A stretch of 32,207 bases of DNA from a virus. The translations under genes were made by a program, and so were the position numbers. Location: positions 1 through 32,207 of IMG/VR virus record IMGVR_UViG_3300028415_000001, one strand, 5' to 3'. Each line of letters starts with the position of its first letter. Positions within the stretch are counted from its first letter, which is position 1. The notes beneath the pieces are model-generated. The model was given only the letters and a program-made list of their open reading frames with translations, was not told the origin of the DNA and ran no database searches. Positions 1 through 32,207 of this stretch are shown piece after piece.

Positions 1-127
1 GGTATTTGCTCATGTTTTTATCCGATTGATTTATGTAAACTTTTCACAAAAGAACTTGGGTTTGGTAGGCTCTTGCTATCAAGGTGTTTGTTCCTATCAC
101 TAACCCTCTCCATGTCTATTCTGCCAT
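1..127. repeat. Terminal overlap of a circular assembly (copy 1)
   Basis: These 127 bases are identical to the last 127 bases of the window. Both copies lie inside the 3' end of the same minus-strand gene and are not bounded by any feature. A length of exactly 127 equals the largest k-mer used by common short-read assemblers, so the simplest reading is a closed circle written with its k-mer overlap, not a biological terminal repeat. Confidence 0.9.
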
Positions 128-581
128 CCAGATATATAGGTGTGTTTAAGTGGATAGCTCTTTCCATACTGATACTACCATTTATCATTAAATTGATATT
201 AGCGGAACATATTGCGCCAAATTCTCCAGTTTGCTTATGTCGCGTGTCTTCTATCTTTGGTGTTTTTTTAGCTTTCTCTATATTCCTGCGATTTATTATT
301 TCTTGTGCCTCTTGCTTATAGAAAAGAACATTTGCTATTTTTGGGAAATACTCACTCTTTCTGCGAAGAATCATACATATTTCATAAAACAACTCACTGG
401 ATATTTTTTCTTCCCTCAAGTCTTCGTGGTACTCCTTCGCCAACATCACCATTTCCGCTTCCGTTGGTGCCCTGTCTTTAAATCTTATGCTCCAGCTCTT
501 CATTGCGGCGATAATCTGGTTTATATCCGGTGTCCCCTGCTTCGAGGAGTTCCCTTGCAAATCGTTCTCTTGTTTCATCAT
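18..581 (-). CDS. Putative helicase-loader-like replication protein
   Basis: This is the last gene of the minus-strand replication operon. The start chosen is the ATG at 581, preceded by GAGG five bases upstream; it gives about 187 aa, and the reading frame is open further upstream inside the replication initiator gene. Residues about 20-85 look like a small helical domain of the kind found in phage helicase loaders of the G39P type: a run of acidic and hydrophobic helices ending in a segment like 'SEYFPKIANVL', which resembles the 'FxPxxxE/NL' end of that domain. The C-terminal part is polar and matches nothing I recognise. Position directly after an O-like initiator fits the lambda O-P arrangement. 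The function is inferred from this position and weak similarity. The 3' end lies in the duplicated window overlap. Confidence 0.5.
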   Translation of the reverse strand: MMKQENDLQGNSSKQGTPDINQIIAAMKSWSIRFKDRAPTEAEMVMLAKEYHEDLREEKISSELFYEICMILRRKSEYFPKIANVLFYKQEAQEIINRRNIEKAKKTPKIEDTRHKQTGEFGAICSANINLMINGSISMERAIHLNTPIYLDGRIDMERVSDRNKHLDSKSLPNPSSFVKSLHKSIG

Positions 582-1311
582 GAACCTCTTTTTTATTTCT
601 TGGCTGCATAATCCCATTTTTTGCTGGCATCCAATCAACATTAAAACTCTGCCAGCCTCTTGAACACATTTGATCAACACATTCTTTTAATGAGAAACCT
701 TGTTTAGTCGCCTTTTCAAGCTGGTTAATAATTCCGTTAAAGGCTCGTTCTGTTTCAGGTGGTTTTTTTATGTGCTTTTTTCTGTGAAGGATTATATCTG
801 ACCAATCTTTTTCTTCTATCCATTCTGGCCTTATTGAATGAGGATTAAAAACAATGTCTTTAGTTTTTTTACCATTCTTAACATTCTTAACATTCTTAAC
901 ATTCTTGTCTGGTGTCGCTTGCGTTTCACTGTCGTTTCGCTGTCGTTTCAGTTGCGTTTCAGTTGCGTTTCGCCTTGGGTCATATTGACTGTATTTAAGG
1001 ACAGTTATCCGTGTCGTTTTTTGTTCACTGGTGTGTCGGATTTGGTCCATGTTTTCTAATAACTTGAAAAACCTACGAACACGCGACTTATTCCAATTCC
1101 ACCTTTTAGACCATGTTTCAAGAGATTTTAAACTCTCTCCATAGTTGCATATAAGACATGTCATACCAAGCAACACCTCTTGCGGTTTTTCGCTGTGTTG
1201 CACTTCCCATAAAATATCTATCCACGCCTCAGCTTTTGAAAACTCTCTCTCTTCTTTCCAAAAAGGATGGTCAGAAAGTTTTCTCCATAGCGCTAGATAT
1301 CCTCTATGCAT
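478..1311 (-). CDS. Phage replication initiator (lambda O / DnaD-like)
   Basis: The protein is about 277 aa. Its first 100 residues begin 'MHRGYLALWRKLSDHPFW', typical of phage replication proteins with an N-terminal winged-helix domain (helix-turn-helix around residues 60-85). This is followed by a low-complexity linker with repeated Lys-Asn-Val units and a C-terminal helical region (about 165-225) resembling the DnaD-like or helicase-contact half. The start at 1311 has AAGGAG seven bases upstream, and the upstream HTH gene ends inside this gene (stop at 1304), so the two are probably translationally coupled. The linker DNA at 873-977 carries two families of tandem short repeats, as in lambda O, where the origin iterons lie within the gene. 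Expected role: binds the origin and recruits host or phage helicase loading proteins. Confidence 0.7.
   Translation of the reverse strand: MHRGYLALWRKLSDHPFWKEEREFSKAEAWIDILWEVQHSEKPQEVLLGMTCLICNYGESLKSLETWSKRWNWNKSRVRRFFKLLENMDQIRHTSEQKTTRITVLKYSQYDPRRNATETQLKRQRNDSETQATPDKNVKNVKNVKNGKKTKDIVFNPHSIRPEWIEEKDWSDIILHRKKHIKKPPETERAFNGIINQLEKATKQGFSLKECVDQMCSRGWQSFNVDWMPAKNGIMQPRNKKEVHDETRERFARELLEAGDTGYKPDYRRNEELEHKI
873..977. repeat. Tandem iteron-like repeats inside the initiator gene (candidate origin)
   Basis: Two adjacent tandem arrays are visible. The first is a 9-bp unit CATTCTTAA at 873-881, 882-890 and 891-899, with a partial fourth copy at 900-908. The second is an 11-bp unit, consensus GTTTCagTtGC, at 923-933, 934-944, 945-955, 956-966 and 967-977. 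The second period is one helical turn and does not match the codon period, which argues against repeats kept only for protein sequence. Placement within an O-like gene mirrors the lambda origin. Origin function is an inference. Confidence 0.5.
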
Positions 1312-1525
1312 TACTATGCTCCTTAATATCCTCTGCTCTCTCTGCCCGTAACTGTTTAGCAATAGAGTATATAGTTGTATTGCTCAACCCAAGATCCATT
1401 GCGCAATCTTTAGGCCGACCTCCTGGGTTTATTTTTAACCAATCACGAACCCTTTCTACGTTTTTTATACGTCTATTTATTTGGTAAGCAGTTAAAGCTT
1501 TTCCCCTTCCGTCTGCAAAGATCAT
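1304..1525 (-). CDS. Small helix-turn-helix DNA-binding protein
   Basis: A 73-aa protein and the first gene of the minus-strand replication operon. Residues about 34-60 (around 'GGRPKDCAMDLGLSNTTIYS') form a recognisable helix-turn-helix with the pattern of a homeodomain-like or phage regulator HTH. The start at 1525 follows AGAGG at a good distance. It ends within the next gene. It may regulate the divergent early promoters at 1549-1668 or assist replication initiation; the sequence does not decide between these. Confidence 0.6.
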   Translation of the reverse strand: MIFADGRGKALTAYQINRRIKNVERVRDWLKINPGGRPKDCAMDLGLSNTTIYSIAKQLRAERAEDIKEHSNA

Positions 1526-1548
1526 TGTTTACCTCTTATTTTTAAGAT

Positions 1549-1576
1549 TTTATACTACGATAAATACACAATACAA
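1549..1576 (-). promoter_or_regulatory. Predicted promoter of the replication operon
   Basis: On the minus strand TTGTAT (1576-1571) is followed after 16 bases by TATAAA (1554-1549), upstream of the HTH gene start at 1525. It lies in the 225-bp AT-rich gap between divergent operons. This is a motif match only. Confidence 0.45.
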
Positions 1577-1640
1577 TATGGTTTTAAAAATAGCAATATA
1601 TTTTTATGCATTAAATTATTTAAAGTTGGTTGTTTTATCC

Positions 1641-1668
1641 TTGCTTTATATTTTTAACACTGTATATT
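1641..1668 (+). promoter_or_regulatory. Predicted promoter of the recombination operon
   Basis: TTGCTT (1641-1646), 16 bases, TATATT (1663-1668) precedes the ATPase start at 1751. The surrounding gap is AT-rich and offers other possible -10 boxes, so the exact choice is uncertain. Confidence 0.4.
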
Positions 1669-1750
1669 GATAGGTATAGAAGCAAAAGAAACAATTGATT
1701 TCATACTGGCTGACGGGTTCAGATTTGATAAAACTTTTAAAGGGGAAAAG

Positions 1751-3673
1751 ATGAAACTAACACTACAAAAATTGGTACTGCGAAACTTCAAAGGAATTAA
1801 GGATTTCACCCTTGATACTTACAACAAAGACGTAAAAATCTTTGGTGATAATGCAACTGGAAAGACGACCTTAATGGACGCTGTTTCTTGGCTACTGTTC
1901 GATAAAGACAGCCTTAACCAGAAGCAATTTGAGATCAAGACTTTGAAGGATGGTGTGGCGATTCCGAAACTTGAACATGAAGTGGAGGCAGTTTTCATAC
2001 TGGATGATTCACCAATTAAACTTAAAAAGATTTACAAGGAAAAGTACACCAAGAAGCGCGGTCAGGCTGTTGCGGAGTTTACTGGCCACACTACCAACTA
2101 TTTTATTGACGATGTACCTGCAAGCAAGGGAGACTTTACAAGTAAGGTGGTTTCGTTATCATGTACTGAGGATGTTTTCCGACTGCTCACCAGCCCGACA
2201 CATTTCTCGCAGAATTTAACCTGGCAGAAACAACGGGAGTTACTGCTTGAGGTTTGCGGAGGAATTACGGATCAAGACGTTATTGACTCGGACGATAGTT
2301 TATCCGGTCTTCCTGCAATTCTTGACGGCAAAACATGCGACGATAGAAAAGCGATAATTGGCGCAACAAGAAAGAAGATAAACGACGAGATTAAAAGTAT
2401 TCCTGCACGTATCGACGAGCTGTCGAGGAATGAAGTTGAGCATGTAAATGTCACAGAAATAAATGAGAAGATTTCTGAATTACGAAAACAAGTAGCGGGC
2501 AAAGACCAAGAAATATTTTCAATTAAAAACGGCGATGAGATAGGTAAAAAGAGAAACGAAATTGCCTCGCTCGATAATCAAATTGAAAAGATTAAAAGCG
2601 AGCTTGGTAATACAAACAATTCTGCTATTTACGAAAAGAAAAAAGTATTGAGCGGAATTAAAGACAGGATTGCAGAGTTTAACCGAGAAATTCAAAACAA
2701 GAAAAACAGTATTGCCGGGCATGAAAATATCCTGAAAAAAGGCGAAGCCGAGTTAGAGCGATTACGGGGCGAGTTCAAGCAGATTGTAGGGAAAGAATTT
2801 ACGGCTGAAAGTTGCCCAACGTGCGGCAAGGCGATGACTGCAACAGAAGAAGAGGCGGCTTTAAAAAAGTTTAACCTCAATAAGTCAAATCTTATCGAGG
2901 CGAACAAGTCCGCAGGCAAGGAACAGGCTTTCAAAAACAAGAACTATGAAACCGTTATTTCAGCGGAGAAAAAAGAAGTTGCTGAGCTTGGCGAAAATAT
3001 AAAGTTTCAGGAGAAAGGAAAGCGTGACATTGAGAATGAAATAAAAGTATTGGAAAACGCTGTTACTCTGCTTGCTGATAATAAAGAATATCAAGTAGCT
3101 TTATCTAAACAATGTGAGCTTACAAAGGATGTTAAATCACTCGAAAACGGAAACACCGAGCTAATAGAATCCATCAAGGAAAAACGGTCAGAATTACGAG
3201 CCGAGGCAACCAGTTATGAGGAACAAATATCAACGGCAAAGCAGGCAGAGCAAAACAAAAAGCGCATCGAAGAATTGAACGCCCAAGAAAAAGCGTTGGC
3301 CCACGAATACGAAATACTCGAAGGTCATTTGTTTTTGATTGAGCAGTTTATAAAGGTAAAGGTTTCGATGCTCGAAGAGCGGATAAATAATAAGTTTGCA
3401 TTTGTTTCTTTTCGATTGTTTAAAGATCAAATTAACGATGGCGTGAGGGAAGTTTGCGAAGTGACGGTTGACGGTGTGCCTTACTGGTCGCTGAATAACG
3501 CAGCACGGATTCAAGCAGGTCTTGATATTATCAATACGATGAGCAATCACTATAAGTTTTCACCGAATATTTTTATTGATAACAGGGAAAGCGTAACCAG
3601 CATTCCTGAAGTTGGGGCGCAGGTTATTAGCTTGATTGTTTCTGAGCAGGATAAAACTTTGCGTGTCGAATAA
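1751..3673 (+). CDS. SMC/Rad50-like AAA ATPase of a phage recombination module
   Basis: The start at 1751 is preferred over an upstream TTG at 1667 because AGGGG lies six bases before it; the product is 640 aa. The N-terminus carries the RecF/Rad50 type opening 'LRNFKGIKDF' and a Walker A 'GDNATGKTT' at residues 32-40. A long Lys/Glu-rich coiled coil covers about 210-560, broken by a zinc-hook-like CPTC at residues 355-358. The C-terminal head has 'SLNNAARIQAGLDII' in place of the ABC signature and 'IFIDNRESV' as a Walker B-like strand. It is followed by RecT, as in phages that pair such an ATPase with an annealase. No SbcD/Mre11-type nuclease is encoded beside it. It probably processes or tethers DNA ends during replication-linked recombination. 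Confidence 0.85.
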   Translation: MKLTLQKLVLRNFKGIKDFTLDTYNKDVKIFGDNATGKTTLMDAVSWLLFDKDSLNQKQFEIKTLKDGVAIPKLEHEVEAVFILDDSPIKLKKIYKEKYTKKRGQAVAEFTGHTTNYFIDDVPASKGDFTSKVVSLSCTEDVFRLLTSPTHFSQNLTWQKQRELLLEVCGGITDQDVIDSDDSLSGLPAILDGKTCDDRKAIIGATRKKINDEIKSIPARIDELSRNEVEHVNVTEINEKISELRKQVAGKDQEIFSIKNGDEIGKKRNEIASLDNQIEKIKSELGNTNNSAIYEKKKVLSGIKDRIAEFNREIQNKKNSIAGHENILKKGEAELERLRGEFKQIVGKEFTAESCPTCGKAMTATEEEAALKKFNLNKSNLIEANKSAGKEQAFKNKNYETVISAEKKEVAELGENIKFQEKGKRDIENEIKVLENAVTLLADNKEYQVALSKQCELTKDVKSLENGNTELIESIKEKRSELRAEATSYEEQISTAKQAEQNKKRIEELNAQEKALAHEYEILEGHLFLIEQFIKVKVSMLEERINNKFAFVSFRLFKDQINDGVREVCEVTVDGVPYWSLNNAARIQAGLDIINTMSNHYKFSPNIFIDNRESVTSIPEVGAQVISLIVSEQDKTLRVE

Positions 3674-3694
3674 TCTAGACATTAAATCATAACG

Positions 3695-3723
3695 TGGTAT
3701 TATAAATTAACAACATAATACCA
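3695..3723. promoter_or_regulatory. Inverted repeat upstream of recT (operator or RNA hairpin)
   Basis: A perfect 9-bp inverted repeat, TGGTATTAT at 3695-3703 and ATAATACCA at 3715-3723, with an 11-base spacer, occupies the short gap between the ATPase and recT genes. It has no T-tract that would make it a terminator. It could be an operator or an mRNA processing or stability hairpin. Confidence 0.45.
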
Positions 3724-3753
3724 TATTATCGTATAAAATAAAAGGAGACAAAA

Positions 3754-4590
3754 ATGGCACAAGGAAATGAAGTAGCAAAAAAACAAGCAACACCAGTAGA
3801 CAAATTAAAACAGGTTCTGGCGAGCGATAGCATACAGCAACAGTTCAAGAATGCCTTGGCTGATAACGCTAATCTGTTCACTGCATCACTGGTTGACCTT
3901 TACGCAGGTGACAGCTATCTCCAAAAGTGTGAACCTGCCTTGGTGGTACTGGAAGCATTAAAAGCGGCAACGTTGAAATTGCCTATAAGTAAGTCTCTTG
4001 GTTTTGCCTATATTATCGCATACGGCGGAAAGCCTCAATTTATCCTTGGATATAAAGGCTTGGTGCAACTAGCAATGAGAAGCGGAGTATATAGGTGCAT
4101 CAATGCCGGGACTGTTTACGAAGGCGAACTGAGATCATCAAGTAAGCTGACGGGAGAAATTGACCTGACAGGCACGAAAACAAGCGAAAACCCTATCGGA
4201 TACTTTGCATACATTGAAACGATAAACGGCTTCAAAAAAACCATGTATTGCAATATTGACGATATGCGGGAGCATGGCAAAAAGTATAGTAAGTCATACA
4301 ACCAACATTCATCACCTTGGAAAAAAGAGTTTGACGGAATGGCTGAAAAAACCATGCTGAGAATGCTGCTCGGTAAATATGGACAAATGTCTATTGATAT
4401 GGCTGACGGTATGGCTGACGGTATGGCGCAAGAGGCGGATCCTGATTATGTCGGAGATGGTGGATACTCTGATAATGGAAACAAGGATTTTATCGACGTT
4501 GATACTGACACTGGCGAAGTTAAACAGGTTGACGATACCGAAGCATCAACAGAAGCAGACTTGAAAAAAGAAATGGATCCTGGTTACTAA
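3754..4590 (+). CDS. recT: RecT-family single-strand annealing protein
   Basis: A 278-aa protein with the usual size and layout of RecT. The recognisable core runs from about residue 15 to 220, with the family-typical stretches 'ALKAATLKLPISKSLGFAYIIAYGGK' (in part) and 'QFILGYKGLVQLAMRSGVY'. The C-terminal tail is acidic, as often seen in RecT, and contains the short repeat MADGMADGM, encoded by a duplicated 12-base unit. The start at 3754 has AAGGAG upstream. Its stop overlaps the next start as TAATG, so the hydrolase gene downstream is probably coupled to it. Role: anneals complementary single strands during phage recombination, normally with an exonuclease. No RecE/lambda exo is present here, so the ATPase, the MBL-fold protein or the VRR-NUC protein may take that place. 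Confidence 0.9.
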   Translation: MAQGNEVAKKQATPVDKLKQVLASDSIQQQFKNALADNANLFTASLVDLYAGDSYLQKCEPALVVLEALKAATLKLPISKSLGFAYIIAYGGKPQFILGYKGLVQLAMRSGVYRCINAGTVYEGELRSSSKLTGEIDLTGTKTSENPIGYFAYIETINGFKKTMYCNIDDMREHGKKYSKSYNQHSSPWKKEFDGMAEKTMLRMLLGKYGQMSIDMADGMADGMAQEADPDYVGDGGYSDNGNKDFIDVDTDTGEVKQVDDTEASTEADLKKEMDPGY

Positions 4591-5286
4591 TGTTTAAAAT
4601 AAAATCAATAGCGAGCAGTTCAGAAGGTAATTGCTATTTGGTTTCAAGCGGAGAGACATCTATACTTATTGAGTTTGGGTTGTCTTTCCGTAAGATCAAA
4701 CAGGCATTGAATTTTGATACGTCTTCCGTCGTGGGGTGTCTCGTAACCCACGACCATCTTTGACCATGCAAAAGGTGCAAAGGATGCAATAAAAGCAGGA
4801 ATGGACATATATGCAACCAAAGGCACGTTTTTAGCACTACAATTAAGCGGGCATAGGTGTAAACGCATCCGTGCTGGTAACCAGTTCAAGTTGGGCGATT
4901 TCGACATAATGCCATTTAAAACGGTACACGATGCGGCTGAGCCTGTTGGCTTTTTAATTGCCAACAGTAAGGGCGAAAAGCTTTTGTTTTTAACCGATAC
5001 TGCATACTGTGAATATAAGTTTAAGGGACTAACTCAAATAATGATAGAGTGTAATTTTTCAAACGATATTCTAAATGATCAGGATATGCCGACAGGACAA
5101 AAACAGAGATTGCTTGATTCTCATATGAGCCTTGAGCGTGTACTGGATTTCTTCGAAGAGAACGATATTGGCAAGCTGGAAGAGGTGCATTTGATACATT
5201 TGTCTGATGGCAATAGTGACGAAAAGTTGTTTAAGCGAAAGGTGCAGGAAGTTGTGGGAGTGCCTGTTTACGTTTGTGGAGCTTGA
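4590..5286 (+). CDS. Metallo-beta-lactamase-fold hydrolase, frame broken at CTT TGA C
   Basis: Frame 0 starts at the ATG at 4590 (TAATG overlap with recT) and reads 57 codons, ending in 'VTHDHL' before an in-frame TGA at 4761-4763. Moving +1 at this point continues as 'DHAKGAKDA' and stays open to 5286. The join restores the HxHxDH zinc motif exactly and gives a 231-aa protein of normal size. The other family landmarks are intact after the break: 'VHDAAEPVGF' (His), 'LLFLTDTAY' (Asp), 'SHMS' (His) and a late 'LIHLSD'. The break is at CTTTGAC (4758-4764), the heptamer used for the +1 frameshift in prfB. It is either a programmed frameshift, a fresh mutation or a sequence error; the intact remainder argues against an old pseudogene. 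MBL proteins of this YycJ-like type are common beside recT in phages. Confidence 0.8.
4728..4764 (+). promoter_or_regulatory. Candidate +1 recoding site: hairpin plus CTTTGAC
   Basis: A perfect 8-bp stem, GTCGTGGG (4728-4735) with CCCACGAC (4747-4754) and an 11-base loop, ends three bases before CTTTGAC (4758-4764). In prfB the stimulator is a Shine-Dalgarno-like AGGGGG three bases before the same CTT. That element is absent here, and a stem occupies its place. The recoding role is an inference. Confidence 0.4.
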
Positions 5287-5287
5287 T

Positions 5288-5503
5288 ATGGCAGGTGAGA
5301 AAATGATAAAAGGCTGTCACGCATACGGGCGGCACGACCTATGCCCTGAGTCTTGGTGCAAGCGATCACAGGGCGATTGGTGTTCAGAATATAAATGCTT
5401 GCACTACGATGGGCGGGAAAAAAGTATATTTCAGATTGAGAAGGAGAAGGGCGATGAAACAAATGAAACAAATACTCCCAACAGAGAGCCAAGAACAGAT
5501 TGA
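5288..5503 (+). CDS. Small Cys-rich protein of unknown function
   Basis: A 71-aa product from the ATG at 5288, which has GGAG upstream; a second ATG at 5303 has AGGTGAG before it and is also possible. The first 40 residues hold five Cys and three His in short spacings (around 'GCHAYGRHDLCPESWC'), which suggests a metal-binding fold. The tail is polar and charged and overlaps the start of the VRR-NUC gene. It sits in the recombination operon, between the MBL-fold hydrolase and the nuclease. No family is recognised. Confidence 0.55.
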   Translation: MAGEKMIKGCHAYGRHDLCPESWCKRSQGDWCSEYKCLHYDGREKSIFQIEKEKGDETNETNTPNREPRTD

Positions 5504-5834
5504 ATTTATACAATGGGCAGACATGTTCTTCAATGGCAACGATGAGTTCGTTTTTGCAATCCCTAACGGTGGTCTGCGTAATGTTGTAGTTGCGAAAAAG
5601 ATGAAGGCAGAAGGTGTCAAGGCTGGCGTTCCAGATTTATTTTTCACCCTCGCCCGTGGTGGGTATCACGGTCTTTTTATCGAAATGAAAAGGATCAAAG
5701 GCGGCTCGACCAGCAAAGACCAAAAAGATAAAATTGAGCGGTTACGGAACTGCGGCTATAAAGTTGATATTTGTAAGGGCTTCGACGAGGCCAAGAAGTC
5801 AATTCTTGAATATGTACAAATGCGAGGTGTGTAA
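5454..5834 (+). CDS. VRR-NUC domain nuclease
   Basis: A 126-aa protein; the ATG at 5454 is chosen for the AAGGAG before it and overlaps the end of the previous gene. It shows the VRR-NUC landmarks in order: an N-terminal helix with 'ESQEQIEFIQWA', the strand 'FAIPNGG', 'EGVKAGVPDLFF' with the catalytic-type Asp, and 'GLFIEMKR' with the Glu-x-Lys pair, followed by a Ser/Gln helix. Phage VRR-NUC proteins are standalone PD-(D/E)xK nucleases often encoded with recT and replication genes, and are thought to resolve branched DNA. The size is normal for the phage form. Confidence 0.85.
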   Translation: MKQMKQILPTESQEQIEFIQWADMFFNGNDEFVFAIPNGGLRNVVVAKKMKAEGVKAGVPDLFFTLARGGYHGLFIEMKRIKGGSTSKDQKDKIERLRNCGYKVDICKGFDEAKKSILEYVQMRGV

Positions 5835-6263
5835 ATGTGTGATATAGGCAGTAGCGAGAGGCCATCAATCTTTAATGAGACGTATCCAGTAGCCAGAAAA
5901 AACCATGTCTGCTGCGAGTGTAGCAGTGTCACTGAAAAAGATAACTTTCAGACTTTCAAAACATGCTCTTTCTGTGCTGATGTAAGAGAAGAGGCTCGTA
6001 CAGAGTTTGCGCTTGACGGTAATGAGGGGTTTCCTTTTGAGCAGCTTTGGGAATGGTGTGCTGGCGGATCGTGGCGGGGTGGCTCTTTTCTTGTTTATCT
6101 ACCACCTGGCCGGGGGGCCGGATCGGGTATCTATATGGGTGAAGTAGGTGTATTTACCTATACCGTATTTGTCGGGGTAGATGCGGCAGAGGTATTCGTG
6201 AACTTGTGCCGGGGTGTAGGTACGTATGTTTATATCCCCTGCCCGGCCGAGCAGGTGCATTGA
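5835..6263 (+). CDS. Small zinc-finger-like phage protein with antisense-overlapping tail
   Basis: The start follows the previous stop directly (TAAATG) and has GAGGTG upstream. The first 70 residues match a small phage family with 'YPVARKNHVCCECSS', then 'TFKTCSFCADVREEA', then a 'PFEQLWE' segment: two Cys pairs that look like a zinc knuckle. Relative to the proteins I remember, the stretch between the two Cys pairs is short. From about residue 88 the frame runs over the 3' end of the opposing endolysin gene (165 bp overlap, 6099-6263), and the Gly/Val-rich tail there looks like antisense read-through, not a domain. The true ancestral stop may have been lost when the two operons were joined. 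Confidence 0.6.
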   Translation: MCDIGSSERPSIFNETYPVARKNHVCCECSSVTEKDNFQTFKTCSFCADVREEARTEFALDGNEGFPFEQLWEWCAGGSWRGGSFLVYLPPGRGAGSGIYMGEVGVFTYTVFVGVDAAEVFVNLCRGVGTYVYIPCPAEQVH

Positions 6264-6455
6264 TTTGGGGCTGCCGTTTACCCTGGCGTTGTGGTGGCTG
6301 CAGCGGCAGCCGCTGGTGATATCTACCGGGGCGTTCAGGTCTTCTCTGGCCTTGAGTAGCACCTGGAGCAGCTCGGCATCCACGGTGTCGAAGCCACAGC
6401 CACAGCGGCAGGCGAATTCGTGTCGGAAAAACAGGGGTTCGCTGTATAGACTCAT
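6099..6455 (-). CDS. Endolysin, peptidase M15A family
   Basis: A 118-aa protein with the zinc D-Ala-D-Ala carboxypeptidase-like fold of the phage M15A endolysins: 'FACRCGCGFD' at 14-23, 'DITSGCRC..HN' at 46-56, and the metal ligands His67 and Asp74 in 'SMHLLGRAGDI' and His107 in 'THIDTR'. There is no signal peptide, so it should need the holin-like membrane proteins encoded just upstream. It is the last gene of the late operon and ends convergently against the recombination operon. Role: cleaves peptide cross-links of peptidoglycan at lysis. Confidence 0.88.
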   Translation of the reverse strand: MSLYSEPLFFRHEFACRCGCGFDTVDAELLQVLLKAREDLNAPVDITSGCRCSHHNARVNGSPKSMHLLGRAGDINIRTYTPAQVHEYLCRIYPDKYGIGKYTYFTHIDTRSGPPARW

Positions 6456-6458
6456 GGT

Positions 6459-6962
6459 TTATTGGTTTATTTGAGTTCCCCAGCTATCAAACCTTGCATC
6501 AATCCGCTTGTTTATTAAATCTTCAAACGTTTCTTGCCTTTCAAGCATGTTTGAAATTGATGTATTCAGTCTTGACAGCTGTTTTAGTTGAAATTTTTGT
6601 GCCTGTATGTTTTTGCCTTGTGTAACGGCTATATCACGTACAAGGGAACGTATTTCAGACACAGATACAGATCCTTCCTGCCTCTGTAGGGTAATCTCTT
6701 GGCGCAGCTCGGTTTTGACCATGCTGGTGTAGAGAAAACTAGCCGCGATAATCATGCCGATTAATCCAGTCGTGCCTAATATAAGGTTAAGACGAGTCAA
6801 AATTCCTGGAATCTTATCCACCAGAGCTTTCATGCCCTCTCTTCTCTCTACCTCTACATCATGCAAGGCGCATACTCCTGTCTCTTCCATTTGGCACCCG
6901 TTCACATCACATTTCGCTTCTTGAACTTTTCGAATATCTTCTTTTTCATACTTCGATGTCAT
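6459..6962 (-). CDS. Membrane protein of the lysis cluster with Cys motif and coiled coil
   Basis: The start at 6962 (MTSKYEK) is preferred to the ATG four codons upstream because GGAGG lies five bases before it; the product is 167 aa. Order of elements: a charged N-terminus with 'CDVNGCQ...GVCALHD' (three Cys and a His, possibly metal-binding), a single strong membrane segment at about residues 55-78 ('LGTTGLIGMIIAASFLY'), and then a long amphipathic helix likely to form a coiled coil. It lies directly upstream of the endolysin. The layout resembles small phage lysis-accessory proteins of the hemolysin XhlA type but with an added N-terminal motif. It could be a holin partner or a spanin-like protein; no lipobox is seen. 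Confidence 0.6.
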   Translation of the reverse strand: MTSKYEKEDIRKVQEAKCDVNGCQMEETGVCALHDVEVERREGMKALVDKIPGILTRLNLILGTTGLIGMIIAASFLYTSMVKTELRQEITLQRQEGSVSVSEIRSLVRDIAVTQGKNIQAQKFQLKQLSRLNTSISNMLERQETFEDLINKRIDARFDSWGTQINQ

Positions 6963-7022
6963 GGCACCCTCCACTTAACTTTAAGCCACTGAATACCAGT
7001 GGCGTTGTAGAAAGTCCCTACA

Positions 7023-7283
7023 CTAGTCAAGCTCAGGCTTTGCTGGTCTCTCTGCTTTCTTCTCAAAAGCCCCATTATCATTGAAAAACCTGACTATTGT
7101 TGCAACCAGTGTTTCGATTATGTCCCACATCTTCATAAGATCGGGATACAACTTTTCTACAATACCGCGAAACAAGGCAAGTTTTTCAGCTCCCTTGTGT
7201 TTTTCGGGGAGAACTTCTTCAATTTTCATAATGATATCCATGAAGACAGGTACCAATTTCAACAGCGTGAATGCGTATTTCAT
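7023..7283 (-). CDS. Hypothetical protein of the lysis cluster
   Basis: An 86-aa protein whose start overlaps the holin-like gene stop as ATGA (7280-7283), so it is coupled to it. It has one moderately hydrophobic N-terminal stretch ('MKYAFTLLKLVPVFMDII') and a second near residue 55-68, both amphipathic rather than clear membrane spans. No family is recognised. Its position between two membrane proteins and ahead of the endolysin suggests a lysis-accessory role. Confidence 0.6.
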   Translation of the reverse strand: MKYAFTLLKLVPVFMDIIMKIEEVLPEKHKGAEKLALFRGIVEKLYPDLMKMWDIIETLVATIVRFFNDNGAFEKKAERPAKPELD

Positions 7284-7549
7284 TGCTTTTTTACTCCTAT
7301 TTTAGTTGAGGTTGCATAGGTAAGGTACAGGTTCACAAGCACCAGGGCTGTGCCGATCATCTCGGCGGCATATTCGGCCACACCATCAGGTAGCGGCACA
7401 TCGGGGTACCACCAGTGCAGAGCCGTTATAATGCCCGCCACCACAGCCCCGGTCAGGTTTGTGAGTACTTGCCCCTTTTTCCAATTTTCCGGGTTTTTCA
7501 ATTCCTGCCCGGCCTGTACTGCTTTGATAATCGTGACTATCTTTGACAT
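7280..7549 (-). CDS. Holin-like small membrane protein
   Basis: The longest open frame starts at 7747, but the ATG at 7549 has a very good GGAGGA/GG site just before it and gives an 89-aa protein beginning MSKIVTIIKAVQAGQ. Two membrane segments are visible, about 35-53 ('TGAVVAGIITALHWWY' region) and 63-82 ('EMIGTALVLVNLYLTY' region), separated by a short Pro-rich loop, with a basic C-terminus. Two spans, small size and position three genes before the endolysin fit a class II holin. The upstream codons overlap two other short frames and are unlikely to be translated as part of this protein. Confidence 0.65.
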   Translation of the reverse strand: MSKIVTIIKAVQAGQELKNPENWKKGQVLTNLTGAVVAGIITALHWWYPDVPLPDGVAEYAAEMIGTALVLVNLYLTYATSTKIGVKKQ

Positions 7550-7655
7550 AGCCTCCTCCATATCGATTTGATAATATCCCTCAGCCGTTGCAACGGCATC
7601 GTGACCGAGAATTTTATTACCTTGTCTTTTTTGGGCGCAGGGCCGTGGTGGGGCC

Positions 7656-7778
7656 TCAGTCGCATTTGTCTTCCAAAATTTTACATGGTAAATAGACGGC
7701 GAAAAACACAAAGAGGCAAACCGCCAGAAAGGCACACCATCCAACAAATTCTTGTAGATATTTCCATGCTTTGCTCAT
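7656..7778 (-). CDS. 40-aa single-span membrane peptide
   Basis: A short frame starting MSKAWKYLQEFVGW, with GAGG nine bases upstream. One strong membrane segment covers about residues 11-32, flanked by Lys at the N-terminus and 'CKILEDKCD' at the C-terminus. It lies between the tail-tip genes and the holin-like gene in the late operon. Size and topology fit a pinholin-like or other lysis peptide; no family is recognised. A 42-aa basic frame (7665-7537) starts inside its end and runs into the holin start; I see no strong support for that one. Confidence 0.55.
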   Translation of the reverse strand: MSKAWKYLQEFVGWCAFLAVCLFVFFAVYLPCKILEDKCD

Positions 7779-7841
7779 TAATCAATCCTCTTCGTTGACG
7801 ACGGAATAGTCATCGTTGTTGGCCTGCATCAGCTTCAATTC

Positions 7842-8090
7842 TCACACCTCAATCTCGTAATAGCTTAAGTCCGGGGCTTCGCCTATGATGCGCCCGTCCT
7901 GGATGAAGGCCTTGTCGCCCACAGCTACGCTGTCGCCGCTGACGATTACCACGCCGCCTTGGTAGGTGGTGCATTTGCTTGTACCGGCCGCGTTGATCGA
8001 CTGTACAGTGACCACCTCTATAGTTGATTCTGCCAGTAATGTTTTGAATTTACGCCAAATGTTTGCCACGGTATCGCTGCACCTCAACAA
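7842..8090 (-). CDS. Small tail-tip protein
   Basis: Up to 82 aa; the start is uncertain, either TTG at 8090 (AAGG upstream) or GTG at 8072 (GAGG upstream, 12 bases). Both overlap the end of the large tail gene. The second half has the pattern of a small beta barrel with 'GDSVAVGDKAFIQDGRIIGEAPDL', resembling small OB-like proteins that follow tail-hub genes in siphoviruses of this type. It is the last evident structural gene before the lysis cluster. A tail-tip or hub-plug role is inferred from position. Confidence 0.6.
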   Translation of the reverse strand: MLRCSDTVANIWRKFKTLLAESTIEVVTVQSINAAGTSKCTTYQGGVVIVSGDSVAVGDKAFIQDGRIIGEAPDLSYYEIEV

Positions 8091-10149
8091 TTTGCCGGAC
8101 CTTAAGCCCGTTTTGTCGTTTTGCCGTAACTTTAACGCCGGTTACCATGGCATTAAATGATTCCCTCTCTCGGTTGATCTGCAACAAGGTCCCGGGCAGC
8201 AAAAGCCCGGGCTGTTCCGGCTCTGTTTTGAGTGGTAAAGTGATTGTGTAAGTCTGCCAGCTTCCGGAAGCGGCAATCTCGTATATACCACGCTGAGTTG
8301 CTGCCTCGGTTGTGACAATAAGCGGGTTGGTTATCATTGGTGCCATTTCGGTGCCACCGCTGCCCGTTCGCATCACTTTGACCAGCACACCTGTATTAGT
8401 GCCACTTACAACCACGCCGTTGTAATTTCCGCCGGGCAGCCAATCCCGCGACGACGTCATTATTACCGATTCGCTGATAATAAGCTCTGGGGTGGTGGTG
8501 TCCCATTCCCATGGCTTGATCGGATAACGTGGCAGTATTTTAAGCGTTTTGCTGTGCAGGTGGGCCTGTATACGTGCCCCCAGGGCCTCGGTTATCTGCT
8601 TTATTGCTTCCAGCGGGGTGGCATTGTGAAAGGTGTAAACGTTAGCCGGGATAGTAAAGTCGGTTATCTGCCAATCAAGCGCCCAGCCTGTGCCGCTCAA
8701 GCGTTCTTCTATAATCTGCCTGGCACCTCGCTCGGCCTCTTCTGTGTAGCTGGTCTGCGGGGCATATGGCCTGGCTAGTTCTGCAGCCGGGCCACGGCCG
8801 CGAATAGCAAAGCTGGTTTTCCGCTGTTCCTGTTCGCTTGCCCGTTCAACTATGCCCCGGAAAATATAGCCGTTTATATCAGCCTCTACCTCTTGGAAAC
8901 CGTTTTCGTCCGGCTCCACCGCATCAAATGATGACCAGGTTTGCAAGCTGGCGGAAAAATCCCACACCCATGAGCCAAAATCTATTTTTGCAGAAAAGGT
9001 GGACAAGTCCAATGGCATGTTGTCTGAAACCTTTTTAAGTAATGCGCTATTCATGTTGGTGTAGGCCCTCCTGTTCGGGGTCTGCGGCACGATAAGAGGC
9101 GGCCGGTAGGTGTAGGGATCACGCCAGCCGGACGGCTCCCGGTGGTTGCAGCGCTCGTCATAGCTAAGCGAATCAAACCAGAAATGAATATGGTCCTTGT
9201 CGCCAACGTCTGAAATTTGCGTTTCAAAATCCAAAGCCACGGCGGTGCCTGCTGGCGGCAGATAATCGCGGATGCATATCTTTTCATACCATGCCCGGCC
9301 CCACTTTGTTGTATGCAATGTGTCATTGGGCGGCGGCACCGCCCAGGGCACAACAAAGGAAAAATCAATTTCCTTTGTTGTGATTCCCCAGGGGATGACA
9401 AAATGGTTATCTTTCGCCCCTGGCTCGCGGTATCCAGCATTAAGTTTGCCGTCTTTTGCCGTAGTGCTGTCCCAGATGCTGCGCTTTTCGTTGCTGTCAT
9501 TGCCTTCGAGATTGTGCCACGCTGCAAAAATGTCGTTTTCGCTGCGTAACAGTCTGTCAAAAGCAACCCGGTTTTCACGGTAAAGTGCTGGCAGTCCAAT
9601 AAATCCGGATTTAACCAGCCGGTCTACAACTTCGCCCTGGCCCCAACCGGCTCGATATTCCGGCTCGATATATGTGGCGTCTTTCCATCGGCTGCGTTTT
9701 TGGGTGTCTGCAACCTGGCCAGTTTTGAAACCGACGGCAAAATCCTGGCTGATATTTGCCGGTATGACATACCATGGCGGGGGAGGCTCCGGTGGATCAT
9801 CGCCAAGGCAGTCGGCCAGATCGAAATCAACCGTGCCGCTCGGCCAGTCATACGGCTTGAAGAAGTCGAAATCGACCAGGCCGACCGGGGCGACATAGAT
9901 CTTGATCTCTTCACATTTTGGAATGATCTGTTCCTGCTGATTATCCGGGTAGCACTTCTCGTTAAAAGCAAAATCAAGCGAAACAGGCAGAAGCGTTGCA
10001 AGACTGAAATCAACCTCCCCGACTGCCGGGAGAAACATCTCGCAGACCTGCGAGAAGTCGCCCAGACGAAACTCAATAGCATTTCCTTTAGGCGGCTCAT
10101 AGACCACTCGAAATGAAAAGAGAATGTTTGTGCCGGGATCATATGACAT
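8050..10149 (-). CDS. Tail hub / tail-tip protein
   Basis: A 699-aa protein starting at a TAATG overlap with the gene before it. The N-terminal 350 residues are rich in Trp, Pro and Asp with recurring short 'VDFDL/EVDFSL' strands, and look like several beta domains. The C-terminal half (about 400-699) has hub-like features: 'PLEAIKQITEALGARIQAH' followed by strands such as 'KTLKILPRYPIKPWEWD', 'GVVVSG' and a final 'LLPGTLLQINRE' barrel, the pattern seen in central baseplate/tail-hub proteins of the gp27/gpD kind. It is likely to form the tail tip and connect to receptor-binding parts. The family assignment rests on the C-terminal pattern only. Confidence 0.65.
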   Translation of the reverse strand: MSYDPGTNILFSFRVVYEPPKGNAIEFRLGDFSQVCEMFLPAVGEVDFSLATLLPVSLDFAFNEKCYPDNQQEQIIPKCEEIKIYVAPVGLVDFDFFKPYDWPSGTVDFDLADCLGDDPPEPPPPWYVIPANISQDFAVGFKTGQVADTQKRSRWKDATYIEPEYRAGWGQGEVVDRLVKSGFIGLPALYRENRVAFDRLLRSENDIFAAWHNLEGNDSNEKRSIWDSTTAKDGKLNAGYREPGAKDNHFVIPWGITTKEIDFSFVVPWAVPPPNDTLHTTKWGRAWYEKICIRDYLPPAGTAVALDFETQISDVGDKDHIHFWFDSLSYDERCNHREPSGWRDPYTYRPPLIVPQTPNRRAYTNMNSALLKKVSDNMPLDLSTFSAKIDFGSWVWDFSASLQTWSSFDAVEPDENGFQEVEADINGYIFRGIVERASEQEQRKTSFAIRGRGPAAELARPYAPQTSYTEEAERGARQIIEERLSGTGWALDWQITDFTIPANVYTFHNATPLEAIKQITEALGARIQAHLHSKTLKILPRYPIKPWEWDTTTPELIISESVIMTSSRDWLPGGNYNGVVVSGTNTGVLVKVMRTGSGGTEMAPMITNPLIVTTEAATQRGIYEIAASGSWQTYTITLPLKTEPEQPGLLLPGTLLQINRERESFNAMVTGVKVTAKRQNGLKVRQIVEVQRYRGKHLA

Positions 10150-10466
10150 TACGCCGTGGCAACTTGAGAAACGAAGTCTGCTATCTCGGCGTTGAACTCG
10201 CCTGCGTCATCAAATGCCAGCACTAGCAATGATCGCTCGTCATACTCTGGCAAATGAGTGATTTCCCACATCCCAGTTTGTGCATCTGAGTCAGTAACAG
10301 CGAAGTATTCCATCGTGATACGATTAATCACGACAATGCGCTTTTTTGACGGTGAGCCATTGACTGAGACAGTGCCTGCCAGCGAATGTCTATGAGCTGG
10401 TTTGTAAGGCGTGTCGTTCCCGATCAAGAGATCATCACTAACTATTATCTCATTATATGTCGCCAT
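10149..10466 (-). CDS. Small tail protein with carboxypeptidase-regulatory-like beta domain
   Basis: A 105-aa protein. Residues about 28-85 read 'LAGTVSVNGSPSKKRIVVINR...TDSDAQTGMWEITHL', the usual pattern of a transthyretin/carboxypeptidase-regulatory-like beta sandwich (G-x-V then turn, strand, 'T..G.W.I'). Such domains are common in phage tail-tip proteins, where they serve as structural or carbohydrate-contact modules. Its stop forms TAATG with the large hub gene. The specific role is unknown. Confidence 0.6.
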   Translation of the reverse strand: MATYNEIIVSDDLLIGNDTPYKPAHRHSLAGTVSVNGSPSKKRIVVINRITMEYFAVTDSDAQTGMWEITHLPEYDERSLLVLAFDDAGEFNAEIADFVSQVATA

Positions 10467-10480
10467 GTCTTATCTCCTTT

Positions 10481-11476
10481 TTATGCTCGCCAATCGCCTA
10501 AATCAATCAAGACCTGCCCATCATCGTACGGATAAAAACGTATTCTAACTGCTAAAAACGTCTTATCAGCAACCGTTACTTGCTCTAAGTTTTTATATGG
10601 CCGATTGTGGCACGGATAGTATAACCCCGGAATATACCCTCTAAAATTTTTTGGGTCGGTAGTATCACTAAGCATTGGTCGTGTAATAAAAGTAGGTTCA
10701 CCTTCACCAAATGGCGTGGTCTTGTCGCTATCACTAGAGTGCCCCATGCCGTCTTCTGCCCAAAAAGGGCCTCCGCCGTGATATATCGAGACGTCATGTC
10801 CGTCAAGATCTAGCCCACCTCGGCTACGTTTTACCTGTGCGCCACTCATACTATTGCGATACTCATCGAGCATCCCAAACCTGCTACCTCTGTTTCCCAG
10901 GGTCGAATAACCCCACACAAGAGAAGACCATGGATCAGGGCTGATTGTGTTGAAATCGCCAAAAAATCCATTGCTGTAAGCTGTTATATAGTCAAAATCA
11001 GGATTTTCAGATAGCTTCCAGTCTCCTTCGATGTACAAAAATAAGTAAAAGGCTCTATCATCTGCAACTAAAACCCAGGCAATAGGCTCGTCATAATATG
11101 AGGAGTCGTCGTCAAAACACGCAAACAAACGCCCTGGATACGTGCTGTTTATGCCTGAGATCGCATCAGTCATGTTTTCGTACATATTGATTATGTTAAT
11201 GTGTTCATCTTTTAAAGGGTCTTCGTACAGAGCTTGCTCTGTAGCTACTGAATAATAGAACCCGTTGCTATCTGGAGATTGGCTTTTTATAGCAATAGCA
11301 GTGCCGTCTGCGTTTTCAAATTCCAAGCTGTATCCTGCCCCCGGTGGCATCTTTGAGCCGTAACCGTCAACTAGACATGCTTTAACAATTTCGACAAGAG
11401 CCGAAGTGTCAGAATCATTGATAGCCAAAACCGGTGCATTATCATCATCCCATCGGTAAACTGTTGGTGGTGCCAT
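10481..11476 (-). CDS. Tail-tip protein of unknown function, possible adhesin
   Basis: A 331-aa protein starting at a TAATG overlap with the upstream tail gene. It is rich in Asp, Tyr, Gly and Trp. It shows no signal peptide, membrane segment or recognised enzyme motif. Segments such as 'AIAWVLVADDRAFYLFLYIEGDW' (in part) and repeated 'Y..G' turns suggest beta structure, and 'GGLDLDGHDVSIYHGGGPFW' lies near the middle. Base composition here is more AT-rich than in the neighbouring tail genes, which may mark a more recently exchanged, host-range-determining gene. A receptor-binding function is an inference from this context. Confidence 0.6.
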   Translation of the reverse strand: MAPPTVYRWDDDNAPVLAINDSDTSALVEIVKACLVDGYGSKMPPGAGYSLEFENADGTAIAIKSQSPDSNGFYYSVATEQALYEDPLKDEHINIINMYENMTDAISGINSTYPGRLFACFDDDSSYYDEPIAWVLVADDRAFYLFLYIEGDWKLSENPDFDYITAYSNGFFGDFNTISPDPWSSLVWGYSTLGNRGSRFGMLDEYRNSMSGAQVKRSRGGLDLDGHDVSIYHGGGPFWAEDGMGHSSDSDKTTPFGEGEPTFITRPMLSDTTDPKNFRGYIPGLYYPCHNRPYKNLEQVTVADKTFLAVRIRFYPYDDGQVLIDLGDWRA

Positions 11477-13086
11477 TATTCGCTATCTCCCCTCGGTTGT
11501 ATTGTAAATTCGTCGTATGGTTCGGTTTCCGGTCCCTGTAGTGTCGTTCTTGCAATCCAAAATCCGCCGTCGGCGGCCTCGGTATTAAAGCGCAATACAT
11601 TGTTATTAGACCAGCCCGCGCCCCAGCCCTCATAAGCCAGTTTCCAAAATGCCTGGCCGGTTGCCGGGTTTATAGGCTCGATATCTTGGGAAATATAGCC
11701 GTCATGCACTACGCCGTATTTTTCTCCAATAACTTGCACATGGCTGCCCGCGTCGTCAAAGACCAGGGCCCAACGTTCTTTAACCGCCCCCTTGTTGGTA
11801 ATAATCGGTGGAAAATCAAGGTCGTTGTAAGTGCCGGTGGCGGCGTCGCCGACCATGTCGTCGCTCCAATCGTTAGACCATGTTTTTTGGTCAAAGAGGT
11901 TGTATACGCGGGCTTGCAGATCGCCATAGAGCATGGCGCTTGAAACATAGGTTCCATCTGTCGGGTAATCGTGGGAAACGCCCCTTGCTAGGTTCAGCTG
12001 GCCGTTAATCTGCACATCATTGACCAGGGCCATATCTTCTACGCGATGGTTTGCAATGAGCGGCTCTGTAAAGCCGGACAGGTCCAGCGGATCCGCCATC
12101 GTTAAAATTTGTGTATCCTCGTCAAAGCTGTAATAGGTGGTTGGCACATAGACGCCCTCTGCATCATAGAGCCGTACAGAGTTGATACCAGGCCGGAAAA
12201 AGGTTATTTCCTGCCCGGCCGCCAGCCCGGGGGCAAGCTGCAAGGTTTGAGTGTTGTGTATTACCGCAACGTTGCCGCTACGGACAATCGGGACCCGGCC
12301 GTCGGTCGGCAGCCGCACGGGGTCCAGGCCGATCAAATCGGCATCCAACGGAATATAACTATAAACGACACAAGTATAGGTGAAGGTGTCGGCAAAAACC
12401 GGGTTTGGTTTCCAGACATTGCCGGCGCCGTCAAGGGTGTCTTCGCTGTACCAGGGCTCGGATTCGTTGCCAGCTGCGGTGACATAATCGCCAAAGGCCA
12501 GCCAGGCCACGCCGGTATCAACGTTAATGTAGCCCTGGACGCCCGGCTCGTCGATTGTGCCGTCAAAGGCGGCGGTTACGGTAATAGCGGTGCCGTCCGC
12601 TGCCGCGCCCTGTATTGTCAGGCTGCCCGGCCTGAGCGGGGCCCCTGGTGTGCGAAAAACGCCGTATGCAATAAACTGGCGACCCGAACGGGACAACAAA
12701 GAATGAATGGTAATGGTGTTGTCGCCGCTGTCGTAGTTGTTCAGCTGCACTTTGCCGGTGGTATAGTCAATGCTGCCCGCCTCGACGCCGACGCCGGTTG
12801 CCGGTTTTGGGTTTTTGTAGAGCTTTCCTAGCCGGTCAACGTAGCGATTGCCGCCCCATGAAAAAGAAACGCTGCCAGGCACTATGGTTTTTGTGTCCAG
12901 GTTGGGCGTTAGATCAATTTCAAAAGGCTGGGCCGCGACCACCTCCTGGGCGGTTTGCTGGGCCGGGGTGTCCAGGGAATAATTGCAAAAGGCGGTGCCG
13001 CCGCTGGCGTCGGTCCAGTTTAACGCCTGGCTTTCCTCGGCATATTTGGTAATAGATGGTCTGACTACTACGGTCGTTGTCGACAT
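11476..13086 (-). CDS. Tail protein with beta modules
   Basis: A 536-aa structural protein. Two regions, about 69-128 and 151-200, follow the same pattern as repeats in the neighbouring 665-aa protein: a 'PGS' turn and strand, an intervening loop and then '[IV]-[DN]-[YV]-x-TG-x-[VA]' ending the module ('SIDYTTGKV' and 'YINVDTGVA' here). The C-terminal third has 'FDQKTWSNDWSDD' and 'WALVFDDAGSHVQVIGEKYG' style segments with no family I know. It lies in the tail-tip block between tape measure and hub, and is probably a minor tail or fibre-base protein. The product is similar in style to its neighbour, so the pair may derive from a duplication. Confidence 0.65.
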   Translation of the reverse strand: MSTTTVVVRPSITKYAEESQALNWTDASGGTAFCNYSLDTPAQQTAQEVVAAQPFEIDLTPNLDTKTIVPGSVSFSWGGNRYVDRLGKLYKNPKPATGVGVEAGSIDYTTGKVQLNNYDSGDNTITIHSLLSRSGRQFIAYGVFRTPGAPLRPGSLTIQGAAADGTAITVTAAFDGTIDEPGVQGYINVDTGVAWLAFGDYVTAAGNESEPWYSEDTLDGAGNVWKPNPVFADTFTYTCVVYSYIPLDADLIGLDPVRLPTDGRVPIVRSGNVAVIHNTQTLQLAPGLAAGQEITFFRPGINSVRLYDAEGVYVPTTYYSFDEDTQILTMADPLDLSGFTEPLIANHRVEDMALVNDVQINGQLNLARGVSHDYPTDGTYVSSAMLYGDLQARVYNLFDQKTWSNDWSDDMVGDAATGTYNDLDFPPIITNKGAVKERWALVFDDAGSHVQVIGEKYGVVHDGYISQDIEPINPATGQAFWKLAYEGWGAGWSNNNVLRFNTEAADGGFWIARTTLQGPETEPYDEFTIQPRGDSE

Positions 13087-13095
13087 AAATTCCCC

Positions 13096-15093
13096 TTAAA
13101 AATCATATCCCAAATCATATCCATAGACAGGGCGGCTCCATTTATCTATCCCGCTTAAACTGCCAATGTCAATTTGTATAATGCTGGTTACATAATCCAC
13201 GGAGGCGGACAGTCCGCCAACCTCAACGCCGCCCTCATATTCCGGGTGAGTGATGGATGTATCCAGGGTGAAACCTGGGGCACTCATGGTGCCGTTGCCA
13301 TGGTCGGTAAACTTGTATATCTGGCTGTGTATGCCAAAATTAATATTCATTTGAAAGGCAACGCTGCCGGGTTCAATGGGCCCGGCAGTCAATTCAACTT
13401 GGTAAATACCGGCGCCATGGTCGGTGGGGGCGGTACTTTCAGATGAAAAAGGGTATTTGTCATAATCAAAGGTATAATCCGCCCCGGCTGCCGGGATGGC
13501 GGTAGGGGTGAAAATCACCGTGCCATCGGCATAATTGACGGTGCCCCCGACGACATCACCGGAAAGGTTGCCGCTGCCGTCGTCGGTGGCGGTAGCGGTG
13601 CCCGCCCCAGTTTGCCATGTGACTGTTATGCTGCCTGGCTTTACCGGCGATTCGGCCAGGGTGTGTACGATCTGCGGCACATCAATACTGACAGTGCCGG
13701 AAATATCTTCAACCTCCAGGGGGTTGCCCCAATAAAATATGATGCTGGTGTCAACATCGGGCAGGGCACCGCATGTAAGAGCCACGCTGCCGGATGACAG
13801 GTTCAGGGTGCCGCTGCCGGTCTTTTCGATATCTGGCAATATTTCGCCTTTGCCGTTATCGCGCAACCGATACCATTTGCCCTGGCTCATATAGTCGACA
13901 ATGAGTGTTTTTGGGGTGGGGAGCGGGTCCAGAATAGTGGTAAAGGTGTAGCCCTGGTTGTTTATATCAACTTCAATCTTCTTGGTATCGTTAACTCTGG
14001 ATATCTCCGCGCCAATTATCGCTTGGGCGGTAAGGCTGCCGGTGTAATCGTCTATGTCTTTAAATATCACAAGGCCGGTGGAATAGTTCACAGTGCCCCG
14101 TTGGTTGGCACCGTTGTACATAACGCCGGTCTTATTGTCGGTGTAGGTGTCACCGTTACCAGCGGTTATAATAAGGCTACCGGGTTTTATGCCGCGCCCG
14201 AAATAATAGGTTGCGTTATGGCCAAAGGTAAAGCTGGGCACATAGTCGGTATACGCCTGTCCGCTTTCCTTCACCGGGCCGGCCTCGCCCAGGGAAACGT
14301 CAACAACCGGACTTTCCGCCTGGGCACTTGGCACCAGGTGGGTAAAAATACTGTCGACATTGATAGCAACATCATTGACAGAAACCGGCTGTCTCAATGA
14401 CATAACGCCGTAATATTCGGCGGCATCGGCAACCACGGTGCTATTTATATTTGTTTCCAGGCTGTCGTCGTTGGAAATCTCATTGCCGCCATAGGTTTCA
14501 CGCAGCGGGTCGCCGATATCCAAGGTGACAATCTGACGAGTAAATGTGGTATTGCCTACGGTAAAATCTTGGGTGGTCGACTCAACCTTAGTAATGCGGA
14601 CATACTGGCTTTGCTCGTCTGCGGTGTCCTCGTTTTCGATCAAGAAAAGGACGTCGCCGACGCCGGGCGTTGCTGTACCAACAGCCTGGAAAAGTAAAAT
14701 TTGTCGCTGGCCTGCCAGTTGGGTTCCCCAAAACCATCCGTTATACCTTGGCCCCCTGGTGACATAACTTTCTATGCGGTCCTGTGCTGCGGTACGAAAG
14801 TCGTAGTCGTTGGTTGTCTTGAACATGCAGACCGAGACTAGCGGGTCTTTTGTAGGGTTGGAAATGATAATATGTGCCCCGGCATACATGTCCGTGGTAT
14901 CGGTCTGTACGGACAAAAACGCTTCGCGCAGACTTACCCGGCCATAAGTGCGGTCAAGCCGGGAAATGTCGTTAAACATATTATTGATATTGCCGTCGAC
15001 GATCTCGCGCCCCGTCTTTCGCCCGCCGCCGTCGTCGTTGTCGCTCATGTTTTGGCTTTCCATAATTTTTATGGACGTTTCGGGAATTGCCAT
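13096..15093 (-). CDS. Large tail protein with repeated beta modules
   Basis: A 665-aa protein downstream of the tape measure. Four degenerate modules are visible at about 303-345, 395-455, 486-541 and 575-643. Each has a strand start ('PGS' or similar), an acidic turn of the form T/R-D-x-G-x-G-x ('TDNKTG', 'RDNGKG', 'TDDGSG', 'TDHGNG') and then '[VA]-[ND]-Y-x-x-G/S-x-[VI]'. The acidic turns resemble calcium-binding or tight beta-turn loops. The N-terminal 200 residues are unlike the repeats and contain a 'GVGDVLFLIENEDT' barrel-like segment. Likely a tail-shaft decoration or tail-tip scaffold; the exact role is unknown. Confidence 0.65.
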   Translation of the reverse strand: MAIPETSIKIMESQNMSDNDDGGGRKTGREIVDGNINNMFNDISRLDRTYGRVSLREAFLSVQTDTTDMYAGAHIIISNPTKDPLVSVCMFKTTNDYDFRTAAQDRIESYVTRGPRYNGWFWGTQLAGQRQILLFQAVGTATPGVGDVLFLIENEDTADEQSQYVRITKVESTTQDFTVGNTTFTRQIVTLDIGDPLRETYGGNEISNDDSLETNINSTVVADAAEYYGVMSLRQPVSVNDVAINVDSIFTHLVPSAQAESPVVDVSLGEAGPVKESGQAYTDYVPSFTFGHNATYYFGRGIKPGSLIITAGNGDTYTDNKTGVMYNGANQRGTVNYSTGLVIFKDIDDYTGSLTAQAIIGAEISRVNDTKKIEVDINNQGYTFTTILDPLPTPKTLIVDYMSQGKWYRLRDNGKGEILPDIEKTGSGTLNLSSGSVALTCGALPDVDTSIIFYWGNPLEVEDISGTVSIDVPQIVHTLAESPVKPGSITVTWQTGAGTATATDDGSGNLSGDVVGGTVNYADGTVIFTPTAIPAAGADYTFDYDKYPFSSESTAPTDHGAGIYQVELTAGPIEPGSVAFQMNINFGIHSQIYKFTDHGNGTMSAPGFTLDTSITHPEYEGGVEVGGLSASVDYVTSIIQIDIGSLSGIDKWSRPVYGYDLGYDF

Positions 15094-15096
15094 CTG

Positions 15097-15489
15097 TTAC
15101 ACCTCAATAAGTCGCAAAGTTATGTAATAAAGATCGTCTGGCCGTGGCGGGTTGAGCATGAAAATGGGGGTAGCCTTTACCGGGTCGCCCTTGCTGTAGT
15201 CAAAGCGGACGGTGTAGCTTGTGCTGTCGATAGTAATTGTCATTTCCTTGCCCGGGTCTTTAGCCCAGTCCACCAGGTCAAGGACAGTCTGCCATGTTAC
15301 CCAGCCGAAGTTCTCGCCGCCTTGCAGAGTAATGGGCCGCCCGGCCTGTTTGACAAAGGGGTCGATATGCAGGGACCCGTTCAAGCTGTAATCGTCGCTG
15401 CCCGCTTCAACGCCGGTCCAGCTTTGATCCGGCCAGTACATATCAGGCGGTAAATTTATAGTGGTGGTGCCGTCTGTTAAAAGTATCAT
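15097..15489 (-). CDS. Tail protein, possible distal-tail-like
   Basis: A 130-aa protein starting at an ATGA overlap with the tape measure stop. It begins 'MILLTDGTTTINLPPDMYW' and has 'GRPITLQGGENFGWVTWQTV', a pattern of strands around a Trp-rich turn, then 'MTITIDSTSYTVRFDY' and 'YYITLRLIEV'. Directly after the tape measure is where siphoviruses encode the first tail-tip component (distal tail protein or gpM equivalent), and the length is right for gpM. The assignment is by position and general beta pattern. Confidence 0.6.
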   Translation of the reverse strand: MILLTDGTTTINLPPDMYWPDQSWTGVEAGSDDYSLNGSLHIDPFVKQAGRPITLQGGENFGWVTWQTVLDLVDWAKDPGKEMTITIDSTSYTVRFDYSKGDPVKATPIFMLNPPRPDDLYYITLRLIEV

Positions 15490-17072
15490 TGCGCCGTCAA
15501 CCCCGCTTGCTGGAGTCCTTCAATTACATTTTCGGTCTGGTCTGAATCGCCTGTCAAGCTGGCCCCGTTGGGCAGATCGAGCCGGAGCACTTTGTCGGCC
15601 TGTTTGCTTTTTTCGTAGCTCTCCCGGCTGCCGCCCACCGGCGATTTGAATTTATCTATGGTGTTTTTCACCGGGCCCCGGTTCACTTGTTGATAGACGC
15701 CGTCCACCATTTTAAACGCCGCCTCGTCGTTGCCGGTGTAGCTTTTGACGCCTGTATTTTTTTTGGTGGCCGCGTCCACTTGGTCCTGAATGTCCTGAGC
15801 AACGTCGACCTTTTCTGTGGATATTTTGCCGATTTCCGCCCGAAAATCGGCAACCTTCTTCTTGGCCGCGTCAAACTTGCGGTTTGTTTCCTCCACCTTA
15901 TCAAATTTTTTCCAAAACTCATCGCCAAGATGGTCGGCGAAACCCTCTGCCGTTTTTTCCAAGTCCTTGAGCGGGTTAGAATCAATAATCCCAATTTTTT
16001 CCAGGCCGGTAAGCAACAAATCTAAAGGGAAAAGGACCTTACGCAACCCCTTAATGATAAGTTCCGCGCCCTTTACAATGCCCCACACCGCCCCGTGGGC
16101 GGCTAGTTTGACGCCCTGCCAGCCGTTATAGAAAAAGCGGACGACCTCGATTGCCGCCCCTATACCGTCAATAACTGCCAGGCCGCCTTTTTTGGCTAAA
16201 TCGCGCATGGCCTGCTCATTGCCCTGTATCTTGCCAGTAAGATCAATTATTTTCTGTTCAACCAGTTTGGCTGACTCGATAAAAAACTTGTTTTTGGTGA
16301 TGGCATAGCCGGTCTGCTCATATAAATCGCCCCAGGCATTTGCCGCCGAATCAACCGAGCCTTTAAATGTGCCCCGGATCGCCGCCGCCGTGCCGCCAAA
16401 TTCTGATTCAAGCTCATTAAGGATAACCTTTTGCGCTCCCATAATATCGCCGGATTGCTGCAACCGCTTGATAGTGGCCTTTTGCGTTTCGTTGAAAGTA
16501 ACACCAACCCGGTTCAACGCTGAAACTCCCCTAACTGGATCATTTAACGCCTTGCCAAGCCTGGTGACCGAGCCCTGCAAATCGCCGCCCACAACCGTTT
16601 GCATATCAAGTGCCGCCTGAGTTGCGTCGCGAAACTGGTCGCCTTTGATCTGCTTAAAGGTGGCAAGCACAGATTGCGCTTGGATTACGGTTTCATCGCC
16701 CGCCGTGGTCACCTCCTGCAATCCGGCGGCCATAGTCTTGAGTTCGCCGGTGGTAAAGCCAGCCGCGCCGCCGGTGGCGCGGATAACCCCCGCAAGTTTT
16801 ACTTCGGCATCTTCCTGGACATTGGCCAGCCCGATGGTATCCTCCAGCCCCTTTTTCATCAATAACAGCCCGCCAGCTGCCACCGCGGTGGCTGCCGTGC
16901 CCACCGCTAAAACGCCGGTTTTCAGCTGGTTAAATCCTCCGGCGGAGTTTTTCACCGATTTACGGATTTTCTTGTCCATGTCCTCAACTTTTCCCACCGC
17001 CAGCCGCGCATTTTTGCGGAATCGGGACAGGTTCAAGGCCAGGGCATATTCTATCTTTTCGTTTTCAACCAT
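15486..17072 (-). CDS. Tape measure protein
   Basis: A 528-aa protein. Residues 1-75 form an N-terminal helix and a short hydrophobic Ala/Gly segment ('AVGTAATAVAAGGLLLMKKG'). Residues about 75-260 match the conserved part of phage tail tape measure proteins ('GAAGFTTGELKTMAAGLQEVT', 'QAALDMQTVVGGDLQGSVTRLGKALNDPVRGVSALNRVGV' in pieces, then 'GTAAAIRGTFKGSVDSAANAW'). Two hydrophobic helices follow, and the last third is charged helix. By the rule of about 0.15 nm per residue the tail would be roughly 80 nm, so it is a short siphovirus tail. It overlaps the next gene by four bases. Confidence 0.9.
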   Translation of the reverse strand: MVENEKIEYALALNLSRFRKNARLAVGKVEDMDKKIRKSVKNSAGGFNQLKTGVLAVGTAATAVAAGGLLLMKKGLEDTIGLANVQEDAEVKLAGVIRATGGAAGFTTGELKTMAAGLQEVTTAGDETVIQAQSVLATFKQIKGDQFRDATQAALDMQTVVGGDLQGSVTRLGKALNDPVRGVSALNRVGVTFNETQKATIKRLQQSGDIMGAQKVILNELESEFGGTAAAIRGTFKGSVDSAANAWGDLYEQTGYAITKNKFFIESAKLVEQKIIDLTGKIQGNEQAMRDLAKKGGLAVIDGIGAAIEVVRFFYNGWQGVKLAAHGAVWGIVKGAELIIKGLRKVLFPLDLLLTGLEKIGIIDSNPLKDLEKTAEGFADHLGDEFWKKFDKVEETNRKFDAAKKKVADFRAEIGKISTEKVDVAQDIQDQVDAATKKNTGVKSYTGNDEAAFKMVDGVYQQVNRGPVKNTIDKFKSPVGGSRESYEKSKQADKVLRLDLPNGASLTGDSDQTENVIEGLQQAGLTAQ

Positions 17073-17093
17073 GGGGCAGATTCCTCAATGCTA

Positions 17094-17468
17094 TTAGGAA
17101 GTCGCTGTAACTGTATTTCCAGGCTCTTTGCCCGTGGCCGTGGGCGATGACTGAAAAAACGCAATCAATGAAACCTGGCTGAGAAGCGTTTCCAGACTTT
17201 CCGCCAGTTCGTGGTTGTTCGCCCGGCGACATAGACCTAAAAAAGAGCTGTTAACCTCTACCAGTTTGTCGAGCATAGGTTCCATGTCAGAAGGGGCCAT
17301 TTTCATAAGGTCGGCCCGCTTGATGGTAGTCGCCTTCTCCAGCATATTGACAATACCATCGGTCGCGCTTTTTTCAGTGGCATCGAAAAGCTCCTTGATT
17401 TCTTCCAGGGTCAATTCTCTCACGGTTACCTGGGTGCGCCCCAGGTCGACTACTTCAGATTTTGCCAT
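17094..17468 (-). CDS. Tail assembly chaperone
   Basis: A 124-aa mostly helical protein between tail tube and tape measure, the position of gpG-type chaperones. It begins 'MAKSEVVDLGRTQVTVRELTLEEIKELF', typical of such proteins, and ends in a low-complexity tail. At 17149-17157 (minus strand) the codons for Phe-Phe form a run of six T followed by C. A +1 shift there opens a frame of about 31 codons ending at 17051, inside the tape measure start, with a protein-like sequence containing 'SLEIQLQRLPNSIEESAPW'; the -1 frame is also open for about 30 codons. Lambda and many phages make a longer chaperone by frameshift at this point, so a second product is plausible. Confidence 0.75.
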   Translation of the reverse strand: MAKSEVVDLGRTQVTVRELTLEEIKELFDATEKSATDGIVNMLEKATTIKRADLMKMAPSDMEPMLDKLVEVNSSFLGLCRRANNHELAESLETLLSQVSLIAFFQSSPTATGKEPGNTVTATS

Positions 17469-17483
17469 TGCTTTCTATCCTAT

Positions 17484-17505
17484 AAAAAGCCGGGACAGGC
17501 CCGGC
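17484..17505 (-). terminator. Intrinsic terminator after the tail tube gene
   Basis: On the minus strand GCCGGG, a 5-base loop and CCCGGC are followed directly by TTTTT. It lies between the tail tube stop (17529) and the chaperone start (17468). It would lower expression of the chaperone and later genes relative to the abundant tube protein, a common arrangement. Confidence 0.75.
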
Positions 17506-17528
17506 GGTTTGTATTAAGTATGGCCGGA

Positions 17529-18287
17529 TTACAGCGGCACCCCGTCAATTGTTCCGGGGTTGGTGTAGCCGGTTGGGGTTTCCAGGGACATTTCGACGGG
17601 CACCTCTTCATATTCTGCATCTAGTTCAGATATAAGGTTGATACCGTCCGGGGCGGTCAAGACCACCGAGCGCAGCAAAACGGACATTTCGTCGCCGCTG
17701 TATGTCTCTTTGAGGTGTCCTTTTAGGGCAACCCGAATTAATGGCTTGGTGCCTATGCTCACCCTGTAGCCGCTGGGGGCTGCATGGTCATAGCTTATTT
17801 TTATGGCGTCGCTTTCGGAAATGTCACCGCCCGCCGGAATGGCAAGCAAGCCAAGTTTTTCATCTAGTAAATAATCAACGTCTTTGATGTATGTGGTATC
17901 CTGGGCGGAATTTTCCACAACCACGCTTGTAAGGTTTTCATGTGGCAGGTCGAGATAATCGCCGACTGCCAGTGCGGTATGATCCGCCGCTGTAATGGTG
18001 CCGCCGCTGCCGCTCATTTCCGTGGCCTCGCCGGAAACGGCCCACGAAAAGGCGCGGCTGTCTAGCTGGCGCAATGTTGCATTGGCGATAATATCAGAAA
18101 TCTGGGTTGCAACGGCCAGGGTCTGCCCTGCCCGGTCATGTTCCATTGATTTCTGGCTTTTCTTCTCCGTTTCAACCTTGACATTAAGCGGGTACATATT
18201 GCCGCCGCGCCGCCAGCTGCCGGACAGGCTGCCATCTGCTAAAACCGGGGCTATAAAAAAGGTTCCTGTAAATCTGTATGCTTTCAT
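17529..18287 (-). CDS. Major tail (tube) protein
   Basis: A 252-aa protein in the place of gpV, upstream of the chaperone and tape measure. It shows alternating beta strands with 'FTGTFFIAPVLADGSLSG', a central insertion 'TITAADHTALAVGDYLDLPHENLTSVVV' resembling a small beta domain, and a C-terminal 'EYEEVPVEMSLETPTGYT' strand pair typical of phage tube proteins. The start overlaps the preceding gene by four bases. A strong terminator after it fits high expression. Assignment is by position, length and the general pattern. Confidence 0.75.
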   Translation of the reverse strand: MKAYRFTGTFFIAPVLADGSLSGSWRRGGNMYPLNVKVETEKKSQKSMEHDRAGQTLAVATQISDIIANATLRQLDSRAFSWAVSGEATEMSGSGGTITAADHTALAVGDYLDLPHENLTSVVVENSAQDTTYIKDVDYLLDEKLGLLAIPAGGDISESDAIKISYDHAAPSGYRVSIGTKPLIRVALKGHLKETYSGDEMSVLLRSVVLTAPDGINLISELDAEYEEVPVEMSLETPTGYTNPGTIDGVPL

Positions 18288-18709
18288 AGTTGCGCCTCGT
18301 TAATGGTGGTTAGCTGCAAATCAATTTCCAGCCAATAATTTGGGTGTTCAATATTTTCAAAGTTGCCGGTGATCTCCCCCACCAGACTGCAGGGGCTGTA
18401 TGTCTGCCCGGCTAGTTTGCTTAATTTTTTCGCAGTATCGGCCACCATTTCCAGGCCCTGGGCAGGGGTCCCGCCGGAATACAATACAAAGCCGGCCCTG
18501 ACCTGCTGGACCATGCCCTGGCGGGTAAAGCGAAAAGCGCCAGGCTGCAGGTGACAATAGCTGACGTCGTCGTCCTCGCTGCCCTTGCGTTTGGCTGGCA
18601 TTTCGCCTTTATAAAACACCAACTGCCTGGGGATGCCCTGGGGCACGTCGAAAAGCTGGTCAGCCAGTACCGTGTTTATTGCTGTTTCTGCCTGGTCAAG
18701 CTGTATCAT
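18284..18709 (-). CDS. Tail terminator / tail completion protein
   Basis: A 141-aa protein between the head-tail joining gene and the tail tube, the place of gpU-like tail terminators. It begins 'MIQLDQAETAINTVLADQL' and has a central beta part around 'RQGMVQQVRAGFVLYSGG' and 'HPNYWLEIDLQLT'. The alpha-beta pattern (N-terminal helix, central strands, helix 'GLEMVADTAKKLSKLAG', final strand) matches the gpU fold. It should cap the tube at its head end and set tail length together with the tape measure. Confidence 0.65.
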   Translation of the reverse strand: MIQLDQAETAINTVLADQLFDVPQGIPRQLVFYKGEMPAKRKGSEDDDVSYCHLQPGAFRFTRQGMVQQVRAGFVLYSGGTPAQGLEMVADTAKKLSKLAGQTYSPCSLVGEITGNFENIEHPNYWLEIDLQLTTINEAQL

Positions 18710-18714
18710 GTTTT

Positions 18715-18999
18715 TTAAGTGAGTTTTCTTGAAAGGGAAAAGTCGACCACGTCACCAGCATAGGTGACCTGGTCGACGTCCCATTGTAGCCCGTTGATAA
18801 CGACGTCCATCTCCGGCAGGTACTGCCCGGTAAGGTCTACCGCCGGGGCGGTAAAATCCCAGCTGGTGCGTATTTCGCCGTGGTACTCAGACGGCCCACT
18901 GGTAATATTGCCGGGCAGGATACGCACCAGGCCGCCGTCCAGGGTGATTTCCTGGGCCACGTCGGGGCTGAAAATTTCGTCGATATCAGTTGCAAACAT
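18715..18999 (-). CDS. Head-tail joining protein (gpFII-like)
   Basis: A 94-aa protein starting MFATDIDEIFSPDVAQEITLDGG. The pattern of a short helix followed by a small beta barrel ('VRILPGNI', 'EYHGEIRTSWDFT', 'EMDVVINGLQWDVDQVTYAG', 'DVVDFSLSRK') is that of gpFII-type joining proteins, and length and position after the capsid gene agree. It attaches the completed tail to the connector. Confidence 0.7.
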   Translation of the reverse strand: MFATDIDEIFSPDVAQEITLDGGLVRILPGNITSGPSEYHGEIRTSWDFTAPAVDLTGQYLPEMDVVINGLQWDVDQVTYAGDVVDFSLSRKLT

Positions 19000-19005
19000 G
19001 GCCGC

Positions 19006-19167
19006 CTATTTCTTTTGCGGGTCAGCCGGTACGGCTTTTTTCATGTTGATATAGCGCTTGGCCTCGCTGGGCGTGACAGTCAGCACAGTGTCTTTTTCAA
19101 CGGCCTTTTGATTATAGATCATGGGCCGGGTGAGCTTGATTTTTACGTTTTCCGGTTCGCGTTTCAT
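19006..19167 (-). CDS. Small conserved head-region protein
   Basis: A 53-aa frame beginning MKREPENVKIKLTRPMIYNQK and ending VPADPQKK, between the capsid and gpFII-like genes. It has the 'VKI.L.RP....G..V..D....VT..EA.RY....A' pattern of a widespread small phage family found next to capsid or connector genes, with one beta hairpin and a short helix. Its stop is seven bases before the start of the following gene. I know of no role for it beyond association with head genes. Confidence 0.65.
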   Translation of the reverse strand: MKREPENVKIKLTRPMIYNQKAVEKDTVLTVTPSEAKRYINMKKAVPADPQKK

Positions 19168-19198
19168 GTTGTTATACCTTGTCATATATTAATGGTTG

Positions 19199-19239
19199 CC
19201 AGGCAGCTGGCCCCGGCTTTTACTGGTCCGGCTGCCTGG
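19199..19239 (-). terminator. Stem-loop after the capsid gene
   Basis: A perfect 9-bp stem, CCAGGCAGC (19199-19207) with GCTGCCTGG (19231-19239), and a 23-base GC-rich loop that could pair further. It lies just after the protease-capsid stop. There is no T-tract on the minus strand, so it may act as an mRNA stabiliser or a partial, Rho-assisted terminator. Confidence 0.5.
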
Positions 19240-19252
19240 TTGTTACCTGGTA

Positions 19253-21154
19253 TTAGCTGGTCAGGGCGTCAAGCATTACCGAAAAGCTGCCAGCGTTGCG
19301 GGGGGCGACGTCCATATCCTGGTAGGTCTTAACAGTTACCCCGCCGTCATTGGAGCTTATGCCGTCGACAACGATGTCCAGGCTGCCCCACATGGCAATA
19401 ATCAAATCGGCCCAATTGCCGTATATCAGCGCCGAACATACGCCGGTACTTGAGCCCTTATCCAGATCGCCAGGCACCTGGTTGGATACCCCGGCCCTGG
19501 ACCCGGCCAGGCCGGTAAATCCGTCATTGTCCGGGAATTGCTCAACGATAAAACGCCCGGTGCCTGATGCTTTTTCGGTCTGCATCAGCTTGCCAAGCAC
19601 CTTGGAGTTGGTCATATAGCCAAGGCTGCCATAATCGGCATTGTCCTGGGCAACCTCGGTCCATAACTGCACAATATGGTCCCATGTCGGAGCCGCGCCG
19701 TCGGTGCCGCCGATGACCGAGCCCACACCGCTGGTATTGATTATACCGAGCGGATCGTTGCCGCCAGCCCCGGCAATGGCCGCCAGGTCGCCGCCCAAGG
19801 CCTGGGCAAGGGCCAGATCGGCCCGAACGAATGCCTCGACATCAAGTGAGGATTGCAGCAGGAGCTTGCGGGAAATTTTGGTGATTGCCGCCTGGGTTTT
19901 GGGGGTTAGGGCGACCTGGTCAAATGACTGGTCGGACGGGGTGCCGTCGGTGGACTCGCCCACCCAATAGGTGGTTGCCCCGCCTGTCTGCCTGGGTATT
20001 GCAACATCGCCTACCAGCCCGGACAGGACCCGTGCCCCCATACGCTTGGTCAGCATACGGTTTTGTAAAAGATCAATAAAGGATGAGGTTAAAAGTTCCG
20101 TTGCCACCAGGTGGCCGCCAGCCGTGGCGGTACCGACGGTGAGTTCTCTTTTTTGCACATCCAGGGGCACAAACACGCCGTTGGGGGTCGAGCCGATTTT
20201 ATCGGCCACCGCCCGGCTGGCCTCAAACTCAAAACCGGCGGCGTCCTGGGCCTTTTTGTTGGCCGGGTTGGCCAGGGCGTTAATGACCCGCAGGAAAGAA
20301 TAGCTTTCCGCCTCTTTCTCGCTCAGGCCGATTTCCACGTCCTTGGTTTCCGCCGGTTTCATGCCCTTTTTGGCCAGCTCTTCCAGGACATAGTCGCGGA
20401 ATTGGGCGGGGCTTTTGCCATCGCCTATGGCGTTAAGGGCTTCATTATCAAAGCCGTGTTTTTTGCCTATGGCCATGATGTCTTTTTTTTCGGTTTCAAA
20501 CTGCTGCTGCATTTCAACACGTGCAGCCTTAGCCTCCGCCTCTTTTGCTGCCTTGGCCTCTGCTTCTTTTGCCGCTTTCTCTTCTGGTGTCATAGTATTT
20601 GTACCCTGTTGTTGTGGTAATTGGTGGCCGTTGTCGCTTTTGCCAACGCCAACGGTCTTATCTGCCGGGACGGAAACAAAAGAGATTTCAAAGGGTGCCC
20701 AGCTAATGCGGTACTTGTCGCCGGTTTCCTCGTTTGACTCTATAAGTTTCATATCCGTTATTTGATACCCGACGGAAATATTCTGGCGTATCCCGTCGAC
20801 GACGTCGTCAAAATATTCCTGGGCTGTTGCGCTTTTGCCGAAACGCACGACGGCCCGCCCCTTGCGGTCCTTATCAATCCAGGCTTTTTCTATAACGCCT
20901 ATGGTTTTGCTGTGGTTGTGCTGGTCCAGTAGCGGGGCAGTTCCGCCCGCCAGAAATTCAAGGTCGTATTCGCCTTTTTCGTGGCCTAATATCTCGATAC
21001 CAAACCACCGGCGGTATTCATCCTCGGAAGAAAAAGCCGCCTCGACGGTGCGTTCATCTTCGTTGATTGCCGCCCGGTCCAGTTTCATAGTAAAGGCCCG
21101 GCTGTGTTTCTGGTTGGTAATTTCCTTGATCTTGTCGCGTGTCAGTTGATTCAT
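19253..21154 (-). CDS. Fused prohead protease and major capsid protein (HK97 fold)
   Basis: The ATG at 21154 overlaps the portal stop as ATGA and has GGAG upstream, giving 633 aa. Residues about 15-175 are an HK97-type prohead protease (S78-like): 'RTVEAAFSSEDEYRR', catalytic-type His79 in 'LLDQHN', Ser127 in 'NISVGYQ', then 'WAPFEISFVSVPAD'. Residues about 185-290 form an Ala/Glu/Lys-rich helix with a helical region after it, likely the scaffold (delta) domain removed on maturation. The rest is an HK97-fold capsid protein with 'GGHLVATELL', 'IPRQTGGATTYWVGE' and a late 'GIINTSGVGS'. The fusion puts protease, scaffold and shell in one polypeptide, so protease copy number would equal the shell's unless cut or expressed from an internal start. 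Confidence 0.88.
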   Translation of the reverse strand: MNQLTRDKIKEITNQKHSRAFTMKLDRAAINEDERTVEAAFSSEDEYRRWFGIEILGHEKGEYDLEFLAGGTAPLLDQHNHSKTIGVIEKAWIDKDRKGRAVVRFGKSATAQEYFDDVVDGIRQNISVGYQITDMKLIESNEETGDKYRISWAPFEISFVSVPADKTVGVGKSDNGHQLPQQQGTNTMTPEEKAAKEAEAKAAKEAEAKAARVEMQQQFETEKKDIMAIGKKHGFDNEALNAIGDGKSPAQFRDYVLEELAKKGMKPAETKDVEIGLSEKEAESYSFLRVINALANPANKKAQDAAGFEFEASRAVADKIGSTPNGVFVPLDVQKRELTVGTATAGGHLVATELLTSSFIDLLQNRMLTKRMGARVLSGLVGDVAIPRQTGGATTYWVGESTDGTPSDQSFDQVALTPKTQAAITKISRKLLLQSSLDVEAFVRADLALAQALGGDLAAIAGAGGNDPLGIINTSGVGSVIGGTDGAAPTWDHIVQLWTEVAQDNADYGSLGYMTNSKVLGKLMQTEKASGTGRFIVEQFPDNDGFTGLAGSRAGVSNQVPGDLDKGSSTGVCSALIYGNWADLIIAMWGSLDIVVDGISSNDGGVTVKTYQDMDVAPRNAGSFSVMLDALTS

Positions 21155-22653
21155 TGCTTTGCTGTCTCCATTTTTTCTTTGGGCCAAAACGGCAATACAA
21201 AGCCTTCAGCCTCGGCTTTTTCGCGGGCTCGTTTGTTCTGCTCCATAACCTCGTCAAAGTCCATTCCCCGTTCCGCGCATACGTCGTAAATTGACTTAAA
21301 ACCGCACTCGACGTCGTTTTTCGCTGCTTTGCTTTCCTTAAGCGGGTCGACCCATGACCAGCCTCGTGGCCGCCATATGGCCGCGTTGAATTTATCAATT
21401 TTGCCAAAAGGAAGGTTTATAGCATCGGTGAGCAAAGCATAAGAAAGCCAGGATTTATAAATAGGCTGGCATAAATGTTCGATCAGCCACGCTTGTAAAT
21501 CCTGCCAGGTGTTGCGGTCTGTCAATTCGCCTTGGCGAATTGATGAATAGTTGACGCCTTCCAGGTCGTTGGCCAAGCTGTGATAAGAAACGCCCAACCC
21601 CGACGCGATACCGCGTAAAACGGCTTTTTCAAAGTCTGCAAAGGTGGAAACCGGGAATTGCGGGTCCCAGGGGGTAAAGTTGACGCCATCCGGTAGCTGC
21701 TCAAAGGTGCCGGGCTCGGCCTCGGTGATGATGTCGTGGTCGTCCTCTTCGCCATCGACGTCCTCGCCTGTATAGGTGTCACCATCAGGGCTGGTGAAAA
21801 ATCCCATCTTGCTGGCACCTAAACGGGATGCGACAACGTGGGCCTCTTCGTGGGCATCAATCTGCTTGAGCCTGGCTGCCGGGGTGGATGTTTCCGGCAT
21901 TCCTCTTGATTGCCCAACCCGGTCGCCCCGGAACAAATGCAAAAATTCAGCGGCTGGGTAGGGCTTTGAAAAGCCGTCTTTGCCGGTAATCCAGTAATGT
22001 GTTACCCGGTCGCTGCCATCTCGCTGGACGCCCAGGCGGATAGAGCCGCCACTGCGCAACGTTTCGTTTTTGCTGATGTCCAGCTGATCGGCTTCAATTA
22101 TTTGCAGGGCAAAGCCGTATTTGTTGTGTTTCCATGGGGCAACAAATTTTATCAGGATTTCGCCGTCGCGGGCCATGCCGTCGACAACCTGGTTTTGCAC
22201 ATCGCGCCAGGATTTGGTGCCGCACGTGGTGCAGCTGCCAACCTGGCCCCAATCCTTCCAGGCAAGTTCCAGCTTATCGTTGGCCCCTTTATCGTAGCCC
22301 TGGCCGTTGCTGTTCTTGGCCCGCACTTGGAGCCGGATTCCTTGGTGCCCTATAACGTTGGTTCGGATAAGTGAAAAAAAGCGTTTTGCGTAATCGTTAT
22401 TACGGGCTAGGTCCCTGGAGCGGGCCCTGGTTGTAACCAGGTTTCGAAAAATGGCTTCGTCGGCGGTAATGTCGGGCGCGGCCCACTCGCCGGTTAAGCG
22501 GCTGTTCGTCCCTGACGTATAGGCCCGCCGGGCTTTGCGCCTGGTCATTGGCTTATTATCGGCCATCTTGCTGGCAGTGCGGTTCTGGCCGCGGTGCTCC
22601 AGCCTGGTTGCCATATTGCCAAGTGTTGTATGTATCGCGTCACGAAAGGCCAT
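21151..22653 (-). CDS. Portal protein, lambda gpB family
   Basis: A 500-aa protein with the marks of the lambda-type portal: an N-terminal 'RTASKMADNKPMTRRKARR' basic region, 'NDYAKRFFSLIRTNVIGHQGIRLQ', 'DQVDGMARDGEILIKF' (approximately), 'QIIEADQLDI' and 'HLFRGDRVGQSRGMPETSTPAARLKQIDAHEEA' in pieces, which are typical of the family. Length is close to that of lambda gpB. It sits between the gpW-like joiner and the protease-capsid gene and overlaps the latter by four bases. It forms the ring through which DNA is packaged and ejected. Confidence 0.9.
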   Translation of the reverse strand: MAFRDAIHTTLGNMATRLEHRGQNRTASKMADNKPMTRRKARRAYTSGTNSRLTGEWAAPDITADEAIFRNLVTTRARSRDLARNNDYAKRFFSLIRTNVIGHQGIRLQVRAKNSNGQGYDKGANDKLELAWKDWGQVGSCTTCGTKSWRDVQNQVVDGMARDGEILIKFVAPWKHNKYGFALQIIEADQLDISKNETLRSGGSIRLGVQRDGSDRVTHYWITGKDGFSKPYPAAEFLHLFRGDRVGQSRGMPETSTPAARLKQIDAHEEAHVVASRLGASKMGFFTSPDGDTYTGEDVDGEEDDHDIITEAEPGTFEQLPDGVNFTPWDPQFPVSTFADFEKAVLRGIASGLGVSYHSLANDLEGVNYSSIRQGELTDRNTWQDLQAWLIEHLCQPIYKSWLSYALLTDAINLPFGKIDKFNAAIWRPRGWSWVDPLKESKAAKNDVECGFKSIYDVCAERGMDFDEVMEQNKRAREKAEAEGFVLPFWPKEKMETAKQ

Positions 22654-23213
22654 TATCGCATAAACCTCACTTTAATTTTTGTGCCTGGCCGCTTACCCTC
22701 GCGTATCTGCTTTTTCCGGCGTTCGCTCACCACAACGGCCCGCTGCTTGTTGATCTGTTCGCGTAGCTCTGTAAGCTCCTTATCGGTGGTGGAAACGCTG
22801 CCGCCGGATTTTGATGCCAGGTGCCTGGCGGCCAGTGTGTCGTAAGTGTTCTCTAAACTTTCGAGCCGGCGTTCCGCTGGGGTCCTGGCGTCCATGCCGC
22901 CTGTGGCACTGGCAAAGTCGGGTGTTATTTCCACCGTGCCATAGGCCAAACTTTGCCGGTCGCCGTCCTTGGTTGCATACAGGGCGTAATTATAAACGCC
23001 GGGGGGCCAGGAAGCGGTTGTACTGCTGGCAATGCTGACCAAGTGGTCGTCACCGTCGGCGCTAGTGTTGATGGTTATTTGATTGGTTGCCTTGACTAGG
23101 ACGTAAGACGCCGCCCAGCCAGCGCTTGCAGGATATACAGGAAGCACCAGCCGCCAGTTTGCAGCATCACCGGCGGTTATCGCGGGGGGTATATTGAAAA
23201 GTTCGCGTGTCAT
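22653..23213 (-). CDS. Head-tail joiner: beta domain fused to gpW-like domain
   Basis: A 186-aa protein in the gpW slot between terminase and portal. Residues 10-105 form a beta domain ('GDAANWRLVLPVYPASAGW', 'GVYNYALYATKDGDRQSLAYGTVEITPD'), an Ig-like pattern seen in small phage surface proteins. Residues about 110-186 look gpW-like: two helices joined by a short hairpin ('ASKSGGSVSTTDKELTELREQINKQRAVV') and a basic tail 'KIKVRFMR'. gpW alone is about 68 aa, so this is a longer, two-domain form. The Shine-Dalgarno sequence before the ATG at 23213 is weak. Confidence 0.6.
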   Translation of the reverse strand: MTRELFNIPPAITAGDAANWRLVLPVYPASAGWAASYVLVKATNQITINTSADGDDHLVSIASSTTASWPPGVYNYALYATKDGDRQSLAYGTVEITPDFASATGGMDARTPAERRLESLENTYDTLAARHLASKSGGSVSTTDKELTELREQINKQRAVVVSERRKKQIREGKRPGTKIKVRFMR

Positions 23214-23322
23214 AGGGCTTTTTTACCATCACTTTTTGGCGAAAATGAAAAAACAGGTATAAAACGGGTAAAAAACAGCTATAAAAAACATAAAAATAAT
23301 GGTTGACAGGCAGTAATATAAA

Positions 23323-23427
23323 CTACCCAGTCATACCACCGTTTTTATCCGTCAACCCAACAAAACGCTGCAGCGGAATTTTTGGACGTCCGGCTTCGAG
23401 CTTATTTTCGGGTTTATCTGTGTTCAT
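23323..23427 (-). CDS. 34-aa conserved-arm peptide
   Basis: A short frame starting MNTDKPENKLEAGRPK with GAGG nine bases upstream and ending at TAG. It lies within the repeat arm 23337-23476. The second copy of this arm near 30.7 kb carries the same first 13 codons and then a frameshift, which suggests that this copy is the intact one. Function unknown. Confidence 0.45.
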   Translation of the reverse strand: MNTDKPENKLEAGRPKIPLQRFVGLTDKNGGMTG

Positions 23428-23476
23428 GTTTTCAATCCTCATTTTTTTGGTTTAATTGCAAAAATCCCGTGAGCTA
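23337..23476. repeat. Left arm, copy A, of a duplicated locus
   Basis: About 140 bp that recur at 30639-30776 in the same orientation with only about three substitutions and two 1-base length changes. The match stops sharply just after GTGAGCTA in both copies. Between 23214 and 23336 the gap before the gpW-like gene holds AT-rich sequence with two similar short motifs (ACAGGTATAAAAC and ACAGCTATAAAAAAC) and no gene. Confidence 0.9.
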
Positions 23477-23493
23477 AAACGTTATAGCGGCAA

Positions 23494-23844
23494 TTACGCA
23501 TAATAACCTCTCTCAAACGTTCCAATAGTGATTTTTTTTAGGTTGCTGTCTCGCGGATTTGCCGACAGCCCGGTCAGGTCGCCGAGCTCGGCGTTGTCAT
23601 CATTGCGCGGACCACTCGATGTTGAATTCATGTCTTTGTGTAAAATGCGCGGGTGTCTCCATCCCCTCCGAGCAAGTCGTGCGGAAAAGCCTGGCTGTGA
23701 CATCGGTATCAATCGAGCCAGTTCCACCTGTGTGTAGTATTTGTCATCGTCGCACAAATAAAGCAGAGTGCGGCCCTTGCCCTTGCTGGTCAATTGATGT
23801 GTTACATCTACAATTCTGGTTGGTTTGCTGTTTTCAGCAGTCAT
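23494..23844 (-). CDS. Putative HTH regulator, parent of the truncated copy near 32.0 kb
   Basis: A 116-aa protein with AAGGAG before its ATG. Residues about 28-62 ('LLYLCDDDKYYTQVELARLIPMSQPGFSARLARRGW') look like a winged-helix or HTH element, in which 'YTQVELARLIPMSQPGFSARL' gives the helix-turn-helix. The C-terminal part is polar with a Ser/Thr-Gly-Pro-rich stretch. It lies between the gpW-like gene and a second HTH gene, inside the late operon, which is unusual for a regulator. Its first 15 codons are duplicated at 32068-32024 ahead of an unrelated ending. I do not recognise a named family. Confidence 0.55.
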   Translation of the reverse strand: MTAENSKPTRIVDVTHQLTSKGKGRTLLYLCDDDKYYTQVELARLIPMSQPGFSARLARRGWRHPRILHKDMNSTSSGPRNDDNAELGDLTGLSANPRDSNLKKITIGTFERGYYA

Positions 23845-23863
23845 AATTTACTCCTTGGTATTT
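23801..23863. repeat. Right arm, copy A, of a duplicated locus
   Basis: 63 bp recurring at 32025-32087 with three mismatches. It contains the ribosome binding site and first codons of the 116-aa HTH gene and the end of the next gene. Together with the left arm it brackets that gene. Confidence 0.9.
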
Positions 23864-24076
23864 TTCTTGTTGATCTATCAGCCAGGCGTCAAGGTCTGCC
23901 TGGCGTAGTTTCCATTTTCCCCGGCCGCCGATCTTAAATGCCGGGAGCCCGTGTTTGTCGACCAGTACCTTGATATCGTTATGATTGACGCCTAGGGCGT
24001 CGGCAATTTCAGCGTTGTCGCGGTATAAAATCGGGCCCAATCTGGACCCGGCAAGTTTCGGTTTATTTCCAGCCAT
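23834..24076 (-). CDS. Small excisionase/Nu1-like helix-turn-helix protein
   Basis: An 80-aa protein overlapping the terminase end and the next gene. Residues about 20-70 ('NAEIADALGVNHNDIKVLVDKHGLPAFKIGGRGKWKLRQADLDAWL') follow the winged-helix pattern of HTH_17/excisionase proteins, with the characteristic 'P.FKIGGRGKW....DLDAWL' ending. Excisionase is unlikely, since no integrase is seen. Within a terminase operon such a domain is also used in small terminase subunits, so it may bind DNA near cos, or be a regulator. Confidence 0.65.
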   Translation of the reverse strand: MAGNKPKLAGSRLGPILYRDNAEIADALGVNHNDIKVLVDKHGLPAFKIGGRGKWKLRQADLDAWLIDQQEKYQGVNYDC

Positions 24077-26024
24077 TCGTCCACCCGTTTTCCCTGGTTC
24101 GTCGTTTGGGTTTCATCTTCTTTTTTGCTTTCTGCGCCTGGCGTTCTGCCTGGTCGTCCTGGTCAAATTGTTCCTGGTATTTGGCCGCCAGAGTATTATA
24201 GCGTTTTTCCAGGGCAGCAAAGCTGGGGTTGAGTATTTCCAGGGCCACCATATTGCCAACACGTAGGTCTATAGCTTCATTCCTGGCGTTGGCCTTTTTC
24301 TTTACAAAGCGTATTTTCTTTTCGCCGCGTTCATAGAAGATTTTCCGTTCTTCGGCGGTGAGCTGTTCAAAATATTTAGGGTCCCGGCCAATGGGAAAAT
24401 GGCAATACCCCGGCCCGCTTTCTTCAATCTGCAAGCGGGTAAATAGTGTTTCTTTGGCGGTATCGGTGCCGATCATGTACAGTGGCGTTTCTTTCCTGGT
24501 GCCAACCAGGCTGGGTTTACTGACCAGGGGCTTGCCAGCTGTAGAATGGCCCTTTGTGGCAAAGACCCGTTGGCGTTTTTTGGGGGTGGTGTACTTATAG
24601 ACGGCTGTTGAATTAAAGCCGGAATCAACGGTGGTACAGCGAATTTTCAACGGTACGCCGTCCTCGCGAAAAAAGGTGGTTTTCCGGTACTGCTCTAAAT
24701 GGTCCCAAACTTCCTTAAATTCAGGATCGCCGTTGATTTTCTCATAGAGTAACGACCAGCTTTCACCATCCCTGCCCCAGCCGACCACCTCCAGCTCCAG
24801 GCGGGCATTCTTGCCGCCCTGGACGTCCACCGACATGGTGATAACAAGAATGCCTTTGGGTATGCAGCCATCCGGCCATTGTTCCAGCCTGTCATCAAAA
24901 AGCGTTTCCTCGATCTTTTCCCCAACTTCTTCGTATGTCTCGCCAAGTTTGGTATTTGTAAACGTCTTGATTTTGCTTTTATCCCCGGTTTGCAAAGCCT
25001 TGTTGGCTGCCAGAAATTCACTTGCAATTTTTGTCCAGGTGTTAAAATAGCTATACGCCGACCAGATTTTTATACCCAGGTGCCGGGGCGGACCGACAAC
25101 CTCGTCGGCTGGGCTGAAAAACTTGTCGATATCTTCCCTGTAATAGTAGCCGTTTTCGGTGCGCCATTGTCCGGCAGCATCCATTTTGCCATATTCGCCA
25201 TAGTCGGCATGGTAGTGGCACAACTCGCAACGCATGGTTGCAACGGTCAATGCCTTGCTGTCAAAACGCATGTTTGGCCATTTCAGATAATCTATATTGC
25301 CGCACATCGGGCAGGGCAGATACCGCCGAAAAATCATGTCGGCGGTTTCAATGCTGGCCTCAATATGCGAAAGGCCCTTTGTTTTTGGGCTGGTGCCGCG
25401 TAGTGATTTTGGAAAAGACGACGTTTCGACGCGGACGTCACCCAAAGATAGCGGGCTGCCCTCTTTGTCGATATCCTGCTCAAAGGCGTCAAGCTCTTCA
25501 TATATGACTACATCTTTGGTCATACGTCGGTAATTCCTGGCGCTATGGCCGCCGCGTATGTCCAAAATTGACGTTTGAAAAACCTTTTTGTCGTTGGTGT
25601 TGTATGGGCTTTTGGCGTCGGCATCACAGCGTAACAGGTTGCCCACGATAGGCACGTCGCGCAGCATAGTGTCTATTTCATCTTTGACAAAGTCTTTGGC
25701 GTCGCCGTCGGTCGGTTGAAATACAACAATGTTGCGGTGGCGGTGTTCAACGAAATAGCCGGCTGCTATCATTATGCACTTTGTATAGCCCAGGCGGGCC
25801 GCTTTCATGCAGTCGACTATTTCAATATCATCATTACCAAACCATTTAAGCCAGGCCCGTTGATAAGGCAGCGTTTCCCACTGGCCGGTTATGCTCGACG
25901 ATTCCGGCGAAAGGTAAAAATGCTTTTCGGCCCATTCTTCCATGGTCAATGGTTCCGGTACAATAAGGGGTTTCATGCCCGACGCCAGGGCAGCCTGGAT
26001 ATTACTGGTTAATATATTTTCCAT
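24063..26024 (-). CDS. Terminase large subunit, GpA family
   Basis: A 653-aa protein of lambda gpA type. Order of motifs: an N-terminal 'MTMEEWAEKHFYLSPE' style opening, a Walker A-like 'KAARLGYTK' at 74-82, a Walker B-like 'VVIYEELDAF' at about 172-181, a zinc-ribbon pair CPMC (238-241) and CELC (266-269), and then the nuclease half beginning with 'MSVDVQGGKNARLELEVVGWG' (Asp at about 400) and 'VDSGF'. The Lys-rich C-terminus ends 'RTRENGWTNGWK'. The GpA family cuts at specific cos ends, in agreement with the cos-like sequence just upstream of the small subunit. The start overlaps the small subunit gene by 23 bases. Confidence 0.93.
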   Translation of the reverse strand: MENILTSNIQAALASGMKPLIVPEPLTMEEWAEKHFYLSPESSSITGQWETLPYQRAWLKWFGNDDIEIVDCMKAARLGYTKCIMIAAGYFVEHRHRNIVVFQPTDGDAKDFVKDEIDTMLRDVPIVGNLLRCDADAKSPYNTNDKKVFQTSILDIRGGHSARNYRRMTKDVVIYEELDAFEQDIDKEGSPLSLGDVRVETSSFPKSLRGTSPKTKGLSHIEASIETADMIFRRYLPCPMCGNIDYLKWPNMRFDSKALTVATMRCELCHYHADYGEYGKMDAAGQWRTENGYYYREDIDKFFSPADEVVGPPRHLGIKIWSAYSYFNTWTKIASEFLAANKALQTGDKSKIKTFTNTKLGETYEEVGEKIEETLFDDRLEQWPDGCIPKGILVITMSVDVQGGKNARLELEVVGWGRDGESWSLLYEKINGDPEFKEVWDHLEQYRKTTFFREDGVPLKIRCTTVDSGFNSTAVYKYTTPKKRQRVFATKGHSTAGKPLVSKPSLVGTRKETPLYMIGTDTAKETLFTRLQIEESGPGYCHFPIGRDPKYFEQLTAEERKIFYERGEKKIRFVKKKANARNEAIDLRVGNMVALEILNPSFAALEKRYNTLAAKYQEQFDQDDQAERQAQKAKKKMKPKRRTRENGWTNGWK

Positions 26025-26469
26025 GTATCACCAGGTCTGAAGTTTCATTTTTACAGCGGGCAATCTGCTTACGTATAAGTTCAATATCATTCGACAATAA
26101 GTTTGGATTCTGTTTTTTCAATTTGATAGCCAGGGCGTCCAGGGTCGATGAAATGTTCGCAGAAACCTTCACAAGTACATCCGTCAAAATTTCCACATCG
26201 GCCACCTGTCCCTCGGCCAGGTCGTTTTCTCGTTTTGCCTTCCTGCTCTGCTCAACGGCAAGTTTGGCCCGTTCTTCTTCAAGGCTTAAATCCTCTTTTG
26301 TCTTTGGGCCAGCATAGATTGCGGCAAGGGCTTGCTCGGTATCATAAATAAGGGCTCGACCCTGCGTTTTTACTGGCTCAACACCGGAATCGGCCAGCCG
26401 CTTTTTTATGGTGCGGTAACCTTTCCCGGTCGCCCTCTTCAGTTCGTCGATATTAAATTGCAAACCCAA
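26002..26469 (-). CDS. Terminase small subunit (Nu1/DUF1441-like)
   Basis: A 155-aa protein. Residues 5-35 ('NIDELKRATGKGYRTIKKRLADSG') form the N-terminal winged helix used to bind cosB in Nu1-like proteins. Residues about 60-95 are a charged helix ('LSLEEERAKLAVEQSRKAKRENDLAEGQVADVE', in part) as in the DUF1441 family, and the rest is helical for assembly and large-subunit contact. There is no ATG; the start is TTG at 26469 or another TTG two codons later, with AGGG upstream. The frame upstream is closed by TAG at 26484, after which only the cos region remains. Confidence 0.8.
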   Translation of the reverse strand: MGLQFNIDELKRATGKGYRTIKKRLADSGVEPVKTQGRALIYDTEQALAAIYAGPKTKEDLSLEEERAKLAVEQSRKAKRENDLAEGQVADVEILTDVLVKVSANISSTLDALAIKLKKQNPNLLSNDIELIRKQIARCKNETSDLVIHGKYINQ

Positions 26470-26518
26470 TGTGTTGTTGCCCTAGTAAATTTTTGGTAAA
26501 TAGAAAACACACGCGGTC

Positions 26519-26557
26519 GCGAATATACCCGCATCGCCCGTCGCGGAAAGGACCCGT
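26519..26557 (-). other. Lambda-like cos site (cosQ plus candidate cosN)
   Basis: The minus strand carries ACGGGTCCTTTCCG at 26557-26544. It contains the GGGTCCTTTCC core I know from lambda cosQ. About 12 bases further on is GCGGGTATATTCGC (26532-26519), which is 10/14 symmetric about its centre, as expected of a cosN nick site. The distance between the two is close to that in lambda, and the site lies directly before the small terminase gene, as in lambda. Exact nick positions cannot be read from the sequence. Confidence 0.65.
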
Positions 26558-26567
26558 GAAAAATCAA

Positions 26568-27167
26568 TCATCGCCGGGCTTCCCTCTTTGCTGCTAACAA
26601 GTTGTTATTAAATGATCTTTTCGCTTGACGTTCGGCCAGCTGATAAAAATGAAAGCGCTTTTCGTAGCTGGCCCGCTTTTCATAAGCAACCATCAAGTGC
26701 AATTTCTTTCGGCCTTTGGGCCCTAATCGCTTGTATATACCGGGCTGGGTTCTGCCGTGGGGAATGCCAGAAAAAACTTTTGGGTTTTGCATGAGCTTGG
26801 AAACCGTGCTCCGGGGCATGTTGCCGTACTTGTTGAGCCTTTGCCCGACTGGCACCAGCAATGCTTTTTTGTGCGGGCGGCGGGTTCCCCCTTTGACCTG
26901 GTAGCGTAAGTATCTTGCTTGCAGCGGGGCCACTCGAACATAAGCAACAAGGTGATTCTTTCTGGCTTTCTGTACTCGTATAGCCTTTTTGGTAAAGGGG
27001 GTAGGGCGGTCCAGGTGTTTGTCCAGACCCGGGTCGAGTTCTTTCTTCTTCATGTCCCATGCGGTCCTGGTCAATGCCATTGCACCTGCAAAAGGCATCT
27101 GTTTTTTAGCAAGCCCATTCATTGATTTCTTAAAGCTGTTCGGTGCTGTCTGTTTTATCGTCAACAT
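26568..27167 (-). CDS. Basic protein before cos, minor-tail-Z-like
   Basis: A 199-aa, strongly Lys/Arg-rich protein. It begins 'MLTIKQTAPNSFKKSMNGLAKKQMPFAGAMALTRTAWDMKK', a pattern of prophage proteins of the minor tail Z kind ('AxALNxTAxxxR'), then 'FTKKAIRVQKARKNHLVAYVRV' strands, and ends in basic helix. In the linear virion map it would be the last gene before the right cos end, while its mRNA continues into the terminase. Minor tail, tail completion or a packaged DNA-binding role are all possible. Confidence 0.5.
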   Translation of the reverse strand: MLTIKQTAPNSFKKSMNGLAKKQMPFAGAMALTRTAWDMKKKELDPGLDKHLDRPTPFTKKAIRVQKARKNHLVAYVRVAPLQARYLRYQVKGGTRRPHKKALLVPVGQRLNKYGNMPRSTVSKLMQNPKVFSGIPHGRTQPGIYKRLGPKGRKKLHLMVAYEKRASYEKRFHFYQLAERQAKRSFNNNLLAAKREARR

Positions 27168-27186
27168 GTCATCTTCTTACCCTTTG

Positions 27187-27396
27187 TTAAGTGTACTCAT
27201 CCAGTATGGCGGTTTGAGCCCCTTTGTATTTTAAAAGCAAAAATATCAGCCGTTCCACCGGCCCAGGGATCGGAGTTAATCCAGATTCGTAATCACGTAT
27301 ATTGCTAGGGCTGGTGCCGATTATTTCGCCTAGTTTAGCGCGGGATGAGAGGCCGAGGGTAGTCTCCCTGGCCGCCCTTAGATCTTGGCCAGTCAT
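27187..27396 (-). CDS. Small XRE-type HTH protein
   Basis: A 69-aa protein starting at TAATG on the previous stop. Residues about 20-50 ('AKLGEIIGTSPSNIRDYESGLTPIPGPVERLI' in part) have the XRE helix-turn-helix order: 'LGEIIGTSPSNIRDYESG' is the recognition region. It is a single domain with no oligomerisation or sensor part. Given its place in the late operon it may control the 28.4-kb promoter, whose spacer holds a palindrome, by feedback. That link is an inference. Confidence 0.65.
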   Translation of the reverse strand: MTGQDLRAARETTLGLSSRAKLGEIIGTSPSNIRDYESGLTPIPGPVERLIFLLLKYKGAQTAILDEYT

Positions 27397-27629
27397 TAAT
27401 GTTTTTTAATTAAGTCAGAGATAATCTTATCGGCATCTATTTCTATTTTTATCGCCGGGTGGGGGATCACAGACCCTTTCAGGTCACGGACTACTATCCC
27501 CTCCTCTTCAATTCGCCTGTGGGCCTCCTCGGCCCTGTCCATTTGTATAGCCAACATCTCCACAACAATATCGCTAGTTGATGAATACAAACTTGCCCTT
27601 GCTTTCTTAAAGTTTTTTGTCGAGCTCAT
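27396..27629 (-). CDS. P27-like small terminase-type protein (short form)
   Basis: A 77-aa protein whose second half, 'RRIEEEGIVVRDLKGSVIPHPAIKIEIDADK', follows the C-terminal pattern of P27-family terminase small subunits ('EG.VV....G...HPA.KI..DA'). That family is normally 120-150 aa and works with a different large subunit than GpA. Here a separate Nu1-like small subunit lies beside the GpA gene, so this may be an orphan relic or a protein given a new role. It overlaps the PLD-like gene by 23 bases and the XRE gene by one base, so it is clearly part of this operon. Confidence 0.6.
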   Translation of the reverse strand: MSSTKNFKKARASLYSSTSDIVVEMLAIQMDRAEEAHRRIEEEGIVVRDLKGSVIPHPAIKIEIDADKIISDLIKKH

Positions 27630-28278
27630 GGCTATACGATGCCTCCTTTAAATTTGATGAATCAATATGTTTACCAGATACCAGCTTAAACAGCGGACTT
27701 TCTTCTATTTGGTTCAGTTCCGGCGGGTTAGATATTTGCTCCCCAGGCTCAACCTCTTCAAATATTCCAGTCACAATCTCTTCAAAAAAGTCGGCGAACT
27801 CGCTATTTTCAGAAACCTCTATATTTTCAAGTCTAGGGTTACCGTTGAGATTCATCGACGTCCTTACAACAATGTCGAATTTTTCGTTCCTGATCGTCAT
27901 AAATTTAGCATGGGTGTTAATAGCCCGAATACTTTCCTCGCCGAACAGACATATCATATGTTCGTAATATTTAGGCTGGCGGGTTTTAAATGATCTATCT
28001 ACAATCATCCTTAATGATAAGATGTTTACAGCCTCCATTAGTTCGGCGGATCGAGACAGGTCAGCATGAGCCGCCGTCCATGTGCTTACCGAAACATGGG
28101 CTGGCCCTGTTTGGTCGAGTATCGCCACCAAGGCGTCAATCAAGGAAAACTGTCCGTAGGTAAGAATAAAGGTGTCGGATTCTTTTTCTATAATACCGAT
28201 TGCTTGTGAGGCTGTTCCTCTTTTACAAGCTCGGACCTTTTTCTTGGCATTAGTTTTTTTGTATGATTTAGGTTCCAT
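27607..28278 (-). CDS. PLD-like (phospholipase D superfamily) protein
   Basis: A 223-aa protein with one HKD-type motif: 'INTHAKFMTIRNEKFDIVVRTSMNLN' in part, residues about 117-140, with His-x-Lys and the Ser/Asn pair in 'TSMNLN'. The N-terminal half ('FILTYGQFSLIDALVAIL', 'ISTWTAAHADL' like) matches the first strand-helix units of the PLD nuclease fold. A single motif means two chains would form one active site, as in Nuc-type nucleases. The C-terminal 60 residues are acidic. Its start overlaps the 33-aa peptide as TAATG. A nuclease or DNA-binding role near the packaging end of the genome is likely; the substrate is unknown. Confidence 0.7.
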   Translation of the reverse strand: MEPKSYKKTNAKKKVRACKRGTASQAIGIIEKESDTFILTYGQFSLIDALVAILDQTGPAHVSVSTWTAAHADLSRSAELMEAVNILSLRMIVDRSFKTRQPKYYEHMICLFGEESIRAINTHAKFMTIRNEKFDIVVRTSMNLNGNPRLENIEVSENSEFADFFEEIVTGIFEEVEPGEQISNPPELNQIEESPLFKLVSGKHIDSSNLKEASYSHELDKKL

Positions 28279-28379
28279 TAGTTTTTCACCAATTTTTCGC
28301 CATAATAATTATCATACTCGTTTCCGTCGGTATCAATAATGACATGAGAAAAATCCTTTTGTCTTTGGCTGGCGGTCAT
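28278..28379 (-). CDS. 33-aa leader peptide of the late operon
   Basis: A short frame starting MTASQRQKDFSHVIIDTDG and ending GEKLVKN, with GGAAGGGG just before the ATG. It ends in TAATG with the PLD-like gene start and is the first gene after the 28.4-kb promoter. Translation of it probably loads ribosomes for the next gene. No family recognised. Confidence 0.6.
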   Translation of the reverse strand: MTASQRQKDFSHVIIDTDGNEYDNYYGEKLVKN

Positions 28380-28426
28380 AGCGGCCCCTTCCGTTTTGGT
28401 TTGTTGTTTTGCTCAACTGTTGACTA

Positions 28427-28455
28427 ATTATAGCACGGTACGGATACCGTATCAA
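28427..28455 (-). promoter_or_regulatory. Strong late-operon promoter with palindromic operator
   Basis: On the minus strand TTGATA (28455-28450), 17 bases, TATAAT (28432-28427). The spacer contains a perfect 6-bp inverted repeat ACGGTA-TCCG-TACCGT (28450-28435), so a bound dimer would cover the promoter core. It is the only strong promoter seen ahead of the 28379-6099 gene series. Confidence 0.75.
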
Positions 28456-28495
28456 TACCAAATATAATTATTATGCAAAAGAGACAAACCTTTTT

Positions 28496-28642
28496 TCATG
28501 GTATTTCCTTAAGACCTTGGGCTTCGATAGCCGTAAGCTTGAAGAAGTGCCGCCAATTCTTTAATTTGAATTTTTCCATACTCCCCGAATGGTAATATCT
28601 CTGCCAGGTCTTCAACATTTTCTGTAGTTTAGAATTTTTAAT
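28496..28642 (-). pseudogene. Partial paralogue of the pentapeptide gene start
   Basis: The frame begins ATT-Lys-Asn-Ser-Lys-Leu-Gln-Lys-Met-Leu-Lys, matching the first codons of the pentapeptide gene, in which ATG stands in place of ATT; AGGAG is still present before it. After residue 11 the two sequences differ and this one ends after 48 residues without repeats. It may start at ATT, at the in-frame ATG at 28618, or not be translated. It looks like a decayed or recombined copy. Confidence 0.5.
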
Positions 28643-28652
28643 TTTTTTCTCC

Positions 28653-28742
28653 TCAGTTAAGTTTTTCGATGAAGCCAGCAACAAGATAGAATGCGGGCAC
28701 GATGACCATCACGACAAAACCGCTCCAGATTAGATTGCGCAT
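28653..28742 (-). CDS. 29-aa single-span membrane peptide
   Basis: MRNLIWSGFVVMVIVPAFYL and nine more residues, with GAGGAG six bases before the ATG. Nearly the whole length is one membrane helix with a charged end (FIEKLN). It follows the pentapeptide gene and an 18-aa frame (28797-28741) that ends over its start. It could be a small regulator of a membrane protein or a toxin-like peptide; no family recognised. Confidence 0.5.
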   Translation of the reverse strand: MRNLIWSGFVVMVIVPAFYLVAGFIEKLN

Positions 28743-28807
28743 GTTGTACTCCTCAGATATTTGCTAGATTTTTTCTGCCATGTCATTTTGCTCCCTCTCC
28801 TCTTCTT

Positions 28808-29356
28808 TTACACGAAACTCCCGTTGAAAAAATCAAGATTGGCTTCATGAAGATTGGATCCGAGAACAATGGCTCCGCGAAAATTGGATCCATAGAGATT
28901 GGTTTCATAAAAATTGGTTTTATAAAATTTGGATCTATGAAAATCGACTCCGCGAAGATTGGATTCGCGAAAATCGGCTTTATAAAAATTGGCTCTACGA
29001 ATATCGCATCCGCGAAGATCGGTTTCACAAAATTTGGCTTTATAACAATCGGTTTCACAAAAATTGGCTTCACGAAGATCGGACCCATAAAAATCGCATC
29101 TGCGAAGATCGCATCCGCGAAAATTAGCTCCACGAAGTTCGGATTCATAAAAACTGGCTTCACGAAGATCGGACCCATAAAAATCGCATCCGGAAAGATC
29201 GCATCCGCAAAAACTGGCTTCACGAAGATCGAATCCACAAAAATCGACTTCACGAAGATCGGCTCCGCAAAAATTGGCTTGTTCTCCCTGCTTTTTATCC
29301 GAATCTATCCAAATTTTATGAGCTTTCAACATTTTTTGTAGTTTAGAATTTTCCAT
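28808..29356 (-). CDS. Cys-rich pentapeptide-repeat protein
   Basis: A 182-aa protein. Residues 1-26 are a polar leader (MENSKLQKMLKAHKIWID). From about 27 to 175 the sequence is tandem pentapeptides of the A(D/N)LxX type, here often 'FCGxDLREAxF' with Leu/Phe at the central position, which predicts a right-handed quadrilateral beta helix. Cys and Tyr are unusually frequent at outward positions. The underlying DNA is a 15-base repeat, which keeps the other frames open over the same stretch. Pentapeptide proteins include DNA-mimicking gyrase inhibitors (MfpA, Qnr) and effectors; no basis exists here to choose. It has its own promoter copy at 29402-29430. Confidence 0.85.
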   Translation of the reverse strand: MENSKLQKMLKAHKIWIDSDKKQGEQANFCGADLREVDFCGFDLREASFCGCDLSGCDFYGSDLREASFYESELRGANFRGCDLRRCDFYGSDLREANFCETDCYKAKFCETDLRGCDIRRANFYKADFRESNLRGVDFHRSKFYKTNFYETNLYGSNFRGAIVLGSNLHEANLDFFNGSFV

Positions 29357-29361
29357 TTGGG

Positions 29362-29467
29362 TCTCCTTTTTTTTGGGTTAATTCCCTTTGTTTATGATTA
29401 TAATATACAGCATTATCAAAGGAGTGTCAATAGAAAAACATATACATTTTTATCTTTCACCGTTTTT
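29362..29467. repeat. Duplicated promoter segment, copy 1
   Basis: About 106 bp nearly identical to 30541-30648 (the difference seen is in the length of a T run). It lies directly upstream of the pentapeptide gene and contains the promoter annotated at 29402-29430. Confidence 0.92.
29402..29430 (-). promoter_or_regulatory. Promoter of the pentapeptide gene with inverted repeat
   Basis: On the minus strand TTGACA (29430-29425), 17 bases, TATATT (29407-29402). The core is framed by CCTTTG (29385-29390) and CAAAGG (29417-29422), an inverted repeat that could be an operator. Confidence 0.75.
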
Positions 29468-29488
29468 TTGTAGTTTAGAATTTTCCAT
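29450..29488 (-). pseudogene. Truncated start of a pentapeptide gene
   Basis: MENSKLQK, as in the intact gene, then a change into the promoter repeat and a stop after 12 residues. It marks the recombination point of the duplicated promoter segment. Confidence 0.6.
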
Positions 29489-29707
29489 TTATTCATCCTC
29501 TTCTTTTACGTGAAATTCCATTTCAATAATTGCACCGTTGTCTAGTTGCCGTATAGTATCTTGGTCTAAACCTTGCATATTATCTTCATGAATAATTGCA
29601 GCTACCTCCGTATGAATGCGACTTTTCGGGTTAATTCGCCACTCTTGAATTAATAGCAACATTTGAGAGTCATCTTTACATCGTTTTATGTAGTATCCGC
29701 TTTTCAT
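29489..29707 (-). CDS. Small hypothetical protein
   Basis: A 72-aa protein with GAGG nine bases before its ATG. It begins MKSGYYIKRCKDDSQMLLLI and has 'EWRINPKSRIHTEVAAIIHED', an alternating strand-helix pattern, and an acidic end. It is the last gene of the operon that starts at 30535. No family recognised. Confidence 0.55.
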   Translation of the reverse strand: MKSGYYIKRCKDDSQMLLLIQEWRINPKSRIHTEVAAIIHEDNMQGLDQDTIRQLDNGAIIEMEFHVKEEDE

Positions 29708-29711
29708 TTTA

Positions 29712-29867
29712 CTATCCTCGCTTTAGGTTTTGATTTAAATCTGCTTCTCTTTTTAATCTGTATTTTTCGTAACACCGAAAGTGCACTTTTCTTGTGTAGC
29801 CGGAAGGCTGCCTGAGATCGTGTCCGTCGTTATTATGTAATTTTCTGCCACATAAATAACAATACAT
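29712..29867 (-). CDS. 51-aa zinc-finger-like protein
   Basis: The frame starts MYCYLCGRKLHNNDGHDL with an excellent AGGAGG site nine bases upstream and ends at TAG. It contains CYLC at residues 3-6 and HFRC at 29-32, a spacing suited to one zinc ion, followed by a basic helix. Such mini-fingers are common in phage early operons and may bind nucleic acid or host proteins. It is translated ahead of the 72-aa gene, whose ribosome binding site overlaps its stop. Confidence 0.65.
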   Translation of the reverse strand: MYCYLCGRKLHNNDGHDLRQPSGYTRKVHFRCYEKYRLKREADLNQNLKRG

Positions 29868-29906
29868 AATTTCTGCCTCCTATCAGTGTCATTTAGGTTG
29901 GGTGGA

Positions 29907-30248
29907 CTACCTTGGTGGCTTCCACCCATATTTGTCAATTAAAGCATCTTCAATTTCCGTGGATCTACTTCCTGGTAAATTATCCAATTTATCAATAATC
30001 CAGTTGGGCAACTGCAATCCGATTTGACGTTTCTTTAACCAATCTGGCTTTTTAGGTGCACCGGCACCTGGCATTGCTCCACCTCTAACACTGCGGATCA
30101 CACCAGCGTTACCTACAACACGCTTGCCATTAGCCAGCTCGATCAAACACCCACGCTTTCCGAGGCTTGTGTATTCGCCTAAAGATTTTGCCCCTTTGGG
30201 GAGCGGCATTGCTCCCCAATAAATGTTTTTTGCTTTTTCTGGTGTCAT
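29907..30248 (-). CDS. Putative ribbon-helix-helix regulator
   Basis: A 113-aa protein overlapping the preceding stop as ATGA. The C-terminal 45 residues ('RQIGLQLPNWIIDKLDNLPGSRSTEIEDALIDKYGW' in part) have the RHH pattern: a strand with alternating residues, a helix 'WIIDKLD', the turn 'PGSRS' and a second helix. The N-terminal part has a 'RGGAMPGAGAPKKP' linker. It may repress the two identical promoters of this region, since it is encoded in the first of the operons. That link is inferred. Confidence 0.6.
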   Translation of the reverse strand: MTPEKAKNIYWGAMPLPKGAKSLGEYTSLGKRGCLIELANGKRVVGNAGVIRSVRGGAMPGAGAPKKPDWLKKRQIGLQLPNWIIDKLDNLPGSRSTEIEDALIDKYGWKPPR

Positions 30249-30535
30249 TATTTAACCCTCACTGTATCATCGGACAACATCTTAACTATTTGAGAACCCG
30301 CTACAATTGAAGGGAAATTTTCAAACTTAACTCCAACTGATCCGTCAATAACTACATGACCAATAACCATCATGTCCCTATTTCCATCAGTTAATGTCTC
30401 GCCAATTTCAGGAATCTCGTTGTCCATGATGCCCGTGTTGAGATTAACTTCGATGTCCTTATTATAGCGAGCTATAATGATGTCATGCAGTCCGTTTTTA
30501 TTTTCTGCTTTGATGATGTCGATTATTGCTTTCAT
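30248..30535 (-). CDS. Hypothetical protein, first gene of the accessory operon
   Basis: A 95-aa alpha/beta protein beginning MKAIIDIIKAENKNGLHDII, with 'GHVVIDGSVGVKFENFPSIVAG' in the middle. It follows the second copy of the duplicated promoter, with AAGGAG before its ATG. No family recognised. Confidence 0.6.
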   Translation of the reverse strand: MKAIIDIIKAENKNGLHDIIIARYNKDIEVNLNTGIMDNEIPEIGETLTDGNRDMMVIGHVVIDGSVGVKFENFPSIVAGSQIVKMLSDDTVRVK

Positions 30536-30540
30536 GTTGA

Positions 30541-30648
30541 TCTCCTTTTTTTTTTGGGTTAATTCCCTTTGTTTATGATTATAATATACAGCATTATCAA
30601 AGGAGTGTCAATAGAAAAACATATACATTTTTATCTTTCACCGTTTTT
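30541..30648. repeat. Duplicated promoter segment, copy 2
   Basis: Near-identical to 29362-29467. It runs directly into the left arm of the duplicated locus at 30639, so two different repeats adjoin here. Confidence 0.92.
30583..30611 (-). promoter_or_regulatory. Promoter of the accessory operon with inverted repeat
   Basis: Minus strand TTGACA (30611-30606), 17 bases, TATATT (30588-30583), framed by CCTTTG (30566-30571) and CAAAGG (30598-30603), the same as in copy 1. Confidence 0.75.
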
Positions 30649-30728
30649 ATCCGTCCACCCAACAAAACGCTGCACCGGAATTTTGCACGTCCGGCTTCGA
30701 GCTTATTTTCGGGTTTATCTGTGTTCAT
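30597..30728 (-). pseudogene. Frameshifted copy of the 34-aa arm peptide
   Basis: MNTDKPENKLEAGR as in the intact copy at 23427, then a one-base length change that alters the frame. It lies in the arm 30639-30776 and runs on into the promoter segment. Confidence 0.55.
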
Positions 30729-30776
30729 GTTTTCAATCCTCATTTTTTGGTTTAATTGCAAAAATCCCGTGAGCTA
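30639..30776. repeat. Left arm, copy B, flanking the toxin-antitoxin cassette
   Basis: About 138 bp matching 23337-23476 in the same orientation. Similarity ends at GTGAGCTA, right before the cassette promoter. Confidence 0.9.
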
Positions 30777-30797
30777 GGTCGTTCTGTGTATGCAAAT

Positions 30798-30826
30798 TTG
30801 ACATTCCCTTTATCACGCAATATCAT
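30798..30826 (+). promoter_or_regulatory. Promoter of the toxin-antitoxin cassette
   Basis: TTGACA (30798-30803), 17 bases, TATCAT (30821-30826). It lies about 56 bases before the antitoxin start chosen at 30882, and within the longer open frame from 30756, which it argues against. Confidence 0.75.
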
Positions 30827-30881
30827 AAAGAAAAGACAGTTATTGACGAAAAACAGTAACCAGAGTATTGATATCTTCGCT

Positions 30882-31448
30882 ATGATAATTACACATTCCA
30901 GAGAAAAGCTAATAAATGCAGTTCTGTATTTTTCACAAAAAACAAAATTTTGTGGAAAAACGAAGCTCATGAAATTATTATATTTTCTGGATTTTATGCA
31001 CTTCAAAAATACTGGTAAATCAGTCACAGATTTAAACTATTTTGCATGGGAACAAGGCCCTGTCCCCAAAATATTTTTTGAAGAGATCAGTGATTCTCCC
31101 CAAAAAGACTTAAAATCTTTAGTTACCGTCAAAGACACTGGTGATTTCCAACATATCGCCCCCAAAAAAGGGAAAAAACCTGACTTAGACTTTTTCTCTC
31201 CTAGAGAATTAAAATTATTAAAAGACATTTCATTAATTTTTCGAGATGTTCAAGCAAAAGAAATATCTGACATTTCCCATTTACCAAATGAACCTTGGAA
31301 CACAACCAAGGCAACCAAAGGAATGTTGGCATTAATTGATTATGCTTTAGCTATAGACAGTAAATCTGCTAAAAAATTACCTGTCGATATTGCAAAACAG
31401 CGTCATCGCGAACGTCAAGAAATGTTGCACAATTTCGGAGTCGCATAA
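30882..31448 (+). CDS. Panacea-domain antitoxin (SocA/GepA-like)
   Basis: The frame is open from 30756, but the promoter at 30798-30826 and the family's usual start support the ATG at 30882 (188 aa; no strong Shine-Dalgarno). The Panacea (DUF4065) signature is clear in the first 60 residues: 'REKLINAVLYFSQKT', 'GKTKLMKLLYFLDF', then 'YFAWEQGPVP'. Later parts are the expected helices, with 'FSPRELKLLKDI' and 'SDISHLPNEPW'. Proteins of this family neutralise many unrelated toxins and are encoded just before them; SocA acts as a proteolytic adaptor. It is one of the few plus-strand genes in this half and is AT-rich, in line with horizontal arrival. The partner gene starts two bases after its stop. 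Confidence 0.85.
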   Translation: MIITHSREKLINAVLYFSQKTKFCGKTKLMKLLYFLDFMHFKNTGKSVTDLNYFAWEQGPVPKIFFEEISDSPQKDLKSLVTVKDTGDFQHIAPKKGKKPDLDFFSPRELKLLKDISLIFRDVQAKEISDISHLPNEPWNTTKATKGMLALIDYALAIDSKSAKKLPVDIAKQRHRERQEMLHNFGVA

Positions 31449-31449
31449 A

Positions 31450-31893
31450 GTGTTTGCTCGTGGCTCGATTTTTGTTGCCGAAAACTTCATTTTTTCCGAT
31501 GGCACAAAAGGTAAAAAACTTCTCGTTCTCTTAAACAATCCTGCCTCTAATGATCCATATCTGCTGGTAAAAACTACATCCCAAAAACATTCAAAACCTG
31601 ATAATCCAGGTTGTATTGAAAACTATCATCAAGTTTATTTTGTCCGATCAAACAGCCCTTTCTTCAAAAAGGACACATGGATACAGCTCGACGATTGTTT
31701 CCCGTTCAGTCAAAAGACTATCGACAAGAAGCTAAAACATATTGGGGTCTTACCAGATAAAACGGCAAAACTTATAATCAGTTGTTTTCTCAAAATAAAC
31801 GAACAGGATCTTTCTCCTAAAGTACATAGCTATATTGTTCCAAAAATTACACAAGGCATAAGCGCATTAGCCAATAAATTCAATAAGCGTTAA
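31450..31893 (+). CDS. PemK/MazF-like putative toxin
   Basis: The GTG at 31450, two bases after the antitoxin stop and with GGAG upstream, is preferred over the ATG at 31390 inside the antitoxin; it gives 147 aa. It opens 'MFARGSIFVAENFIFSDGTKGKKLLVLLNNP', a pattern like the start of MazF/PemK proteins (G-x-I-x-x-x, then F.DG..K.K..LVL.N), then 'YLLVKTTSQ', and a beta-rich middle. The C-terminal 40 residues are helical. The MazF Arg/Thr catalytic pair is not obvious, so the biochemical activity (mRNA cleavage or other) is open. Gene order and coupling to a Panacea gene are the main grounds for calling it a toxin. Confidence 0.65.
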   Translation: MFARGSIFVAENFIFSDGTKGKKLLVLLNNPASNDPYLLVKTTSQKHSKPDNPGCIENYHQVYFVRSNSPFFKKDTWIQLDDCFPFSQKTIDKKLKHIGVLPDKTAKLIISCFLKINEQDLSPKVHSYIVPKITQGISALANKFNKR

Positions 31894-31922
31894 TAATCAC
31901 AGAACAAATCACTTAACTCTGA

Positions 31923-32009
31923 CCCCAAGCACAGCGGTTTTTCAAATGACTTTGGTAAGTTATTCAAGCTCGTCACTCCGTATCAAGTTGGTCGGTAAAA
32001 TGCTTGGGG
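31923..32009. repeat. Inverted repeat pair after the cassette
   Basis: CCCCAAGCA at 31923-31931 and TGCTTGGGG at 32001-32009, separated by 69 bases. The left one follows 'CTCTGA', like ends seen in small mobile elements. There is no target duplication or transposase, so this is at most a remnant. The rest of 31894-32080 holds only the truncated HTH copy. Confidence 0.4.
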
Positions 32010-32068
32010 CAGGTTAGTTCAGCCGTTACATCTACAATTTTAGTTGGTTTGCTGTTTTCAGCCGTCAT
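31973..32068 (-). pseudogene. Truncated copy of the 116-aa HTH gene
   Basis: The first 15 codons match the gene at 23844 (MTAENSKPT-[R/K]-IVDVT), with the same AAGGAG site; then sequence identity ends and a stop follows after 31 residues. The HTH part is absent, so it cannot work as the parent does. Confidence 0.7.
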
Positions 32069-32087
32069 AATTTACTCCTTGGTATTT
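32025..32087. repeat. Right arm, copy B, flanking the toxin-antitoxin cassette
   Basis: 63 bp matching 23801-23863 with three mismatches, same orientation. With the left arm (30639-30776) it brackets the cassette in the way copy A brackets the HTH gene. Confidence 0.9.
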
Positions 32088-32207
32088 GCTCATGTTTTTA
32101 TCCGATTGATTTATGTAAACTTTTCACAAAAGAACTTGGGTTTGGTAGGCTCTTGCTATCAAGGTGTTTGTTCCTATCACTAACCCTCTCCATGTCTATT
32201 CTGCCAT
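32081..32207. repeat. Terminal overlap of a circular assembly (copy 2)
   Basis: Identical to bases 1-127; see the entry there. On the circle, base 32080 is followed by base 1. Confidence 0.9.

Follow-up and report, generated by a model that had tools for sequence, protein, structure and literature searches.

An in-frame UGA in the zinc-binding motif of a phage hydrolase

How does a phage make a complete enzyme from a gene whose catalytic motif is interrupted by a stop codon? The question is raised by an MBL-fold hydrolase gene in the DNA analyzed here, a viral contig of 32,207 nucleotides from IMG/VR record IMGVR_UViG_3300028415_000001 (the window, meaning this whole stretch). The gene was read in two open reading frames on the plus strand. 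The first (frame 0, 4590..4763) encodes 57 aa corresponding to the N-terminal part of the hydrolase and ends in T-H-D-H-L, followed by TGA at 4761-4763 inside the zinc-binding motif HxHL|DH. The second (+1 frame, 4762..5286) starts at GAC (D58), ends with a TGA stop at 5284-5286 and encodes 174 aa; it begins DHAKGAKDA and matches Pfam Lactamase_B_2. Both parts gave matches to a single phage family, phrog_392 (E = 8.5e-18 and 1.7e-51, respectively). A +1 step at the heptamer CTTTGAC (4758..4764, plus strand), which is identical to the prfB +1 site, restores HxHLDH and a hydrolase of 231 aa, confirming what the original prediction had read from these letters. The fused product aligned with intact relatives, matched the phrog_392 profile, and retained the conserved metal-motif residues H54, H56, D58, H59, H113, D136 and H203. 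Its predicted structure was a complete MBL fold (mean pLDDT 95.5), with YhfI, a B. anthracis ELAC homologue and RNase-Z-like proteins as the best structural neighbours.

The hydrolase gene lies in a recombination cluster on the plus strand. Directly upstream is a RecT-family single-strand annealing protein (3754..4590; Pfam RecT E = 1.7e-38, phrog_148), whose stop codon overlaps the hydrolase start codon (ATG, 4590-4592) in the sequence TAATG. An SbcC/Rad50-like ATPase (1667..3673; phrog_77 E = 1.8e-72) belongs to the same cluster, and a nuclease with a VRR_NUC domain (5409..5834; Pfam VRR_NUC E = 1.2e-11) follows downstream of the hydrolase. TGA is an ordinary stop codon in this genome. Stop-codon readthrough was rejected because frame 0 beyond the TGA does not encode the hydrolase, and a run of only three T spoke against transcript slippage, which was likewise rejected.

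The CTTTGAC junction recurs in diverged lineages

To examine the distribution of the site, a degenerate pattern comprising the motif and CTTTGAY was scanned over 2.9 million viral contigs. The scan returned 15 contigs, and all 15 carried two-frame MBL genes joined at this point. The same CTTTGAC junction was present in an actinobacterial MAG contig from a genome collection. Counting that of the window, 12 diverged lineages from independent metagenomes and the one actinobacterial MAG share CTTTGAC at the same codon; several of them rest on one contig. The proteins of the other lineages are about 40-50% identical to that of the window, with L228 more distant. As CTT and TGA were fixed by the search pattern, their presence in the matches is no evidence by itself. 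The evidence comes from a control scan of the 2.9 million viral contigs in which any four letters (NNNN) were allowed between H-[DE]-H and D-H, equivalent to any one-base insertion. This analysis revealed 12 viral contigs, all already known, and CTTT was the inserted word in 12/12. Random insertions would have had to miss the 255 other words, some of which form longer homopolymers, for instance GGGG where relatives carry Gly at this position. The base after TGA was left open in the search pattern, and it was C in 12/12 shifted lineages, compared with GAC codons in 45/79 intact relatives. No further disruption was detected in any shifted gene of the 12 lineages.

Pattern matches in cellular genomes, with the exception of L139, were attributed to chance by a check of the two-frame layout, for example where a downstream frame was already open for 50-300 codons upstream. 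Shifted genes are rare: about 20 contigs carry them, compared with at least 529 loci that a single homology scan matched, and no two-piece match was found among the annotated phage or plasmid matches listed. In the intact relatives the Leu codon varies freely (CTG, CTT, TTA, CTC, CTA, TTG); Leu occupied the x position of HxHxDH in 19/79, two of them with CTT, in a scan whose query was biased towards Leu. Judged by these comparisons, the finding is a recurrent cassette and not one gene. More such genes may be hidden in viral data, since gene finders would split them or call them pseudogenes.

A hairpin directly upstream of the slippery site

No Shine-Dalgarno element was identified upstream of the site in any of the 12 lineages, with anti-Shine-Dalgarno duplex energies from +2.2 to -2.4 kcal/mol compared with -10.3 kcal/mol for a prfB-type element, and no significant downstream structure or stimulator was found in any of them. 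The window has an upstream RNA hairpin of 27 nt (4728..4754, plus strand; -14.9 kcal/mol), with a perfect 8-bp stem (4728-4735 with 4747-4754) and an 11-nt loop. The stem ends at 4754, exactly 3 nt before CTT (4758-4760) and at the edge of the E-site codon. The three spacer nucleotides are this codon, CAT (4755..4757, plus strand), which is CAT in 10/12 lineages and CAC in 2. The stem and its distance from the site were as originally predicted. A search of Rfam gave no match.

The fold energy of the 101-nt region was ordinary compared with dinucleotide shuffles (z = -0.83). A better test of the hairpin was synonymous-codon recoding of the 33 nt before CTT. This gave p = 0.013 for the window and p < 0.05 in 7/12 shifted lineages, with a combined p of 6.6e-8 over the 12 lineages, which were treated as independent although L226 and L227 are related. 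Only 2.5% of intact relatives (n = 79) fell below p = 0.05. The mean z of the shifted set was -1.98 directly 5' of the site and ranged from -0.7 to +0.8 elsewhere in the gene. In the five lineages that share the register of the window, three of the 8 pairs had changed on both sides (G-C/C-G, U-A/C-G and C-G/A-U), and 95% of cells were paired in register compared with 37-50% when the partner was slid, a one-base slide giving 40-45%. An alignment of only five sequences therefore suggests that base pairing, rather than sequence, is conserved in the stem. In L224, L226 and L227 the register of the hairpin differs slightly.

L033, L200/L214, L225 and L228, about four of the 12 shifted lineages, showed neither a stem nor any other visible stimulator, and for this reason the stem appears to be a frequent rather than an obligatory stimulator. 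The idea that the stem stands in for the Shine-Dalgarno element is supported: the stem is position-specific, covarying and has an engineered precedent (PMC6321510), but it is not universal. Among the relatives, the TGA was kept in 12 lineages and the stem in most of these; most relatives were uninterrupted.

The stem-less lineages are also the support for a reading in which the +1 shift is real and the hairpin does not stimulate it, with CTTTGAC alone sufficing at a low level or the stem acting on mRNA stability or initiation. This reading deserves to be kept in view as a minority possibility. Against it, the stem covaries, and its signal occurs only at the exact position 5' of the site and not in intact relatives; in the group of L226, L227 and L310, the intact sister has a weaker stem. 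We therefore favour the hairpin as the stimulator of the shift in the lineages that carry it.

Evidence for selection on both reading frames

If instead one T had been inserted into a formerly intact HxHLDH gene, by a recent indel or in a pseudogene, the enzyme would be dead. Most relatives are indeed intact, and some of them read CTT GAC or CTT GAT, from which one extra T would give the site. We compared L226 and L227, which are both shifted and 90% identical in protein. The dN/dS was 0.063 before the site (dS 1.22) and 0.073 after it (dS 0.86). Values of 0.06-0.07 in both halves at a dS of about 1 indicate that both frames are under strong purifying selection, and the site was kept over this divergence. 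Together with the exact junction common to twelve lineages, the lack of any other inserted word there and the otherwise undamaged shifted genes, this makes a pseudogene very improbable. The recurrence, the NNNN control and the two-frame selection all support the original proposal of a programmed +1 shift at a prfB-type CTT TGA C.

The shift has changed state within the family. L310 and L311, sister genes of L226/L227 (89% identical to L226), are uninterrupted and read CTC GAC, so the shift was gained or lost recently in this group. The shifted genes are dispersed over long branches of the protein tree, which requires four changes, at least two of them imposed by well-supported branches. The intact gene L218:3169 (GGG GAC) groups with shifted L078 and L033 and keeps 7/8 stem pairs, and it may possibly represent a reversion with a relict hairpin.

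Overlapping reading frames are common in phages, and the two frames could in principle yield separate chains, through termination followed by reinitiation, with a split enzyme formed from the two. This is hardly tenable here, as the split falls between two zinc ligands. In the window the first ATG of the second frame is at 4801, after D58 and H59. Reinitiation cannot rebuild the motif in 10/12 lineages because these have no ATG, GTG or TTG start in the +1 frame before GAC. A sequencing or assembly error, for which only the run of three T could be cited, and equally a private mutation, can be set aside, as the letters at the site were repeated in independent contigs (two 100% identical, L002/L041 and L003/L084; L004/L213 97% identical over 1118 nt, with 33 substitutions and the site kept) and in lineages with only about 40-50% protein identity.

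Comparison with prfB and with designed hairpins

At the prfB site, re-pairing of tRNA-Leu from CUU to UUU is assisted by a Shine-Dalgarno duplex located 3 nt upstream. The hydrolase site shares with prfB the CTT TGA C heptamer, the frame-0 TGA, the C after TGA, a +1 step that restores one protein, and a duplex element that ends 3 nt before CTT. Unlike prfB, the gene encodes no release factor but an MBL hydrolase of phrog_392; its site lacks a Shine-Dalgarno element and in most lineages has an intramolecular hairpin instead, and it is located inside a catalytic motif in phage genomes. The site would work like prfB frameshifting and is not a member of that family. A C after UGA is known to favour the prfB shift (PMC5009743). 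According to the authors of PRFect, all CUU-stop +1 entries of RECODE are prfB (PMC10885494), and no MBL cluster is named in the main text of the GeneTack survey (PMC3711429). CUU UGA C frameshifting, so far tied to one gene, now has a probable case in a phage enzyme family and at its catalytic motif.

An upstream hairpin was shown by Cho et al. (2013) to stimulate +1 shifting in yeast, with a 5' pulling force as the proposed cause, and the same authors raised the question of whether, on 70S ribosomes, a hairpin in cis could do the work of the Shine-Dalgarno duplex (PMC3639245). Huang, Cho and Chang (2018) subsequently reported that in an E. coli 70S extract +1 shifting at CUUUGA is stimulated by a hairpin designed into the upstream sequence, reaching about 60% of the Shine-Dalgarno level and only without RF2 (PMC6321510). 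The hydrolase hairpin resembles their construct in abutting the E-site codon, in the CUUUGA site and in the +1 direction. Their hairpin was artificial, 12 bp long and GC-rich, in contrast to the natural, selected hairpin of a real gene described here. No report of a natural upstream hairpin at such a +1 site was found in a search limited to open-access literature, where absence is not proof. The hydrolase genes look like the natural case of the hairpin that Huang et al. built and Cho et al. asked for, and their 12 variants, together with uninterrupted sister genes and relatives lacking the stem, are material at hand.

The RecT-linked MBL metal-dependent hydrolases of phrog_392, present in about 200 INPHARED phages, share the family, the RecT neighbourhood and HxHxDH with the window gene; unlike it, the known members are uninterrupted among the matches listed. 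The MBL fold and HxHxDH are also shared with the anti-Pycsar nuclease Apyc1, and two Porphyromonas phage homologues carry the Apyc1 label. The profile match to the solved Apyc1 was weak (E = 0.0027 over 52 aa), Foldseek placed Apyc1 at 14% identity behind YhfI, and there was no match to a defence family. Beyond the general motif, the sequence gives no clear support for an Apyc1-like activity, and no function was assigned.

A model for hairpin-stimulated +1 frameshifting

We propose that production of the hydrolase relies on programmed +1 frameshifting at an RF2-type site, with a refolding hairpin as the stimulator instead of a Shine-Dalgarno element, and we assign this reading a probability of nearly nine in ten in the absence of protein or reporter data. 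The sequence evidence shows that the site is conserved, that both frames are under selection and that a stem at the appropriate position is selected too, while the slippage itself, its efficiency and its dependence on RF2 are inferred. In the model, the ribosome would pause when CUU occupies the P site and UGA the A site, and slow termination would give tRNA-Leu time to re-pair on UUU. Having just been unwound, the 27-nt hairpin would form again next to the E site, on the trailing side of the ribosome, and exert a 5' pull on the mRNA, at the position that the Shine-Dalgarno duplex occupies in prfB. Peptidyl-tRNA-Leu would then slip from CUU to UUU and GAC would be the next codon, which would restore HxHLDH and with it the complete zinc hydrolase. 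Without slippage, a 57-aa peptide lacking the D-H half of the metal motif would be released, so enzyme output would be a set fraction of RecT-coupled translation. Because the RecT stop and the hydrolase start overlap, ribosomes leaving RecT would be expected to continue into the hydrolase gene; hydrolase and RecT would then be made at a low, fixed ratio determined by the shift. By analogy with prfB, slow UGA termination by RF2 would be expected to increase hydrolase output. A more speculative extension, which we regard as possible and on balance doubtful, is that phages have repeatedly wired a recombination-linked hydrolase to host UGA termination capacity; the hairpin and CUU UGA C would then form a sensor cassette, independent of prfB and the Shine-Dalgarno element, that switches the enzyme on at low RF2 activity in the infected cell.

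Additional features of the phage genomes

The gene just upstream of the hydrolase is RecT-like in L226 (9738-10604, reverse strand) and apparently another protein in L227 (4204-4995), and the two have similar C-terminal ends. The window carries an identical 127-bp direct repeat at 1-127 and 32081-32207, and contig L084 reads across the junction; the phage genome is therefore probably complete at about 32,080 bp. Identical 101-bp copies were identified at 29367-29467 and 30548-30648 in a region of small genes, as well as further repeat pairs at 23380-23463/30681-30764 (90%) and 23785-23863/32009-32087 (87%), all of which are possible regulatory or recombination elements. An open reading frame on the minus strand (28808-29356) has a 15-nt period over about 480 bp and encodes a pentapeptide-repeat-like protein; other frames of this stretch are open too.
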